NCBI RefSeq assembly: GCF_000772955.1
Contig: NZ_JPVO01000044.1
Coordinates: forward strand, 62,001 to 126,000
DNA: 64,000 nt
From: Ureibacillus sinduriensis BLB-1 = JCM 15800
Lineage (GTDB): Bacteria; Bacillota; Bacilli; Bacillales_A; Planococcaceae
Reading direction: 5' to 3'
Part shown: positions 1 to 64,000 of the stretch, in pieces
How the letters are laid out: each line of letters opens with the position of its first letter
How positions within the stretch are numbered: position 1 is the first letter of the stretch
Translations under genes and position numbers: made by a program
Notes under the pieces: model-generated
What the model was told of the DNA's origin: nothing
The model's database searches: none
Seen by the model: the letters and a program-made list of their open reading frames with translations, nothing else

Positions 1-888
1 GGCAATGGAAGTGATCACTTCGACGATGTTTCCAATTTCTCTTGAATTCGTTTCAAGGGAGCTGATGCTTGATTTGATTTCAGTTACACTTTCGTTTAAA
101 GAAGCGGTTTCCTCGATAACCGAATCTAACTGGTTTCTTCCTTTTGAGGAAATTTTCGATGTTAGGATAGAAGATTGCATCCCCTCATTTAGATCTGTTT
201 TCATAATTTCTGAACGTTGAACAACGCCGGCAATCGTTGACTCAACTTCTTCGGACATTGCAGCAAGTTCTTCAGTGATGGTCCCGATTGTTTGTTTCAC
301 GTTCTGTTTTGCCTGAATTACCTGCTGGACCGTTTCTGCAATTTGCAATTCTTGCAGTGCGGATAAGCAAAGTAGTGTTTCCAGGTTGAATAATTTATTT
401 AGAACACTGGAAGCAAGTGCCAGGCTTTCCATATCATGATCAAATTTCCTTTTAAGAATATCGAGTATGTTGTTGACGAGCATCTGGTAAGCACAGAGGT
501 ACCATTTTATCTCGACGCCTGACTTCAGATAGAAACCGCCAAGTCGTTTCCGAATAAGTGTATAATTATCATCAATGATTCCACTGAACAAGCCTACAAT
601 GTATTTTTTGGAATTTGCTAAATCAACTCCAATTGGTGTCATGTCCACCACTTTTCGTATGCCATCATGCAGATTGTTGTAAACAGGTGCATATATCTCC
701 TCGATATGTTCGTGAATAATAGGCTGCAGAGCTTTGGCTACAGCCAAGTCCTGTATCGTAAGGTTCATAATAGATAACTGTAATTCTAGTTCATTATCTT
801 TTAATATTTGTATCTTTACATCTTGTATATGTCGTTCGCTTTCTAGTTTCAATTTAGAGATTTGTTGTTTTTTTGTTAAAAATCCCAT
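1..888 (-). CDS. Globin-coupled methyl-accepting chemotaxis protein, HemAT-like (C-terminus cut by window edge)
   Basis: An uninterrupted reading frame runs from ATG at 888 down to base 1 without a stop (296 codons seen), so the C-terminal part lies outside the window. Residues about 25-175 align by eye with the globin sensor of Bacillus subtilis HemAT, including a GVEIKWYLCAYQ stretch matching its GLLPKWYMGAFQ. Residues about 205 onward are the heptad-rich start of an MCP signalling domain ending in ...EVITSIA, just before the conserved hairpin tip. HemAT has a proximal heme histidine (His123) at the position where this protein has Tyr120, so heme binding is doubtful. The start has only a modest AGGGAA ribosome site. 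The gene is divergent from the LysR gene. The MCP assignment is firm; the ligand is unknown. Confidence 0.8.
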   Translation of the reverse strand, partial: MGFLTKKQQISKLKLESERHIQDVKIQILKDNELELQLSIMNLTIQDLAVAKALQPIIHEHIEEIYAPVYNNLHDGIRKVVDMTPIGVDLANSKKYIVGLFSGIIDDNYTLIRKRLGGFYLKSGVEIKWYLCAYQMLVNNILDILKRKFDHDMESLALASSVLNKLFNLETLLCLSALQELQIAETVQQVIQAKQNVKQTIGTITEELAAMSEEVESTIAGVVQRSEIMKTDLNEGMQSSILTSKISSKGRNQLDSVIEETASLNESVTEIKSSISSLETNSREIGNIVEVITSIA

Positions 889-1137
889 GATCGGTTCCCT
901 GCTTCCAAATGATTTATAATATAGTCTTGAGTAATAAAGTTAAATATATGAAAATAATATCATAACCATTGAATGTGGACTATATCTTTTTTACTGGTTT
1001 TTTGGACATGAATGGATATAGGTACTAAAAATGTGTCTAGGAATTTTTAAATATAAGATAGATAATCGAGATGGGCTGGATGAATCCGCCATTTTATAAT
1101 TTATATACACATTCCAAGCAGAAAGAGGAGGTTAATC

Positions 1138-2049
1138 ATGACACTGCAGCAATTGAAATATGTAATCGAAGTTGCGAGGAGTCGGTCCATCAGTAAGGCT
1201 GCTCAAAATTTGTTTATTAGCCAACCAAGCTTGTCCAATGCGCTGAAAGAGTTGGAGAATGAAATTGGAATAATGATTTTCTCCAGGACGAATAAAGGCA
1301 TTATACTGACAGCGGAAGGGGAGGAGTTTTTAGGTTATGCAAGGCAGGTAGTCGAACAAGTGGCGCTTCTAGAAAACCGATATTCAAACACCCAATCGAT
1401 ACAACAACATTTCTCTGTTTCGGCGCAGCACTACGCATTTGCTGTCAGTGCATTTGTGCGGTTGTTAAAAGAGTACAAAAGAGACGAGTACGAATTCACG
1501 CTAAGGGAAACAAAGACCTATGAGATTATTGAAGATGTTAAAAATCTGCGAAGTGAAATTGGCATACTATATGTAAATGATTTCAATAGGAACGTCATTC
1601 AGAAATTCCTTAGGGAAGGTAACCTCATTTTTCACGAACTATTCGAAGCTAAGCCACATGTCTTTATAAGTTCGGGGAATCCGCTCGCGAAGCAAGAATT
1701 TGTGACATTGCCGGATTTGATTCCTTATCCGTATCTTTCCTTTGAACAAGGTGATTATAATTCTTTCTACTTTTCTGAGGAAATCTTAAGCACTTTATCG
1801 AGGCCAAAAAATATACGTGTTAGTGATCGAGCGACACTATTTAATTTACTAATCGGATTAAATGGGTACACCATTTCTACGGGAGTGATTAGTCAGGAAT
1901 TAAATGGCAAAGAGATTGTGTCGGTTCCTTTACGTGTGGATGAAAGAATTACCGTCGGGTATATTACACACAAAAATGTGACAAATACCCCTCTGGCGAA
2001 TATTTATATTGAATATTTAAAAGAGTCCATTGCTGAAGAACAAGTTTAA
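1138..2049 (+). CDS. LysR-family transcriptional regulator
   Basis: This 303-residue protein has the LysR layout. Residues 1-60 form the winged helix-turn-helix (SKAAQNLFISQPSLSNALKELE), followed by a linker helix and an effector-binding domain from about residue 90. The ATG follows AGAGGAGG at good spacing. LysR proteins usually autoregulate and control a divergent or nearby gene; here the divergent neighbour is the globin-type chemoreceptor at 1-888, about 250 bp away, but no operator can be identified by eye. The effector is not recognisable from the sequence. Confidence 0.88.
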   Translation: MTLQQLKYVIEVARSRSISKAAQNLFISQPSLSNALKELENEIGIMIFSRTNKGIILTAEGEEFLGYARQVVEQVALLENRYSNTQSIQQHFSVSAQHYAFAVSAFVRLLKEYKRDEYEFTLRETKTYEIIEDVKNLRSEIGILYVNDFNRNVIQKFLREGNLIFHELFEAKPHVFISSGNPLAKQEFVTLPDLIPYPYLSFEQGDYNSFYFSEEILSTLSRPKNIRVSDRATLFNLLIGLNGYTISTGVISQELNGKEIVSVPLRVDERITVGYITHKNVTNTPLANIYIEYLKESIAEEQV

Positions 2050-2215
2050 CTATTGCTAAAAACTATAGTGAAAGGTGTTTTCTGCTACAATTTTACCGTG
2101 CTATACTTCCCTTACTTGTCTGCGGATGTACAACAAATTCAAAAAAGTGCCTAAAAATGCAGCGAGAAGTGTATAGTCTTCTGCTTATTCAGTTAGTAAG
2201 AAAAACATTCCAACA

Positions 2216-2252
2216 CAGCAAAAAAGGGACCGGAAGTTTGGCCCCTTTGCTG
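2216..2252 (-). terminator. Terminator of the LysM/3D gene
   Basis: Read on the minus strand, an AAAGGGGCC arm pairs with a GGTCCCTTT arm (one mismatch) and is followed by a T run. It lies about 40 bp past the stop codon of the 2294-3199 gene. Confidence 0.65.
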
Positions 2253-2293
2253 TTTGAACGTATGTGTAAAGATTATGAAAATGGTATTTTGTA

Positions 2294-3199
2294 TTAGTCC
2301 AATATAGTCACCTTTAATTGTTTAACACCATAATTTATTGCATCTTGTTTAGATGGGATAAAGACATCAATTCTATTTCCTTTAATGCCTCCACCAGTAT
2401 CGCCTGCAATCGCTTCACCATAGCCTTCTACATAAACTCTGCTGCCTAATGGAATAACCGATGGATCCACCGAAATGACTTTTGCATTTGGATTTTCCTT
2501 AAGGTTAATGCCGGTCGATGTAATGCCGGAACATCCTTCACATGAAGCGGTGTAGGCGGTAGCTTCCACAATTAATTCCTTAGTTTCCGAACTTTCTGTC
2601 GAAGGATGAGTTTCTTCAGTTACACTCGCTTTTGGAGCGTCATGTTTTTCAACTGGTGCAGTCGCCTCCGAGGTGCTTTCCTTTGAAACTTCATGGCTTG
2701 GCGATGCTGCATTTACCTTTGGTGTGCTTATCTTTGATGCATCACTGTTTGATGATGAAACAGTCGATTGAGGTGCATTTTCCCTATTTTCTTGTGCAGC
2801 AGGCTCTGCTGTTTTTTCACTCACGGCGATTTTCCCTTTTTTAGCACCTTCAAAGATTACTAAGTTTGAGTCGGGATGAATAAGGTCCGAGTGTAAATTA
2901 TTCCATTCTTTGATCTGCGATATCGTAACATCATTAGTGTTTGCGATGTCCCATAAAGTATCGCCTTGTTTAATTGTATATCGTTTTTCCTTGGCAATTG
3001 TCAGTAGATCACCAGGGTGAATAAGATCCGTCTTAAGGTTGTTTACTGTCTGAATAGTTTCGACAGATGTGTTATTGGCACGGGCTAAATCCCAAAGCGT
3101 ATCTCCTTTTTGTACGGTATAGGATGCCGCTTGTACATTCGCACCGACTGTTAAAGTAAGTGCAGCAGCAGGTACTATTGAAATTAACTTTTTAAGCAT
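2294..3199 (-). CDS. Secreted cell-wall protein with two LysM domains and a C-terminal 3D domain (YocH-like)
   Basis: The 301-residue protein starts with a signal peptide (residues 1-24, ending ANVQA). Two LysM peptidoglycan-binding modules follow (about 26-69 and 73-116, each with YTxxxGDTLWDxA), then a Ser/Thr/Glu/Pro-rich linker (about 117-205) and a 3D domain (about 208-301). The 3D domain carries the family's aspartates in AGDTGGGIKGNRIDVF. This matches B. subtilis YocH, a WalR-controlled peptidoglycan-acting protein whose 3D fold is related to MltA lytic transglycosylases. The start follows TTGGAGGAAAATTAA. WalR control is likely from the family, but I could not find a clear WalR box. 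Confidence 0.85.
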   Translation of the reverse strand: MLKKLISIVPAAALTLTVGANVQAASYTVQKGDTLWDLARANNTSVETIQTVNNLKTDLIHPGDLLTIAKEKRYTIKQGDTLWDIANTNDVTISQIKEWNNLHSDLIHPDSNLVIFEGAKKGKIAVSEKTAEPAAQENRENAPQSTVSSSNSDASKISTPKVNAASPSHEVSKESTSEATAPVEKHDAPKASVTEETHPSTESSETKELIVEATAYTASCEGCSGITSTGINLKENPNAKVISVDPSVIPLGSRVYVEGYGEAIAGDTGGGIKGNRIDVFIPSKQDAINYGVKQLKVTILD

Positions 3200-3436
3200 T
3201 TAATTTTCCTCCAAGTTTTGAATTCTAAGTTGCTAATTTGAGATAATCGTAACATAGAATGTTTCGTAAAAAAGAACAAGGAGGTGTTAATTCGTTTACG
3301 TCTATGGCATTTATATTGCGGCAATATTTCGATGGGTGATTGTCTCCTTTATAATAAGAAGAAACCTAGTGTACATGTGGAAAATATATAAATAATTTGA
3401 GATAATTGTTAAAATGGAAGTGGTGGGGTGAGATAA

Positions 3437-3634
3437 GTGGAAAGATTTGAAATAACTTTTAGAAATCCTGTCGTAAGGGTATGGTTTTATACAGTTTTTC
3501 CGACAATCCTTGCTTCAATCCTATTATTATTAATTTTCCCAATCGAATATCAATACATAGTATTAAATATTGAAGCGTTTATCATTATCGCCTTTTGGGT
3601 TTGGAACTTTATCTATAAGAAGAAACAACAGTAA
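3437..3634 (+). CDS. Small hypothetical membrane protein
   Basis: This 65-residue ORF begins with GTG preceded by GGTGGGGTGAGATAA, a good ribosome site. It has two hydrophobic helices (about residues 15-34 and 39-58) and ends in a basic KKKQQ tail. A terminator hairpin lies about 60 bp downstream, which supports a real monocistronic gene. The family is not recognised. Confidence 0.6.
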   Translation: MERFEITFRNPVVRVWFYTVFPTILASILLLLIFPIEYQYIVLNIEAFIIIAFWVWNFIYKKKQQ

Positions 3635-3692
3635 ATTGAAATGTGTGAGTGATTCACCTATTCGCAAATGCTAGGCCACTTAAGAAAAGCAA

Positions 3693-3735
3693 AGGATTGA
3701 ATTCGGTATATTTTATCGGATTCAATTCTTTTTTT
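3693..3735 (+). terminator. Rho-independent terminator
   Basis: GGATTGAATTCG pairs with CGGATTCAATTC (G-U tolerated) around a short AT loop and is followed by seven T. It ends the small membrane protein transcript. Confidence 0.7.
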
Positions 3736-4123
3736 GTAGTTAATTATTTTCCAATAATAAGCTTGAAACTTTCTGGAGCAGTTTTCGTTCTAATAGTAAT
3801 GTAAATGGTATTTTAATAAAATTACAATAAAATAACAAATATGTATAGATTCTTGCAATCTAAACTATACTTGCTAGTGTATACAGCAGAAATGAAAGGT
3901 TATTAGTGATTTGGAGGTAATTAGATAATTTTACTTAAAGGTAACTTGACAAAATTCCGTATAAGATGTAATGTATATAAGTTCTAGAAAAACATCTAGA
4001 TAAATCAATAGTATTATAGTTTACCAAAATCTTCTTCTAATGTAAAACTTAAATATCAGTCTATAGATCAATATTTAAGTTGTGGATACATTTAGTCTAT
4101 TAGAATAATAGGAAGGTGGAAAA
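3736..4123 (+). promoter_or_regulatory. Leader region of ltaS with promoter-like site and inverted repeat
   Basis: This AT-rich stretch has no gene. TTGACA at about 3948 with TAATGT 17 bp further on resembles a sigma-A promoter. Closer to the gene, 4046-4056 (AACTTAAATAT) is perfectly repeated in inverted orientation at 4071-4081 with a 14-nt spacer, ending 42 bp before the ltaS start. No riboswitch is recognised. Confidence 0.4.
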
Positions 4124-6079
4124 ATGGAAGGTTTAATGAATAAAAAAGACAACTTTTTAAATAAATTTTTTGGTTTATATACACTTGCCGTAATCATGTT
4201 ATGGCTTAAAACATATATCACGCAAGTAACCCAGTTCAACTTGGGGGTGGAAGGGCCACTGCAGCAATTTCTTCTATTTATCAACCCATTAGGTTCTGCA
4301 ATGCTATTCCTTGGCTTTGCGTTTTTATTTAGAAGAAGAGGACGATATGTATCCCTAGTAATCATTTACACATTTATGTCCATCCTTTTATTTGCGAATG
4401 CGGTATATTATCGATTCTTCAGTGATTTTATAACATTGCCGACAATCTTCCAAACGCAAAACTTTGGAGATTTAGGCGGCAGCGTGTTATCACTGTTGCA
4501 TGTGTCGGATATTTTATTCTTTGTGGATGTATTTGTATTAATTTACCTATGTTCAACTAAAAAATTACAAAAAGACAGTACTAGAATGGGCTACAAAAGA
4601 GGCCTTGCATTGATTGCTTTCATCATCGGATTTTCCGCAGTCAATCTGGAACTTGCGAATGCCGATCGCCCGCAACTATTAACACGTGGGTTTGATAGAA
4701 GTTATATTGTGAAGTACTTAGGAATGTATAACTATACTCTTTATGATGCGACAGAAACGGTAAAGGCGTCTTCCCAAAGGGTATTGGCAGATAACGATGA
4801 TATGACGGAAGTTATCAACTATACCAAATCGAATTATGCTGAACCGAATCCAGAATACTTTGGTGCGGCAAAAGGCAAGAATGTAATCTATATCCATTTG
4901 GAGTCATTCCAAAACTTTTTAATCGACTATAAATTGAATGGTGAAGAAGTTACTCCATTCATTAATTCTTTAGCTGGAGATGCAGGTTCATTATACTTTG
5001 ATAATTTCTTCCATCAAACAGCCCAAGGTAAAACGTCGGATGCCGAATTTATGCTGGAAAATTCAATCTTTGGTTTACCACAAGGATCGGCCTTCATTAC
5101 AAAAGGTCAAAATACGTATCAAGCAGCTCCAGCAATATTAAGTGATAATGGCTATACATCGGCTGTTTTCCACGGGAATAGCGGTACTTTCTGGAACCGT
5201 AACAAGATTTATAAAGCATTTGGCTATGAACATTTCTTTGATGCTAAATATTACGATACAAGCAACGAAATCGATATGGCAGAATACGGTTTATTGGATA
5301 AGCCGTTCTTTGAACAATCAGTGCCGCTGCTGGAAACATTGCCTCAACCGTTCTATACGAAATTCATTACGGTTGGACATCATTATCCTTACAAAATCAA
5401 TCAAGATCTAACAACAATCGGTAAAGCGGATACTGGCGATGCAAGTGTCGATGATTATTTCCAAACAGCTCGTTATGCCGATGAAGCCATTGAACAATTC
5501 TTTGCTTCTTTAAAAGAGGCGGGGCTATATGAAAATAGTATTTTCGTTCTTTATGGGGATCACTATGGTATCTCGGAAAATCATAATAAAGCCATGTCAA
5601 AACTCATGGGCAAAGAAATTGGTTCATTTGAAAGCACAAATTTACAACGAGTTCCATTAATCATCCATGTTCCAGGAATGGAAGGTGGAGTCAATCATAC
5701 TTATGGGGGACAAATTGACCTTCTACCGACATTACTGCATTTACTTGGAATCGACACTCATAATTATGTTCAATTCGGTACAGATTTATTATCAAAAGAG
5801 CATAATGAGGTAGTGCTGTTCAGAAATGGCGACTATGTCAGCCCAACAATCTACTCTATTAGTGATAAATACTATGATGCGAAAACTGGTTTGCCATTGG
5901 ATGAGAGCCAACTAGAATTAGCGAATGAGTACAAAAAAGAAGTAAATTATAAATTGCAACTATCAGATAGAGTGGTGAATGGAGATTTATTAAGATTTTA
6001 CACTCCGGCAGACTTTACGAAAGTTGATCCATCAAAGTTCAATTATAATAAAAATTTGGAAACAAACGGTAACCAATAA
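4124..6079 (+). CDS. ltaS: Lipoteichoic acid synthase family phosphoglycerol transferase
   Basis: This 651-residue membrane enzyme transfers glycerol-phosphate from phosphatidylglycerol to the growing lipoteichoic acid chain outside the cell. About five transmembrane helices fill residues 15-190, followed by an extracellular sulfatase/alkaline-phosphatase-fold domain (about 235-620). Metal and nucleophile motifs are visible: IHLESFQ (Glu near 259), the QGKTSDAE motif with the catalytic Thr near 304, and YGDHYGISENHN near 478. Length and order fit LtaS and its paralogues YfnI/YqgS; which paralogue it is cannot be settled here. The start follows GGAAGGTGG. Confidence 0.9.
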   Translation: MEGLMNKKDNFLNKFFGLYTLAVIMLWLKTYITQVTQFNLGVEGPLQQFLLFINPLGSAMLFLGFAFLFRRRGRYVSLVIIYTFMSILLFANAVYYRFFSDFITLPTIFQTQNFGDLGGSVLSLLHVSDILFFVDVFVLIYLCSTKKLQKDSTRMGYKRGLALIAFIIGFSAVNLELANADRPQLLTRGFDRSYIVKYLGMYNYTLYDATETVKASSQRVLADNDDMTEVINYTKSNYAEPNPEYFGAAKGKNVIYIHLESFQNFLIDYKLNGEEVTPFINSLAGDAGSLYFDNFFHQTAQGKTSDAEFMLENSIFGLPQGSAFITKGQNTYQAAPAILSDNGYTSAVFHGNSGTFWNRNKIYKAFGYEHFFDAKYYDTSNEIDMAEYGLLDKPFFEQSVPLLETLPQPFYTKFITVGHHYPYKINQDLTTIGKADTGDASVDDYFQTARYADEAIEQFFASLKEAGLYENSIFVLYGDHYGISENHNKAMSKLMGKEIGSFESTNLQRVPLIIHVPGMEGGVNHTYGGQIDLLPTLLHLLGIDTHNYVQFGTDLLSKEHNEVVLFRNGDYVSPTIYSISDKYYDAKTGLPLDESQLELANEYKKEVNYKLQLSDRVVNGDLLRFYTPADFTKVDPSKFNYNKNLETNGNQ

Positions 6080-6081
6080 TT

Positions 6082-6127
6082 AAAAGGGTAAGATATGACA
6101 ATTCAATTTGTGATATCTTACCCTTTT
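6082..6127 (+). terminator. ltaS terminator
   Basis: A perfect 15-bp stem (AAAAGGGTAAGATAT with its complement) is followed by a T run directly after the ltaS stop. Confidence 0.9.
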
Positions 6128-6193
6128 TGTTTTCATATTATTAGCCATCAGAACTTCCGTATAAAAAAGGTTGGATATAATTTGGAGGATACC

Positions 6194-6430
6194 ATGCCAC
6201 AAGAGAAGCAACCGAACCCCGATAATCGACACAATAATGTTGAACGTTTACATGACATGATAGAAAATACGAAAAGCAAACTTCATGAGGCGGAAATCAG
6301 TTTGGAATTTGCAAGTCCGGAAGAACGTGAAATGATCCAAAGTAAAAATGAACGCCGAAAGCAATCGATTGAAGCGATGGAAAATGAAATGCAAGACGAG
6401 ATGAATGCACGTAAAAACGGGGAATATTAA
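6194..6430 (+). CDS. tlp: Small acid-soluble spore protein Tlp
   Basis: This 78-residue hydrophilic protein matches B. subtilis Tlp along its length: QPNPDNRHNNVERLHDMIENT at the start, EFASPEEREMIQSKNERR in the middle and EMQDEMNARKNGEY at the end. Tlp is a minor forespore protein made late in sporulation. The start at 6194 is chosen because TTTGGAGG precedes it at ideal spacing and it matches the family N-terminus; an upstream in-frame ATG at 6095 lies inside the ltaS terminator. Confidence 0.92.
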   Translation: MPQEKQPNPDNRHNNVERLHDMIENTKSKLHEAEISLEFASPEEREMIQSKNERRKQSIEAMENEMQDEMNARKNGEY

Positions 6431-6432
6431 AA

Positions 6433-6600
6433 AGAGCTTAACTATGCTTGATGGCCAAGCTCCCAGCGTGTAGACAAAGTCGATATTCGGCTCTGTTTAC
6501 ACGCTTTTTTAAGTTAATTCCTTATAATGAACGAGACAACCAACGCGAAGGTCATTTATGAACCGTTTTGGAGCTTAACCATGTTTGGTGGTTAGGCTCT
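6433..6600 (+). repeat. Two related stem-loop repeats flanking the tlp terminator
   Basis: The element GAGCTTAACYATGYTTGRTGG...GCTC occurs at about 6434-6462 and again at about 6572-6600. Each copy folds on itself and they differ by compensating or wobble changes. The tlp terminator hairpin lies between them. This intergenic stretch holds no gene. Confidence 0.55.
6465..6511 (+). terminator. tlp terminator
   Basis: AGCGTGTAGACAAAGTCG pairs with CGGCTCTGTTTACACGCT, allowing G-U pairs, and six T follow. Its 16-base core GTGTAGACAAAGTCGA is repeated in the terminator at 60868. Confidence 0.8.
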
Positions 6601-6624
6601 AGTTTTGAGCATCAAGTAAGTCAC

Positions 6625-7788
6625 TTATAATTCCAACTTTTCGACCAAGGGAATCCCGATTTTCTTTAAAAGCAATGATAGCAGTTTCCAGAAATACTTT
6701 TTGTGGAAGGGGAGATGGCCCACATACAATGCTGTATATTCAGGCGTTCCTTCTCCACTTCTAGCTTTTTTGAAATTTCCGGCTCCTGCACTTTGGTGAT
6801 ATAAATATTGGTTATCCAGCGCCAACCTCGTATTTAAGTGCCGTAATATCCGATAGAGTTGGTGCTGTGGAAATAATGAAAGGTTGTATCCATAAATCGG
6901 ATTTGTCATCATGTTATTCAGTACAAAGGTCCCTGAAATTGCTTCCAGCCTCCCGTTGATTTTTATCCCCTGAAATAAAAATAAGTCTTTGTCCAGTAAT
7001 TTCTCAATGAATTTGTATGTGAATTGGGGATTCAAGACGGAATACTTTTCAATATATAATTGATTGTAAAGCTCAACAATCCGACCAATATCCTCCGTTG
7101 CTAAATCTTTATTTGTTACGATGGTCATTCCTTCCGTGAGGCCCTTTTCATCTTGCCTTCTCTTTTTCCGCTCACTTTTAGTTGGCGTATTCAATCTGTC
7201 GTACGTAGAAATATAGATATATCGACTCGGCAATAGTTCAAATCCTTCTTCTTCGAAAGACACCATCATATCCTTATGGGTAATTGCATTTATCGAACGG
7301 AAACCTAGTTGATATTTCGGAAACTGTTCGGTAAGCAAATTCCTCAACGCACGAATCTCCCTTTTGGATAAGGCAGATACTAAATTTGTAGACAAGCAAT
7401 AATTGTTAATGTAAACAATTTTGTTAATTTCAATAGATTTAGCAAAAGAACCAAAAATATTGATAATTGCCGCCAAGAGGGTTCTTAGCGCTTTTGGGGA
7501 AATGAAGCGTAATTCTTCCTTTGCGTAAGTAATGTAATGTGTGTATGGTGAACAAACGTAAGAATTGTTGTATTCAGCCTCATTCACTGTGCAGGGGATT
7601 AATTTGCGTCCAATGGCTGCCAAAAAAATTTCGGTATCCACGTTTTTCATATAGGCGGTTGTATCTGTGATAAATTCATCGAAATATTCTTTTAAGAAAG
7701 CGCCATTTTCATAGAAACTCCAATCCAATTCAGCCATGTCGTCTTTACCGTATAGTTTTGCTCTAGATTTAGAAGGCACTTTGGACAA
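6625..7788 (-). CDS. GNAT/FemAB-like acyltransferase, last gene of the six-gene biosynthetic operon
   Basis: This 387-residue protein has a C-terminal half (about 220-370) that looks like a GNAT/FemAB-type acyl- or aminoacyl-transferase fold, with a SGTF...NPIYGYN...SAGAGNFKKARG-like core. The N-terminal half is not recognised. Translation most likely starts at TTG 7788: GGAGGT lies 8 bp upstream and the start sits inside the end of the preceding gene (20-bp overlap). Position in the operon suggests it transfers or accepts the group activated by the adenylating enzyme; that is inference. No signal peptide is seen. Confidence 0.65.
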   Translation of the reverse strand: MSKVPSKSRAKLYGKDDMAELDWSFYENGAFLKEYFDEFITDTTAYMKNVDTEIFLAAIGRKLIPCTVNEAEYNNSYVCSPYTHYITYAKEELRFISPKALRTLLAAIINIFGSFAKSIEINKIVYINNYCLSTNLVSALSKREIRALRNLLTEQFPKYQLGFRSINAITHKDMMVSFEEEGFELLPSRYIYISTYDRLNTPTKSERKKRRQDEKGLTEGMTIVTNKDLATEDIGRIVELYNQLYIEKYSVLNPQFTYKFIEKLLDKDLFLFQGIKINGRLEAISGTFVLNNMMTNPIYGYNLSLFPQHQLYRILRHLNTRLALDNQYLYHQSAGAGNFKKARSGEGTPEYTALYVGHLPFHKKYFWKLLSLLLKKIGIPLVEKLEL

Positions 7789-9112
7789 CCTTATTTACCT
7801 CCATGTTATTTTTAATTCGTTTTAGTTTTGCTGTGCGATCATTTTCTTGATAGGCACGAAAAGTTATTTTTGGGCTTTCGTAATACTGTTGAAAGAAGGC
7901 ATTTAAATTAGTCCTAATGTTTTCCTCGGTTCTTTGCCTTTTTGTTTCATCAAATACAAGACATTGCACCTCAATGTCATGCGGATTGTGTTGCATCACT
8001 ATATATTCTTTTAGATTTTCCGAAGCCGAGATACAGGCCCGTCTGACGAAGTCAGGAAAGACGTGCTCCAAATTGCCATTGTGTTTATTTTTAAGAATAA
8101 ATAAGTCATCCATCCGGCCTTCTATCTGCTCAATCGCCAACATCGGCGAGCCGCAAGGACAGGGTTCGGACTTAAGAGTGAGGATATCGTTTAATCGATA
8201 ACGGATAATTGGTTGTGTACGTCTTTTAAAATCGGTAACGATTGGATAGAATTTCGTTCGATCGTTATCAAGGAATTCTTTTTCGATATATACAAGATCT
8301 TCGTTTAAATGTATTGTCCCGTGGGAGCATGAGCAGCCCAGGAAGCCCTCTGTACATTGATAAACTTGATGGATTTTTTGATTGAAAACACTTTCGATGA
8401 AGGATTCGTCCAAAGGGTCCAACACTTCAGCCATTGTGATAATTTTGATAGGGCTTATGCTAAGCTTATTTTCACTTACAGCACTGGCAATTTGTCTGAT
8501 CATTGAAGGAGGTGCGGCCAAGATAGTTGGCTGATACTCTTCCAATCTTTTAATATGGGTGTCAAAGTGGTCCAGCAAATCATAAAATGCAAACTCAATT
8601 TTTTTATTTCTTACAGACTCATACAAATTACTGTTCGCACGTAAGAAGAATGCAATCTTCTCCTTGCTTTTAAAGCCATTGGGCAACAATTTGGCTAAAA
8701 TCGTCCCGGCCCAAGCCGATTGTTCTTCTTTGGAAACGAGGAAGATTCCTCTGTTTCCTGATGTACCAGAAGATAATCCGACTGTAATGCTGCCTATTGT
8801 CGGGGAAAAATTCCTGTTTTCCTCCGCTTCTATGGCAACTCTAAAAGCCTCTTCTTTTCCCACACCTTTCGTATTCAACTCGTCGAAGTTTTCCATCATT
8901 ATTTGTTTATTCATAAAAGGATACTGAGCCAAATCTGGTGCTTTTAATAAGTCATTCTTCTTTAGTTGTTCAAAATAGGGGGAATGAGTGTTTATCCATT
9001 TTAGATGCTTTTGTAATTGTTTGTTTTGCCACCTGCGAAATTTTTCTGGCGAGTACTTTTGTATTCTTTTGACTTTTAGATAATTTTTTAAAATGTTCAT
9101 TAATTTAATCAT
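7769..9112 (-). CDS. PaaK/F390-synthetase-like adenylate-forming enzyme
   Basis: This 447-residue member of the acyl-adenylate superfamily is closest in style to PaaK, CapK and coenzyme F390 synthetase-related proteins. The ATP P-loop motif is visible as VGLSSGTSGNRG at about residues 112-123. Later motifs include YQCTEGFLGCSC and RYRLNDIL with a CPCGS zinc-like loop. Such enzymes activate a carboxylate as an acyl-AMP and pass it to CoA or an amine. The ATG at 9112 overlaps the stop of the MBL gene by 8 bp and is preceded by AGAGGT. The substrate is unknown; the operon suggests a fatty-acid-derived acid. Confidence 0.8.
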   Translation of the reverse strand: MIKLMNILKNYLKVKRIQKYSPEKFRRWQNKQLQKHLKWINTHSPYFEQLKKNDLLKAPDLAQYPFMNKQIMMENFDELNTKGVGKEEAFRVAIEAEENRNFSPTIGSITVGLSSGTSGNRGIFLVSKEEQSAWAGTILAKLLPNGFKSKEKIAFFLRANSNLYESVRNKKIEFAFYDLLDHFDTHIKRLEEYQPTILAAPPSMIRQIASAVSENKLSISPIKIITMAEVLDPLDESFIESVFNQKIHQVYQCTEGFLGCSCSHGTIHLNEDLVYIEKEFLDNDRTKFYPIVTDFKRRTQPIIRYRLNDILTLKSEPCPCGSPMLAIEQIEGRMDDLFILKNKHNGNLEHVFPDFVRRACISASENLKEYIVMQHNPHDIEVQCLVFDETKRQRTEENIRTNLNAFFQQYYESPKITFRAYQENDRTAKLKRIKNNMEVNKVVQSAF

Positions 9113-9977
9113 CAGTTACCTCTTTGCTTGTGGAAGTCGTTTGTTGGTATGGTTCCTCGCAATGAGAAGGAATGATTTTGATTTCTTTGTTCAATGAGTG
9201 CAACCGGACCATTTTTTTAAAGTTCTCTTTATAGTCTTTAATATTATCCATAATCACGTATGCTAGTTTGCTTGGTGGGCGATTCTCCCGAAAGCCTGCG
9301 CTTCTCCATACCGAATCTGCTGCCAGAAAGACCGTCTCCCCTTTATCGTTTTCAAAAATCAATCCATATTGACCTTTTGCATGCCCTGATAAATTCAGGG
9401 CTAAACAACTACCATCACCCCAAAGGTCAAAAAGCGGCTTCTGAAAGACTTCACTAATAATGCTGGAAGGGCGGTTTTGAGCTTCGGTGGGCTTTGCATC
9501 TTCAATAAAGAAGACTCGATCCTCAAAGTCACTCGGCAATAGATTGGGGATATAAGCAGAAATGACGGCACCGATGCCTTTTTTATTTTTAACGTGTTGA
9601 TATGCTTCTTTTGAACAGATAAAAATACTGTTAGGGAAATCTCTAAGCCCACACATATGATCTGCATGAAAATGACTTAGAAAAATATATCGAATATCAT
9701 CAGCATGAATATTTTCCTTCTCCAGCTGGGCCAATATACTTTCTTTTGAATTTACATGGACAGGTGTTATTTTGGCATAGATGGAAAACGGGAACCTCTT
9801 TGTCTCTTCATAAAATCTCTCGGAATATCCAGTATCGAATAAAATATACCCTTTAACTGGATGATGTAATAAAACTACGGTCGCCGGAAATTTCATCTCA
9901 TAGGATGGTTCACCTTTTAAGGCTACTTTAGCATTATGAGTGCAGTAACCGGTTTGAAATAATTTATATGGTAACAT
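9105..9977 (-). CDS. Metallo-beta-lactamase-fold hydrolase, N-acyl-homoserine-lactonase-like
   Basis: This 290-residue cytoplasmic protein has the zinc motif SHFHADH (His102, His104, Asp106, His107), an upstream DTGYSERF loop and later LSGHAKGQ and IPSHCE, the pattern of AHL-lactonase-type MBL enzymes. The start at 9977 is chosen over 10001 because GGTGGAAAG precedes it and the protein then begins MLPYKLFQTG; it overlaps the end of the reductase gene by 14 bp. In this operon it may release or hydrolyse a thioester or lactone intermediate. Quorum quenching is possible but not favoured by the context. Confidence 0.78.
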   Translation of the reverse strand: MLPYKLFQTGYCTHNAKVALKGEPSYEMKFPATVVLLHHPVKGYILFDTGYSERFYEETKRFPFSIYAKITPVHVNSKESILAQLEKENIHADDIRYIFLSHFHADHMCGLRDFPNSIFICSKEAYQHVKNKKGIGAVISAYIPNLLPSDFEDRVFFIEDAKPTEAQNRPSSIISEVFQKPLFDLWGDGSCLALNLSGHAKGQYGLIFENDKGETVFLAADSVWRSAGFRENRPPSKLAYVIMDNIKDYKENFKKMVRLHSLNKEIKIIPSHCEEPYQQTTSTSKEVTDD

Positions 9978-10971
9978 TTTGTACTTTCCACCATTCCGCA
10001 AATTTATGAATGCCTTCTTCGACCGAAATGCGCGGATTATATCCTAATTCGGTTCTAGCTGCATCAATGTTTAATGTTTGGGAGTGTGCCAGTACCGTCA
10101 CAGTGTAGGGAGTGATAATCGGTTCCTTTTTAATATGCAGTAATCGATAAGTTTTTTCCAGGATGCTTGCGACCCGTAAAATGCTCCCATATTGGATATT
10201 TTTCTTTTTCATCGGCTGCCCAAGCAATGTAAAAACTTTCTCCAGAATATCGTTTAAATACATCGGTTCACCGTTCGTAATGTTATATTTTTTTCCGACA
10301 GTCCGCTCATCTGAATGAAGGCACAGACATATTGCATCCACAACATTTTCGATATATGTAATATCCGTCAATATTCTTGCTTCATCAATGAATGGCAGTC
10401 CTGATTTTTGATTCGTTTTAATCAGTCTTGGAATAATGGCATTATCTCCAGGTCCAAACAGTGCACGAGGCCTAATTGTGATCGTTTGCAGGCCTTTAAT
10501 AAAAGCTTCATCGACAACCTCTTCGGCCATCCTCTTCGTCTTTGCATAGTAGTTAACGGCAGGATCGGGTAGTGCGCTGTCCTCTTTCACATCGAGTTTT
10601 GAGCGTTCCTGCAGACTAAAATAGATGCTTGGTGTGGATACGTGGACAAATCTTTTAATTTTGTAGAAGAGGGCAGAATCGACCATATTCTGTGTGCCGA
10701 GGACGTTCGCATTATAAAAAGCGTCATATTTCCCCCATACAGAAGAAAGTGCCCCACAATGGACCACCAATTCCTGATTCTGCATTGCTTGAAAAATTGC
10801 CTCCCTATCTTCCAGTGAGGCTTGTACAAATCGAACACCCCGGGGAAGAGCATTGCCAATAGTTTTGTTGCGACCTATTGCCGTTACACGATATCCCTCT
10901 TCAGCTAGCCGTTTAACAAGATGTTGACCTAAAAAACCCGTGGCTCCTGTTACTAAAATATTTTTGTTCAA
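9964..10971 (-). CDS. NAD(P)-dependent epimerase/3-beta-HSD family reductase, OleD-like
   Basis: This 335-residue extended short-chain dehydrogenase has the dinucleotide motif TGATGFLG at residues 7-14, a STPS strand and the catalytic YYAKTK. Its RPRALFGPGD and PRLI segments resemble OleD, the 2-alkyl-3-oxoalkanoate reductase of bacterial olefin and beta-lactone pathways, so a beta-keto reduction after the KAS III step is plausible. The likely start is TTG 10971, placed by GGAGAGGAG; it lies 5 bp beyond the stop of the ATP-grasp gene. The upstream in-frame ATG at 10995 has no ribosome site. Confidence 0.78.
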   Translation of the reverse strand: MNKNILVTGATGFLGQHLVKRLAEEGYRVTAIGRNKTIGNALPRGVRFVQASLEDREAIFQAMQNQELVVHCGALSSVWGKYDAFYNANVLGTQNMVDSALFYKIKRFVHVSTPSIYFSLQERSKLDVKEDSALPDPAVNYYAKTKRMAEEVVDEAFIKGLQTITIRPRALFGPGDNAIIPRLIKTNQKSGLPFIDEARILTDITYIENVVDAICLCLHSDERTVGKKYNITNGEPMYLNDILEKVFTLLGQPMKKKNIQYGSILRVASILEKTYRLLHIKKEPIITPYTVTVLAHSQTLNIDAARTELGYNPRISVEEGIHKFAEWWKVQNVTI

Positions 10972-10976
10972 AGTTC

Positions 10977-12128
10977 TCACTCCTCTCCGTTCCATTCAAT
11001 GTCCAAGGTGCTCAGTTGATAACTGGATACTTTTCTCCTCCTCGATTCCTTTATCAAATATAGGAAGCTGGTTATTTGACCGAAAAACGCATATGGATCA
11101 TTTGAATTCCAGACAATGTCTTTTGCCTTGGCCATTTTAAGGATTTGTTTCCATGGATTTTTGCTAACAAATGTACGAAGCATTGCTAAACCGAGCATCG
11201 TTGTTTCTGTACCGACATGATAGGATTGCGTAATTTGCCTGCGTTCTGTAAGAGGGAATAGGCAGATCCCGCTTGTTGTTCTTGGGTTACATTCAATTGG
11301 ATATAACGCATCATTGCCGGACAAGATTAAATCAAAGGCGATTTGACCTGTATATTCATTTTGCTCGATATAACGTTTTACAAATGCCTCTAATTTCGGG
11401 TTACTAAATGGTTCAAAATAGATTGTAGCGCCTAGTCCGACATTATCGTTCGTTTGATAGGCGCTGTAACATTGCATTCGGCCTTTATCCGCAATTGCGT
11501 AAGTACAAATTTGAATCCCTTCGATTTTTTCTTGGATAACCCAGATGGTTTGCTTCAAGAGAAGGAAGTCCGGTATTTCGGAACCTTTTTTAAAAACAAC
11601 TTCTGTTCCAAATCTTGAAAAGGCGGGCTTACATACATATACATTATCTGATTGTAGGTGGTGAGTCTTCAAATAATCTGTAATTTCCGACCTGGAGTTA
11701 ATTCTGGTTGTATCGATGACTAGCGTGGAAGGAACGTGGATATATTCACTAAAGCCATTCCTCAATGTATCGATGAACAACCCTTTATGGTGAAAAGTTT
11801 TTAATTTCTCCAACGGCTCGCAAAGTACTCGGCAATAGTTTGATAGTGTTTCATGTGCATAGGCAATGTGGAACACTTCTTCACAAGTGGGTATTAATAG
11901 ATCAATATTGTATTCTTGGATAATCTTGATTAGATTTTGGATGTATTTATGACGGTTCTCATTTGGAGAAATGACTTGAAAAGTCTTTTCAAATAATTTC
12001 GAGCGCATACATAAGTGTTTGGGTAAACTTTCTGCCATAAATAGGTTGTTGCCTTGCTGCTTTAACAAGCGGGCGAAATAATATGTTGCAGGAGCACGTC
12101 CGCCTGTTAGAAGGACATTAGTACTCAA
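10977..12128 (-). CDS. ATP-grasp domain protein (carboxylate-amine ligase type)
   Basis: This 383-residue protein opens with a Rossmann-like pre-ATP-grasp segment (NVLLTGGRAPATYYFARLL) and carries ATP-grasp signatures: KPAFSRFGTEVV near residue 185, IQEKIEGIQICTYA near 220, and IECNPRTTSG near 295, which supplies the Mg-binding Glu/Asn. ATP-grasp ligases couple a carboxylate to an amine or thiol through an acyl-phosphate. The start is best placed at TTG 12128: GGAGGGG is 6 bp upstream, and TTGAGTACTAA lets it overlap the KAS III stop by 11 bp. The longer ATG frame from 12194 would run backwards into the KAS III gene. Confidence 0.8.
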   Translation of the reverse strand: MSTNVLLTGGRAPATYYFARLLKQQGNNLFMAESLPKHLCMRSKLFEKTFQVISPNENRHKYIQNLIKIIQEYNIDLLIPTCEEVFHIAYAHETLSNYCRVLCEPLEKLKTFHHKGLFIDTLRNGFSEYIHVPSTLVIDTTRINSRSEITDYLKTHHLQSDNVYVCKPAFSRFGTEVVFKKGSEIPDFLLLKQTIWVIQEKIEGIQICTYAIADKGRMQCYSAYQTNDNVGLGATIYFEPFSNPKLEAFVKRYIEQNEYTGQIAFDLILSGNDALYPIECNPRTTSGICLFPLTERRQITQSYHVGTETTMLGLAMLRTFVSKNPWKQILKMAKAKDIVWNSNDPYAFFGQITSFLYLIKESRRRKVSSYQLSTLDIEWNGEE

Positions 12129-13116
12129 ATACAACCCCTCCGATAGATAGACCTGCCGAAGTACCCAACAGCATAATTTTGTTGCCGCGTTCAATCTTAT
12201 TTTGAACTATCGCTTCGTGCAGTGCCATAGGAATGCTGGATGCAATGGTGTTTCCATGATTGTGGATAATGTTCATGAATTTTGCTTCTGCAATGCCTAG
12301 TTTTTTCCTTAAAATCCTCATCGCCATTCCACTTGCCTGGTGTGGAACAACCAAGTCTATTTCATCTATCGTGCAATTGGAGGCTGCCAATAATTTTTCC
12401 ATAAAAGCGCCAAGTTTTCTTGACGATAATTTGAAAATTGACTTTCCATTCATATCAAATAGAAAGTCCGTTTCATCTGCACTTGAATTATTAGGGTGTA
12501 CTTTTGTTCCTCCGCCTCTAATTTCAGTGTAATGGGCACCTTCGCTAAACGTTTCCATATGGCCGGCCAATACTTTGGAAGGTTCGTTATCCGGAGTTTT
12601 CGCCAATATGGCAGCAGCAGCACCATCTCCGAATAATATGGCATTTTCTTTCGCCTTCCAATTCAATCCGACCGATGCAATTTCACTGGAAACCAATAAT
12701 ACGTTCGTGTATCTTCCGCTATGTATTAGATAAGAGATAGTATCAAAACCTGTTACGAAACTTAAACAAGTGGAGTTAATATCAAAACATGGAATACTGG
12801 ATTCACCCAATCCCAATTGCTTCTGAACAAGTGCAGCATTACATGGTATCGGTTGTTCCATTGTCCCGCTTACACTGACGATGCAATCTATTTCTTCTTT
12901 ATGTATTCCAGCTGTTTTCATCGCTTCGGTTGCTGCATGGGCTGCCATTACTGAAGCAGTCTCATTTTCAACGAAGGAGCGGATGCCAACCCCAGATTTT
13001 TGTTCCACCCATCCTTCTTTTACGCCGATTAATTCATCGAGCTCATGTGCATATACTTTTCTTTTCGGCAAATATTTACCTGTTCCTATTATTTTTACAT
13101 TTCTAACTTGAGACAT
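12118..13116 (-). CDS. Beta-ketoacyl synthase III (KAS III/FabH-like), first gene of the six-gene operon
   Basis: This 332-residue thiolase-fold condensing enzyme has a full catalytic triad: Cys117 in INSTCLSF, His259 in VPHQASG and Asn289 in NHGNTIAS. The family condenses an acyl-CoA with malonyl-ACP or a second acyl chain. It is a pathway-associated paralogue, not the fatty-acid fabH, judging by its position heading an operon of an ATP-grasp ligase, a reductase, an MBL hydrolase and an adenylating enzyme. The ATG at 13116 gives the standard family N-terminus (NVKIIGTGKYLP). The OleA glutamate does not align, so an OleA reaction is not assumed. Confidence 0.85.
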   Translation of the reverse strand: MSQVRNVKIIGTGKYLPKRKVYAHELDELIGVKEGWVEQKSGVGIRSFVENETASVMAAHAATEAMKTAGIHKEEIDCIVSVSGTMEQPIPCNAALVQKQLGLGESSIPCFDINSTCLSFVTGFDTISYLIHSGRYTNVLLVSSEIASVGLNWKAKENAILFGDGAAAAILAKTPDNEPSKVLAGHMETFSEGAHYTEIRGGGTKVHPNNSSADETDFLFDMNGKSIFKLSSRKLGAFMEKLLAASNCTIDEIDLVVPHQASGMAMRILRKKLGIAEAKFMNIIHNHGNTIASSIPMALHEAIVQNKIERGNKIMLLGTSAGLSIGGVVFEY

Positions 13117-13495
13117 AACGATTCTTTCCGCCTTCCTGAGTAAAAAACAGTTTGTCATACAAAGGTGTGATTAGTGATGTAGATGAAAGCTATTATAAAG
13201 ATAAAAGAACGAAATTCCTATGGAGAAATTCGTTCCTTTTTAAAATAATGATCTGGGACTATATCTAAATTCTACTGAAACCGCGTTGATTTAGGTCATT
13301 ATAATACTTCAAATATTATATCAAAAACTAAATATATTTGTTTATACTTAGTTAAGAATTCCACTGCCAAATTAATCCCTTTTTCATGTGGACGAAATAA
13401 AATGATGCAGTCATAATTTACTATCTATGAACAGTACTTACTATATGGTATTATCAAAAAAGAGAATGGTATTAATGTAACAGGAGGAAATACCT
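13117..13495. promoter_or_regulatory. Divergent intergenic region between the biosynthetic operon and the DUF2156 gene
   Basis: No gene is seen here. A hairpin at about 13207-13235 (GAACGAAaTTC with a near-complement) has T-rich tracts on both sides, so it could act as a leader attenuator about 90 bp before the KAS III start. TATAAT-like sequence near 13300 on the minus strand may be part of the operon promoter. These are weak eye-level calls. Confidence 0.35.
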
Positions 13496-14602
13496 ATGGT
13501 TTCTTTGAAAAACCTCATTCCGAACATTCGAAACAAGCATACACAGAGAGGTTTATCAGAAAATCAGGTACACGTCGAGCACGATGAGTTGCTTCCTTTT
13601 TTAAAGAAACACGGGGGTAACCATGTATCGCATCTTATCTTTTTGCAAGATAAACAACAATTTTGGATAAAAGATATGAATGTGTTGATTGTGTATAAAA
13701 GAATTCTCGATAAATACGTAGTGCTTGGCGATCCGATTGGAGAAGAATCGAATTTCCATATCGCAATAAAGGAGTTCAATGAGTATTGCAAGGTGAAAAG
13801 GGTCAAGCCTCTCTACTACCAGGTCAACCCTCGTCATATGCCACTTTATCATGAAGTTGGATTTCGATTTATAAAACTAGGTGAAGAGGCACTTATTAAT
13901 CTTAATAACTTTTCAATTGAAGGGAAAAAGGGGGCGAAGCTTCGTACAAGGCTTAATAAATTTACTCGTAATGGTTTTACATTCACTGTAGTAGAACCGC
14001 CACATACTTCTCAACTTATTTCAGAGATTAGAAGAATTTCGGATTGTTGGTTGGGGGAAGAAAAAGAGAAGGGCTTCTCCGTGGTTTCATTTAGCGATGG
14101 ATACGTCTCGCACTTCCCGATTGCACTGCTCCGTAATTCTCAAGGCAAGATTGTTGCATTTGCAACTCTTGCAAATGACTACAAGGAAACAATAGCGATT
14201 GACCTTATGAGAAACTGTAAAAACAGTCCGCATGGCACCATGGATGTATTGTTTACCAAGATCATCCTGTGGGCAAAGGATGCCGGCTATCGCAATTGTA
14301 GTTTGGGTGTGGCACCATTGGCCAATGTTGGAATTTGCGAGCATTCATTTATGAGTGAAAAGATTATTCATTTTGTCTACCGATACGGAAATGGGAAGTA
14401 CAATTTTAAAGGGTTGAAAGAATTCAAAGGGAAGTTTGCAACTGATTGGGAACCGAAATATTTAGCTTATAAAAAATCGTTTTTACCGATTGCCTTCCTG
14501 CAATTAGTAGTATTGATCAACCGAAAAAAACAAGATCCTGAAACGCTCTTAAACAAAAAAAATGTTCGGAAAGTAATTGATAATAAATTATATTTCGAAT
14601 AA
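13496..14602 (+). CDS. DUF2156 protein, soluble MprF-catalytic-domain-like aminoacyl-phospholipid transferase
   Basis: This 368-residue protein matches the cytosolic catalytic domain of MprF, the lysyl/alanyl-phosphatidylglycerol synthase, but lacks the large membrane flippase domain. Family landmarks include GDPIGEES near residue 80, KGAKLRTRLNKF near 142, AIDLMRN near 238, and the C-terminal FKGKFATDWEPKYLAY. Such enzymes move an amino acid from aminoacyl-tRNA to a lipid head group. The ATG follows AACAGGAGG. It diverges from the biosynthetic operon and is followed after 16 bp by a GtrA-like gene, so lipid or glycolipid modification is a reasonable guess. Confidence 0.75.
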   Translation: MVSLKNLIPNIRNKHTQRGLSENQVHVEHDELLPFLKKHGGNHVSHLIFLQDKQQFWIKDMNVLIVYKRILDKYVVLGDPIGEESNFHIAIKEFNEYCKVKRVKPLYYQVNPRHMPLYHEVGFRFIKLGEEALINLNNFSIEGKKGAKLRTRLNKFTRNGFTFTVVEPPHTSQLISEIRRISDCWLGEEKEKGFSVVSFSDGYVSHFPIALLRNSQGKIVAFATLANDYKETIAIDLMRNCKNSPHGTMDVLFTKIILWAKDAGYRNCSLGVAPLANVGICEHSFMSEKIIHFVYRYGNGKYNFKGLKEFKGKFATDWEPKYLAYKKSFLPIAFLQLVVLINRKKQDPETLLNKKNVRKVIDNKLYFE

Positions 14603-14618
14603 CCAGGAAAGGTAAGGC

Positions 14619-15008
14619 ATGGTGCTAAAGAAAGTATTCGGAAAGTTCATTAAATATAGTTTGGTAGGTTGTGTAAGTACGGTTATCTATTTTCTGGCGG
14701 TTTATATTCTTATAGAAGGTTTCTATATGGAACCTGTAATGGGTTCAGCCCTATCATTTATCATCATGACCATTGCATCCTTTTTCCTGAATGTAAAATA
14801 TACTTTCAATAGTATTATTACCGGGCAGAAGGCGATGCGGTTTATGATGGTATCCACGATAGGGTTTATCTTGAATTTTATATTGATGTTTATCATTGTT
14901 CATGTTTTTGCTTATCACTATTTCATTGGAGAATTGGTTACCATTTTAGTTATCCCTATCGTTAACTTTTTGCTTAATAATTATTGGACCTTCCAAACGA
15001 ATACATAA
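14619..15008 (+). CDS. GtrA-like four-helix membrane protein
   Basis: This 129-residue protein has four predicted membrane helices (about residues 10-30, 35-55, 72-95, 98-120) with the family pattern FIKYSLVGCVSTVIYF at the start and NFLLNNYWTF at the end. GtrA-family proteins are thought to flip or position lipid-linked sugars. It begins 16 bp after the DUF2156 gene with its own AGGAAAGG site, so the two are probably cotranscribed. Confidence 0.8.
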   Translation: MVLKKVFGKFIKYSLVGCVSTVIYFLAVYILIEGFYMEPVMGSALSFIIMTIASFFLNVKYTFNSIITGQKAMRFMMVSTIGFILNFILMFIIVHVFAYHYFIGELVTILVIPIVNFLLNNYWTFQTNT

Positions 15009-15083
15009 TACAACAAAATATAGGTGAGATTCTAATATTAATATCGTTTCTAAACTATAAAAACGATGGTAAGGATGTATCAT

Positions 15084-16769
15084 ATGAAAATTAAACTAGG
15101 CACTAAAATTAATATAATCGTCATCTCCATCATACTTCTCTTATCAGCAGTCATTGCTGTTGTAATCAATCATGAAGTTAGGGCGGGAATTAAACAATTT
15201 GCAATCCAGAAAGCAAATAGTGATTTGAAGCTATCTTCGAACTATATTGATAGTAAGTATCCAGGTCACTGGGAAATTAAAGATGGCAAACTCTATAAAG
15301 GTTCCGTCATGATTAATGATAATGTGGATCTAGTGGATGCAATCGGAGAAGACACCGGGGATACAGTGACCATTTTCCAGGGGGATACACGGATTGCAAC
15401 GAATGTTATGAAGGATGGGGAACGCATCATTGGGACACAAGTTTCGCAGCAAGTTGCTGAAGTTGTTATTGGAAAAGGTGAAACTTATCTAGGTGAAGCG
15501 AATGTGCAGGGGGATATTTATCAAGCAGCCTATATGCCATTAAAAAACGCCGAAAATGAAATTGTTGGCATTTTTTACGTAGGGGCGCCTCAAGATATTA
15601 TCGAAACCATCACTTCAAAAGTAATTAAGCAATTCTTCTTTGTATTGGTTGCCATCCTTGCGTTGGCCATTATTGCTGTTTATTTATTTACAAAAAGAAT
15701 AAAAAACAGATTAACGCGTATGTCAACAATTCTCCAATCTGCAGGTGAAGGTGATTTTACAGCTGTCATCGAAGATAAAACGGGTGATGAACTAAGTGAT
15801 TTGGCTACAAGTTTTAATCAAATGTCCCATAATTTGAAAGCGATGATAAACGAAGTAACAATCTCCTCCAACCAACTATCCGATGCCGCTGAGGAGCTAT
15901 TGGCGAGTTCGGAAGAAACAACGGCGGCGACGAATCAGGTGGCGGTTTCTATCACGGAAGTCGCCAAAAATGTAGAATTCCAAGGGAAGAATACAGAAGA
16001 AAGTGCACAGGCGATAGAGGAAATTACAGTAGCAATTACAAAAATTGCAGACAATGCTTCAAGTGTAGCCGGGTCTTCCTCAGAAACGACCAATCAAACA
16101 GAAGTGGGTTATAAATATGTTCAAAACATGATTGAACAGATGAAAACCATCTCTCAGGCAAACTCGGAGACGAATCAGGTGATACGGGAACTAGAAAGTA
16201 AATCCAAAGACATCGGCAACATTCTTGAAGTAATCACGAGTATTGCAGATCAAACAAATTTACTTGCGTTGAATGCAGCAATTGAGTCTGCACGTGCCGG
16301 CGAACATGGAAAAGGTTTCGCGGTTGTAGCCGATGAAGTCCGTAAACTTGCGGAACAATCGAGTGCTTCAGCCTATCAAATTTCGGTTATTGTAAGTAAG
16401 ATTCAAACTGAGACGCAAAAAGCTGTGCAGATGATGCAAGAAGCGAACCTAGAGGTAACAAATGGAGTTTATTTGGCCGAAGAAACCGGCAAAACGTTTA
16501 ATGTCATTAAGCATTCCATACAGGACGCCACTTTGCAAACCCAAGAGCTGTCCGCAATTTCGGAAGAATTATCAGCAAGTGTCCAGCAAGTAAATGCTTC
16601 TATCGAAGAAGTAGCACAATTAGCGAAAGTAACTACGGATAATGCCGGTCAAATTGCTGCTGTGACAGAGGAGCAGCTTGCCGCAACGGAAGACGTATCA
16701 ATATCTGCTGCGTCATTATCTAAACTGGCCGAAAATCTTCGGGAACTGGTCAATAAATTTAAAGTTTAA
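15084..16769 (+). CDS. Methyl-accepting chemotaxis protein with extracellular single Cache domain
   Basis: This 561-residue transducer has a membrane helix at about 8-28, an extracellular single-Cache sensor (about 30-180, ending [12 protein letters not shown]), a second helix at about 185-205, a HAMP domain, and an MCP signalling domain from about 290. The invariant hairpin tip [23 protein letters not shown] is present. It detects a small molecule outside the cell and signals to CheA/CheW. The start at 15084 is chosen because AAGGATG is 8 bp upstream; an in-frame ATG at 15066 has no ribosome site. Confidence 0.9.
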
Positions 16770-16781
16770 TAGTCTTTGATA

Positions 16782-16822
16782 AAAACGCTACTAATCCATT
16801 TTGGAATTGAGTAGCGTTTTTT
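16782..16822 (+). terminator. Terminator of the chemoreceptor gene
   Basis: AAAACGCTACT pairs with AGTAGCGTTTT around a 17-nt loop and is followed by T. Confidence 0.85.
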
Positions 16823-16940
16823 ATTGGAGATTTTTATTTGCAACGATAACACATTAATTGAGATAGAAAACATGAAAGTGTTGGGAAATATTGTTCTTTT
16901 TCTATCGTTAACTATTTAATATTGAAAAAAATAACAATAA

Positions 16941-17010
16941 TTTACAGAATTAACATTGATTTTAATACGAATTTACAAAACCTTTACAAATGAATTGAAG
17001 AAAATTTACA
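16941..17010 (+). promoter_or_regulatory. Phased PhoP-box array upstream of pstS
   Basis: TTTACA-like hexamers sit exactly 11 bp apart at 16950 (TTAACA), 16961 (TTTAAT), 16972 (TTTACA), 16983 (TTTACA), 16994 (ATTGAA, weak) and 17005 (TTTACA). An extra TTTACA at 16941 is out of phase. This is the PhoP dimer-binding pattern of Bacillus Pho-regulon promoters (TT(A/T)ACA direct repeats with 11-bp periodicity). It indicates that the pst operon is induced by phosphate starvation. Confidence 0.8.
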
Positions 17011-17077
17011 GTATGCCTTTATTCTTTAATTAGACGTAGTGCGATAAAAACCTAACATAATTTCTTGGAGGTAAGAA

Positions 17078-17920
17078 ATGGGCATTATAGGAAAATTAAA
17101 GTTTGCTTTACTCATAATGGTTGTACTGGCTGTCCTTTCAGCTTGTACAAGTGATGATAAAAATAGTTCACAGGCATCAACAAGTAAGGATGAAACAATC
17201 GCTATTTCCGGATCAACGTCTGTAGGGCCACTTGCTGAAAAGCTGGCACATAAGTATGCAGAACAAAACAATACAAATATTGAAATTAACCAAATCGGTT
17301 CTTCAGCAGGTATCACGAACGCAATAAGTGGAGTATCCGAAATCGGAATGTCTTCAAGGGATTTAAAGGAAGAAGAACGAGCGAACAAGCTGAATGAAGT
17401 AGTCATCGCTTACGATGGAATAGTCGTTGTAACCCATCCGTCAAATAAGGTGAAAGATTTAACATTGGAGCAAGTGAAACAAATCTTTACCGGGAAAGTA
17501 ACGAACTGGAAGGAGTTTGGCGGAGATGATATGGAGATTGTAGTTGTCTCCCGAGAGGATGGTTCGGGATCCCGGGATGCTTTCCAAGAAATTGTAGACT
17601 ATAGTTCCGGTCAGTTAATTAAAAATGCAATCATTGCAAGCGGAAATGGCAATATCAAAACTACTGTTGCGAACAATAAGCATGCAGTCGGATTTATCTC
17701 CTTTGAATACATCGATGATTCGATTTCAACAATTGACATCAATGGTGTAGAAGCAACTGCCGACAATGTATTGGAGCAAAAGTATAAATTATCCAGGCCG
17801 TTCTTATTTGTCTTTAAAGAAGGTCAACTATCTGAAGCAGGACAAAGATTTATCGATTTTATCTTGAGTCAGGATGGACAATCCATTGCAGCAGAAGCAG
17901 GGGCAATCCCGATTAAGTAA
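17078..17920 (+). CDS. pstS: Phosphate ABC transporter substrate-binding lipoprotein
   Basis: This 280-residue protein has a lipoprotein signal with lipobox LSAC (Cys23) and the phosphate-binding signatures ISGSTSVGPLAE near residue 46 and SREDGSGSRDAF near 165. It captures phosphate outside the membrane for PstCAB. It is the first gene of pstS-pstC-pstA-pstB-phoU, behind a Pho-box array. The ATG follows TTGGAGG. Confidence 0.95.
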   Translation: MGIIGKLKFALLIMVVLAVLSACTSDDKNSSQASTSKDETIAISGSTSVGPLAEKLAHKYAEQNNTNIEINQIGSSAGITNAISGVSEIGMSSRDLKEEERANKLNEVVIAYDGIVVVTHPSNKVKDLTLEQVKQIFTGKVTNWKEFGGDDMEIVVVSREDGSGSRDAFQEIVDYSSGQLIKNAIIASGNGNIKTTVANNKHAVGFISFEYIDDSISTIDINGVEATADNVLEQKYKLSRPFLFVFKEGQLSEAGQRFIDFILSQDGQSIAAEAGAIPIK

Positions 17921-17976
17921 TTAATGAAGATGGAAGACAACATAAAATTTTTGAGTGTAACTTTGGAGGAGTAAAG

Positions 17977-18891
17977 GTGTCTATCCCAACAACAAACGAT
18001 CAATCCGTAAAAATGGACAAAGCAAATAAAAGAAAGTACTTGCTTGAAAAAGTGTCATCTAAGGTATTTTTAATTTGTGCCCTTTTATCAGTACTTACAT
18101 TATTACTTATTATTGGATTTGTATTTTATAAAGGAGCCCATCCTTTCGTAGCAGGGGGTTATAGTTTTACTGATTTTCTTCTAGGTACCGATTGGGTGCC
18201 GAGTGAAGATAAATTTGGTATATTGCCGATGATTGTTGCTTCGATTTATGCGACGATTGGAGCCTTGATCATAGGGGTGCCAATAGGTCTGTTTACAGCG
18301 ATTTTCCTGGCTGAAATTGCTTCAAAAAGGGCGGCGAAAATAATATCACCAGCGATTCAATTGTTGGCGGGGATTCCATCTGTATTGTACGGTGTATTTG
18401 GACTGGCAATCATCGTACCTTTCTTGCAAAATACTTTAGGATTAGTGAAAGGTCAAAGCTTGATTGCAGTTATTTTGGTGCTTGCAATCATGATGTTGCC
18501 CACAATCGTCACAGTAGCCGAAACAGCCATTCGGGCAGTACCTAAAACTTATCGTGAGGGTTCTCTGGCGCTTGGTGTATCACAAATCGGGACCATCTTT
18601 AGAGTTGTAGTACCAGCCGCAAAATCAGGGATATTGACAGCAATCGTACTTGGTTTAGGAAGGGCAATTGGCGAGACTATGGCAGTGATCTTGGTTGCGG
18701 GGAACAGTTTAATCTTGCCGACGAGTTTAACCGACAGTATCAGACCATTGACAACAAACATTGCATTGGAAATGGGTTACGCAGCAGGAACACATCAAGA
18801 AATGCTCTTTGCAACAGGTATCGTTTTATTTTCATTTATCTTGATACTGAATTTCGTATTGGCCAAAATCAGCGCGAAGGGTGGTAACTAG
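17977..18891 (+). CDS. pstC: Phosphate ABC transporter permease
   Basis: This 304-residue permease has six membrane segments and the binding-protein-dependent transport EAA-type loop ([20 protein letters not shown]). It forms the phosphate channel with PstA. Translation starts at GTG 17977 preceded by TTGGAGGAG. The next gene begins 1 bp after its stop. Confidence 0.93.
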   Translation: MSIPTTNDQSVKMDKANKRKYLLEKVSSKVFLICALLSVLTLLLIIGFVFYKGAHPFVAGGYSFTDFLLGTDWVPSEDKFGILPMIVASIYATIGALIIGVPIGLFTAIFLAEIASKRAAKIISPAIQLLAGIPSVLYGVFGLAIIVPFLQNTLGLVKGQSLIAVILVLAIMMLPTIVTVAETAIRAVPKTYREGSLALGVSQIGTIFRVVVPAAKSGILTAIVLGLGRAIGETMAVILVAGNSLILPTSLTDSIRPLTTNIALEMGYAAGTHQEMLFATGIVLFSFILILNFVLAKISAKGGN

Positions 18892-18892
18892 G

Positions 18893-19720
18893 ATGAGGCA
18901 TTTTAAGGATAACTTACTGTATGGATTATTATGGTTATCGGCATTCTTATCTGTCGCTGTTCTCGTAATGATTGTCGGGTTTATTTTTTATAAAGGGTTT
19001 GGGCTTATTAGTTTTGATTTCATATTCGGTGACTATTCCCCAACTGGTGGGGGAGGAATATGGCCGATGATTATTACAACAATCTACACAATTGGTATTT
19101 CGCTGATTATTGCCACACCAATTGGTATTTTGGCGGCAGTTTACTTACAAGAATATGCAAAACAAGGTCGTCTAGTAAAAGTGATACGGTTTGCAACCGA
19201 GAGTTTAACAGGGATTCCGTCAATCATTTACGGATTATTTGGAGCGGTATTTTTCGTAACGACATTGAGATTGGGCATGTCAATTATAGCGGCATCACTT
19301 ACATTAACCATCATAGTATTGCCAGTTATCATACGGACAACCGAAGAAGCTCTGAAGACCGTTCCTGCTGCTTATCGGGAAGGTTCATTGGCGCTTGGAA
19401 ATACAAAGCTGCAAACATTATATAAAGTCATCTTACCTAGTGCGATGCCGGGGATTTTATCAGGAATTATTCTCTCGATTGGCCGAATTGTTGGAGAATC
19501 AGCCGCGATTTTTCTAACAGCAGGTACTGTAGCGGCGATGCCGGAGAGTATTTTTTCATCAGCAAGAACGTTAACAGTTCATTCCTATTTAGTTACCCAA
19601 GAGGCTGGGGATATTGAACTTGCAGCAGCAATCGGGATTGTGCTGATCGTTTTGATATTGGCAATCAACCTATCAGCAACATTTATTTCAAAAAAACTAA
19701 ACAAAGCTACAAACAAATAA
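18893..19720 (+). CDS. pstA: Phosphate ABC transporter permease
   Basis: This 275-residue permease is the partner of PstC, with six membrane segments and the EAA loop [20 protein letters not shown]. The ATG at 18893 lies one base after the pstC stop, with AAGGGTGG just upstream. A GTG at 18881 is in frame but has no ribosome site, so the shorter start is preferred. Confidence 0.92.
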
Positions 19721-19730
19721 GGAGCTTGTT

Positions 19731-20573
19731 ATGATTACATCAGTAATGGAACGTACAAATACATTGATTGAACAAACTGAAACAGGGAAGGTAGTATCGG
19801 AAATGGTGCATCATAAAGAAGGAACATCGAAAATAAATGTTAGAGATCTAAATTTATTTTATGGCGATAAACAAGCATTATACGGAGTTTCTCTCGATAT
19901 TCATGAAAAACAAGTAACTGCGTTGATAGGTCCATCTGGTTGCGGAAAATCTACTTTCTTACGTACCTTAAACCGAATGAATGATTTAATCGACGGTGTC
20001 AAAATTACAGGCGATATAATTATTGACCAGGAGAATATCTATAATACGAATGATGTCATTAAATTACGCACTAAAGTAGGCATGGTCTTTCAAAAACCAA
20101 ATTTGTTCCCGATGAGTATTTATGACAATGTAGCTTATGGCCCAAGAGGACAAGGAGTAAGAAATAAAAGAGAGCTGGATAAGATTGTAGAGGAAAGCTT
20201 ACGCGGTGCTGCAATTTGGGATGAGGTGAAAGATCGCTTAAAGACCTCTGCCTTGGGATTATCGGGTGGACAACAGCAGAGGGTATGTATTGCACGCGCG
20301 ATTGCCATGAAACCAGATGTAATCCTGATGGATGAACCCACTTCAGCTTTGGATCCAATTTCCACATTAAAAGTCGAAGAACTAATTACAAACATGAAAA
20401 AGGACTACACAATTGTAATCGTAACTCATAATATGCAACAAGCTGCACGGATTTCTGATAGAACGGCATTTTTCTTAAATGGAGAAGTAGTTGAATACGA
20501 TAATACAGATGAGATATTCTCGACGCCACAAGATCAGAGAACAGAAGATTACGTAACAGGCAGATTCGGATAA
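19731..20573 (+). CDS. pstB: Phosphate ABC transporter ATP-binding protein
   Basis: This 280-residue ATPase has all ABC motifs: Walker [10 protein letters not shown] near residue 66, signature LSGGQQQR near 177, Walker [14 protein letters not shown] near 196 and the switch His in VTHNMQQ. An N-terminal extension of about 30 residues precedes the nucleotide-binding fold. It powers PstCA. There is only one pstB copy in this operon, whereas B. subtilis has two. Confidence 0.96.
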
Positions 20574-20587
20574 ATAGGGGGATAACT

Positions 20588-21247
20588 ATGGTCATTCGTG
20601 AAAACTTTGAGAAAAATTTAGAAGAATTAAAAAGAAAAATCGGTGAAATGTCCGAGTTATCTGTGAGTGCACTCGAAAAATCCTTCAAAGCTTTAAAAAC
20701 GCAGGATATAGAATTGGCCTTGAAGGTGATTGAGGGAGACAATGCAATCGATAATCTAGAGTTGGAAGTCAATCAATTCGCCATTTGGCTAATCTCAAAA
20801 GAGGCACCGGTATCCAGAGATTTACGTGAAATTATCGGGGCAATAAAAATATCCTCTGAAATTGAAAGAGTTGCTGATTTTGCAGTAAATATCGCAAAAG
20901 CAACAGTCAAGATTGGGAATGCTCCATCCTTACTGGAAATCACCAAACTTGAGAAGATGAAAGAACTTTCAATCGAGATGCTCCATAAAGCGATCCAATC
21001 CTTTATAGAAGAAAATATTTCACTTGCAAAAGAGGTTGGGGAACTGGAGGATGAAGTCGATCAATATAATGGGGAAACTTATAAAAGCATTACAAACTAT
21101 TTAAGTGATCATCCTGAAGAAACAAATCAGCTTTTACAACTGTTGTTTGTCAATCGACATCTCGAAAGAACGGCAGACCATATAACGAATATAGCTGAAA
21201 GTACGGCCTACCTTATTAAAGGACAAATATATGATTTTAATTCTTGA
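20588..21247 (+). CDS. phoU: Phosphate-signalling/transport accessory protein PhoU
   Basis: This 219-residue all-helical protein shows the two PhoU repeats with the family signatures SREIIGAIKIS-like (residues about 77-95) and NRHLERTADHITNIAE (about 190-205). PhoU restrains Pst transport and Pho signalling when phosphate is plentiful. It is the last gene of the pst operon, 14 bp after pstB, with AGGGGG before its ATG. B. subtilis pst lacks a phoU gene, so this layout is closer to other Firmicutes. No phoPR genes lie nearby. Confidence 0.92.
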   Translation: MVIRENFEKNLEELKRKIGEMSELSVSALEKSFKALKTQDIELALKVIEGDNAIDNLELEVNQFAIWLISKEAPVSRDLREIIGAIKISSEIERVADFAVNIAKATVKIGNAPSLLEITKLEKMKELSIEMLHKAIQSFIEENISLAKEVGELEDEVDQYNGETYKSITNYLSDHPEETNQLLQLLFVNRHLERTADHITNIAESTAYLIKGQIYDFNS

Positions 21248-21254
21248 TTTAAGG

Positions 21255-21283
21255 ACGAATTCTGTATAGGAATTCGTTTTTTT
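21255..21283 (+). terminator. pst operon terminator
   Basis: ACGAATTC pairs with GAATTCGT around a 7-nt loop, followed by seven T, right after phoU. Confidence 0.85.
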
Positions 21284-21615
21284 GTGCAATTTGTTGCAGG
21301 AATTTATTATAAGAAAAATGAGAATATTACGGCATTTTACACTTTTAATGCTATACTGTTATAATTTGAGAAGATAAATGATGTACTAATTTTTGCTCGT
21401 AATAGTGGCATTATTCTAATTGGAACTCTATTTATAGGGGAACTGTATCAACGCAAAGATGTCTGCATAATGAAATTAAAGCCTTTTAATTGTTTCACAA
21501 AAGTAATTTAAGATGAAACTTAATAGGGTTGAAGTAATGGAGCGTTTACTTAAAATGAAATCGATATTCCAAAGGTTGTTTTGTACTTTAGAAAAGATAT
21601 TAAGGAGGAAAGTAG
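21284..21615 (+). promoter_or_regulatory. Upstream region of the alanine symporter gene
   Basis: No gene is seen. TTTACA at 21336-21341 and TATAAT at 21360-21365, 18 bp apart, form a plausible sigma-A promoter, giving a leader of about 240 nt. I do not recognise a riboswitch or T-box in the leader. Confidence 0.45.
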
Positions 21616-23037
21616 ATGGAATGGTTTGGTAGTCTGTTAGGAGAAGTTAATACATACTTGTACTCTTACATACTGATAATCTTGTTAGTAGGTGTAGGGC
21701 TATTTTTTACGTATAAAACGAAATTTATCCAATTTCGAATGATTCCTGAAATGTTCAAACTGCTTGTCGAGAAAACGCCAACAGATAAATCAGGGAAGAA
21801 GGGAATCTCCTCTTTCCAAGCATTCACAATCTCTGCGGCCTCCCGAATTGGGACCGGAAATATTGCGGGTGTAGCTACAGCCATTGCCCTGGGTGGACCA
21901 GGTGCTGTTTTTTGGATGTGGATGATTGCGTTAATTGGGGGAGCCTCAGCATTAATTGAGAGTACCCTTGCACAAGTGTACAAAGTTAAAGATTCACAAA
22001 CGGGCATGTACCGTGGGGGCCCTGCCTATTACATGGAAAAAGGGCTAAACAAAAGATGGATGGGAGTACTTTTTGCAGTTGTCATTACGTTAACGTATGG
22101 TTTCGTATTTAATGCCGTTCAGGCAAATACCATTACGATTGCATTTGAGGAAAGCTTTGGTACAAATCGTACTGTTGTGGGGATCATCATCTCCATTTTA
22201 ACCGCGATTATTGTCTTTGGCGGATTAAAGCGCATTGTAAGCGTTACGCAAGTAATTGTACCGGTTATGGCAATCGCATATATTTTAGTTGCCTTGCTGG
22301 TCGTGATACTGAATATCACTGAAATTCCTCATATGTTTGTTCTCATTTTCAAATCCGCGTTCGGCTTGGAAGAAGCCTTTGCAGGGGTGATTGGGGCGGC
22401 CATTATGAATGGGATTAAACGTGGGCTCTTCTCAAATGAAGCAGGTATCGGTTCAGCACCGAATGCAGCGGCAACAGCCTCCGTTACCCACCCTGTAAAG
22501 CAGGGGCTGATCCAGACATTAGGTGTATTCATCGATACATTACTTGTTTGTACTTCAACTGCAGCAATCGTCTTACTAAGTGATGCGTACCGTCAATCAG
22601 ATGCAGCTTCGATTAATTTAACACAAGCTTCACTGATTTCGAATTTGGGCGAGTGGGCCGGAATTTTCTTGGCTATTGCCATTTTCCTTTTCGCCTATAG
22701 TACTGTAATCGGAAACTATTATTATGGCGAAACAAATATTGGTTTTATCAAAGAATCAAAAACAGCACTACTCGTATTCCGTATCTTAGTTGTAGCTTTC
22801 GTTATGTTTGGCTCGGTTGCGAAAGTTCAAATTGTATGGGATTTAGCCGACCTTTTCATGGCCATTATGGCGGTCATCAACTTACTAGCCATCTTGATGC
22901 TATGGAAAGTGGCAAAACCAGTTATCCAGGACTATATTGCTCAACGTAAACAAGGAAAAGACCCTGTCTTCTACAAGAAAAACGTTCCGAATATCGGAGA
23001 AGTTGAATGTTGGGAAGATGAAGAAGAGAAAAGATAA
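21616..23037 (+). CDS. Alanine/glycine:cation symporter (AGCS family)
   Basis: This 473-residue membrane protein has about 11 helices and the AGCS signatures RIGTGNIAGVATAIALGGPGAVFWMW (about 76-100) and GLFSNEAGIGSAPNAAA (about 270-288). It imports alanine or glycine with sodium. The ATG follows TTAAGGAGG. It converges on alaR-alaT, an alanine transaminase operon, which fits a role in alanine use. Confidence 0.9.
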   Translation: MEWFGSLLGEVNTYLYSYILIILLVGVGLFFTYKTKFIQFRMIPEMFKLLVEKTPTDKSGKKGISSFQAFTISAASRIGTGNIAGVATAIALGGPGAVFWMWMIALIGGASALIESTLAQVYKVKDSQTGMYRGGPAYYMEKGLNKRWMGVLFAVVITLTYGFVFNAVQANTITIAFEESFGTNRTVVGIIISILTAIIVFGGLKRIVSVTQVIVPVMAIAYILVALLVVILNITEIPHMFVLIFKSAFGLEEAFAGVIGAAIMNGIKRGLFSNEAGIGSAPNAAATASVTHPVKQGLIQTLGVFIDTLLVCTSTAAIVLLSDAYRQSDAASINLTQASLISNLGEWAGIFLAIAIFLFAYSTVIGNYYYGETNIGFIKESKTALLVFRILVVAFVMFGSVAKVQIVWDLADLFMAIMAVINLLAILMLWKVAKPVIQDYIAQRKQGKDPVFYKKNVPNIGEVECWEDEEEKR

Positions 23038-23041
23038 CATA

Positions 23042-23076
23042 AAAAACGAATTCCTGAGTTTAGGAATTCGTTTTTT
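23042..23076. terminator. Terminator of the symporter gene
   Basis: AAAACGAATTCCT pairs with AGGAATTCGTTTT and a T run follows on the plus strand; the A run on the left could also serve the convergent alaRT transcript. Confidence 0.85.
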
Positions 23077-23160
23077 AAAATTAAATAAAAATGCAAAATG
23101 ATGTGGAGATATTTTTAAAGCAACTGCATGTTACTTACCATTTGGTTTTCTTTTTGTTCA

Positions 23161-24330
23161 CTACAAGGAATCAATAAATCGTTTGATGCGTTTTATTGCT
23201 TCTTGTAATTGTTCCAGTGAGGATGCGTAAGAACAACGGATATGACCTTCGCCGCTTTCTCCAAACACATCACCCGGAACCACGGCTACACCTTCTTGCA
23301 GTAATAGCTTTTCGGCAAACTCTTGTGAGGTTAAACCTGTTGACTGAATGGAAGGAAAGGCATAGAATGCTCCTCCTGGTTCATGACATTCTAATCCTAT
23401 CTCATTAAAGGACTGCACGATATAATTTCTGCGTCGTCGATAGCTTTTGACCATTTCCTCTACATCAAAACGCCCATTTTTGAGTGCCTCTATAGCAGCG
23501 TACTGACTCATTGTGGAGGCACACATCAATCCGTATTGATGAACTTTTAACATCGCACTTGAAATTTCAACAGGCGCACAAACAAACCCTAGACGCCAGC
23601 CCGTCATGGCAAACCCTTTGGAGAATCCGGAAACTAAAATCGTTCTCTCAAGCATCCCGCCAATAGCCGCCATACTAGTATACTCCTCATCATAAGCAAG
23701 CTCGGCATAGATTTCATCGGCAATTACCAATAAATCATACTTACTAGCCAAGTCAGCCAGCCCTTGTAATTCCTTTTTATTCAACATCGTGCCTGTAGGA
23801 TTATTGGGAGAACAGATCATGATGGCTTTTGTTTTTTCGGTTATAACAGCTTCTATTTGATCTGGCAATATTTTAAAATCATTTTCTTTTAATGCTTGAA
23901 CTTGAACAGCCACGCCACCTGCTAATTCAACCATCGGTACATAAGAAACGAAGCACGGTTCCACAATGATGACTTCATCACCAGGATCCAATATTGTTCT
24001 TAATGCAATGTCAATGGCTGAACTTGCTCCGACAGTAACAATGATTTCCTCCGATGGGGAATAAGTTACATCAAATTGGGTTTTCATGTAATAGGCAATT
24101 TCTTCACGCAACCCCAATAATCCCGCATTTGGCGTGTAAGATGTATAGCCTTGCTCAAGGGAAGAAATTGCAGCTTCTCTGATATGCCAAGGCGTTACAA
24201 AATCAGGCTCTCCAACCCCCAAGGAGATTACACCTTCCATTCCTGCTGCCAAATCGAAAAAGCGCCGAATTCCCGAAGGTTTTAAATCATGCACCAATTT
24301 CGATACATACGTGCGTTTTGTTGATTCCAT
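23161..24330 (-). CDS. alaT: Class I/II PLP-dependent aminotransferase, AlaT (YugH)-like
   Basis: This 389-residue enzyme matches B. subtilis AlaT/YugH along its length: SGIRRFFDLA...GVISLGVGEPDF at the start, CSPNNPTG near residue 175, and the PLP lysine in SGFSKGFAMTGWRLGF near 235. AlaT makes alanine from pyruvate and glutamate. Its ATG shares one base with the stop of the Lrp-type regulator gene (TAATG), so the two are translationally coupled as in B. subtilis alaR-alaT. Confidence 0.85.
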   Translation of the reverse strand: MESTKRTYVSKLVHDLKPSGIRRFFDLAAGMEGVISLGVGEPDFVTPWHIREAAISSLEQGYTSYTPNAGLLGLREEIAYYMKTQFDVTYSPSEEIIVTVGASSAIDIALRTILDPGDEVIIVEPCFVSYVPMVELAGGVAVQVQALKENDFKILPDQIEAVITEKTKAIMICSPNNPTGTMLNKKELQGLADLASKYDLLVIADEIYAELAYDEEYTSMAAIGGMLERTILVSGFSKGFAMTGWRLGFVCAPVEISSAMLKVHQYGLMCASTMSQYAAIEALKNGRFDVEEMVKSYRRRRNYIVQSFNEIGLECHEPGGAFYAFPSIQSTGLTSQEFAEKLLLQEGVAVVPGDVFGESGEGHIRCSYASSLEQLQEAIKRIKRFIDSL

Positions 24331-24830
24331 TAAGGTGACACCACAATTCTTTTATCTTTGTTTTCTGGTTCAAAAATGATCCCGTCATGCTTATATTTTT
24401 TTAATATAAAGTGTGTAGTTGTAGAAATGACAGAGTCAAGAGTAGAAAGCTTCTGAGAGACAAAATTCGCCACTTCATTCATCGATTTTCCTTCGACAAT
24501 AATCGATAGATCATACGTACCGGACATTAAGTAAACCGAGTTTACCTCATCGAAACGATAGATTCTTTCTGCGATTTCATCAAAGCCAACCCCGCGTTTT
24601 GGTGTTACTTTTACATCAATCATTGCCCGCACTCCTGAATGTTCTTCAACTTTTGTCCAATCGACAATGGAGATATATCTGACAATTACCTTATGTTCCT
24701 CGAGTTTTTTTATGGATTGCTCGGTTTCTTCAACGCTCAGGCCAATCATCTTGGCAATATCTCCGCTTGCGGTACGAGCATCTTTTTCCAGAATTTCAAC
24801 TATTTCCAGTTCTTTTTCATTTAGTCTCAT
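24330..24830 (-). CDS. alaR: Lrp/AsnC-family transcriptional regulator, AlaR (YugG)-like
   Basis: This 166-residue protein has an N-terminal winged helix-turn-helix (about 1-55, DARTASGDIAKMIGLSVEETE) and a C-terminal RAM effector domain (about 70-150, YLMSGTYDLSIIVEG). Order and coupling with alaT match B. subtilis alaR, the activator of alanine synthesis. The ATG follows ATGGAGG. Confidence 0.82.
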   Translation of the reverse strand: MRLNEKELEIVEILEKDARTASGDIAKMIGLSVEETEQSIKKLEEHKVIVRYISIVDWTKVEEHSGVRAMIDVKVTPKRGVGFDEIAERIYRFDEVNSVYLMSGTYDLSIIVEGKSMNEVANFVSQKLSTLDSVISTTTHFILKKYKHDGIIFEPENKDKRIVVSP

Positions 24831-25078
24831 AAAAGACCTCCATATGTTATGAAATATTTTTTATTATAGCAAAATTCCGAAGGTAGTATAGTGGGAAAGT
24901 TGATTTTGATATACTTTCCTAAAATGTTAATGATAGCGAGAACATTTGAGGAGAAAAAGCGGATTCGTGCACGTGATATAAGATGTGTTCTATAATGGTG
25001 TATGATAGATGGAAAGTGACTTATGTGATAAATTAAGGAATAACGAATTTTCAACTGGTAAGTAAAAGGAGAAGCAAC

Positions 25079-25603
25079 ATGACAAATAATGATTTACTAA
25101 TTCGATTACGATATGCACTCGATATTAAGAATACGGATATGGTCGAGATCTTTAAATTGGGCGGTATGGAGCTATCAAAAGCAGAGGTGCTGAAAATCTT
25201 GTCGAAACCGAAATTCGACGAAGATGGTGAAATAGATTTAAATAATCCGGATTTTGAACTTTGTGATTATGAAACATTGGAATTCTTTTTAAATGGTTTT
25301 GTCACGTTTAAGCGCGGGAAGCAAGAACAGAAGGCGAATCAAACAAAAAAAACTCCTGAGCCAACAGGGAAAAGAGATACTGCAAATAACCTATTCATTA
25401 AGAGGGTCAAAGTTGCTCTAAGTTTAACGACCGAAGATATGATTGATATTTTTTATGATGCAGGACTTAATGTGTCAAAAGGTGAAATTGGTGCAATTTT
25501 GCGTAAGGCAGATCACCGCAATTATAAAGAGTGTGGTGATAATTTTACTCGCAACTTTATAAAGGGACTAACAATGCGATACCGCGAACCACTACAACAG
25601 TAA
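25079..25603 (+). CDS. DUF1456 (YehS) family protein
   Basis: This 174-residue protein consists of two copies of the DUF1456 repeat (about 1-75 and 100-170). Each has the pattern IRLRYALDIKNTDMVEIFKLGG..LSKAEVLKIL or its equivalent (VKVALSLTTEDMIDIFYDAG..VSKGEIGAIL), separated by a charged linker. The ATG has GGAG 8 bp upstream. The biochemical role of the family is not known. Confidence 0.85.
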   Translation: MTNNDLLIRLRYALDIKNTDMVEIFKLGGMELSKAEVLKILSKPKFDEDGEIDLNNPDFELCDYETLEFFLNGFVTFKRGKQEQKANQTKKTPEPTGKRDTANNLFIKRVKVALSLTTEDMIDIFYDAGLNVSKGEIGAILRKADHRNYKECGDNFTRNFIKGLTMRYREPLQQ

Positions 25604-25648
25604 AAAAGGAGCTGCTTCACGTAAGGTGAAACGGCTCCTTTTCTTTTT
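25603..25648. terminator. Bidirectional terminator
   Basis: AAAAGGAGC..TTCAC pairs with GTGAA.C.GCTCCTTTT; A and T runs on both sides serve the convergent DUF1456 and sstT genes. Confidence 0.8.
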
Positions 25649-25653
25649 GACGA

Positions 25654-26865
25654 TTAACCTTGTGAACGTTTATTGGCTATATCGGCAGTTGCTGTAAACA
25701 ATACATCCGAAGACGAGTTGAGGGCAGTTTCACAAGAATCTTGCAAAACACCGATGATGAAGCCAACGCCTACAACTTGCATCGCGATATCATTTGAAAT
25801 ACCGAACAAGCTACAAGCCAGAGGGATAAGCAATAACGATCCACCTGGAACTCCAGACGCCCCTGCTGCTGAAACAGCGGATAAAACAACTAAAATAATA
25901 GCGGTCCATATATCGACATCTGTACCTATTGTATGTGCAGTTGCCAGTGTTAAAACCGAGATTGTTACGGCTGCACCTGCCATATTAATTGTTGCCCCAA
26001 GAGGAATGGAAACCGAATAGGTATCTTTATCCAGACCCAGTTTTTCGCATAACGCCATATTCACAGGGATGTTCGCCGCCGAACTGCGTGTGAAGAAGGC
26101 TGTTAATGCACTTTCTCTTAGCGTTCTAAGCACCAAGGGGTAAGGATTTTGACGAGTATAAATAAATGTAATTAAAGGGTTAATAACTAATGCGACAAAG
26201 AACATACAGCTTAGAAGTAAAACTAAGAGCTGTCCATATTCCACTAATGTTTCTAGACCATTTGTATATATCGCATCGAATACTAGACCTAAAATACCAA
26301 ATGGTGCTAATTCGATCACCCATTTTACGATGTTGGTAGTAGCATCAGAAAAATTAGCAATCATTGTTTTTGTACTATCTGCGGACTTTTTCAGTGCAAA
26401 CCCAAGTAAAATTGCCCAAGCCAGGATACCTAAATAATTCGCATTAATAATAGCACTTACTGGGTTGGCAACAATGTTATTAAGTAAAGTTTGAATTACT
26501 TCTAAAATGCCTTCAGGAGGAGCTACTCCTTCTGCACTAGGTTTAAGGGTTATCGATACTGGGAACAAGAAGCTTGCAACAACCCCCACAACCCCAGCCA
26601 AAACAGTTCCGATTACATAGAGACCAATAATCGTTTTCATATTCGTCTTTTTACCAGCTTTGTGACCCGAAATGGCATTCATAACGAGGAATAAAACCAA
26701 GATTGGCGCCACTGCTTTTAAGGCCCCTACAAATAAAGAACCCAAAATGGAAACCCAGCTTGTAGCTTCAGGTATTGTTAGAGCCAATAATATACCCACG
26801 ATAATTCCTATTAAAATTCTTTTAACTAAACTGATTTGACTCCACTTATGTACGATGTTTTTCAT
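25654..26865 (-). CDS. sstT: Serine/threonine:sodium symporter SstT
   Basis: This 403-residue dicarboxylate/amino acid:cation symporter family member has about nine helices. It carries the SstT-type sequences [19 protein letters not shown] (about 260-278) and [17 protein letters not shown] (about 286-303). It imports serine and threonine with sodium. The ATG follows TCGGAGGGACGTC. Confidence 0.9.
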
Positions 26866-27333
26866 GACGTCCCTCCGAGTGTAATAGATACTATGTTAGT
26901 AGAGCGTACAACTGTATTGTCCAAGAGGACAAGTTAGAACAAAGTGTATCATATTTATTTGAAATAGGAAACATGAAATTATTGCATAATGGAATACTTA
27001 CGAATGAGAAGAGTTAAATCTATCATTATTATATGAAGTATGAATTAAAAACCGAACTTTACAATTAAATATTTATATAACGTTCGCCATCGTTACCTCC
27101 GCTCATAATTTATGTTGATATTTGGATTCTAGCTATTCAAACCTAAATAGAAGCTTAAAACATTTGTAGACATGTAGGAGTTATAGTAGAAACATATACA
27201 TCATTCAAAAATCGCAAGAAAAAACATTTCTCGGGAAATAAAGCGACAATTCTCTACAATTTTTTGTCAATAAATAAAAGCGCAGAATGGAAGCAAGACA
27301 AGAACATTCTACGCTTTTATTTTGTTATTTATA
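26866..27333. promoter_or_regulatory. Long intergenic region upstream of sstT with a palindromic operator-like site
   Basis: No gene is seen in this 468-bp gap. A perfect 6-4-6 inverted repeat (TTGTCC-AAGA-GGACAA, 26917-26932) lies about 50 bp upstream of sstT. On the minus strand it overlaps a TTGGAC that has TACTAA 17 bp further on, so it could be an operator over a promoter. The rest is AT-rich and unremarkable until the ampS terminator. Confidence 0.4.
27272..27323. terminator. ampS terminator
   Basis: AAATAAAAGCGCAGAATG pairs with CATTCTACGCTTTTATTT around a 15-nt loop just past the ampS stop. Confidence 0.85.
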
Positions 27334-28575
27334 TTAGAAAGCCCAGTCTCCATTACGGAAGATTGGAACAATGGTGCCATCTTGTTTGATGCCGTCGATA
27401 TTCATATTTGGTGAACCAATCATAAAGTCCACGTGCACTGTAGATGTATTCATGCCGTTTGCACGCAATTCCTCAGGACTCATCGTTGTACCACCTTGGA
27501 TGGTAGTTGGATATGCCGAACCGATAGCTAAGTGATTTGAGGCATTTTCATCATATAAAGTATTAAAGAATATGATGCCTGATTGTGAAATAGGTGATGG
27601 ATCTGGGACAAGCGCGATTTCACCTAGGCCAGTTCCTCCTTCGTTATCAAAGACTAGTTTTTTGATTGCTTCATCACCGGTTTCAGCTGAGATATCCACA
27701 ATCTTGCCTTCTTTGAAATGAACCTCGATTCCTTGAATCAATGTACCTGCATAGCTAAGTGGTTTTGTACTGCGAACAACGCCATCCATGCGACGAGTAT
27801 CTGGTGCAGTAAATATTTCCTCGGTAGGCATGTTGGCAATGAATTCTTCGCCCTTTGGACTATAACTTTCCGCACAAGCCCAAATATGATTTTTAGGTAA
27901 ACCAAGTGTTAAATCAGTGCCGGGAGCTGTATAGTGAACTGCGTCAAATTGAATTCCATTCAACTTTGCAGCTTTTTCATTTAGTAGCTTTTTATGCTCA
28001 TCCCATGCAGCAATTGGATCATCTTCATAAACGCGGCATGTTTTGAATATTTGATCCCATAAGGCATCGACCTGTTCTTCCTCTGTGCCAAGATGAGGGA
28101 ATACTTTCGCTGCCCAACCAGCACCTGAAGCTGCTGCCACAGTCCACTTCAAATCATCATTTTGAGTTGCTTTTCGTTGTACATGAAATACTTTCCCAAA
28201 AACGCTTTGGTATGCTGCTACTTTAGCTGGGTCAGCTTCATTTAATAATCCCGGATCACTGGACAAGATTGATAGTCTGCTCACACGATGATTTAATACA
28301 TGATCTTCCGATTCATCAATTTCATATTGAGGAATGTCTGTCAATACTTCTACTGGTTGGTGGAGGTAGTGAAGCTTCGTGATTTCATCGTCCGACCATT
28401 TGATAATGACTTTTTCTGCACCAAGAGCATATGCTTCTTTTGTTACGAGGCGGGCAAGAGGTGCTTGATCAACGGTAATGGTCATCTTTACCCAATCACC
28501 CGGTTGTACATTGATTCCTTTTGCAACTAAAATTTTTGCATACTTTTGTAAGTTTTCTTCAAAGTTGGCTAACAT
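27334..28575 (-). CDS. ampS: M29-family aminopeptidase (AmpS/PepS type)
   Basis: This 413-residue metalloaminopeptidase has family features including MPTEEIFTAPD near residue 250, EIALVPDPSPISQSGIIFFNTLYDENASNHLAIGSAYP near 340-377, and HVDFMIGSPNMNIDG near 385, which bring the metal-binding Glu, His and Asp together. It trims N-terminal residues from peptides in the cytoplasm. The start at 28575 is chosen for its GGGGGA site and because it gives the usual length of about 410 residues; an in-frame start 15 bp upstream is poorer. Confidence 0.9.
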   Translation of the reverse strand: MLANFEENLQKYAKILVAKGINVQPGDWVKMTITVDQAPLARLVTKEAYALGAEKVIIKWSDDEITKLHYLHQPVEVLTDIPQYEIDESEDHVLNHRVSRLSILSSDPGLLNEADPAKVAAYQSVFGKVFHVQRKATQNDDLKWTVAAASGAGWAAKVFPHLGTEEEQVDALWDQIFKTCRVYEDDPIAAWDEHKKLLNEKAAKLNGIQFDAVHYTAPGTDLTLGLPKNHIWACAESYSPKGEEFIANMPTEEIFTAPDTRRMDGVVRSTKPLSYAGTLIQGIEVHFKEGKIVDISAETGDEAIKKLVFDNEGGTGLGEIALVPDPSPISQSGIIFFNTLYDENASNHLAIGSAYPTTIQGGTTMSPEELRANGMNTSTVHVDFMIGSPNMNIDGIKQDGTIVPIFRNGDWAF

Positions 28576-28706
28576 ATTAAATTCCCCCAATATTATTCTT
28601 TCATATTCAATATTATCACAATAGAATGAAAACTATTTATTATTGGATTCATTTTTGTAAAAAATGAAGGATTTCTACAAGTTGGATGAGTCCTATTGAA
28701 CTTCTG

Positions 28707-29243
28707 CTATTTTGTGAAACGATTTGCATAGCTGCTCGCAACAAATGAGTGAGGTTTAATTTTCGCTTTCACCCCAAGAGTATTCATTCGGGAAATCATT
28801 TCTTTCACAAATATGCTCGTTTTATTTCTTTTTCCCGCACCAATATCAATATGCCCTTCGACTGTAAAGCTTGCGCCTCTATAAACATTAGGCAATACAA
28901 TGTCGATCAAAATGTCTTTTTTCTCATTGGAAAAGAGGGATACGACTTCTTCCGTTAAGGTTGTTTCATAGGAGATGCGTTCATAGAGGTTGGTCATTTT
29001 CCTTGGAATTATGACCTTTCTGAAGCAAGCCCAAACGCCTTTTCTTTCTTGCTGAATTACAATCCCGGTTATGAATCTTGTTTCTCGACTAAATACTTGT
29101 GAATCGGTCCCAAACATTAATTTAAAGTTGCCGGTGGGGTCTTTTTCCATAAATTGTTCAATATTACGAAAAACCCTCTCAAATGACATGTCCTTGTTAC
29201 TTAAATTTTGAAAGGTAATATTACTTGCGTAATCTTTTGCCAT
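28707..29243 (-). CDS. ykuK: Ribonuclease H-like YkuK family protein
   Basis: This 178-residue protein matches B. subtilis YkuK (DUF458), with FGTDSQVF near residue 44, EGHIDIGAGKRNKTS near 127, and the C-terminal KPHSFVASSYANRFTK. The acidic residues Asp47 and Glu127/Asp131 sit where RNase H-fold enzymes bind metals. The ATG follows AGAAGGGTAGG. The cellular role is not established. Confidence 0.85.
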   Translation of the reverse strand: MAKDYASNITFQNLSNKDMSFERVFRNIEQFMEKDPTGNFKLMFGTDSQVFSRETRFITGIVIQQERKGVWACFRKVIIPRKMTNLYERISYETTLTEEVVSLFSNEKKDILIDIVLPNVYRGASFTVEGHIDIGAGKRNKTSIFVKEMISRMNTLGVKAKIKPHSFVASSYANRFTK

Positions 29244-29482
29244 TCTTCCTACCCTTCTCTTGTTAGTCGATTAATACAGCTTATTCTTCAAAATGAAAAA
29301 ATAAGATAAATTTTGAATAACCTAAATCAAAATTCATCAAACTTGGAAACGACCTGCCAATGGATAAATCATTATAAGTATAAAAAGTTGCGATTTGGCT
29401 AATAAAAGAGAGGTATTAGGAGCTTTAATCAAGAATAGTTCATTATAATTCTTGCAAAAAATGAACCTTGGAGGGATCAATA

Positions 29483-29878
29483 ATGGGAAAAGTAATTCAT
29501 TTTGAAATTCATGTAGATGATATGGAGAGGGCCAAGAACTTTTATGGAGAAGTTTTCGATTGGACATTTGAAGATTGGACTGATTATGCCGGAATGCCTT
29601 ACTTTGGTGCGGTTACCGGGGATGATGGAAAACTTGGAATCAATGGAGCGCTAATAAAACGTCAAGGTGCTTCGCCGGAACCGAACCAAAGTGTAAATAG
29701 TTTCGTTTGTACATTGGGTGTCGATGATTACGATGCAACAGAAAAGAAAATTTTGGAGAATGGCGGGAAAGTTGCCCTACCGAAATATGCATTGCCGCAG
29801 ATGGCGTGGCAGGGATATTATATTGATACAGAAGGAAATATTTTCGGAATTCATCAAGCAGATGAAAATGCCAAGTAG
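29483..29878 (+). CDS. VOC-family (glyoxalase-like) protein
   Basis: This 131-residue protein has the vicinal-oxygen-chelate fold: VIHFEIHVDDMERAKNFYGEVF at the start, a matching VNSFVCTLGVDDYDATEKKILENGG second half, and a C-terminal IDTEGNIFGIHQAD. Such proteins bind a metal and act on small electrophiles or resistance substrates; the substrate is unknown. The start at 29483 follows CTTGGAGGG; an in-frame upstream start is not needed. Confidence 0.85.
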   Translation: MGKVIHFEIHVDDMERAKNFYGEVFDWTFEDWTDYAGMPYFGAVTGDDGKLGINGALIKRQGASPEPNQSVNSFVCTLGVDDYDATEKKILENGGKVALPKYALPQMAWQGYYIDTEGNIFGIHQADENAK

Positions 29879-29986
29879 ATAATAAGTTGTTATAAAGATG
29901 AATCAGTTTTGAGAATTTTCAACCCTTAGGCTTTTTTTTATCCCAAAATATAGCACAACAGTCATAAAACAAATAGTGATTTAATT

Positions 29987-30166
29987 ATGGCCTATGAATG
30001 TAATTTAGAAATCATTAAACGTGATTTTGTGCTCATGCAGTATTGCGAATACAACAACAAAGAGCGTGAATTGAGTTCGCGCATGATAATACATTTTAAT
30101 AAAGATGATAATTTACCGCCTGAAGAAGTTCATAAATATGGAGTTAATTTGCGGAAAATTATTTAA
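29987..30166 (+). CDS. Small hypothetical protein
   Basis: This 59-codon frame (MAYECNLEIIKRDF... to LRKII) ends 27 bp before the caspase-like gene and shares its AT-rich character. No good ribosome site precedes the ATG, so it may be the remnant of a longer gene or a small partner. The family is not recognised. Confidence 0.35.
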   Translation: MAYECNLEIIKRDFVLMQYCEYNNKERELSSRMIIHFNKDDNLPPEEVHKYGVNLRKII

Positions 30167-30193
30167 GTTTAATTAACTTAGGAGTAATGTAAG

Positions 30194-30751
30194 TTGAGTA
30201 GACCTGAGATGTATGTAAGTTTAGTCGTTGGACCGAATTGTGATATGGAATCGTATGCTATAAGATCAGCACTGGAGTATTTTGGCGCAAGGGTTAATAT
30301 ACATTGGATAGGTAGACCCAATGATTTACTTGATGTTCTATCTGGTAAAGAACTTAATCATAAAGTGGACTATTTAATTTTAAATTTCCATGGAGATGAA
30401 GGTAGATTTTGTATGCCTGAACTTGGTGAGGATGTTTATGAGTGTAATGAACCAAGAGGGGAATTTTTTGGGGATCAAGAGGTTAAACAATATACGAATT
30501 TAAAAGATATAAAAGTTATTGCATCTGGTTGTACATTAGGTATGAAACAATTAGCGAACGCTTTTCTTGAATGTGGTTGTCAATCTTATATAGGTCCGGA
30601 TGATTACATAGATGGTAATGCTAATTTGATGTTCGTTATAACGTTTATGTATGAAATTATAAATAATCATAGAAGCCAAGAGGAAGCTTTTGAAATTGCT
30701 AGGTCAATTGACAAAGAAACAGCAATGTACAAATTGTATAAGTTAATGTGA
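30194..30751 (+). CDS. Stand-alone caspase/CHAT-fold-like protein
   Basis: This 185-residue protein shows the two signatures of clan CD cysteine peptidases: a strand ending in LILNFHGDEG (His66) and a later strand ending in IASGCTLG (Cys113). These are followed by a CHAT-like helix and strand (LANAFLECGCQSYIGP) and a long helix. No extra domain, signal peptide or membrane segment is present. The start is TTG 30194 with AGGAG 9 bp upstream. The gene has more AT-rich codons than its neighbours and sits beside an unrecognised 59-codon ORF, which hints at acquisition. Peptidase activity is inferred from the His/Cys pair only. Confidence 0.6.
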   Translation: MSRPEMYVSLVVGPNCDMESYAIRSALEYFGARVNIHWIGRPNDLLDVLSGKELNHKVDYLILNFHGDEGRFCMPELGEDVYECNEPRGEFFGDQEVKQYTNLKDIKVIASGCTLGMKQLANAFLECGCQSYIGPDDYIDGNANLMFVITFMYEIINNHRSQEEAFEIARSIDKETAMYKLYKLM

Positions 30752-31180
30752 AGGAAAAAGTAAGAGGATCATTCGCAACAAAGTAATCTCATTAGGTCTT
30801 TAGAATAAACGAAATTTTACTACTATAGTTAAAAACAGAAATTTAATCTTGCAATGGACTTAGTGTTTTAAACTGCTATTTCCTGACAGTAACCTTATTC
30901 AAATAGAAAAGGACTGGATGGCAGAAGTCATCCAGCCCAAAAATAATCCCTTATTAAGTAACCTTGTTCTTTAAGGAAAAGGACACAGTTTCTTATTGAA
31001 GGATTACCCAGACTGTATTGCAAACGCTTGGCAGACAATGCGGGCAGTCGAGTTCGAGTGAAGACCCGAATAGAACATTGCGTTCTTGAGGGGACGAGCG
31101 AGACAACCAACGTAGGATAAAAGCGTTTTCAACAATCTGGGGCAACATCTTCTGCGATGAAGAATGTTGCCTGCCTTGAA
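30752..31180. other. Gene-poor region with several hairpins
   Basis: No convincing gene lies here. A hairpin at 30911-30937 (CTGGATG/CATCCAG) has a T-rich tail only on the minus strand. Another at about 31143-31173 (GGCAACATcTTC / GAAGaATGTTGCC) lies just past the small minus-strand gene. A 14-base match (CGAGACAACCAACG) at 31099-31112 recurs at 6532-6545. The region may be the remains of a mobile or repeat element. Confidence 0.4.
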
Positions 31181-31339
31181 TTATTGGGAATTTTTTAAGT
31201 CGTGTTTTTTGCCGGATGCCGATTCGGGTGGTTTCGGCTCTACATGTTCTTTTGCTATTTCGGTATTCATTCGCAACGTAGCTGCATCCAGATTATTATT
31301 TAATGCCGCTTCTTCATTAAGTTTTTCCTCTTTTTTCAT
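31181..31339 (-). CDS. Small hydrophilic protein, unrecognised
   Basis: This 52-residue ORF (MKKEEKLNEEAALNNN... ending KKHDLKNSQ) is preceded by a near-perfect AGGAGGAACTAGAGTG ribosome site. A GTG directly before the ATG could also start it. It is highly charged with no hydrophobic segment, like many small spore or stress proteins of Bacillales. A GC-rich hairpin follows the stop. It is worth adding to the annotation because of the strong ribosome site. Confidence 0.55.
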   Translation of the reverse strand: MKKEEKLNEEAALNNNLDAATLRMNTEIAKEHVEPKPPESASGKKHDLKNSQ

Positions 31340-31484
31340 CACTCTAGTTCCTCCTGCGTATCGCGTTTACTTTAGATTGCCCACATATCCTTTTAAAATG
31401 TATCCTCTTGGGGATGAATTAGGTAAGAGATGTTTAGTCTTTATAGAGAATTGCACAAAATAAAGCTAGTAAGGAGTGATTAAG

Positions 31485-31730
31485 ATGGCAATATGCCCGT
31501 TATGCAACTCGCTAAAAGTGATGGAAGTTGATTGTCCAAATTGCAATACACGGTTAGAGGATTCCGGAAAAGTATCCGATTATTTAGATCCATATGGTCA
31601 TTATAATGATGAAGAAACGGTGAAAATGGGGGACGGTTACCCAAATACCGCCAAAGATCAGATTTGCCCACATTTAATGGTTTGCAAAACCTGTGGGTAT
31701 GATGAAGTTAGATTTATAGAGGAAGAATAA
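31485..31730 (+). CDS. Small zinc-ribbon protein
   Basis: This 81-residue protein has two CxxC knuckles at the N-terminus (CPLC and CPNC) and further metal ligands later (CPHLMVCKTCGY), suggesting two zinc sites. The middle is acidic. The start at 31485 is chosen because AAGGAG lies 8 bp upstream; a GTG at 31476 overlaps that site. Function unknown. Confidence 0.75.
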   Translation: MAICPLCNSLKVMEVDCPNCNTRLEDSGKVSDYLDPYGHYNDEETVKMGDGYPNTAKDQICPHLMVCKTCGYDEVRFIEEE

Positions 31731-31731
31731 A

Positions 31732-31762
31732 GGCTCGGTTCTATATTTGATAGAACCGAGCC
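31732..31762. terminator. Bidirectional terminator
   Basis: GGCTCGGTTCTAT pairs perfectly with ATAGAACCGAGCC between two convergent genes; the T-rich tail is better on the minus strand. Confidence 0.75.
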
Positions 31763-31778
31763 ATATAACCAGATTGTT

Positions 31779-32381
31779 TTAGTCATCAATTTCTACGTTT
31801 AAAATCTCACCTGACTCGGCATTTACCTCTACTTCAACCTCGGATCCACCTTTTTCAAAATTTACTGTATAGATGTGAATTCCATTTTCTTCATCCAATG
31901 ACCAACTCTCAGGAAGCAATTCATTTGTTTCACGTACAGATGAAGCGGATTTTATTGCAGCTGAGGGTTCTATAATGATCGAAAAATCTAAAGTGCCTTC
32001 ACGTTCAGTCTCTGTATCAGTTTCTTCTTTTAGCACTTTTTTAGTTTCAGCATCAATCGTTAATTCATATTCTTTAGATGCGTCTTGTCCGGTTACTTCA
32101 TATTCATATTTCCCAAAACTTGTATCCAGATCAACTGAATGGATGGCAGCTTCAGGATAGGACTCTTGGAAAATGTTTGCGGCATCTTGAAGCGACATAG
32201 TAACCTTCGTAATATCAGCTGATTTTTCACTAGTTGGCGATTCTTCAACCTTCCCTGCTTCCATATTGACTTCTTCTTTTGTTGGTTGTACAGTGCCTGA
32301 ATTATTTGTTGATTGCTCTGAATTGTTGCATGCTGTTAATAACAATAATGTACTTCCTGTAAATATCAATTTTTTTAACAT
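31779..32381 (-). CDS. PepSY-domain lipoprotein
   Basis: This 200-residue protein has a lipoprotein signal with lipobox LTAC (Cys18), a low-complexity Ser/Thr/Glu segment to about residue 55, and two PepSY-like repeats. The first (about 62-120) has ANIFQESYPEAAIHSVDLD...YELTIDAETKKVL. The second (about 135-200) has the parallel VEVEVNAESGEILNVEI. PepSY domains are extracytoplasmic and are linked to peptidase inhibition. The ATG follows AAGGAGATATAG. Confidence 0.8.
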   Translation of the reverse strand: MLKKLIFTGSTLLLLTACNNSEQSTNNSGTVQPTKEEVNMEAGKVEESPTSEKSADITKVTMSLQDAANIFQESYPEAAIHSVDLDTSFGKYEYEVTGQDASKEYELTIDAETKKVLKEETDTETEREGTLDFSIIIEPSAAIKSASSVRETNELLPESWSLDEENGIHIYTVNFEKGGSEVEVEVNAESGEILNVEIDD

Positions 32382-32573
32382 ATCTATATCTCCTTATGTG
32401 TTTGATTTTATTATTATTTTTACCTGCTTTATAGTAAAACATAAACATTAGAATATGCTGAGAGACACATTAAAAATTGATGAACCATCTACAAAATAAG
32501 AAGAGAAAGTTATAAAATGGAGAGGTGGGAAAATTCATAAAATTCGAAATTGGTTTGTTGATGGGGGATAGCG

Positions 32574-33581
32574 ATGAAAATATTAGTTATTGGAAATGAA
32601 GATCGATATAAAAAATATATGCCAAATACAGAAATCATAAAGGAAGCCGATATAACGTTTTGTACACTCGGAACAAGCGATGAAGATCTAATCAGGCTAG
32701 GAAAAGACGCTGAGGTATTGTTGGTTGATGCGATTGCTCCGGTAAGTAAAAACTTAATAGAGAACTTACCTAACCTTCAGCTCATCCATTCTGAAGGTGT
32801 TGGATATAATGCAATTGATATACATACTGCCAAAGAACGTGGTATTTATGTTTGCAACAATAAAGGGATCAATTCGGGTGCGGTTGCCGAACAGACAATT
32901 CTGCTAATGCTTGGGTTATTAAGAAAAGTAGCAACAGGTGATCGGAGCGTACGGGAAGGCGATCAATTAAAGACAAAAGAAAAGGCGATGATTGAAGGGA
33001 TAACTGAGCTGGCGGATTGCAAAGTGGGGTTGATCGGATTTGGAGATATCGCAAAAGCAACGGCAAAACGACTCCATCCGTTCGAATGTGAAATCTACTA
33101 TTATAGTAGAACACGTCTAACAAAAGAAATGGAAGACGAGTTCCATGTTACGTATTTGGATTTAAATGAACTAGCGGCCACATGTGATATTATAAGTATT
33201 CATGTACCGGTAACAGAAGAGACAACAGGAATGATAAATCAGGAATTCTTAAAGAAAATGAAGAAGACAGCTTATCTAGTTAACACAGCCCGAGGAGAAC
33301 TGATAGATAATGAAGCGATGAGGCAAGCTTTAATCGACGGTGATATTCGAGGTGCAGGTTTTGATACGGTTTATCCAGAACCTACAACAAAGGACAACCC
33401 TCTGGTTGATCTTCCTGACGATGTAGCAGGCAAAGTATTGTTTTCACCACATATCGGTGGAATTACATCCAGCACATTTTACAGAGCTCATGAAAATATA
33501 TGGTCAAATGTACAAGCGGTCACGAACGGACAGAGGCCAAATTATGTGGTAAACGGTGTGTTGAAGATTCGGAGAGGTTAA
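32574..33581 (+). CDS. D-isomer-specific 2-hydroxyacid dehydrogenase
   Basis: This 335-residue NAD-dependent enzyme has the cofactor motif GLIGFGDIA near residue 150. Catalytic residues are visible: Arg in NTARGELID near 243, Glu in the GAGFDTVYPEP region near 270, and His in SPHIGGIT near 296. It interconverts a 2-keto acid and its D-2-hydroxy acid; the substrate is not predictable. The ATG follows TGGGGGATAGCG. Confidence 0.88.
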   Translation: MKILVIGNEDRYKKYMPNTEIIKEADITFCTLGTSDEDLIRLGKDAEVLLVDAIAPVSKNLIENLPNLQLIHSEGVGYNAIDIHTAKERGIYVCNNKGINSGAVAEQTILLMLGLLRKVATGDRSVREGDQLKTKEKAMIEGITELADCKVGLIGFGDIAKATAKRLHPFECEIYYYSRTRLTKEMEDEFHVTYLDLNELAATCDIISIHVPVTEETTGMINQEFLKKMKKTAYLVNTARGELIDNEAMRQALIDGDIRGAGFDTVYPEPTTKDNPLVDLPDDVAGKVLFSPHIGGITSSTFYRAHENIWSNVQAVTNGQRPNYVVNGVLKIRRG

Positions 33582-33657
33582 AAAGGATGAAGAATGGGGC
33601 CGTAGAAAGGAATTTTCAACAAAAGAGGCCTTAAAGAAAGTCCACTTTTTAATTATT

Positions 33658-33756
33658 TCACCTTGTTCTTTTGTTGAGCACTTTTTGTATATGACCTGTT
33701 ACACCTTGTTCCACTGCACTTTCTTCACGGTTATTTGCTTTTTTGTCTTTCTTCAA
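33658..33756 (-). CDS. Possible very small basic protein
   Basis: A 32-residue frame (MKKDKKANNREESAVEQGV... ending NKRTR) begins at TTG with GAGGTGA 8 bp upstream on the minus strand. It is basic, very hydrophilic and of the size of minor SASPs such as SspL, but I cannot match it to one. The surrounding 33582-33887 gap otherwise holds only a 10-bp inverted repeat (33617-33626 with 33667-33676) and the dapA terminator. Confidence 0.4.
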   Translation of the reverse strand: MKKDKKANNREESAVEQGVTGHIQKVLNKRTR

Positions 33757-33856
33757 AGGCTTAATTCACCTCGTCATCAGCTCCAACGTCAAATTGCACC
33801 AAGTAGGAAAGAATAGACGTGCGCAACAAAAAAGAAAGTTGTAATAGAAAAAATAA

Positions 33857-33880
33857 AACAGGGCGACGAGTCGCCCTGTT
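33857..33880 (-). terminator. dapA terminator
   Basis: AACAGGGCGAC pairs almost perfectly with TCGCCCTGTT; read on the minus strand a TTTTATTTTTT tail follows. Confidence 0.85.
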
Positions 33881-33887
33881 AAATTTA

Positions 33888-34772
33888 TTAAATATTAACT
33901 TCTTCAAATGTGTTTAGAATTGCTTGTAATGAGGCCATTTCGTCACTATTTAACGGAATCATTGGCAAACGTACACCGCCAACTGGAATTCCGTTTAGAT
34001 TCAGGGCTGCTTTTACGGAAGTGGGATTTGGTGTTGCAAATAAGGCTTTCATGACTGGCAGGAGTGTACGATGATCCTTTGCAGCCCCCGCTAAATCACC
34101 ATTTTGAAATTTATGAATCATCGATTGCATTTCATTGCCAACAATGTGAGCCGCAACGGAAATTACACCTGTTCCGCCAATCGATAAAATCGGTAAAGTT
34201 AACCCGTCATCCCCGCTATATAAAGAGAAGCCTTCCGGTGTCTTTTCAATCATTTCAGCCATGGCATCAAGATTACCGCTAGCTTCTTTGATGGCAACAA
34301 TATTATGGATAGCTGAGAGGCGGATTACAGTTTCGACTGATAAATTTACAACACTGCGACCAGGGATATTATAAAGAATAATGGGCAAAGTAGTGCTTTT
34401 TGCTATTGCTTTAAAATGCTGGTACATTCCTTCTTGTGAAGGTTTATTGTAGTAAGGTGTTACAAGCATGATGCCGTCGACACCCGCGTTTTCGGCTTGT
34501 TTTGTCAAGATGATTGAATCTCGTGTATTATAAGAACCAGTTCCTGCAATGACAGGTACACGACCGTCTACAACTTTTACGGCAAATCTAAACAAATCAA
34601 GCTTTTCTTGTTCACTCAAAGTAGGCGATTCTCCTGTAGTGCCTGATACGACCAAGCCATCAGTTCCATTTGCAATTAAATAGTTAATTAAATTTCTAGT
34701 AGCATTCCAATCAATTTCTCCAGACGCATCAAATGGCGTCACCATAGCAGTTAAAATTTTTCCAAAGTTCAT
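33888..34772 (-). CDS. dapA: 4-hydroxy-tetrahydrodipicolinate synthase
   Basis: This 294-residue aldolase condenses pyruvate with aspartate semialdehyde, the branch point to diaminopimelate, lysine and dipicolinate. Seen in the sequence: SGTTGESPTLS near residue 43, PYYNKPSQEG near 106 (catalytic Tyr), and the Schiff-base lysine in VAIKEASGN near 161. The start follows AAGGATGTGGAG. It stands alone behind a lysine riboswitch, so lysine should switch it off. This is unusual in that the pathway branch also feeds the cell wall and the spore. Confidence 0.95.
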   Translation of the reverse strand: MNFGKILTAMVTPFDASGEIDWNATRNLINYLIANGTDGLVVSGTTGESPTLSEQEKLDLFRFAVKVVDGRVPVIAGTGSYNTRDSIILTKQAENAGVDGIMLVTPYYNKPSQEGMYQHFKAIAKSTTLPIILYNIPGRSVVNLSVETVIRLSAIHNIVAIKEASGNLDAMAEMIEKTPEGFSLYSGDDGLTLPILSIGGTGVISVAAHIVGNEMQSMIHKFQNGDLAGAAKDHRTLLPVMKALFATPNPTSVKAALNLNGIPVGGVRLPMIPLNSDEMASLQAILNTFEEVNI

Positions 34773-34913
34773 TGCTTCTCCACATCCTTTAATTTTTTAG
34801 CAGAAAAGAAGGTAAACCATCTTTTCCCCTTACAGGCAACCAAGGTCAGTCAATCGCGTCAACCTATAGTTTTCTAAGTAAATAGAGGGAGAAGGGCGTT
34901 ATGATAAGTAAAC

Positions 34914-34945
34914 GCAAAAAAGCAACAACGAGGGTTCGTTGTTGC
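34914..34945 (-). terminator. Expression-platform terminator of the lysine riboswitch
   Basis: On the minus strand GCAACAACGA pairs with TCGTTGTTGC and six T follow. It lies about 30 nt after the aptamer and about 140 nt before dapA, where an OFF-switch terminator is expected. Confidence 0.85.
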
Positions 34946-34973
34946 GAAGAAATAAAGTTCATTTCCTTGCGTA

Positions 34974-35146
34974 AGATAGCCCTCCATATAGAAACCTATA
35001 TGACAGTTCTGCATTTGTTCAACAACAGAACCAGCTCGTGAGATTATGAGTTTCTCAAAAGCTTCGGCAAATTCCCCTTTTCACAATCTTCTTCGGATCT
35101 CATAGTCCTCAAACTGTGTACTGATGGTTTTTGCTCCTCTATCCTT
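34974..35146 (-). ncRNA. Lysine riboswitch (L box)
   Basis: Read on the minus strand, the element opens with GGATAGAGGAGC and closes with GGAGGGCTATC, the paired P1 ends of the L box. Between them are the hallmark AAAGGGGAATTTGCCGAAG segment and the AACTGTCA segment near the 3' side. This is the aptamer that binds lysine and causes premature termination at the adjacent hairpin. It controls dapA. Confidence 0.93.
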
Positions 35147-35460
35147 ACTTCAAAAGTTCTTGAAATAAGTGATTATTTAATTTAAATAAAATAATACCTC
35201 TTTCAATTATTAAATGCAACCCCTTTTGTGCAAGTTTTTTGAATCTTTAGCCTATACTATTTAAAGTTTGGAGGATAGATATACATATAATTTCCATCTT
35301 AAAGTCCAATATTCGGTTATGTCCCAATTGTAATGCTATGTTTTGACTTGATAGCCATCCTGAATATTAATACGAGGAAAATTGATGCTGGAAAGGAATG
35401 TTTAGCAACGTATTAAAAATGCCTCTTTGACCATTCTAATCTCACAAGGAGGTGAGAGAA
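35147..35460 (+). promoter_or_regulatory. Intergenic region with a sigma-G-like promoter before the SASP gene
   Basis: CATTCTA at 35432-35438 fits the sigma-G -10 consensus CATNMTA, and CGTATT at 35409-35414 lies 17 bp upstream as a partial -35. The dapA riboswitch promoter must lie near 35150-35230 on the minus strand, but I cannot place it with confidence. No gene is seen. Confidence 0.45.
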
Positions 35461-35667
35461 ATGGCTTCTAATAGAAGTTCCAACAAATTGCTCTTCCCAG
35501 GTGCTCAAGCTGCAATGGATCAAATGAAGTTTGAAATTGCACAAGAGTTTGGAGTTAACCTTGGACCAGATGATGCTTCACGTGCCAATGGTTCAGTTGG
35601 TGGTGAAATTACGAAACGACTTGTACAAATGGCTGAAGCACAGTTAAAAGGACGTTCCGGTCAATAG
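35461..35667 (+). CDS. Alpha/beta-type small acid-soluble spore protein
   Basis: This 68-residue protein is a typical DNA-coating SASP. It has the GPR protease site [10 protein letters not shown] near residues 27-36 and the conserved [19 protein letters not shown] second half. These proteins saturate spore DNA and are degraded at germination. The start at 35461 follows AAGGAGGTGAGAGAA; the in-frame ATG 9 bp upstream overlaps the ribosome site. Confidence 0.95.
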
Positions 35668-35692
35668 ATTAAAAATAAATAAAAGTGACTGA

Positions 35693-35728
35693 GGGCTGTT
35701 ACAAAAAATACTTTTTGTGACAGCCTTT
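35693..35728 (+). terminator. SASP gene terminator
   Basis: GGCTGTTACAAAAA pairs with TTTTTGTGACAGCC (one wobble) and TTT follows. Confidence 0.85.
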
Positions 35729-35877
35729 AAAATTATACATATAAAGGCCAAAGACTATTTCAGAAATTCCATATTCATATTAATTTTTCAAAAAATAGAA
35801 AAATTGCTATATTTATATTCTGCTTTTTGATAAAATTCAATTGATTTAGAATTTTACCAATTAGGAGATGAGTTTTA

Positions 35878-38220
35878 ATGTGGAAAAAAGTTTCCGCCTC
35901 TGCTTTAGCACTGTCAATTGCAGTAACAGGTTTTACAAATGTGAACAATGCAGATGCTGCGAAGGTTGATCAAGTAACAAGAGGAGAATATGTAAAAGCT
36001 GTTATTGAATCAATGGGAATTGAATTGGGTTCAGGAAAAACAGTGAAATTTAGTGATGTTCCAGATACGCTGAAACCTTATGTTGAAAAAGCGATTGAAT
36101 TAAAACTTATCGATGTGAAAAATGGCAAGAACTTTAAACCTGATGCGAACATCACTCGTGAAGAGGCGGTTGTTGGCCTAACAAATGCAATCCAAGATGG
36201 AAAAACTTACCCAGAGGATATCTTGAAAAATTATAAAGACATTAATTCGGCAGATAAGGAGAATTTTGACGAATTAGCAAAAGCTATATCGCTAGGATTT
36301 TTAACAGGGTATTCCGACAAAACATTAAAGCTTAAAAATGCATTAGCTGAAAATCACTTTGATTTATTGTTGGAACGTTTCCTGAAAGAATATAAAACAA
36401 AGGTATCTTTACGTATTTTGGGGACTTCGGATATTCATACAAATATTATGAATTATGATTATTACAAAGATACTGAATCAAATAGTTTGGGACTTGTAAA
36501 AGTCGCAACATTAATTAAAAACGCACGCGAAGAGAATAGCAATTCCCTTTTATTTGATAACGGTGATGCAATACAAGGTACGCCACTTGGTTCTTACAAA
36601 CAAGCCATTGATGTATTGGAGGATGGAGAAGAGCATCCATCTATTACGGCTATGGAATACTTGGATTATGATGCGTCCACTCTTGGAAACCATGAATTCA
36701 ACTATGGCTTGGATTATTTAGATGAAGTTTATGATGATGCTAATTTCCCATTCGTGAATGCAAACATCCGCGATGCAGCTAGCGGTAGCTATAAGTATAA
36801 TCCTTATGTCATTGTCGAAAAAGAAGTGGTTGACTCCAAAGGTAATGAATTAACAATTAAAGTGGGGGTTACAGGAATTGTACCACCTCAAATCTTAAAT
36901 TGGGATAAGTCTCACTTGCTTGGAAAAGTAACTGTTGATGATTCGGTACAAGCGGTTGAAAAAGTCATTCCAGAAATGCAAAATGAGGGTGCCGATGTAA
37001 TCGTTGTCCTTTCACATTCAGGCTTAGGAGACACGACTCATACTGAAGGTGAAGAGGATGTGACATATCTTCTATCTAAAGTGGACGGCGTCGATGCCAT
37101 TATTTCTGGACATGCACACGGAGTGTTCCCTGGCGAAGTGGATGACTCTTTAACTGGTGTGGATATCGAAAAAGGTACTATGAATGGAGTGCCGGTAGTT
37201 ATGCCAGGTAAATATGGCAGCCATTTGGGTGTGATTGACTTAACACTTGAGGAAAAAGGTGAAGAGTGGGAAGTCGTAACTGGTACAAGTGAAGTGCGCG
37301 AAATCGCTAAGGATTCTTCTGATGTAGACCAAGCATTGGCGGCAGCAGTGCAGGAAGCACACGATGGAACAATTGAATACGTACGTCAACCGGTAGGGAA
37401 AACTAGTGCGGATATTCACAGTTATTTCTCGCAAGTATTAGATGATCCATCTATCCAAATCGTAACAAATGCACAAACACTATACGTACAGCAGAAAATT
37501 AAAGGCACGGAATTTGAAAACCTTCCAGTTCTATCAGCTGGTGCACCATTTAAAGCAGGAACTCGCAGTGACCCTGAATACTACACATATGTACCTACAG
37601 GTGAATTAGCGATTAAGAACGTGGCAGATCTTTATTTATACGATAATACATTGGCAATCTTGAAAGTGACAGGGGCAGATGTTAAAGAGTGGTTGGAAAT
37701 GTCGGCGGGACAATTTAATCAAATCGATTCTGCAAGCAAAGATGAGCAGCAGCTAATCAATGCTGATTTCCGTTCATATAACTACGATGTGATTGACGGT
37801 GTCACTTATGAAATCGACGTTACTCAACCGGCTAAATATGATGCGAGTGGCAATGTAGCAAATGAAAGTGCAGAAAGAATTGTTAACTTGCAATATAACG
37901 GGCAACCGATCGATTTAGACCAAGAGTTTATCGTTGCAACAAACAACTATCGTGCAAACGGTTCGTTCCCTGGTGTGCGGAATGCTTCGCATATAGAAGT
38001 GTACCCAGATGAGAATCGACAAGCAATCATCGATTATATCATTGCCAACGAAACAATCGATCCATCTGCAGATAATAACTGGAAATTCGCAGAGCTTCCA
38101 ACGTCTGCAAATGTTGTTTTCGAATCATCGAAAAAAGCGGTTGATTTCATTCCGGAAGGTAGCAACATTCAGTATGTGGGTGAAGGTACAGACGGATTCG
38201 GTAAATACTCAATAAAATAA
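35878..38220 (+). CDS. SLH-anchored 5'-nucleotidase/2',3'-cyclic phosphodiesterase
   Basis: This 780-residue exported enzyme has a signal peptide (1-27). Two SLH-like modules follow (about 30-170, with FSDVPDTLKPYVEKAIELKLID and FKPDANITREEAV). The metallophosphoesterase domain (about 175-430) has GTSDIHTNI, DNGDAIQGTP, LGNHEFNYG, LSHSG and SGHAHG metal motifs, and a C-terminal 5'-nucleotidase domain spans about 460-710. It would hydrolyse nucleotides outside the cell while bound to wall polymers. Homologues such as YfkN/CpdB usually lack the N-terminal SLH part. The ATG follows TTAGGAGATG. Confidence 0.88.
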   Translation: MWKKVSASALALSIAVTGFTNVNNADAAKVDQVTRGEYVKAVIESMGIELGSGKTVKFSDVPDTLKPYVEKAIELKLIDVKNGKNFKPDANITREEAVVGLTNAIQDGKTYPEDILKNYKDINSADKENFDELAKAISLGFLTGYSDKTLKLKNALAENHFDLLLERFLKEYKTKVSLRILGTSDIHTNIMNYDYYKDTESNSLGLVKVATLIKNAREENSNSLLFDNGDAIQGTPLGSYKQAIDVLEDGEEHPSITAMEYLDYDASTLGNHEFNYGLDYLDEVYDDANFPFVNANIRDAASGSYKYNPYVIVEKEVVDSKGNELTIKVGVTGIVPPQILNWDKSHLLGKVTVDDSVQAVEKVIPEMQNEGADVIVVLSHSGLGDTTHTEGEEDVTYLLSKVDGVDAIISGHAHGVFPGEVDDSLTGVDIEKGTMNGVPVVMPGKYGSHLGVIDLTLEEKGEEWEVVTGTSEVREIAKDSSDVDQALAAAVQEAHDGTIEYVRQPVGKTSADIHSYFSQVLDDPSIQIVTNAQTLYVQQKIKGTEFENLPVLSAGAPFKAGTRSDPEYYTYVPTGELAIKNVADLYLYDNTLAILKVTGADVKEWLEMSAGQFNQIDSASKDEQQLINADFRSYNYDVIDGVTYEIDVTQPAKYDASGNVANESAERIVNLQYNGQPIDLDQEFIVATNNYRANGSFPGVRNASHIEVYPDENRQAIIDYIIANETIDPSADNNWKFAELPTSANVVFESSKKAVDFIPEGSNIQYVGEGTDGFGKYSIK

Positions 38221-38228
38221 AACGCTCA

Positions 38229-38264
38229 AAACTCCTCATAAGCAATATATGAGGAGTTTTTTTC
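38229..38264 (+). terminator. Terminator of the nucleotidase gene
   Basis: AAACTCCTCATA pairs with TATGAGGAGTTT and seven T follow. Confidence 0.9.
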
Positions 38265-38307
38265 GTCAACGTTTTCAGTTTTTCTAGAATGCGTGACCAA
38301 GATTCCC

Positions 38308-38589
38308 TTATTTATGTAAAAGAAATGAAATGGCTGTAGTACAGAAGGATTTAAGATTTGAAAAGAGCGACCTAGATATAAATGAAATACTGTGCGTCAA
38401 AAATAAGCGGACGGGTTTATAGATCAACGCCGTTACTAGTAATAATAAAACATAAAAATAAATCGAAGTAATTTTGGGTTGGATAGAAAAAGAATCAAGT
38501 AACGTAACAACTATGGAAAAACTTAAAATCTCTAGAAGAATAAGTTGGGTAATCTTATTTTCTCTTAGTTTTGTTTTCGGATTGTTCAT
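38308..38589 (-). CDS. Small hypothetical membrane protein
   Basis: This 93-residue protein has two strong hydrophobic helices (about 18-38 and 46-66) with a basic N-terminus. The start at 38589 is preceded by AAAAGGAAG; the longer in-frame ATG at 38619 has no such site. The family is not recognised. It is convergent with the nucleotidase gene. Confidence 0.5.
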   Translation of the reverse strand: MNNPKTKLRENKITQLILLEILSFSIVVTLLDSFSIQPKITSIYFYVLLLLVTALIYKPVRLFLTHSISFISRSLFSNLKSFCTTAISFLLHK

Positions 38590-38726
38590 CGATAACTTCC
38601 TTTTATAAAATTTTGACAATATAATTTTTGACCTAAATTATAAAATATATACAGTAAAAAAGTTAGAGGAATGAGTGGTCAATAATTTGTTTGGAAAAAC
38701 CCCATACTATGTTTGAGGTGGATGAT

Positions 38727-39908
38727 ATGTACAAACTATTAACTCATAATGACTTGGATGGAGTCGGCTGTGGTATTTTGGCAAAATTGGCTTTTGGCCA
38801 AGATGTGAGAATACGTTACAATTCAATAGCTTCATTAAAACGTGAAATAGAATTTTTTTTGGACAGTGATTCTAAAGAGACTTTTTTATTTATTACGGAT
38901 TTATCGCCGGATGAAGAAAATGAAAGGAGATTACAAAGCTACTACTCTGAACATGGCAATATTCAGTTGATTGATCATCATAAAACAGCCCTGCATCTGG
39001 ATGACTATGAATGGGGCTATGTAGTAGTGAAGGATACTGAAGGGAATTTGACATCCGCTACCTCATTGTTTTATGAATATCTTGTATCCATGAATTATTT
39101 GGTAGCGACAGAGGCAGTATCGGAATTTGTAGAGCTTGTAAGGCAGTATGATACTTGGGAATGGGAAAAAAATAACAATCAAAAAGCTCACTCGCTTAAT
39201 TCCCTCTTCTATTTAGTTTCAATCGATGAATTTGAGGAAACGATGATTGAACGGTTATCCACTAATAGTCATTTCGATTTTGATGAGTTTGAAAAGCGGT
39301 TGCTCAATATGGAAGAAGATAAAATAGAGCGCTATATCAAACGCAAAAAAAGGGAGATAGTACAAGCGAAAGTCCGAGATTATTATGCTGGTGTAATCTA
39401 TGCAGAATCTTACCATTCCGAGGTGGGTAATGAATTGGGGAAGGAATACGGCCATCTCGACTATATTGTTATATTGAATATGGGTGGCAAAAAAATTTCC
39501 TACAGAACTATACACGACCACGTAGATGTGTCTGAAATAGCCGCAATTTACGGTGGTGGGGGACATCAAAAAGCATCCGGAAGTTCAATTACTGATGAAG
39601 CATATAAAGACTATGTTTTAGACACGTTCCATCTCGAGCCAATACAAGAGGATGCAAAAAGAAATCGTTATAATGTCAAAAACTCTACATTTGGTTCTCT
39701 TTATCGAAACAAAAGGAATGACACCTTATTTTTATACCCTAAAAATGAGATTTGGGTTATCGAGCAAAATAAGAAGCTGGTGGAAAATCAGACGTTTCCA
39801 AACTTTGAACAAGCAGAAATGTTCATTAAACGAAAGTTTGAAGCATGGCTGGTAAAAGACGACTTATTTGTGGAGTATTTAATAAAAGAAGTAAAGAGTA
39901 AGAAATAA
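38727..39908 (+). CDS. nrnB: Oligoribonuclease NrnB (DHH/DHHA1 phosphoesterase)
   Basis: This 393-residue protein matches B. subtilis NrnB (YngD). The DHH-domain metal motifs are LTHNDLDGVGCG near residue 5, ITDLSPDE near 55 and LIDHHKTALH near 83. A long helical insert follows and then the DHHA1 substrate loop YGGGGHQKASGS near 275. NrnB degrades short RNAs and c-di-AMP/GMP breakdown products to mononucleotides. The start at 38727 follows GAGGTGG and matches the family N-terminus; the in-frame start at 38691 would add 12 residues. Confidence 0.9.
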   Translation: MYKLLTHNDLDGVGCGILAKLAFGQDVRIRYNSIASLKREIEFFLDSDSKETFLFITDLSPDEENERRLQSYYSEHGNIQLIDHHKTALHLDDYEWGYVVVKDTEGNLTSATSLFYEYLVSMNYLVATEAVSEFVELVRQYDTWEWEKNNNQKAHSLNSLFYLVSIDEFEETMIERLSTNSHFDFDEFEKRLLNMEEDKIERYIKRKKREIVQAKVRDYYAGVIYAESYHSEVGNELGKEYGHLDYIVILNMGGKKISYRTIHDHVDVSEIAAIYGGGGHQKASGSSITDEAYKDYVLDTFHLEPIQEDAKRNRYNVKNSTFGSLYRNKRNDTLFLYPKNEIWVIEQNKKLVENQTFPNFEQAEMFIKRKFEAWLVKDDLFVEYLIKEVKSKK

Positions 39909-39928
39909 AATAAAGTTGGGACGAGCCT

Positions 39929-39964
39929 AAAAGCCCCATTTTCCTCGAGAAAATGGGCTTTTTG
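39929..39964 (+). terminator. nrnB terminator
   Basis: AAAGCCCCATTTTC pairs with GAAAATGGGCTTT around CTCGA, followed by T. Confidence 0.88.
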
Positions 39965-40100
39965 ATATCTCCCATAGGTAATGCGAGTGCAAAGTAGAAA
40001 GCTTAAAAACATCCAAAGTTAAAAACAGCAAAATTGAAGCAACTTCCACTATTCATGTATCATTAAGCTATTGTCAGGAATGAAGGAGTGGAGTGTAGAG

Positions 40101-41159
40101 ATGGAAATAGGGCTAACAACCTTTGTAGAAACAACACCCGATATAAAAACAGGAAAAACAATTAGTCATGCAGAACGTATTCGCGAAGTTGTAGAGGAAA
40201 TTGTGCTGGCTGATGAAGTGGGACTGGATGTTTATGGAGTGGGGGAACATCATCGAGAAGATTATGCATGTTCTGCGCCTGCCGTGTTGCTCGCAGCCGC
40301 TGCAGCCCGAACTAAAAATATCCGATTGACGAGTGCAGTTACTGTCTTATCATCGGACGACCCAGTCAGAGTTTTCCAAGAATTTTCAACAGTGGACGCC
40401 ATTTCAAATGGCCGAGCTGAAATTATGGCCGGACGCGGCTCATTCATTGAATCTTTCCCGTTATTTGGCTATGACTTAAAGGACTATGATGAGCTCTATG
40501 AAGAAAAATTGGAGTTATTATTACAATTAACAAAAAACGAAATAATCAATTGGAAAGGGAAGCACCGGGCCGATATTCAAAACCGGGGGGTATACCCTCG
40601 GCCTGTTCAAGATCCTTTGCCAGTCTGGATCGCCAGCGGGGGTACGCCGCAATCTGTAGCACGTGCAGGCTATCTTGGTTTACCATTAGTATTGGCAATT
40701 ATAGGTGGTAGCCCTTTACAATTTTCAGCACTCGTAAATTTGTACTATAGAGCAGCGCAGGAAGCAGGTCATGATCCATCGAAACTGACGGTTGCCTCCC
40801 ATTCACACGGATTTGTGGCAGAAACAACAGATTTGGCAATCGAAAAATTCTTCCCGCCCACACAGTATGCGATGAATGTATTAGCAAGAGAACGTGGTTG
40901 GGGACAATATACTCGTGAATCCTTTGATTATGCCCGAAGCTTGGAAGGAGCACTTTATGCAGGTGATGTGAAGACGGTTGCAGAAAAAATCATCCTTCTT
41001 CGGAAAGAAGTTGGAATAACACGTTTTATGTTGCATTGCCCAGTTGGCTCAATGCCTCATGAAGATGTTATGAAATCAATCGAACTGCTAGGTAAGGAAG
41101 TTGCTCCAATCGTCCGGGAAGAAATTGAACGTTGGGAAGCTGCTGGTCAGCCACAATAA
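40101..41159 (+). CDS. Luciferase-like (LLM class) flavin-dependent oxidoreductase
   Basis: This 352-residue TIM-barrel protein has the family pattern: GLTTF near the start, VGLDVYGVGEHHREDYACSAPAVLL near residue 45, AEIMAGRGSFIESFPLFGYDLKDYDEL near 105, and ASGGTPQSVARAGYLGLPLV near 178. Such enzymes use FMN to oxidise small organics; the substrate is unknown. The start at 40101 is chosen because GGAG lies 7 bp upstream and it gives the usual N-terminus; an in-frame start at 40071 is less likely. Confidence 0.85.
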   Translation: MEIGLTTFVETTPDIKTGKTISHAERIREVVEEIVLADEVGLDVYGVGEHHREDYACSAPAVLLAAAAARTKNIRLTSAVTVLSSDDPVRVFQEFSTVDAISNGRAEIMAGRGSFIESFPLFGYDLKDYDELYEEKLELLLQLTKNEIINWKGKHRADIQNRGVYPRPVQDPLPVWIASGGTPQSVARAGYLGLPLVLAIIGGSPLQFSALVNLYYRAAQEAGHDPSKLTVASHSHGFVAETTDLAIEKFFPPTQYAMNVLARERGWGQYTRESFDYARSLEGALYAGDVKTVAEKIILLRKEVGITRFMLHCPVGSMPHEDVMKSIELLGKEVAPIVREEIERWEAAGQPQ

Positions 41160-41209
41160 ATGATTAGCCGCGCCACATCCCAGTAAATGATCATATTTAT
41201 AGGTAAAGG

Positions 41210-41247
41210 ACCGTATATTCTACATCAGAGAATATATGGTTTTTTTA
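41210..41247 (+). terminator. Terminator of the LLM gene
   Basis: ACCGTATATTCT pairs with AGAATATATGGT, followed by seven T. Confidence 0.85.
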
Positions 41248-41417
41248 TTGTACTGAATTGTTTAGGCGAATTTCCGTCTATTTTCCATCATTGATTAGTA
41301 ACAACAGATACTACGTCTCAAGGCTTAGAGTGATTTACAGCAAAGGGTCGTTATGTGAAATCAATTTAACGTGTATGATAAGTATTAAAGTGAAATAATG
41401 GAAGGGAAAGTGTAAAG

Positions 41418-42245
41418 GTGGAAAAGAAGAAGGTCTTTATTTGGGTGGCTTTAATTGCCATTATTGCTGTAATTGTCTTTCAGGTTCTAAATAATGGGGA
41501 AGAGGGAGACGTTACAATCGATAAAGATTTCTCCCATGTTGAAGTAGAAAGTGATAATGCGGATATTATGATAATGCCTATTGAAGATGATCAAGCATCA
41601 ATCGAATTGGATCGCAACGATAACAATCGCTACAAATTGGATGTCGAGGTAAAGGATGAAACTTTAGAAATCAGGGTCGAACGGAAAGGGTTCAAATGGC
41701 TTTCGTTTGGTTTCTTTTCAAAAAAACCTGTAGTTATGGTAGGGTTGCCTAAAAAGGATTATGGTACGATAATAGCAGAAACCGATAACGGAACAATAAA
41801 TGTCAATCAAACGAGCGTAAGAGAGTTAATGACTTATACGGATAATGGGGACGTAATGATTGAAGGGACTGACAGTAAAGAAGTATTGGCAGAATCAGAT
41901 AATGGAAATATTACAATAAAAAACATCTCAAGTCAGGACATTTTTGTGGAAATAGACAATGGCGACACAGTTATAGAAGACAGTAAAGGAAGGATTGAAG
42001 CTGAATCATCCAATGGAATGCTAACGGTAATAACAGATAAAATAGAGCAACCAATGGAACTAGTCACAGATAATGGTGAAATTCTAGTGGAAACAGAGGA
42101 TAAATCCGATAACGTACGTTTTGAAGTAAAAACAGATAATGGAAAAATCAATATTTATGGGCAAACTATAACTGACGCAGTGAATGGAAAAGGTGAGATT
42201 GCAGTTAAATTGGTCTCGGATAATGGGAGTATCACTGTAGAGTAA
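41418..42245 (+). CDS. DUF4097-type beta-helix repeat protein with N-terminal membrane anchor
   Basis: This 275-residue protein has one N-terminal hydrophobic helix (about 5-22) and then a series of short beta repeats marked by a recurring DNG turn: TDNGTINV, TDNGDVMI, SDNGNITI, IDNGDTVI, SSNGMLTV, TDNGEILV, TDNGKINI and SDNGSITV. They are spaced about 19-23 residues apart from residue 120 to the end. This is a right-handed beta-solenoid of the DUF4097/adhesin-like class, displayed outside the membrane. In B. subtilis relatives are linked to LiaFSR-type envelope stress proteins. Start GTG with GGAAAG upstream. Confidence 0.82.
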   Translation: MEKKKVFIWVALIAIIAVIVFQVLNNGEEGDVTIDKDFSHVEVESDNADIMIMPIEDDQASIELDRNDNNRYKLDVEVKDETLEIRVERKGFKWLSFGFFSKKPVVMVGLPKKDYGTIIAETDNGTINVNQTSVRELMTYTDNGDVMIEGTDSKEVLAESDNGNITIKNISSQDIFVEIDNGDTVIEDSKGRIEAESSNGMLTVITDKIEQPMELVTDNGEILVETEDKSDNVRFEVKTDNGKINIYGQTITDAVNGKGEIAVKLVSDNGSITVE

Positions 42246-42370
42246 AGGTCCTTAATAAAGGATTTTGTGGTATGTAAGGTGAACTATTAGAAGAGCATGA
42301 AGAAATGTTTGTAAGGTGACAACTAGTTCAAGCATATCATGATCGGCAAAAATGAGTATTATGCAACGAT

Positions 42371-42586
42371 TCATAAGAGGCTCAAGTTTAAAAGTTTGAG
42401 TCTCTTATTATTTCTTTCTTTCACGAAAAAATGGCATCGTTTTTTATTTAAATGTTTTGTATCCGTTTCTTCGATCCTACAAGCTTCGTCAGTGTTACGG
42501 CTAGCAACCACATAGATTTTTGCTGCATCATAACGGTTGCCCATAGAACAGCTGTCCACTTCACAAACAACATCTGAAATTATCAA
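42371..42586 (-). pseudogene. Decaying DUF1540 protein gene
   Basis: From a TTG start placed by AAAGGAGG, the frame encodes 71 residues beginning IISDVVCEVDSCSMGNRYDAAKIYVV, which matches the cysteine-rich DUF1540 proteins common in spore-formers. Two expected cysteines are tyrosines (NRYD; and, in the shifted frame, YKTFK). The usual end ETDCKTFK-stop is visible only after a one-base frameshift near 42455, so the current frame runs on through the terminator hairpin of the convergent gene. It may be a recent pseudogene or a variant protein. Confidence 0.45.
42373..42423 (+). terminator. Terminator of the DUF4097 gene
   Basis: ATAAGAGGCTCAA pairs with TTGAGTCTCTTAT (one G-U pair), followed by a T-rich tail. 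It lies about 130 bp past the stop. Confidence 0.7.
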
Positions 42587-42808
42587 AAATACCTCCTTTA
42601 CACCTTTTAACAAATTGTAAACTTTGATATTAATGAGTTGCAGTTTTTATCCATTTTTTGTGTTGTTTCTACATAGGGGCATTTAGATGCCGCAATCCGA
42701 ATAATATTTAACTACATAAATTAAATTTTGTACCTTAATTAACAAAATATATTTCAAAAGCAGTGGTCCACTTATCCAGAAAAAAGAACAAAAGGCAAGG
42801 GTGAAAAC

Positions 42809-45166
42809 ATGAAAGCAGTGATAAATGCTGATCGATGTTATCGGCAAGTAGAAGAACAAGCGCGACATTATTTTCAACTGCTGAACGAGCAGGTTGCAGA
42901 AAAGAAATATATCCCAAGACTAATTGATGATTTTCAAAAGTGGAAAGTCGATCATATCCATCATCCTTCCTTTTTTTCATTTTTTTCTTCCAAACATAAA
43001 AAGCCGAGTTCCAAAGAAACAGTACATTATATTAAATGGCTGAACTATACAAATAAACTAGAGGACTATTTAAAGCGAAGTATTTCCTATATTTATTTAC
43101 GTGATTTAGGCAAAATACTCAATGATCGTGAAACACAGTCAAAAATTAATCGTGATGTCGGTGATCTAAAAAATACGCTTATGGATTCAACAAAAAATGA
43201 GGAAAAGGAATTATTTAGCTTAGATTGGATGATTAAAACGGGGAAAGATGAACATATTCTTCTAACGGTGGATTGGCTACTTAATAAGTTGTATACGGTG
43301 TCCGCGAATATTCCTAAAGAACTGGATGCCGTGAATGCGCAGCGGAAACTCATTAAAATTATCGCAGGTGTCTTGCTCCATACAATAGATGGATTTCATG
43401 ATGGAACCTCTGCAAGTGAGCGGAAGGAGAAGCTCGATAAGGCTATCAGGTTAGGCTACTGTTATGGGTTAACCTATCCCTTTATAGATGATCTACTCGA
43501 TTCCGATTTATTATCAATACGAGAAAAGGAACAATATGCCCAGTTAATCCGTACTTCACTCTTAACCGGTACTGTTCCACCTCTAGGGAAAGATTGGCGG
43601 GAGAAAACTCGCCAAATACTGGAATATATTCATGCAGAACTGAAAGAAGCATTTGAATTTATTCAAGCACAACAGGCATCCGCTAAGTTTTTTGAGCAAG
43701 CCTTTGTCTTCTTCCATTCTCAAGAATTAGACAGGCAAAAGGAGCTATCCAATAGTACGTATACAAATGAGGAACTTTATGTTCCGATTATCCTGAAATC
43801 TTCATCCTCCAGATTGGTTGCTCGTGCTGTTATACAAACAACCGACGATGGGTTTGAGCAACGAACATTTTTGTATGGTATTTACAATCAATTGGCAGAT
43901 GATTTTGCGGACATGTTTGAAGATCTAAAAGCGGGTGCTGTTACGCCGTATACGTATTTTATAAAGCATCGGCATCACCGAAACGATTTGATTAACCCTT
44001 TTGAAATGTACTGGGCGGTGATATCAAATTTAATTCATAATGTCTATCATTCGGATAACCTAACTCGTGAGGTGATTTTGAATAGAGCCATTAATGGGTT
44101 GAAGCGGTTTAAAGAAAAGCATGGTAGGAAGAAGTATGATGAGGTGATGAAGCAATTTGCTTCCGGCTTCCACCAATTTAATACTTTCTTGCAAAAAATG
44201 GTGGATAAGGGCGACGATGTAGATTTCTTTGATAAGCTTTTGCGTGATCATATGATCAATCATTTAAAGAGGCAGCGTGAAGAAAAAGAAGAGTTTAAAG
44301 AAAAATTACAAAGTGTAAAAGAAAGAGTAAATCAAGCTCTGTTTATTTCTTCTGCCGACGAACCGATGTTAGAAGATCCTGTTCTGGAGGCGGCTAATTA
44401 TAGTTTAATGGGCGAAGGGAAACGATTAAGACCAATTATGGCATGGTTTGTAGGCGTTGAGATGTATGGCTTAAAAGAAGAGAGTCTCGTTCCGCTTTTC
44501 AGGTCGTTGGAGTATATGCATACAGCTTCCTTGCTTTTCGATGACTTACCTTCCCAAGATAATGCTTCCTATAGGCGGGGCCGTCCAACAATCCATGAAA
44601 TATACAATGTCGCCATTGCGGAATTGACAGGTTTGTTCCTCACCCAAAAGGCGATTGAACAACAGACCTGCCTGGAACAATATGATACAAAAACCGTTCT
44701 TGAGTTAATCAGATACTCTGCCCAAGTAACGGCAAATATCTGCAAAGGGCAAGCCATGGATTTGGACTCGAAAGAGAAAATGCTATCAAAAGATGAGCTT
44801 GAAACGATGTGTTTTTATAAGACAGCTTTAGGTTTTGAAGCTGCTTTCGTGATGCCCGCAATTCTAGCAAAAGCAGACGAAAGAGAAAAAGATGCATTAA
44901 AGAAATTCGCACATCATGCTGGAATTGCCTTTCAAATAAAGGATGATTTGCTCGACAGTGAAGGGAATTTTGAAAATCTAGGAAAACCCGCTGGATTAGA
45001 CAAGGAAAATCATACTTCAACTTTCGTAACAGTCTTGGGGATAGAAGGGGCTAAAGTAGAATTATGGGAACACTATTGTTTAGCGATGGAAGTATTGGAA
45101 ACTATGCCTGGAAATGCGTCTTTCCTGAAGTTGTTTTTGAACAAGATTGTTCATCGCGACCGGTAA
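42809..45166 (+). CDS. Large protein with two isoprenoid-synthase-like domains (C-terminal polyprenyl diphosphate synthase)
   Basis: This 785-residue protein has a complete trans-isoprenyl diphosphate synthase at the C-terminus (about 510-785). Seen there are GKRLRPIMAW, the first Asp-rich motif DDLPSQD (residue 578) followed by RRGRPT, GQAMDLD, and the second motif QIKDDLLD (about 712). The N-terminal half is divergent but has its own pair of Asp-rich motifs, PFIDDLLDSD (227) and NQLADDFADMFED (364), with the same spacing (137 against 134 residues). It lacks the GKR motif that binds isopentenyl diphosphate. This suggests a terpene-cyclase-like domain fused to a prenyltransferase. ATG follows AAGGGTG. 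Confidence 0.75.
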   Translation: MKAVINADRCYRQVEEQARHYFQLLNEQVAEKKYIPRLIDDFQKWKVDHIHHPSFFSFFSSKHKKPSSKETVHYIKWLNYTNKLEDYLKRSISYIYLRDLGKILNDRETQSKINRDVGDLKNTLMDSTKNEEKELFSLDWMIKTGKDEHILLTVDWLLNKLYTVSANIPKELDAVNAQRKLIKIIAGVLLHTIDGFHDGTSASERKEKLDKAIRLGYCYGLTYPFIDDLLDSDLLSIREKEQYAQLIRTSLLTGTVPPLGKDWREKTRQILEYIHAELKEAFEFIQAQQASAKFFEQAFVFFHSQELDRQKELSNSTYTNEELYVPIILKSSSSRLVARAVIQTTDDGFEQRTFLYGIYNQLADDFADMFEDLKAGAVTPYTYFIKHRHHRNDLINPFEMYWAVISNLIHNVYHSDNLTREVILNRAINGLKRFKEKHGRKKYDEVMKQFASGFHQFNTFLQKMVDKGDDVDFFDKLLRDHMINHLKRQREEKEEFKEKLQSVKERVNQALFISSADEPMLEDPVLEAANYSLMGEGKRLRPIMAWFVGVEMYGLKEESLVPLFRSLEYMHTASLLFDDLPSQDNASYRRGRPTIHEIYNVAIAELTGLFLTQKAIEQQTCLEQYDTKTVLELIRYSAQVTANICKGQAMDLDSKEKMLSKDELETMCFYKTALGFEAAFVMPAILAKADEREKDALKKFAHHAGIAFQIKDDLLDSEGNFENLGKPAGLDKENHTSTFVTVLGIEGAKVELWEHYCLAMEVLETMPGNASFLKLFLNKIVHRDR

Positions 45167-45168
45167 AT

Positions 45169-45210
45169 AAATGTCCCAAAGGTTTGTATTGCTCACCTTG
45201 GGACATTTTT
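45169..45210. terminator. Bidirectional terminator
   Basis: AAATGTCCCAAAGGT pairs with ACCTTGGGACATTT (one bulged A), with A and T runs between two convergent genes. Confidence 0.82.
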
Positions 45211-45255
45211 ATAGAGGAATTAGTTTGATTTCCTTTTGGTTATAGGAACGCTTGG

Positions 45256-46173
45256 TCAACCCGACTTGTTTGGGTCAAGCTGTGTTTTACGAATGGTATT
45301 ATGATTTTTGCCATAAAAGTTAACAAGGATAACGCTGGATATGGCAATCAGTCCTCCAATAATTGAAATGGAATTTGGAAGTTCGCTTAACCAGACCCAT
45401 GCAACAATTATGGCGATTACCGGTTCCAGGTAAAGTACTGTTGAAATGGAACTGGCATTGCTTTGAGATAGTGCAAGAGCCCAAGTCAAATAGGCGATGG
45501 CTGTCGGGAACACGCCAATATATATTGCGGTTATATTTACTTCGACCGGTACACTTTGGATGGCTTCCAATAAACCAGGTGCGAAAATAAGAAAAGGTAT
45601 TGTACCAATCCATGTAAAATATGCCGTCAACTCGATGGCCGAATATTTTTTAAACAGAGGCTTTTGATAAACAAAAAAGATGGATGTTGCAATGGCAGCC
45701 AAAATTGTTAAGAACACCCCGGGTGCGATGCCGAACGATGTATTGCCTGAACCGATTGCAATTAACGAAATGCCCGAAAATCCAAAGGCTAGTCCAATCC
45801 AGCCAACTTTGCTCAGGCGTTCTTTTAACACGAGGATGGCAAAGATTGTTGTGAAAATAGGACCCGAACCAATCAACATCCCGGACGTACCGGCACTGAT
45901 TGTCAATTGTCCAAAGGTAGCACAAATATGATAGCCGTTAATCCCGATAATTCCCAATAAAACAATTTTCCAAATATCTTCCTTCTCCGGTAAACGGAAT
46001 TTCATGCTCGGGATGAGGGCGATACCGGCGAAAATGATTGAAGCTACAACAAACCGAAACAGCAGTAAATATCCTGCCGAAAAGCCACCCTGCAGACTGA
46101 AGCTATTTGCCGCAAAGGTAGAACCCCAGATGAGAACGGTAAGGAGCCCTAATAATAATGCTTTTGTATTCAA
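45256..46173 (-). CDS. EamA/DMT-family transporter
   Basis: This 305-residue membrane protein has ten predicted helices in two EamA halves, each with the typical WG.TF or FVVAS pattern and a C-terminal WLSELPNSISIIGG repeat. It exports a metabolite of unknown identity. The start is TTG 46173, since no ATG is in frame nearby, with GGTGG 6 bp upstream. Confidence 0.85.
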   Translation of the reverse strand: MNTKALLLGLLTVLIWGSTFAANSFSLQGGFSAGYLLLFRFVVASIIFAGIALIPSMKFRLPEKEDIWKIVLLGIIGINGYHICATFGQLTISAGTSGMLIGSGPIFTTIFAILVLKERLSKVGWIGLAFGFSGISLIAIGSGNTSFGIAPGVFLTILAAIATSIFFVYQKPLFKKYSAIELTAYFTWIGTIPFLIFAPGLLEAIQSVPVEVNITAIYIGVFPTAIAYLTWALALSQSNASSISTVLYLEPVIAIIVAWVWLSELPNSISIIGGLIAISSVILVNFYGKNHNTIRKTQLDPNKSG

Positions 46174-46267
46174 AAGTGCCCACCAATCTTTCTATTAGAA
46201 TCAATAGAGACTATCTTCTCATGATAATAGACTGATTAGCAAGAACAAATTTATACGTGCCATATAC

Positions 46268-46304
46268 AAAAAAAGCCCCTCCTGCAAGATTGCAAGATAG
46301 GGGG
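46268..46304 (-). terminator. cotJ operon terminator
   Basis: Read on the minus strand a CCCCCT-CTTGCA arm pairs with TGCAGGAGGGG and a run of T follows, just past cotJC. Confidence 0.7.
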
Positions 46305-46312
46305 AAGTGGGA

Positions 46313-46882
46313 TTAGAAAAATTTTTTCTGGCCTTGTTCGTCTTTCAAAATTTCCACAGCTTCTCTAAAACGCAGGGAATGAACAATTTCCCTTTCGCGC
46401 AAGAATTTCAAACCATCATTCAAATCTGGGTCATCTGATATGTCGATAATCCATTGATAAGTTGCGCGGGCTTTTTCCTCTGCAGCGATATCCTCATAAA
46501 GGTCCGCTATCGGATCTCCTTTTGCCTGGATGTATGATGCGGTCCATGGAACACCGGCAGCATTATGATAGAATAGCGCTCTATCATGATTTACATAGTG
46601 ATCCCCTAGACCAGCAGCCACCATTTGTTCCGGGGTGGCATCTTTTGTGAGCTTATAAATCATTGTAGCAATCATTTCAAGATGGGAAAATTCCTCCATA
46701 GCAATATCATTCAGGAGACCAATCACCTTATCCGGAATTGTATAGCGTTGATTCATGTACCGGAGGGCAGCTGCCAACTCTCCATCAGCCCCTCCGTACT
46801 GTTCAATTAAAAACTTCGCAAGCATCGGGTTGCATGTACTGACCCTGACAGGATATTGCAGTTTCTTTTCATAGTAAAACAT
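46313..46882 (-). CDS. cotJC: Spore coat protein CotJC (manganese-catalase family)
   Basis: This 189-residue protein matches CotJC: KKLQYPVRVSTCNPMLAKFL at the start, then a four-helix ferritin-like fold with metal ligands in ELAAALRYM, AMEEFSHLEM and AAEEKARATYQW. It is a mother-cell coat protein related to manganese catalases. The ATG follows GGGGAGGAAGTACGA. It is normally the third gene of a compact cotJABC operon, but here about 546 bp of repeat DNA separates it from cotJB. Confidence 0.93.
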   Translation of the reverse strand: MFYYEKKLQYPVRVSTCNPMLAKFLIEQYGGADGELAAALRYMNQRYTIPDKVIGLLNDIAMEEFSHLEMIATMIYKLTKDATPEQMVAAGLGDHYVNHDRALFYHNAAGVPWTASYIQAKGDPIADLYEDIAAEEKARATYQWIIDISDDPDLNDGLKFLREREIVHSLRFREAVEILKDEQGQKKFF

Positions 46883-46922
46883 TCGTACTTCCTCCCCTCA
46901 CAATACTCACTTATTAGATACT

Positions 46923-47432
46923 GGCGGGCGAGCCCGCTTCACTTTTCTGATTGTCCAGTTGCGCGGGCTAGCCGCTCGGAAACTTCAACTTCCTTCGCGT
47001 GTGCAAGCACACTTGTCGGAAGTCTCCAGTTTCTTTCGCGGCTGGACGAGCCCGCTCCACTTTTCTGATTGTCTAGTTGCGTGGGCTAGCTCCTCGACAA
47101 CTTCGGTGCTGGCTTCAAGGGCAAAAAGCGCCCTTGCTGCCAGCCCCTCCAGTTGTTGTCGGAGCTGGACGAGCCCGCTCCACTTTTATGATTGTCTAGT
47201 TGCGCGGGCTAGCCGCTCGGAAACTTCAACTTCCTTCGCGTGTGCAAGCACACTTGTCGGAAGTCTCCAGTTTCTTTCGCGGCTGGACGAGCCCGCTTCA
47301 CTTTTATGATTGTCTAGTTGCACGGGCTAGCTCCTCGACAACTTCGGTGCTGGCTTCAAGGGCAAAAAGCACCCTTGCTGCCAGCCCCTCCAGTTGTTGT
47401 CGGAGCTTAGCGAGCCCGCTCCACTTTTCTAT
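46923..47432 (-). repeat. Alternating A-B-A-B hairpin repeat array inside the cotJ operon
   Basis: Two related unit types alternate: A (46951-47068, 47192-47309; 118 bp) and B (47069-47191, 47310-47432; about 123 bp), giving an exact 241-bp A+B period. They are preceded by a partial arm at 46923-46950. Every unit begins TTGTCTAGTTGC.CGGGCTAGC and ends near GGACGAGCCCGCTYCACTTTT, so its ends are self-complementary. A has an inner GTGTGCAAGCACAC hairpin; B has an AAGGGC/GCCCTT hairpin inside GCTGG/CCAGC. The array is far more GC-rich than the genes around it and codes for nothing plausible. It resembles intergenic hairpin repeat families scattered in Bacillaceae genomes. Confidence 0.88.
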
Positions 47433-47692
47433 ACTTGCCATGGCCATGGGGAGTCGTCGATATTCCAAGGGTAATTTGAGTAACTTCTGCCAAAGTTCAT
47501 CAGTGGGTGAAATTTCTTTTCAAATTCTACTTTTAGTTGCATGCTCATTTGTGCAGTTTCATTGAATTGCTGAATGGCATCAAAGTCGTTTGGATGGGTA
47601 TCTAAATAGAGGTTTAGTTCCACTAATACGAAGTCCAGAGCTTGGATTTCTTCCAGACATTGATAATACTCCGGCGGCATTTTTTTAGCCAT
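47429..47692 (-). CDS. cotJB: Spore coat protein CotJB
   Basis: This 87-residue protein matches CotJB: YYQCLEEIQALDFVLVELNLYLDTHP, then a helix, and an aromatic Pro-Trp tail (YPWNIDDSPWPW). Its ATG overlaps the cotJA stop by 8 bp and follows AAAGGAGGG. The stop abuts the repeat array. Confidence 0.92.
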   Translation of the reverse strand: MAKKMPPEYYQCLEEIQALDFVLVELNLYLDTHPNDFDAIQQFNETAQMSMQLKVEFEKKFHPLMNFGRSYSNYPWNIDDSPWPWQV

Positions 47693-47909
47693 GCGGTTTC
47701 CCTCCTTTGTGTGGATCTGGGTAAGGGCTATATAGTTGCGGCCAAAGTGTACCGGACATTAGTGCTTCATGAGGAGTGAATTGTTGAAGACCTGGTGGCT
47801 GAAAATTCATGTACAGTTGCGGAGGGGTATTGTAACTTTTGACGCGTATTGGTTTGCATGGATCAAATGGACCGACGAAAGGTTTCCAATACTTATACTG
47901 AGAAAACAT
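47685..47909 (-). CDS. cotJA: Spore coat-associated protein CotJA
   Basis: This 74-residue Pro/Tyr-rich protein matches CotJA, with YKYWKPFVGPFDPC, PPGLQQFTPHEALMSGTLWPQLYSPY. It is the first gene of the operon; the ATG follows AAAGGAGG. A sigma-E promoter lies about 110 bp upstream. Confidence 0.92.
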   Translation of the reverse strand: MFSQYKYWKPFVGPFDPCKPIRVKSYNTPPQLYMNFQPPGLQQFTPHEALMSGTLWPQLYSPYPDPHKGGKPHG

Positions 47910-48016
47910 AAAATCCTCCTTTCATTTTGACAGATCACTAACCTATCTGCACCATATACAACCAAGACTGATTGTCAAATGAATGCTAAACAATTAGCCT
48001 AGTTTCTAACAACCCA

Positions 48017-48045
48017 TGTATATGAACTCCCCAATCAAAATATTC
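48017..48045 (-). promoter_or_regulatory. Sigma-E promoter of cotJABC
   Basis: On the minus strand GAATATT (48045-48039) and CATATACA (48024-48017) are 14 bp apart, close to the sigma-E consensus (KNATATT, 14 bp, CATACANT). Mother-cell expression is expected for cotJ. Confidence 0.7.
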
Positions 48046-48189
48046 ATAAAAACCGATGGGCATAAAATAAGGATATCTAACTGCCAAGGACTCCTCATTC
48101 ATTGATTTGTTTTTAAGGATGTATGGTTTCCTGGATGGAAATCACCCAATTTACTGACAGTCATCAAAAAAATATTAAAAAAGTATTCG

Positions 48190-48218
48190 GTATCATTAAG
48201 TCATTCGCTTCATACATT
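48190..48218 (+). promoter_or_regulatory. Candidate sigma-E promoter of prkA
   Basis: CATACATT at 48211-48218 is a strong sigma-E -10 element. GTATCAT 14 bp upstream matches the -35 in five of seven positions. B. subtilis prkA is a sigma-E gene. The rest of the 47910-48236 gap holds no gene. Confidence 0.6.
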
Positions 48219-48236
48219 GATAAAAACTCACCCTGA

Positions 48237-50147
48237 ATGGAGGTAATTACTATCGATATATTAAACAGGGTTAGGCGCTACAAAGAAGAAGAGGATAGCT
48301 TGAAATGGGAAGGTACATTCGCCGAATACTTAGCGTTGGTTAAGGAAAGACCGCAAGTCGCTCAAACAGCCCATTCCCGTGTGTACAATATGATTAAAAG
48401 TGCTGGAGTAGAAGAAAGAGATGGCAAGAAGATGTTCCAGTTTTTTGGAGAACAAATTTTTGGCCTTGAAACCGCATTGGAAAGACTGGTGGAGGAGTAT
48501 TTCCATCCGGCAGCCAGAAGGTTGGACGTACGTAAACGCATTCTCTTATTAATGGGGCCTGTTAGTGGTGGTAAATCTACCATTGTTACACTTCTCAAAC
48601 GGGGATTGGAGCAGTATTCCCGGACTGACGAAGGGGCGGTATATGCAATAAAAGGCTGTCCGATGCATGAAGACCCGCTTCATCTAATACCTCAGCATCT
48701 TAGGGAAGACTTCTATAAGGAATATGGAATTCGTATAGAAGGAAGCCTATCTCCATTAAATACAATGCGTCTTGAACAAGAATATGGCGGTCATATTGAA
48801 GACGTCATCATTGAACGAATCTTTTTCTCGGAAGATAGACGGGTTGGTATTGGGACCTTTACCCCTTCAGATCCGAAATCGCAGGACATTGCGGATTTAA
48901 CAGGAAGCATTGATTTTTCCACAATTGCGGAGTTCGGTTCGGAATCGGACCCAAGAGCGTATCGCTTTGATGGGGAGTTGAATAAAGCAAATCGGGGAAT
49001 GATGGAATTCCAGGAAATGTTGAAGCTGGATGAAAAGTTTTTATGGCATTTATTATCCTTAACGCAAGAAGGAAACTTCAAAGCTGGTCGTTTTGCGCTT
49101 ATCAGTGCAGACGAGCTCATTGTCGCCCATACAAATGAAACTGAGTATCGAACGTTTATTTCGAACAAAAAGAATGAAGCGTTGCACTCCCGAATTATCG
49201 TGATGCCGATTCCTTATAACTTGAAGGTAAGCGAGGAAGAGCGCATTTACGCTAAAATGATACGTGAAAGTGATATGGCGCATGTTCACATCGCCCCACA
49301 CGCACTTCGGGCAGCGGCCATCTTCTCCGTCTTAACAAGGTTGGAAATACCAAAAAAACAAGGCATTGACCTAGTGAAGAAAATGCGTCTTTATGATGGG
49401 GAAAGTGTGGAAGGATTCAATTCGGTAGACGTTGAGGAATTGAAAAAAGAATATCCAAATGAAGGCATGAATGGCATTGACCCCCGTTATGTCATTAACC
49501 GGATTTCCTCTGCCATTATTCGTAAGGAAGTCCCTTCAATAAACGCCTTGGACGTTTTACGCTCATTAAAAGAGGGGCTCGATCAACACGCGTCGATTTC
49601 GGATGAAGATAAAGAAAAATATATGAATTATATTGCAATCGCAAGAAGAGAATACGATGAAATCGCGAAAAATGAAGTACAAAAAGCGTTCGTCTACTCA
49701 TATGAAGAGTCTGCAAAACATCTCATGAACAACTATCTAGATAACGTGGAAGCTTTCTGCAATAAAAACAAGCTTCGTGACCCGATTACGGGAGAAGAAA
49801 TGAATCCGGATGAAAAACTGATGCGCTCGATTGAAGAGCAAATTGGCATTTCAGAAAATGCTAAACGGGCATTCCGTGAAGAAATTTTAATCAGACTTTC
49901 TGCTTTTGCCCGTAAAGGCAAGAGGTTCGATTATAATTCCCACGAAAGATTAAGAGAAGCCATTCAGAAAAAATTGTTTGCCGATTTAAAAGACGTGGTG
50001 AAAATAACGACTTCTTCCAAAACACCGGACGAATCGCAGCTTAAGAAGATTAATGAAGTAGTTGCAAGATTGATTGATGAGCACGGGTATGACTCCAACT
50101 CAGCCAATGAGCTATTAAGATATGTAGGAAGTTTGCTAAATAGATAG
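48237..50147 (+). CDS. prkA: PrkA, sporulation AAA+ protein/serine protein kinase
   Basis: This protein of about 631-636 residues matches PrkA throughout, with KWEGTFAEYLALVKE near the start, Walker A GPVSGGKST near residue 106, and a long AAA+ and C-terminal kinase-like region. It acts in the mother cell with YhbH and SpoVR. The start is odd. The ATG at 48237 has no ribosome site and overlaps the GGAGG motif. That GGAGG is ideally spaced for codon ATC at 48252, exactly where the family's Met-Asp-Ile-Leu N-terminus should begin. The ATG coordinate is given here as the conventional choice. Confidence 0.93.
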   Translation: MEVITIDILNRVRRYKEEEDSLKWEGTFAEYLALVKERPQVAQTAHSRVYNMIKSAGVEERDGKKMFQFFGEQIFGLETALERLVEEYFHPAARRLDVRKRILLLMGPVSGGKSTIVTLLKRGLEQYSRTDEGAVYAIKGCPMHEDPLHLIPQHLREDFYKEYGIRIEGSLSPLNTMRLEQEYGGHIEDVIIERIFFSEDRRVGIGTFTPSDPKSQDIADLTGSIDFSTIAEFGSESDPRAYRFDGELNKANRGMMEFQEMLKLDEKFLWHLLSLTQEGNFKAGRFALISADELIVAHTNETEYRTFISNKKNEALHSRIIVMPIPYNLKVSEEERIYAKMIRESDMAHVHIAPHALRAAAIFSVLTRLEIPKKQGIDLVKKMRLYDGESVEGFNSVDVEELKKEYPNEGMNGIDPRYVINRISSAIIRKEVPSINALDVLRSLKEGLDQHASISDEDKEKYMNYIAIARREYDEIAKNEVQKAFVYSYEESAKHLMNNYLDNVEAFCNKNKLRDPITGEEMNPDEKLMRSIEEQIGISENAKRAFREEILIRLSAFARKGKRFDYNSHERLREAIQKKLFADLKDVVKITTSSKTPDESQLKKINEVVARLIDEHGYDSNSANELLRYVGSLLNR

Positions 50148-50171
50148 TTAATAGAAGGAATATATTGTTAG

Positions 50172-50206
50172 GAGTGTCCATAAAATTTAGGACACTCATT
50201 TTTTTA
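50172..50206 (+). terminator. prkA terminator
   Basis: GAGTGTCC pairs with GGACACTC around a 10-nt AT loop, then seven T. Confidence 0.85.
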
Positions 50207-50383
50207 TCTTCATACCGCAAATGGTAATACAAGAGATAATTATCGGAGTGTTAGAATATTTTGTATTAAATGGGGATTTTGTTGAATAAAGCAGTGCAAT
50301 TTGTCAGAAAATTCGCATATTATAAGAAAAGTGATTTTCTACTTTTGAAAAATGAAACTTTAATAAAGATGGGTGAGGATAAC

Positions 50384-51550
50384 ATGAGTGAAAATCAGAA
50401 TCGAAACTTTGTCGTCTCTCAGGAAAACTGGTCACTCCATCGTAAAGGGTACCAAGATCAACTACGGCATATGGATAAAGTAAAAGATGCGATTAAAAAC
50501 AATTTACCAGACTTAATAAGTGAAGAAAGTATAATTATGTCTAATGGAAAAGAGGTTATCAAAATACCGATCCGTTCATTAGATGAGTATAAAATCCGTT
50601 ATAACTATGGAAAGTCAAAACATGTTGGTCAAGGACAAGGCGATAGCCAAATTGGGGATGTTGTTGCCCGTGATGGAAAACCGGGGAATCAAGGAGCACA
50701 AGGTCAAGGCAAAAAAGCCGGTGATCAGCCCGGTCAAGATTATTATGAAGCAGAAGTCAGCCTGGAAGATGTTCAAAAAATGTTATTCAAAGAATTGGAG
50801 CTTCCGAATCTGCAAAGAAAAGAAACAGCAGATATTTCAACAGAAAAGATAGAGTTCAATGATATTCGAAAAAAAGGTCTAATGGGAAATATCGACAAGA
50901 AGAAAACAATTCTGACAGCCATCAAGAGAAATGCGATGAAGGGTAAGGCTGAAATTGCCCCGATTTCCAACGATGACTTACGTTTTAAAACTTGGGATGA
51001 GGTAACGAAGCCTGAAACAAAGGCTGTCGTGCTTGCCATGATGGATACGAGTGGTTCTATGGGGAATTTTGAGAAGTTTTGTGCAAGGAGCTTTTTCTTT
51101 TGGATGACCCGTTTTTTACGTACAAAGTACAAAACCGTTGAAATTGAATTTATTGCGCACCATACAGAAGCAAAGGTTGTGACAGAGGAAGAGTTCTTTA
51201 CCAAGGGGGAAAGTGGGGGGACGATTTGCTCTTCAGCCTACTCGAAGGCTTTGGAATTGATTGAGCAAAAGTATAGCCCTGTTCGTTATAATATTTACCC
51301 TGTGCATTTCTCGGATGGCGAAAATTTTTCAACCGACAATGAGAAATGTTTAAGGTTGGTAAATGAGTTAATAGAGCTATCCAGTATGTTTGGCTATGGC
51401 GAGGTCAATCCAAACAACCGCTATTCCTCATTGATGTCGACCTTTAAAAAAATTGATAATCCAAAATTCCGTCATTATGTGTTACGTCAGAAAAAAGATG
51501 TATATGATACATTGAAAAACTTTTTCCAGAAGCAGGAGACGACTGTTTAA
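50384..51550 (+). CDS. yhbH: Sporulation protein YhbH (VWA-like)
   Basis: This 388-residue protein matches Yhb[20 protein letters not shown] at the start, a Gly/Gln-rich flexible stretch (about 85-125), and a von Willebrand A-like domain with MMDTSGSMG near residue 222. It is made under sigma-E and works with PrkA and SpoVR. The start at 50384 matches the family N-terminus and follows GGGTGAGG; the frame is open 38 codons further upstream but without family similarity. Confidence 0.92.
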
Positions 51551-51627
51551 CAAAAAGTATTCATAGAAATAAGTGAAAGAAATTCACTTTTTGGTGAAAA
51601 TCGTGTTTTTTTATTGGGGGAGATAAG

Positions 51628-53028
51628 GTGGAAAAAGAGCTGCATAAAGCAATTGAAGATATAACTGATGTTGCCATAGGTTTTGGCCTCGATTTCTTTC
51701 CAATGCATTATGAAATTTGTCCGGCAGAAATAATCTATACAATCGGTGCATATGGAATGCCGACGCGTTTTTCACATTGGAGCTTCGGAAAACAGTTTCA
51801 TAAAATGAAGTTGCAATATGATCTTGGTTTGAGCCAAATCTATGAATTAGTCATTAACTCCAATCCTTGTTACGCATTTTTATTGGATACGAATACGTTG
51901 ACCCAAAATAAACTGATTATCGCGCATGTATTGGCGCACTGCGATTTTTTCAAAAACAATGTTCGTTTCTCCAATACAAGGCGAGACATGGTGGAAAGCA
52001 TGACCGCTACTGCAGATCGGATCGCGAGCTATGAGCGGCTTTATGGGAAAGAGGAAGTTGAACAATTTTTGGATGCAATCTTGGCGATACAGGAACATAT
52101 CGATCCTTCTATTATGAGGCCAAATTTATTGCAATATGAAGATGAGCTCGATGAAGATGAAATCATCGTTGCAAAATCACCGTATGATGATTTATGGGAT
52201 TTAGATAAAAAAGAGGAGCCGAAGCTACAAATTCGATATAAGAAAAAGAAATTCCCTCCAAAGCCTGAAAAGGATTTGCTTCTGTTTATAGAAATGCACA
52301 GTCGAGAGCTTGAAGAATGGCAGCGCGATATTTTAACGATGATGAGAGAAGAGATGCTGTATTTCTGGCCGCAATTGGAAACAAAGATTATGAATGAGGG
52401 TTGGGCGTCTTATTGGCATCAAAGAATAATGAGGGAACTAAATTTAACGACCGATGAAACAATTGAGTATGCAAAATTGAATGCTGGTGTTGTCCAACCA
52501 TCCAAAACATCCATTAACCCATACTACTTAGGATTGAAAATCTTTGAAGATATCGAAAGACGCTACGACAACCCGACAGAAGAAATGATGAATATGGGTG
52601 TAAAACCTGGTTCTGGACGGGAAAAAATCTTTGAAGTTCGTGAAATTGAATCGGATATCTCCTTTATTCGAAATTACTTAACAAAAGAGCTTGTGGAGCA
52701 AGAAGATATGTATCTGTTCGAAAAGAAGGGGACAGATTACAAGATTACCGACAAGGATTATCGCAATGTCCGGGACCAGCTTGTTTCCATGAGAGTGAAT
52801 GGTGGATTCCCATATATTGTTGTAGACAATGGGGACTATTTAAGGAATGGTGAGTTGTATTTAAAACATGGTTTTGAAGGTATGGAGTTAGATCCGCATT
52901 ACTTGGAGCATGTATTGCCTTACATTTACCAATTGTGGGGTCGCCCGATCCATATTGAAACATATGTAGAAAATAAACCAGTGCTCTATACGTACGATGG
53001 AAAACGGAATTATAGAAAGGCGTTATGA
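51628..53028 (+). CDS. spoVR: SpoVR family protein (spore cortex formation)
   Basis: This 466-residue protein matches Spo[37 protein letters not shown] near residues 20-55, [22 protein letters not shown] near 90, and [14 protein letters not shown] near 252. It is needed for normal cortex assembly. It completes the prkA-yhbH-spoVR set, a conserved trio. The start is GTG 51628 with GGGGGAG upstream. Confidence 0.94.
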
Positions 53029-53050
53029 TGGTCGATAATATTAAGATAAT

Positions 53051-53090
53051 GCGCAAAAGCCCGTGAACATGTTGGTTCGCGGGCTTTTGC
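53051..53090. terminator. Bidirectional terminator
   Basis: GCAAAAGCCCGTGAAC pairs with GTTCGCGGGCTTTTGC (one wobble) between the convergent spoVR and catalase genes. Confidence 0.88.
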
Positions 53091-53096
53091 AATAAA

Positions 53097-54728
53097 TTAG
53101 TATGGATCTGCTTCTTTTCCTTTTTCCACTGCTTCATCAACAGCTTTTGATGCATTTTGTGCGCCGAGTGGATGCGGGGTGAATTCTGAACCAAATTCTT
53201 CTTTAGTATCCATTGATTTAGCTTTTTCCGCAATGCCTTCACGCAAGCGACGGCCATATTCTTCATCGGCTTCTTCGGCTAGTGCAATCATTTTATCCTG
53301 GATATCTTTTGGGCAAATTACTAAATCATTTACCAAATTATTGATCAGTTCGTCTTTTTCCCATTGCTCGAAGTTACGGTACGTTTCACCGGCTTGTTTT
53401 GTATTGTCGTTACGGTCAATGGATTCACGGACCAAGTTCCCCTGAATTGATGGCGTATGCTCCACACCCGATTGCTCTGCTTCTTTTAAGCCGCCCATAC
53501 TGGAAGGTTCGTAGTTAACATGTGGGTTTTGGCCGGGAGCTTTATCATTATAGAAGCGTAACTGGCCACCTTCTTGGTTTGTTGCCACACGTTTTTTGGC
53601 AGCATTGATTGGTAATTGCAGATAGTTGGCACCTACACGGTAACGTTGTGTATCTGAATAGGAGAATGTCCGGCCTTGCAGCATTTTATCATCAGAGAAG
53701 TCTAAACCATCGACTAGCACCCCTGTACCGAAAGCTGCTTGTTCCACTTCGTTAAAGTAGTTTTCGGGATTTTTATTCAATACCATGCGTCCCACAGGCA
53801 ACCATGGAAATTGATCATTTGGCCATAGCTTCGTGTCATCCAGTGGATCAAAATCGAGTTCTGGATGAGGGCCATCCTCCATAATTTGGACAAATAACTC
53901 CCATTCAGGATAGTCGCCTCTTTCGATTGCTTCATATAAATCCTGTGTTGCATGGTTGAAGTTCTTGCCCTGGATCTCCTCCGCTTCTTTGACGGTTAGA
54001 TTTTTAATCCCTTGCTTCGGTTCCCAGTGGTATTTTACGAGAACAGCTTTTCCCTCCTCGTTAACCCATTTATAGGTATTAACTCCTGACCCCTGCATCA
54101 TGCGGTAGTTTGCAGGAATTCCCCAAGGTGAGTATACGAAAGTCACCATATGGAATGTTTCAGGTGAATTCGCACAGAAATCAAAGAAGCGGCGCGAATC
54201 TTGTATATTTGTAACAGGATCTGGACGGAAAGCATGGATCATATCGGGAAACTTCATGGCATCACGGATAAAGAAGATTTTCAGATTGTTTCCGACTAAA
54301 TCCCAGTTTCCGTCTTCGGTATAAAATTTCACCGCAAACCCACGAGGGTCTCGTAATGTCTCGGGAGAGCCCACTCCATGTACAACTGTCGAGAAACGAA
54401 CGAATACAGGTGTTTGTTTTCCTTTTTCCTGGAACAATTTTGCACGCGTATATTTTGATGCAGGATCTGTACCAACAGTACCATAAGCTTCAAAGTATCC
54501 GTGAGCACCAGCACCGCGGGCATGTACAATTCGTTCCGGAACTTTTTCACGATCGAAATGACTGATTTTCTCTATAAAATCGTAATTCTCCAATGTTGCA
54601 GGTCCGCGGTTTCCTACAGTGCGGATATTTTGGTTATTTGTAATCGGATGGCCTTGTCGGTTCGTCAATGTTGCATCATCTTCATAGTTAGTTTGGTACT
54701 TTTCTTGGTTTGAAGGGTCTTTTTTCAT
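53097..54728 (-). CDS. katX: Heme catalase, spore KatX-like
   Basis: This 543-residue clade-3-type catalase has the active-site His in [15 protein letters not shown] near residue 70, the distal Asn in [19 protein letters not shown] near 148-166, and the proximal heme Tyr in [19 protein letters not shown] near 357. It breaks down hydrogen peroxide. The length fits B. subtilis KatX, the spore catalase, and a sigma-F-type promoter lies upstream, so the katX name is preferred over katA. The start at 54728 follows AAAGGATG; an ATG 9 bp upstream is too close to that site. Confidence 0.88.
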
Positions 54729-54808
54729 GACTTTCATCCTTTCTATTCACTAACCGAATTGAACTGAGACTTATCCCTAATGAAGAAAAATTTAGAAATA
54801 ATCGATAC

Positions 54809-54838
54809 TATTATTCCCCAATTCATTTAAAAGTAAGC
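54809..54838 (-). promoter_or_regulatory. Sigma-F-like promoter of the catalase gene
   Basis: On the minus strand GCTTA (54838-54834) and GGGAATAATA (54818-54809) are 15 bp apart. The -10 fits the sigma-F consensus GGnnAnAnTR exactly. This is the forespore pattern known for B. subtilis katX. Confidence 0.6.
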
Positions 54839-54915
54839 ATGGGCAGGAATGAATTTTATGTTTAGCTATCGAACTTTGGTGATATTGATAGTTAGCTTCG
54901 AACAATTCATATCGG

Positions 54916-54925
54916 GGTGAAAATA
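54916..54925 (+). promoter_or_regulatory. Possible sigma-F-type -10 of the Mn-catalase gene
   Basis: GGTGAAAATA fits GGnnAnAnTR exactly; GCTTC 16 bp upstream is a four-of-five match to the -35. It sits 22 bp before the start codon, which leaves a short leader. Confidence 0.4.
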
Positions 54926-54947
54926 CCAATTTTTTAGGAGGTTGCCA

Positions 54948-55772
54948 ATGTTTCGACATCAAAAAGAATTGCAATTTGAAGTGAAGGTGGAGCGTCCGGA
55001 CGCACTATTAGCCAGACAAATTCAAGAGTTGCTAGGTGGGCAATTTGGAGAAATGAGCGTCATGATGCAGTATCTGTTCCAAGGCTTTAACTGCCGCGGT
55101 GAAGAGAAGTACAAGGATATGTTAATGGATATCGGAACAGAAGAAATCGGTCACGTTGAAATGCTATGTAACCTGATTAGCCAACTACTGGATGGCGTTT
55201 CACCGGCAGAACAAATTGAAGCGGCAAAAGATCCGATGACAGCTGCAATATTAGGTGGAACAAATCCACAACATCTTATTGTAAGCGGGTTGGGAGCAAC
55301 ACCGAAAGATTCGAATGGTGTGCCATGGAATGCCGGTTATATCGCTTCAAGTGGCAATTTACTAGCGGATTTCCGTGCCAATTTAAATGCTGAATCTCAA
55401 GGGCGCCTGCAAGTATCACGAGTATATGAAATGACAACAGACGAAGGGGTTCGCGATGTTCTGCGTAATATGATTGCTCGCGATCGCTACCACCAATATC
55501 AATGGATGGCAGCAATTGCCGAACTTGAAGAAAAGAACGGTGTTGCAGTACCAGGCTCGTTCCCTCCTGAAGCGGAAATGGATGCTCAGGTGCATGCATA
55601 CGAATTTTGGGATTTATCAGAGGGCTCGCAATCGGCAGAGGGACTTTGGGCTAAAGGTTCCGCTCCTGATGGGACAGGAGACTTTATGTATCTTAAAGAT
55701 CCTAAACCGCTTGGCCAAGTGCCAAATCCAAAACCTCCACATTTCTCGACACATAATGATATTAATATATAA
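54948..55772 (+). CDS. Manganese catalase family protein
   Basis: This 274-residue protein has the dimanganese ligand motifs in GEMSVMMQYLFQGFN (Glu and downstream residues), TEEIGHVEMLCNLI and a second ferritin-like helix pair (NLNAESQGRLQVSRVYEMT). It has the C-terminal tail typical of non-heme catalases of spore-formers. It is related to CotJC encoded 8 kb away. The start at 54948 follows TTAGGAGG at 6 bp; an upstream TTG at 54942 would overlap it. Divergent from katX. Confidence 0.88.
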   Translation: MFRHQKELQFEVKVERPDALLARQIQELLGGQFGEMSVMMQYLFQGFNCRGEEKYKDMLMDIGTEEIGHVEMLCNLISQLLDGVSPAEQIEAAKDPMTAAILGGTNPQHLIVSGLGATPKDSNGVPWNAGYIASSGNLLADFRANLNAESQGRLQVSRVYEMTTDEGVRDVLRNMIARDRYHQYQWMAAIAELEEKNGVAVPGSFPPEAEMDAQVHAYEFWDLSEGSQSAEGLWAKGSAPDGTGDFMYLKDPKPLGQVPNPKPPHFSTHNDINI

Positions 55773-55781
55773 GCAAAAATC

Positions 55782-55826
55782 AAAAGGGGAATCGCTGCAT
55801 TTTACGTGCAACGATTCCCTTTTATT
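55782..55826. terminator. Bidirectional terminator
   Basis: AAAAGGGGAATCG.TGCA pairs with TGCA.CGATTCCCTTTT between the Mn-catalase and RNase J genes. Confidence 0.87.
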
Positions 55827-57489
55827 AGATCGCAATAATGATGGGAAGGATCATCGGTTTTTTCTTAGTTTTTTCAAACAAGTAAATACCCACTTCTTTT
55901 TTTATGGCTCTCTTCATCCCCATTATATTGGGGTCTTTGAATGGATCAACTGTTCTTTTTACGAGTTCATTTATGTCCTGTAACAAACTTTCTGAATCTC
56001 TTGCATAAACAAATCCTCTCGAAATACAATCGGGATCCGAGATTCGTTTGCCATCCTCTTTGCTAATTGTGACGACCACCACCAACATCCCTTCTTCGGA
56101 AAGGTGTTTACGATCTCGTAGTACAATTTCAACAATTTCATCATCCCCAACATTATCAACATAAGTATCCCCGGCAGGCACTTTTCTAGTTTGGCGGGCT
56201 TCCCCATCAGCAATATCCACGACATCGCCATTACGAATAATGAATGTATGATTGCGTTCAACACCAACTGCTTCCGCGAGTAAACGATGTATATGAAGCA
56301 TCCGGTATTCGCCATGAATAGGGATAAAATATTTTGGCTTCATAAGTGTTAGCATAAGCTTCAAATCTTCTTGATACCCATGCCCCGAAACATGCATTCC
56401 CGTAGTGCTTGAAGAGCCATATATAACCTTTGCCCCCAGTTGGAAAAGATTATCAACTATTTTCGAAACGCCCTTTTCATTTCCGGGAATTGGGGAAGAC
56501 GCAAATATCACCGTATCATCAGGTAATACCCGTACATCTCGGTTATTGTTTGTTGATAATTTCGATAGGGCGGCTAATGGCTCGCCTTGGCTGCCGGTAC
56601 ATAACACTACAACACGCTCAGGTGGGTATTGTTTTATATCACGTGCATCGATCAGCATCCAATCTGGAATTTCAACATAGCCTCGTTCTTTTGCGACTTT
56701 TACCACATTCACCATACTACGGCCCAATAAAGCTAATTTACGATTCGTTTTTATAGTCGCATGGACGATTTGTTGCACACGATTAACATTAGAAGCAAAC
56801 GTGGAGATAATGATTTTTCCTGTAGCGTTCAAGAAGGCTTCCTCGATATGTGATCCAACTTTGCTTTCCGAAGGTGTCAAGCCAGGCCGTTCTGCGTTTG
56901 TACTTTCAGAAATTAAGGCAAGGACGCCTTCTTCGCCGATTTTCGCCATTTTGTGAATATCTGAATATTGGTCATTTATCGGTGTAAGGTCGAATTTGAA
57001 GTCACCGGTATGGACAACTTTTCCTTCCGGAGTATCAAATACAATTCCCAGACAGTCGGGAATACTATGACTTGTTCTGAAGAAGCTGGCTTTCATCTCG
57101 CCTAAATTCAACTTGGACTCTGAGTTGATTTCGATTAATGTAGATTCCCGCAAAATTTTATGTTCTTTAAGCTTTAATTCGATTAGACCAAGTGTAAACC
57201 TAGTGGCATATACTGGGATATTAAGCTTTTTAAGAAAGTAGGGTATCCCGCCGATATGATCTTCGTGGCCATGGGTTACTACCAGTCCGCGGATTTTATG
57301 TTTGTTTTCCTGCAAATAAGAAACATCAGGAATGATCAAATTAATTCCGAGCAGCGACTCATCTGCAAATTTTGCACCACAGTCAACGATTACTAAGTCG
57401 TTGCCATATTCAATAACATACATATTTTTGCCGATTTCATTTATACCACCTAAAGCAAAAATAGAAAGTGTACTTTTTCTATCAGACAA
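55825..57489 (-). CDS. Ribonuclease J-type beta-CASP metallo-beta-lactamase
   Basis: This 554-residue enzyme has the MBL motifs FALGGINEIGKNMYV near residue 12, THGHEDHIGGIP near 72 and HTGDFKFD near 160. Beta-CASP motifs include STFASNVNRVQQ near 232, the GRSM loop, VSGHG near 361 and IPIHGEYRMLHIH near 380. It ends in RPMILPIIIAI like RnjA. It trims and cuts RNA from the 5' end. TTG 57489 is preferred as start (GAGGGG 5 bp upstream; gives 554 residues against 555 for RnjA). Whether it is the J1 or an additional paralogue cannot be told. Confidence 0.9.
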   Translation of the reverse strand: MSDRKSTLSIFALGGINEIGKNMYVIEYGNDLVIVDCGAKFADESLLGINLIIPDVSYLQENKHKIRGLVVTHGHEDHIGGIPYFLKKLNIPVYATRFTLGLIELKLKEHKILRESTLIEINSESKLNLGEMKASFFRTSHSIPDCLGIVFDTPEGKVVHTGDFKFDLTPINDQYSDIHKMAKIGEEGVLALISESTNAERPGLTPSESKVGSHIEEAFLNATGKIIISTFASNVNRVQQIVHATIKTNRKLALLGRSMVNVVKVAKERGYVEIPDWMLIDARDIKQYPPERVVVLCTGSQGEPLAALSKLSTNNNRDVRVLPDDTVIFASSPIPGNEKGVSKIVDNLFQLGAKVIYGSSSTTGMHVSGHGYQEDLKLMLTLMKPKYFIPIHGEYRMLHIHRLLAEAVGVERNHTFIIRNGDVVDIADGEARQTRKVPAGDTYVDNVGDDEIVEIVLRDRKHLSEEGMLVVVVTISKEDGKRISDPDCISRGFVYARDSESLLQDINELVKRTVDPFKDPNIMGMKRAIKKEVGIYLFEKTKKKPMILPIIIAI

Positions 57490-57694
57490 ATTGACCCCTC
57501 TTTTCAACAACATTTACTAAATTACAGTATAGGTAGATGCAAGTTGAACTATACGAAAAGAATCCAAAGTATATTAAGTTCTGAAAATAACACTTTCTAT
57601 CAGAAAAACTACTAAAATCGAGAATGAAAAGAGAAGTTCTCGAATAATAATATTTTATAACTAATAGAAAATAATTGTAAAAGGGGTGAGTAGG

Positions 57695-58381
57695 TTGTTC
57701 CAATTATTTTTATTGTTGTTAGAAGTGGTCTATCTTTTTTTAGCATTCAAGACAGGAAGTACTCTATATTTAATCGTTGCAATAGGATTAGGTGCTTGGT
57801 GGCTCTATGAGTTAAACAAAGACGCGAAAAAACGAAGCGAAGCTTTACTAAATGAAACGATTCAAAAAGTAGAACAGCACCCTCATACTCGCTATATTAT
57901 ATCTTCCGATTATTTAAGTGCATTAATGCTTGATGAAAACTCCAATACATTAAGAATACTAGAGAGAGAAGAGATAGATGAGGATTTTGATAAGAAAGAA
58001 TATGATTTTGAGGAATTATATGAAACAGCTATAGTGGAAGATGGAAATAATGTTGCCTTGACATCGAAAGGTGGCGTGCATGGTTGGTCCCTCATCGACG
58101 GGGGGGCAAAAGTGGATGTTCATGTAAATGAAATCGAAGAGACTCAAGAGCAAAAAGAGAAGGCCAAAGAAGTTAAGAAATTAATACTTAAAATTGTAGT
58201 GGATGATTTGGCCGATCCAATACTGGAATATGTCTTTTTGGACAATGAGCAAGAAGTTCCGAAAGAACTGGATGAATACAAGGATATCTTTAAAGAATGT
58301 ACAAAGTGGTATCAAAAAATAAGCGTTATCATTAAAAGGCACGAGCATGAACGGAAGATTCAGGAAGTACAAATAATTTAG
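57695..58381 (+). CDS. Hypothetical membrane-anchored protein
   Basis: This protein of about 228 residues has two N-terminal hydrophobic helices (about 2-19 and 22-40) followed by an acidic, charged cytoplasmic domain. The C-terminal half contains a conserved-looking KKLILKIVVDDLADPILEYVFL stretch. The start is probably TTG 57695 behind AAGGGGTG; a GTG at 57686 overlaps that site. The family is not recognised. Confidence 0.6.
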   Translation: MFQLFLLLLEVVYLFLAFKTGSTLYLIVAIGLGAWWLYELNKDAKKRSEALLNETIQKVEQHPHTRYIISSDYLSALMLDENSNTLRILEREEIDEDFDKKEYDFEELYETAIVEDGNNVALTSKGGVHGWSLIDGGAKVDVHVNEIEETQEQKEKAKEVKKLILKIVVDDLADPILEYVFLDNEQEVPKELDEYKDIFKECTKWYQKISVIIKRHEHERKIQEVQII

Positions 58382-58386
58382 CTTAG

Positions 58387-58426
58387 AGGTTACAAATAAT
58401 TTACAATTATTTGTAACCTTATTTTA
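58387..58426 (+). terminator. Terminator
   Basis: AGGTTACAAATAATT pairs with AATTATTTGTAACCT and a T-rich tail follows. Confidence 0.88.
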
Positions 58427-58472
58427 TATAATAAATAGTGTGCATAATCGAGAGAATTAAGGGGGACTTCCA

Positions 58473-59198
58473 TTGAGAGTTTCAAAATTTAATAACCTGT
58501 ATCAATTGACACTGTGGCCAAACCTTTTTCCGGTAAATTGTTATATTTTCGAAGAACAGAATGAACTGATATTAATTGACGCAGGAATGCCTGCGAGTTT
58601 TAAAGGTATCGACGATTTGATAAAAAAGATGCAAAAACCGCTGACAAACATCGTCCTGACTCATGCGCATGGAGATCATGTCGGGGCATTAATGAGGTTA
58701 AAGAAGGAATATCCGGAAGCTTGTGTATCCATTTCTGGTCGTGATAGCCGCTTGCTCGCAGGAGATAAAACCTTGGATGCACATGAGCCTCAATCACCCA
58801 TTAAAGGTGGCGTGCCAAAGAATTTCGAAATAGTTGCAGAACGACTATTGAAAGAGGGGGATCTTGTCGGTTCGCTTGAAGTAGTTGAAACACCTGGGCA
58901 TACACCTGGCTCAATTTCCCTACTTGATAGAAATCTCAAGGCAATTATAGTGGGAGATGCTTTTCAAACCCACCGAAAAGTTGCTGTTAGTGGTCAAATG
59001 GTGCCCTTGTTTCCTTTTCCTGCCTTTGGCACTTGGAATAAAGAATTATCACTTGAAAGTGCGAAAAAAATTGAGCATTTAGAACCTCAAATTCTTGCAT
59101 CAGGTCACGGCAAAGTATTGGTTGATCCCAAAATGGAAATTAATCGTGCGATAACTGAAGCAGAAGCAAATCTAACGAAACACCTCCAGGAACTATAA
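58473..59198 (+). CDS. Metallo-beta-lactamase-fold hydrolase
   Basis: This 241-residue protein has the zinc motif LTHAHGDHVG near residue 64, the later ETPGHTPGSISL (His near 147), VGDAF near 167 and ASGHGK near 212. It is a glyoxalase II-like or YflN-like hydrolase of unknown substrate. The start is TTG 58473 with GGGGG 7 bp upstream. A short hairpin (TGGATGA/TCATCCA, 59228-59255) with five T nearby probably ends it. Confidence 0.85.
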   Translation: MRVSKFNNLYQLTLWPNLFPVNCYIFEEQNELILIDAGMPASFKGIDDLIKKMQKPLTNIVLTHAHGDHVGALMRLKKEYPEACVSISGRDSRLLAGDKTLDAHEPQSPIKGGVPKNFEIVAERLLKEGDLVGSLEVVETPGHTPGSISLLDRNLKAIIVGDAFQTHRKVAVSGQMVPLFPFPAFGTWNKELSLESAKKIEHLEPQILASGHGKVLVDPKMEINRAITEAEANLTKHLQEL

Positions 59199-59277
59199 TG
59201 TTATACATCCCGAAGCAAATTCCTTAATGGATGAGCGGTTGTCAAGGTCATCCAATGCTTTTTGCAAGATTTGCATG

Positions 59278-59772
59278 TTAGAGGTGGATACTCACCTGTG
59301 TACCAATCGGGACAATTCCTGCCAATTCTTCAACATCGTTATTATACATGCGAATGCAGCCTTTCGACACAGCCTTCCCAATCGAATCGGGATCATTTGT
59401 CCCGTGAATCCCGTAGCTTTGTTTCGATAAACTCATCCACATCGTTCCGAATGGCCCGCCAGGATTTGGTGCTTTATTAATAATAATATAACTGCCGGTC
59501 GGTGTGTCATAAAGAACTCTACCTACAGCAATCGGATATTGTTTTTGTAATTCATCATTATGAAAGAGCTTCAACCAACGACCATTAATGGAAACCTCAA
59601 TCCGGTAGGGCAGTGTATTTGGATCGGGAAATCCAGGTATTTCAATTAATTGGCCAACGTTAATGATATTCGCATTAATGGCGGGGTTTGCACGAATAAT
59701 TGTGGAAAGCGGAGTACGGTAGTCAACGGATATTTGAAAAAGGGTTTCTCCTCGTTTTACAGTATGAAGCAT
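59278..59772 (-). CDS. ykuD: L,D-transpeptidase with LysM domain (YkuD)
   Basis: This 164-residue enzyme matches B. subtilis YkuD in length and layout. A LysM domain (1-50, [16 protein letters not shown]) is followed by a YkuD catalytic domain with [23 protein letters not shown] (catalytic His and Cys). It makes L,D cross-links in peptidoglycan and in B. subtilis is a spore protein. No signal peptide is present, as in YkuD. The ATG follows GGAG at 9 bp. Confidence 0.9.
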
Positions 59773-59972
59773 TCAATTCAACTCCGTTTTTCAAAATTTT
59801 TGTTCCCAATAGTTTATGACAGGGTGCGTATTAAGTGCAATACGGGGATAACGGATTTCTGGTCAAATGAGTTAATAAAATTAGGCAATGCTTGGTCACT
59901 TATTATATATCTTCCAATCGTTGTATGATGATACAATTAGCTGAGGAATTTATACATACTATGGAGGAAAGA

Positions 59973-60848
59973 ATGCGCAAATATATAGGAGAAGTTATGC
60001 TGTGTATTACAGCAATTATTTGGGGAAGTGGCTTTGTTGTCAGCAGTATTGCTCTGGAGCATTACACTCCTTATCAGGTATTGGCTGGAAGGTTTTTAAT
60101 CGGGTTTGTTGTATTAAGTGGGATTTATTACAAAAGACTTATGGTTTTAAATAGAAAAATTATCATAAAGGGATTGGTGCTAGGTTTTTTCCTATACTTG
60201 GCCTTTGCTCTGCAAACAGTTGGATTGCAGTATACGACCCCTTCTAAAAATGCCTTTCTAACAGCAGTTAATGTAGTAATAGTACCTTTTATTGCATTCC
60301 TGGCTTATAAGAGGAAAATCGATAAATTTGAGTTCATGGGGGCATTCTTGGCAATCTTCGGAGTAGGGTTATTATCCCTTCAATTTACAACAAGCATCAA
60401 TGTAGGGGATATTCTAACGCTTGCCTGTGCAGTTGCCTTTGCTTATCAAATTTTTTATACAGCTAAGTTTGTGAAGGATGAAGATCCCATCACGTTAACA
60501 ATTGTTCAAATGTTTTTTGCAGCTGTTTTTTCATGGATTGTTGTTCTCTTTAAAGGAGAGATAAACTTTTCCACTGAAACGGAAGCCGTGTCAGCCATTA
60601 TATATTTAGCCATATTCTCGACAACCCTTGCATATCTTTTCCAAACAATTGCTCAAAAGTCTACAAATGAAACGAAGGCGGCCATTATTCTTTCAACCGA
60701 GTCTTTCTGGGGAATGATATTTTCGGTACTACTGCTGGGTGAAGTGTTAACAAGCAGAATGATTATCGGGGCGGCATTCATTCTTTGTGCGATTTTGATT
60801 GCTGAAACCAAGTTATCCTTCTTAAAAAAGAGAGGCATTGAAAACTGA
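59973..60848 (+). CDS. EamA/DMT-family transporter
   Basis: This 291-residue membrane protein has ten predicted helices in two EamA repeats (AIIWGSGFVVSSIALEHYTPY at the start, TESFWGMIFSVLLLGEVL near residue 245). It exports an unknown metabolite. The start at 59973 follows TGGAGGAAAGA; the frame is open 27 codons upstream, but that part is hydrophilic and unlike the family. Confidence 0.87.
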   Translation: MRKYIGEVMLCITAIIWGSGFVVSSIALEHYTPYQVLAGRFLIGFVVLSGIYYKRLMVLNRKIIIKGLVLGFFLYLAFALQTVGLQYTTPSKNAFLTAVNVVIVPFIAFLAYKRKIDKFEFMGAFLAIFGVGLLSLQFTTSINVGDILTLACAVAFAYQIFYTAKFVKDEDPITLTIVQMFFAAVFSWIVVLFKGEINFSTETEAVSAIIYLAIFSTTLAYLFQTIAQKSTNETKAAIILSTESFWGMIFSVLLLGEVLTSRMIIGAAFILCAILIAETKLSFLKKRGIEN

Positions 60849-60867
60849 ACATAGGATTTTTTGTATA

Positions 60868-60906
60868 GTGTAGACAAAGTCGACAACCGACTTTGTCTTA
60901 TTTTTT
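60868..60906 (+). terminator. Terminator sharing its core with the tlp terminator
   Basis: AGACAAAGTCG pairs with CGACTTTGTCT followed by T. The 16 bases from 60868 are identical to 6468-6483. Confidence 0.88.
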
Positions 60907-60975
60907 AGGAAATTAAATGAGGACAGTCTGGATGTCCTTTTGAACTTCATGCGGGCGTTTGTTCGACAGCATGTC

Positions 60976-61548
60976 CTATGTATGAGGTTTGGTTAATGCA
61001 CTCGTGGTTATACCTACACAAAGAATCGTAAAAATCGATAGGAGAAATGTATTGGATGATATAAAGACTCCGCCTAAACAAACAACTGCCGCATCAATAA
61101 TAAAAATGACAATCCCGACATTTATATGTGTTTTATCTGAAATAAACTGAGCCAATAAATCAGTCCCTCCGGTACTTGTCTCGTATCGTAACATAAGCCC
61201 GATCCCGATCCCTACAAAAATTCCACCTATAATTGAACTGGTAATGGGGGGAAGTTCGACAAGGGTACGAAACGGTTTAAATAAATCGATCATTACTGAA
61301 GATACTAATAGCCCGTGCAGGCTATTAAAGAAATAAGGTTTATACTTAAACCACGCAAGTATAAAGATTGGAATGCTTAAAACAATGATCATAAGGCCGA
61401 TTTTAAGACTGAATAAATAATAAATGATTAATGAAAGTCCGATAATGCCACCGTCTAGAATTTCGTAAGGTGTTAAAAATACATTGATTCCCAAGGATAA
61501 GAAAATACTGCCTAAAACAATAGCGATGCCTTTCTGTATAAATTGCAT
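60976..61548 (-). CDS. YitT-type membrane protein without the C-terminal DUF2179 domain
   Basis: This 190-residue protein has five to six membrane helices and the YitT membrane-domain signatures NVFLTPYEILDGGIIGLSL near residue 22 and YETSTGGTDLLAQFI near 122. Full YitT/YqfU proteins are about 280 residues and end in a soluble DUF2179 domain that is absent here, with no trace of it downstream. Function unknown. The ATG follows GAGGGG. Confidence 0.75.
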   Translation of the reverse strand: MQFIQKGIAIVLGSIFLSLGINVFLTPYEILDGGIIGLSLIIYYLFSLKIGLMIIVLSIPIFILAWFKYKPYFFNSLHGLLVSSVMIDLFKPFRTLVELPPITSSIIGGIFVGIGIGLMLRYETSTGGTDLLAQFISDKTHINVGIVIFIIDAAVVCLGGVFISSNTFLLSIFTILCVGITTSALTKPHT

Positions 61549-61654
61549 GCAATACCCCTCATAAACTGGACATGCATTATTTTATGAAGAGGTTGTACAG
61601 AAAATGAACATCTGTTTTTGAAATTAAAGGAACAGTTCCATGAGCGCATTATGC

Positions 61655-62254
61655 TTAAGTTTCCCCGGGTACCTTCATGAAACGGATTGTACGGTGGGTA
61701 CTATCGTATAAACACCATTCCCTGTTGCCGACCACGGACCCAACATTGATCCAATAATTATTCATTTGTAATTTTATTTCATTTCCAAAGTGGATAGGTT
61801 CATGTACTTTCCTGTTTCCTGTGTAAAGCCCACTTCTATGGCTATGACCAAAAAAGACAAGCGAGGTGTCGATTTCAAGAGTGGCAGTATTAATAGGCTC
61901 CCATTGATTGTCCCATTCAATTTGGTGGCCATGTATCAATGTGGCATCCTCAAGCACCAGCCTTTCCGGTAATGCGGCAAATCGTCCAATACCAGTGACA
62001 GATGTGATACGCTCTTCTTGATTGCCGCGGATGGTTGGGAAAGTTAATAATTTTTCAAACTCCTCCTCGATAATCGCAGCAGCTTTCAATGGTGCATTTG
62101 AAATCGCCAAAGCTTTTTTCTTTCCAATCGTACACTCATAAAGATCTCCAAGACCAATCAGCATAGCATCCGGAGCAAGTGCTTGGATATGTTGCAAAAC
62201 AGCTTTCGTATCATTAGTATTTGAGTGTAAATCCCCTAAAAAAGCATATCTCAT
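61655..62254 (-). CDS. Calcineurin-like metallophosphoesterase (YfcE/MJ0936-like)
   Basis: This 199-residue enzyme shows the full metallophosphoesterase motif series: AFLGDLHSNTND, LIGLGDLYE, TIRGNQE, LIHGHQ and FFGHSHRSGLY. Small enzymes of this type are phosphodiesterases or phosphatases of unknown natural substrate. The start at 62254 follows GTAGGTG and begins at the first beta-strand; an ATG 18 bp upstream overlaps no ribosome site. Confidence 0.85.
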   Translation of the reverse strand: MRYAFLGDLHSNTNDTKAVLQHIQALAPDAMLIGLGDLYECTIGKKKALAISNAPLKAAAIIEEEFEKLLTFPTIRGNQEERITSVTGIGRFAALPERLVLEDATLIHGHQIEWDNQWEPINTATLEIDTSLVFFGHSHRSGLYTGNRKVHEPIHFGNEIKLQMNNYWINVGSVVGNREWCLYDSTHRTIRFMKVPGET

Positions 62255-62438
62255 TTTTTCACCTACAAACATGAATTCATTTATTTTTATTTTAGTCCAG
62301 TTTGCCCATTATGAAAACATGGCAGTGGAGAAAGACAAAATAACTGAAATTATACAAAGTAAATAAATTTATTCCACTCATAATCCCATCGATATTTTGA
62401 CATGATAAAGGCATAACATTTTTGGAGGTGTTTTTGAC

Positions 62439-63257
62439 ATGCAAAACAATAATGGTAATGGTAAACGTTTCACGCAAACAGGTACAGATATAGAGGAAGT
62501 TAAGCGCCAAAACGCACAAGGATTCTCGGGAGCTCAATCATTCGGAACTGATCCGCAAAAAGTGCGTGAAGAAATCGCTCAAGAGGCAGGCCCTTTTGGC
62601 AAATCATTCTCTTCAAATCAAGCCCCCCAGTCTTTTGGCGGGAAAACAGCATCAGGTACAGACATCCAGAAAGTGCGCGAAGAGATAGCCCAGGAATCAG
62701 CTCCTTTTGGTAACTCATTCTCTTCAAACCAAGCTTCCCAATCATTTGGTGGGAAAACGGCATCAGGCACTGATATTCAGAAAGTTCGGGAAGAGATAGC
62801 CCAAGAAGGTGGTCCATTTGGCAAATCATTCTCTTCAAACCAAGCCCCTCAATCATTTGGCGGGAAAACGGCGTCAGGTACTGACATCCAAAAAGTAAGA
62901 GAAGAAATTGCTCAGGAATCAGCACCTTTTAGCAGCCAATTCTCTTCAACACAAGGCCAGTCATTTGGCGGGAAAACGGCGTCAGGTACCGACATCCAAA
63001 AAGTAAGAGAAGAAATTGCTCAGGAATCAGCACCTTTTAGCAGCCAATTCTCTTCAACACAAGGCCAATCATTTGGCGGGAAAACAGCGTCAGGTACCGA
63101 CATTCAAAAAGTGAGAGAAGAAATTGCACAAGAATCAGGTCCTTTTAACGTACCTTCTTCTCAACAATCTTCAGCAGGTAAAACAATGGCCGGCACAGAC
63201 ATCGCGGAAGTAAAGCGACAAAACCAACAAGCTGAACAAGGGAAGAATAAATTCTAA
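62439..63257 (+). CDS. sspE: Expanded gamma-type small acid-soluble spore protein
   Basis: This 272-residue protein opens with the SspE-type TGTDIEEVKRQNAQ and closes with AGTDIAEVKRQNQQAEQGKNKF. In between lie six tandem repeats of 36-37 residues, each carrying SGTDIQKVREEIAQE followed by (A/S/G)(G/A)PF. Ordinary gamma-SASPs are about 80-100 residues with two or three repeats. They store amino acids in the spore and are cut by GPR protease; each EEIAQE resembles the GPR site of alpha/beta SASPs. The ATG follows GGAGG at 10 bp. Not membrane bound, no signal peptide. Confidence 0.9.
   Translation: MQNNNGNGKRFTQTGTDIEEVKRQNAQGFSGAQSFGTDPQKVREEIAQEAGPFGKSFSSNQAPQSFGGKTASGTDIQKVREEIAQESAPFGNSFSSNQASQSFGGKTASGTDIQKVREEIAQEGGPFGKSFSSNQAPQSFGGKTASGTDIQKVREEIAQESAPFSSQFSSTQGQSFGGKTASGTDIQKVREEIAQESAPFSSQFSSTQGQSFGGKTASGTDIQKVREEIAQESGPFNVPSSQQSSAGKTMAGTDIAEVKRQNQQAEQGKNKF
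62545..63145 (+). repeat. Six in-frame tandem coding repeats in the gamma-SASP gene
   Basis: Units of about 108-111 bp. The two copies starting at 62883 and 62991 are nearly identical in nucleotides (108-bp period), which shows recent duplication; the older copies differ at synonymous sites. Confidence 0.85.
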
Positions 63258-63267
63258 TTTATTAAGT

Positions 63268-63299
63268 AAAAGCGCCTCTATATAGGGGCGTTTTTATTT
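63268..63299 (+). terminator. Gamma-SASP terminator
   Basis: AAAAGCGCCTCTA pairs with TAGGGGCGTTTTT, allowing a wobble pair, then a T-rich tail. Confidence 0.78.
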
Positions 63300-63338
63300 C
63301 AATAAGCACACTTAGAATTCATGAAAAGGAGCAGAGTT

Positions 63339-63524
63339 ATGCAAAATGAGAAATACACAATTAGTGGTACAGACATTGAAGAAGTAAAAAGAAAAAATGC
63401 GGAATCGGGACTATCCTATAAAGAAGTATTGGAGCATCTTGCGAAAACCGGCGGTAGCAATACGAAAGCGGATAACGCCACAATGGGGATGGGAGTTAAA
63501 AATCATAACGAATATCCAAACTAA
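63339..63524 (+). CDS. Small gamma-SASP-like protein
   Basis: This 61-residue protein begins like the gamma-SASP next to it (SGTDIEEVKRKNAES) but continues with a different helix (SYKEVLEHLAKTGG) and a hydrophilic tail. It is likely another forespore protein of the same origin. The start at 63339 follows AAAAGGAGC; an in-frame ATG 18 bp upstream would overlap this site. Confidence 0.72.
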   Translation: MQNEKYTISGTDIEEVKRKNAESGLSYKEVLEHLAKTGGSNTKADNATMGMGVKNHNEYPN

Positions 63525-63558
63525 AAATGGAATATAAAATTAAAGGAGCGTATAATTC

Positions 63559-63798
63559 GTGAATAAAAATCAAGAAGCATTTTTGGAATCGAAAAAGGAA
63601 TTCGCAAATTTACCGGCTAGCGAAAAACCGGACATGGTGGATTCGGATAATATTAGTTTGTTCGACTTGCACGAGGATATGAAAACAGTCGACGCAATAC
63701 CCGTTGAGGAATTGAACAAGCGAGTGAAAACAGAGGATGATGAACTGATTACAGAAGTATTCAGAAAAGAATCTCCTGATGAAAAGAGACAACATTAG
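63559..63798 (+). CDS. Small acidic hypothetical protein
   Basis: This 79-residue charged protein starts at GTG 63559 with TAAAGGAGC upstream and lies 34 bp after the gamma-SASP-like gene, so they may share a transcript. No hydrophobic segment or known motif is seen. Confidence 0.6.
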   Translation: MNKNQEAFLESKKEFANLPASEKPDMVDSDNISLFDLHEDMKTVDAIPVEELNKRVKTEDDELITEVFRKESPDEKRQH

Positions 63799-63803
63799 AT
63801 TGG

Positions 63804-63839
63804 AGCTATTCAAGCATGAAGAAGCTTGAATAGCTTTTT
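63804..63839 (+). terminator. Terminator
   Basis: AGCTATTCAAGC pairs perfectly with GCTTGAATAGCT and TTTTT follows. The remaining 160 bases to the window end show no gene. Confidence 0.88.
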
Positions 63840-64000
63840 AAACATTAAGAATGCTGGGAATCTGTATGCTAAAATATTCTCTTTTAAGATTAAATTGTCA
63901 ACATAAACAATAGAATCTTCTGACTTAAGTTGTTGAAATTTGGAAGTATGATTGATAAAATTTATTTATATTTTCAGAAAATTCTAAGTTCTGATCGGGG

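What the first reader, a model, noticed from the sequence alone, without database searches (positions are those of the whole stretch)
6625..13116. Six-gene operon combining KAS III, ATP-grasp, OleD-like reductase, MBL hydrolase, PaaK/F390-like enzyme and GNAT-like transferase
Seen: six genes on one strand, all overlapping or within 5 bp, with catalytic motifs intact (Cys-His-Asn triad, ATP-grasp loops, TGATGFLG, HFHADH, SSGTSGNRG). Known: KAS III plus OleD-like reductase plus an adenylating enzyme is the logic of olefin/beta-lactone (OleABCD) pathways, but OleB is absent, the adenylating enzyme is of the PaaK/F390 class, and ATP-grasp plus GNAT-like enzymes point to amide or ester coupling. 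Inferred: a pathway that builds a beta-keto or beta-hydroxy acyl chain, activates it and couples it to an amino acid or lipid head. I know of no named system with this set.
Basis: partly seen in the sequence, partly recalled or inferred. Interest (0 to 1): 0.82.

Follow-up and report, generated by a model that had tools for sequence, protein, structure and literature searches.

The report
Widespread uncharacterised fatty-acyl coupling gene cassette
A set of bacterial genes that recurs side by side in distant bacteria, including many E. coli, looks like a pathway that builds a modified fatty acid, activates it and hangs an amino acid or another group on it, but nobody seems to have described its product.

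Summary
In detail: six coupled minus-strand genes (6625-13116), active-site residues intact. They are not a local curiosity. Of 80 relatives found from the F390-like gene, 72 hold all four core genes (KAS III, OleD-like reductase, MBL hydrolase, F390-like enzyme) and 42 exactly the window's six-gene order. From the KAS side, 54 of 398 Bacilli genomes carry it; 39 of 40 regions examined hold the five genes in order. The four-gene core also occurs in Fusobacterium, alpha-, beta- and gamma-Proteobacteria, a Parachlamydiaceae MAG, and 672 of 5426 complete E. coli genomes, with other partner genes (glycosyltransferase, hydroxylase, desaturase, phosphatase, Rieske protein). The ATP-grasp and tandem-GNAT genes form a second, separable pair. 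The KAS is not OleA-type (catalytic Glu is Ile/Leu in 31 of 31); its nearest solved relatives are MxnB/CorB, which fuse two acyl chains, though a tree does not settle that kinship. Best reading: fused or extended acyl chain, reduced to a beta-hydroxy acid, adenylated, coupled to amino acids. Substrates and product are inferred. Seven full-text searches aimed at this set found no description (open-licence papers only).

The parts
12118..13116 (-). KAS III ketosynthase (332 aa; Cys117-His259-Asn289; Ile90-Pro91 at the OleA Glu117-Pro position), nearest solved relatives MxnB/CorB
10977..12128 (-). ATP-grasp ligase (383 aa from TTG 12128), fold near CPSase-like 2pn1, PylC and L-amino-acid ligases; E279/N281 motif conserved
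9964..10971 (-). OleD-like extended SDR reductase (TTG 10971; TGATGFLG, Tyr144-x3-Lys148 numbering)
9105..9977 (-). MBL-fold hydrolase with all metal ligands; Trp where the aligned AHL lactonases have Tyr
7769..9112 (-). F390-synthetase-related PaaK-class adenylate-forming enzyme (TIGR02304; SSGTSGNRG, Lys429)
6625..7788 (-). Tandem-GNAT transferase, fold near Fem/MprF-type aminoacyl transferases (TTG 7788)
13203..13344 (-). Leader of the operon: promoter-like site (13344-13315, 10 of 12, TG) and an 11-bp hairpin followed by T's (13240-13203)
   Evidence: weak: promoter-like sites are not enriched over shuffles (35 found, 40.6 expected), fold z-score -0.12, hairpin not seen upstream of the nearest relative L027

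Best explanation
The operon makes an amino-acid-bearing acyl lipid (lipoamino acid or small aminolipid). Step 1: the KAS loads an acyl chain on Cys117 and joins it to a second acyl or beta-ketoacyl thioester from primary metabolism, giving a long, probably two-chain keto intermediate. Step 2: the MBL enzyme hydrolyses the thioester (or an early lactone) to the free acid. Step 3: the OleD-like reductase turns the ketone into a hydroxyl. Step 4: the F390/PaaK-class enzyme adenylates the hydroxy acid. Step 5: the ATP-grasp ligase (amino-acid ligase type) and the tandem GNAT (Fem/MprF type, possibly aminoacyl-tRNA dependent) build or attach the amino-acid head. Shown here: gene set, linkage, conserved active sites, nearest solved relatives, folds of two proteins, and modularity (four-gene core; ATP-grasp/GNAT pair; other partner genes elsewhere). 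Inferred: every substrate, the order of steps 2-4, the two-chain nature, the amino-acid head.
For: Pairwise identities of gene pairs correlate, Spearman 0.70-0.87 (species descent contributes). KAS: best solved relatives MxnB 300 and CorB 284 bits, best FabH 246; at equal thresholds 11 positions shared with MxnB/CorB and not with four FabH against 3 the other way (10 against 3 at 90%; MxnB against the nearest single FabH 16 against 8), among them Thr319 = MxnB Thr322 near the junction of its two tunnels (PMC5724707 passages). Cys-His-Asn kept, so C-C bond chemistry. Two other genes of the genome pass the FabH cut-off, so this is not the housekeeping enzyme. ATP-grasp fold: 2pn1, PylC, RizA, BL00235, YwfE among the best. 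GNAT fold: Sba18/Sbb17, MprF domain, FemX among the best. 47 of 49 GNAT loci also have the ATP-grasp, and the two stand together without core genes within 7-8 kb in two Deinococcus plasmids. Lipid setting of other versions: GT21 (Pfam), OlsE-like hydroxylase and MGT-type glycosyltransferase (NCBIfam hits far below their cut-offs), FA_desaturase, PAP2.
Against: No substrate or product is known. The KAS lacks the OleA/PpyS glutamate (Ile 23, Leu 8 of 31), the known base for joining two plain acyl chains; MxnB/CorB join beta-ketoacyl chains. His and Asn as in FabH also allow ordinary malonyl-ACP extension. The trees do not settle the kinship with MxnB/CorB: the first had no outgroup beyond FabH and so cannot; with a distant outgroup the grouping has 84/93 and the alternatives are not rejected (AU p 0.36). 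No carrier protein or PKS in the operon. Fold matches of ATP-grasp and GNAT are distant (8-17% identity, TMq mostly 0.3-0.6) in broad superfamilies; the GNAT also matches CoA-using tandem GNATs and N-myristoyltransferase. Hydrolysing a thioester only to re-activate the acid is wasteful unless the reductase needs the free acid. 31 of 80 loci lack the GNAT and 10 of 80 the ATP-grasp (some at contig ends), so amino-acid coupling is not universal. Presence is patchy: 5 of 25 genomes of the genus, 9 of 398 in the phylum.
Confidence: 0.42

Rival explanations
1. Single-chain version: the KAS extends one acyl-CoA/ACP with malonyl-ACP (FabH chemistry), the reductase makes a 3-hydroxy fatty acid, and this is activated and linked to an amino acid, as in ornithine-type lipids.
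For: FabH His and Asn kept, hydrophobic residue where four FabH have Phe; scores just over the FabH-type subfamily NF006829 cut-off (254 vs 249 bits); tree grouping with MxnB/CorB not decisive.
Against: Signature positions shared with MxnB/CorB; below the FabH cut-off of TIGR00747 (237 vs 292); 3-hydroxyacyl-ACP already comes from normal fatty acid synthesis (established knowledge), so a dedicated KAS and reductase would be redundant.
Confidence: 0.27
2. Analogue of OleABCD made of other parts: KAS = OleA, reductase = OleD, F390-like = OleC (beta-lactone former), MBL = OleB-like, giving a beta-lactone or an olefin.
For: Four enzyme roles match one to one; the core occurs without ATP-grasp and GNAT (L053, L070, L077, L089, L093, L096); the reductase's best NCBIfam model is OleD.
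Against: OleA glutamate absent, no OleB or OleC homologue in the operon; frequent amino-acid, sugar or hydroxylating partners need a handle that an olefin lacks.
Confidence: 0.12
3. Signal pathway: the KAS makes a pyrone- or lactone-type signal and the lactonase-like MBL controls its turnover.
For: MxnB/CorB make alpha-pyrones (PMC5724707, PMC4901931); PpyS pyrones are signals (PMC4578411); MBL is nearest to AHL lactonases among solved structures.
Against: The lactonase Tyr is a near-invariant Trp; adenylating enzyme, ATP-grasp and tandem GNAT are not needed for a pyrone. A receptor gene was not searched for systematically; TetR genes lie next to the core in L105, L107, L109 and L111.
Confidence: 0.1

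Closest known systems
OleABCD / OleACD (olefin and beta-lactone pathways; lipstatin lst cluster, the latter from passages and recall)
   Same: Thiolase-type condensing enzyme, OleD-type reductase and an adenylate-forming enzyme in one operon (PMC7064751, abstract and passages)
   Different: No OleA glutamate, PaaK/F390 class instead of OleC, MBL instead of OleB, ATP-grasp and tandem GNAT added
MxnB / CorB chain-fusing ketosynthases (myxopyronin, corallopyronin)
   Same: Closest solved relatives of the KAS; shared signature positions
   Different: Those serve PKS chains on carrier proteins and give alpha-pyrones; here no PKS, no carrier protein, and a reductase gene; shared clade not established
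TIGR02304 F390-synthetase-related proteins
   Same: Clear member (534 bits)
   Different: The model's name assigns no reaction; true coenzyme F390 synthetase TIGR03335 scores 24 bits (cut-off 459)
AHL lactonases (AiiA, AttM, GcL)
   Same: MBL fold with the same metal ligands
   Different: Tyr replaced by Trp; equivalog cut-offs missed
PylC / L-amino-acid ligases and Fem/MprF-type aminoacyl transferases
   Same: Among the nearest folds of the ATP-grasp and GNAT proteins
   Different: 8-17% identity; acceptor and amino acid unknown

Membership tests
OleABCD / OleACD pathway | OleA glutamate 117 followed by proline (PMC7064751: all but two of its OleA proteins) | tested here: not met
   Aligned position is Ile (23) or Leu (8) in 31 of 31 module KAS, followed by Pro in 31 of 31; no OleA sequence was in the alignment, the position is taken from MxnB Val94 (PMC4578411) and the Pro
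OleABCD / OleACD pathway | OleD equivalog | tested here: not met
   NF042422 236 bits, cut-off 580
OleABCD / OleACD pathway | OleC and OleB present | tested here: not met
   Adenylating enzyme is TIGR02304; only hydrolase in the operon is MBL-fold
OleABCD / OleACD pathway | Olefin or beta-lactone product | not testable with these tools
   Needs chemistry
MxnB/CorB-type ketosynthase | CHN triad with a hydrophobic residue in place of the PpyS/OleA glutamate | tested here: met
   Cys117, His259, Asn289; Ile/Leu versus Val in MxnB/CorB
MxnB/CorB-type ketosynthase | One clade with MxnB/CorB apart from FabH | tested here: inconclusive
   84/93 with a type III PKS outgroup; alternatives not rejected, AU p 0.36; the tree cannot tell, having no outgroup beyond FabH
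MxnB/CorB-type ketosynthase | Two substrate tunnels | not tested
   No KAS model made; Thr319 = MxnB Thr322 in 29 of 30 rows
Myxopyronin/corallopyronin pathway | PKS chains on carrier proteins | tested here: not met
   No PKS or carrier protein in the operon
Housekeeping FabH | TIGR00747 cut-off | tested here: not met
   237 of 292 bits; two other genes of the genome pass it
NF006829 (PRK09352) KAS III subfamily | Curated cut-off | tested here: met
   254 of 249 bits
NF005541 (PRK07204) KAS III | Curated cut-off | tested here: met
   497 of 402 bits
TIGR02304 F390-synthetase-related | Curated cut-off | tested here: met
   534 versus 251.9 bits
AHL lactonase | Metal ligands HxHxDH~H~D~H | tested here: met
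AHL lactonase | Tyr three residues after the metal Asp | tested here: not met
   Tyr in the four lactonase chains aligned; Trp in 8 of 8 and at least 97% of 88 rows
L-amino-acid ligase type ATP-grasp | Fold and Mg-binding Glu/Asn motif | tested here: inconclusive
   PylC TMq 0.56 and RizA 0.49 among the best, but so are PurK and biotin carboxylase; E279, N281 conserved
NF005315 (PRK06849) ATP-grasp family | Curated cut-off | tested here: not met
   306 of 406 bits
Fem/MprF aminoacyl-tRNA transferase | Tandem GNAT fold of that type | tested here: inconclusive
   Best fold hits Sba18/Sbb17, MprF domain, FemX, but also CoA-using tandem GNATs and N-myristoyltransferase

The most novel reading that the evidence does not exclude
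A widespread, undescribed route to two-tailed lipids that are neither glycerol- nor sphingoid-based: two acyl chains are fused by a C-C bond (mycolate-like) by a MxnB/CorB-like ketosynthase, reduced and activated by a conserved four-gene core, and each lineage plugs in its own head-group or tailoring module: ATP-grasp plus tandem GNAT (amino acids) in Bacilli, Paraburkholderia and Rhizobium; GT21 or MGT-type glycosyltransferases in Fusobacterium and some Firmicutes; hydroxylase, desaturase and PAP2 phosphatase in about an eighth of complete E. coli genomes.
Probability: 0.28. Interest if true: 0.87.

Novelty: new variant of a known kind. Interest (0 to 1): 0.64.

Why it matters
If right, a conserved pathway for an unknown acyl metabolite sits in 54 of 398 sampled Bacilli genomes, in Fusobacterium and in 672 of 5426 complete E. 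coli genomes, with no product in the papers searched. The four-gene core and its swappable partners give a ready test bed: one deletion plus lipidomics in a tractable Brevibacillus or Paenibacillus would reveal a compound class, assign a reaction to TIGR02304 (named only by resemblance), and show whether MxnB/CorB-like ketosynthases build membrane lipids outside polyketide pathways.

Tried and rejected
Rejected: OleA membership (no glutamate); AHL lactonase membership (Trp for Tyr); housekeeping FabH (TIGR00747 missed; two other FabH in the genome); anti-phage system (no PADLOC hit for the six proteins); phage-borne unit (5 weak phage matches of 21-28% identity; no relative among viral contigs); riboswitch or T-box leader (no Rfam hit in 13000-13600; fold z-score -0.12).

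Led nowhere: OleA sequences for the tree (NF006720 rang nowhere, uninformative); informative gene fusions (only two loci where a reductase remnant runs into the MBL frame); literature. Searches gave the Ole and pyrone papers, (lipstatin genes) nothing. The library holds open-licence PMC papers only.

Corrected on re-check: I first took the tree as showing a clade with MxnB/CorB; it has no outgroup beyond FabH and cannot. The rooted tree is inconclusive, so I lowered the best explanation from 0.45 to 0.42, the novel case from 0.30 to 0.28, and raised the single-chain rival from 0.25 to 0.27. The signature count used unequal thresholds; one search repeats it with equal ones (11 against 3; 10 against 3).

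Rows dropped: the identity and conservation analysis used only proteins scoring over 100 bits with my profiles; the first KAS tree used 31 hand-picked module rows, the second 17. My profiles were built from 1-5 seed proteins each, so weak members may be missed.
Full report
Observation. Six genes on the minus strand from 13116 down to 6625 overlap by 8-20 nt or are 5 nt apart. They encode a KAS III ketosynthase, an ATP-grasp enzyme, an OleD-like extended SDR, an MBL-fold hydrolase, an F390-synthetase-related PaaK-class enzyme and a protein with no Pfam or NCBIfam match. A model of the last (pLDDT 93.6) is a tandem GNAT whose best fold matches include the aminoacyl-tRNA-dependent peptide synthases Sba18/Sbb17, the MprF synthase domain and FemX. 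The ATP-grasp model (pLDDT 93.4) matches a CPSase-like protein, PylC and L-amino-acid ligases among the best, with PurK and biotin carboxylases also in the list.

How widespread and how linked. My profiles find KAS in 77, ATP-grasp in 70, reductase in 75, MBL in 78 and GNAT in 49 of the 80; the four core genes are all present in 72; 42 have exactly the window's order, and 65 have the five without regard to the GNAT. Of the 8 without a full core, L085 and L092 lie at contig ends, L064 and L086 have a reductase remnant running into the MBL frame, L050 and L094 lack a detected MBL, L032 lacks ATP-grasp and reductase, L088 lacks the KAS nearby. Most of the 80 are Bacillales; others are two cyanobacteria, Thiomargarita, a Parachlamydiaceae MAG and Clostridia.

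The reverse test starts from the KAS family NF005541: 54 of 398 sampled Bacilli genomes, 20 of 145 genera. In 30 of 30 short loci the ATP-grasp is adjacent and in 29 of 30 the reductase begins in the flank. Of 40 longer regions (40 of the 55 places), 39 hold KAS, ATP-grasp, reductase, MBL and F390-like genes in order, one of them with an SDR gene inserted; the exception lacks the reductase. 19 of the 40 have the GNAT downstream.

Other lineages. Plasmid-collection records show the core in Fusobacterium vincentii (a 2.1-Mb record labelled plasmid), Paraburkholderia, Roseateles, Rhizobium, Paracoccus, Ketogulonicigenium, Pseudomonas and E. coli. In E. coli a seven-gene version (KAS, reductase, MBL, F390-like, PAP2, sterol-desaturase/FA-hydroxylase, desaturase) lies next to narI; 672 of 5426 complete genomes match, 671 over at least 80% of its length. 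Partners differ: ATP-grasp and GNAT in Bacilli, Paraburkholderia, Rhizobium, Roseateles; Rieske protein in Rhizobium and Roseateles; GT21 and a classical SDR in Fusobacterium and Paenibacillus caui, MGT-type glycosyltransferase in P. caui; a divergent sulfotransferase and TetR in Rhodobacterales. Within the phylum as a whole it is patchy: 9 of 398 genomes over the TIGR02304 cut-off, 5 of 25 in the genus. In congener G005 the same neighbourhood (ltaS ... mprF-like, gtrA, MCP) has no operon but about 5.8 kb with two MCP-like genes.

Two modules. GNAT goes with ATP-grasp in 47 of 49 loci. In the plasmid collection 12 records hold a GNAT relative: ten also hold the core reductase within about 5 kb, and the other two, both Deinococcus, hold an ATP-grasp relative directly before it and no core gene within 7-8 kb (the rest of those genomes was not searched, and the control genome Deinobacterium chartae does ring for TIGR02304). 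Six of 80 loci have a full core without ATP-grasp or GNAT. So I read a chain-building core and an amino-acid coupling pair.

What the KAS does. It keeps Cys117, His259 and Asn289. OleA's base, Glu117 followed by Pro (PMC7064751, passages), corresponds to PpyS Glu105 and MxnB Val94 (PMC4578411, first of three parts read); here the position is Ile or Leu in 31 of 31 rows, followed by Pro. The best solved relatives are MxnB and CorB, which join two beta-ketoacyl chains (PMC5724707 and PMC4901931, passages). Equal-threshold signature counts favour MxnB/CorB over FabH 11 to 3, and Thr319 matches MxnB Thr322, described there as close to the junction of its two tunnels. Trees do not settle it: the rooted one gives 84/93, and the alternatives are not rejected (AU p 0.36). 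Chain fusion is therefore the favoured but unproved reading; single-chain extension stays open.

The other steps. The reductase's best NCBIfam model is OleD at 236 of 580 bits. The MBL keeps all metal ligands but has Trp where four aligned AHL lactonase chains have Tyr; I assign it thioester or lactone hydrolysis by inference. The F390-like enzyme keeps the adenylation motifs including Lys429 in at least 97% of 92 rows; it is not a coenzyme F390 synthetase (24 of 459 bits). Lipid-type partners in other versions (GT21, FA_hydroxylase, FA_desaturase, PAP2) favour a lipid product, though NCBIfam names such as HpnI and OlsE are hit far below their cut-offs.

Novelty. Seven full-text searches aimed at this set found no description; subscription journals are mostly not covered. 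The logic (condense, reduce, adenylate, couple) is known from Ole and lipstatin pathways; the parts, the MBL step, the coupling pair and the breadth are not, as far as I could see. I file it as a new variant of a known kind.

Noticed in passing
L150:4001-10882 (E. coli JJ2434) and L025:6191-13072: A seven-gene relative (KAS, reductase, MBL, F390-like, PAP2, FA-hydroxylase, desaturase) lies next to narI and, in JJ2434, before a tRNA-Tyr; 672 of 5426 complete E. coli genomes match. The 385-kb record of L025 is labelled plasmid but carries nar, purU and galU.
   Followed up: partly
L221:6847-9104 and L222:6853-9101: Deinococcus plasmids carry an ATP-grasp/GNAT pair alone, overlapping by 4 nt, without core genes within 7-8 kb.
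   Followed up: partly
L064, L086 (Brevibacillus): Two Brevibacillus assemblies hold two copies of the cassette; in one copy the reductase is deleted to a remnant that runs into the MBL frame.
   Followed up: partly
L026:318-10251 and L024: On Pseudomonas megaplasmids the core genes are spread over about 10 kb among unrelated genes or largely missing from the flank, with an ATP-grasp relative further off.
   Followed up: no
window 13203-13240: Eleven-bp hairpin followed by T's in the leader between a promoter-like site and the KAS start, looking like an attenuator; no Rfam match, not seen upstream of L027.
   Followed up: partly
window 4124-6430 and 13496-15008; L144: The operon sits between ltaS and an mprF-synthase-domain/gtrA pair; congener G005 has MCP-like genes at that site instead.
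   Followed up: partly
window about 6425-6600: Two similar inverted repeats of the form GAGC...GCTC after the GNAT stop, the second followed by a T run (read by eye).
   Followed up: no
L121:6524-7942, L122:7207-8667: More distant TIGR02304 members (about 325 bits with my profile) next to a membrane protein of about 400 aa (acyltransferase-3-like by eye), without KAS, reductase or a nearby core MBL.
   Followed up: no
L088:5065-6258: Calothrix version has a Rieske-type oxygenase (read by eye from the sequence) before the reductase, as in Rhizobium and Roseateles where one follows the GNAT.
   Followed up: no
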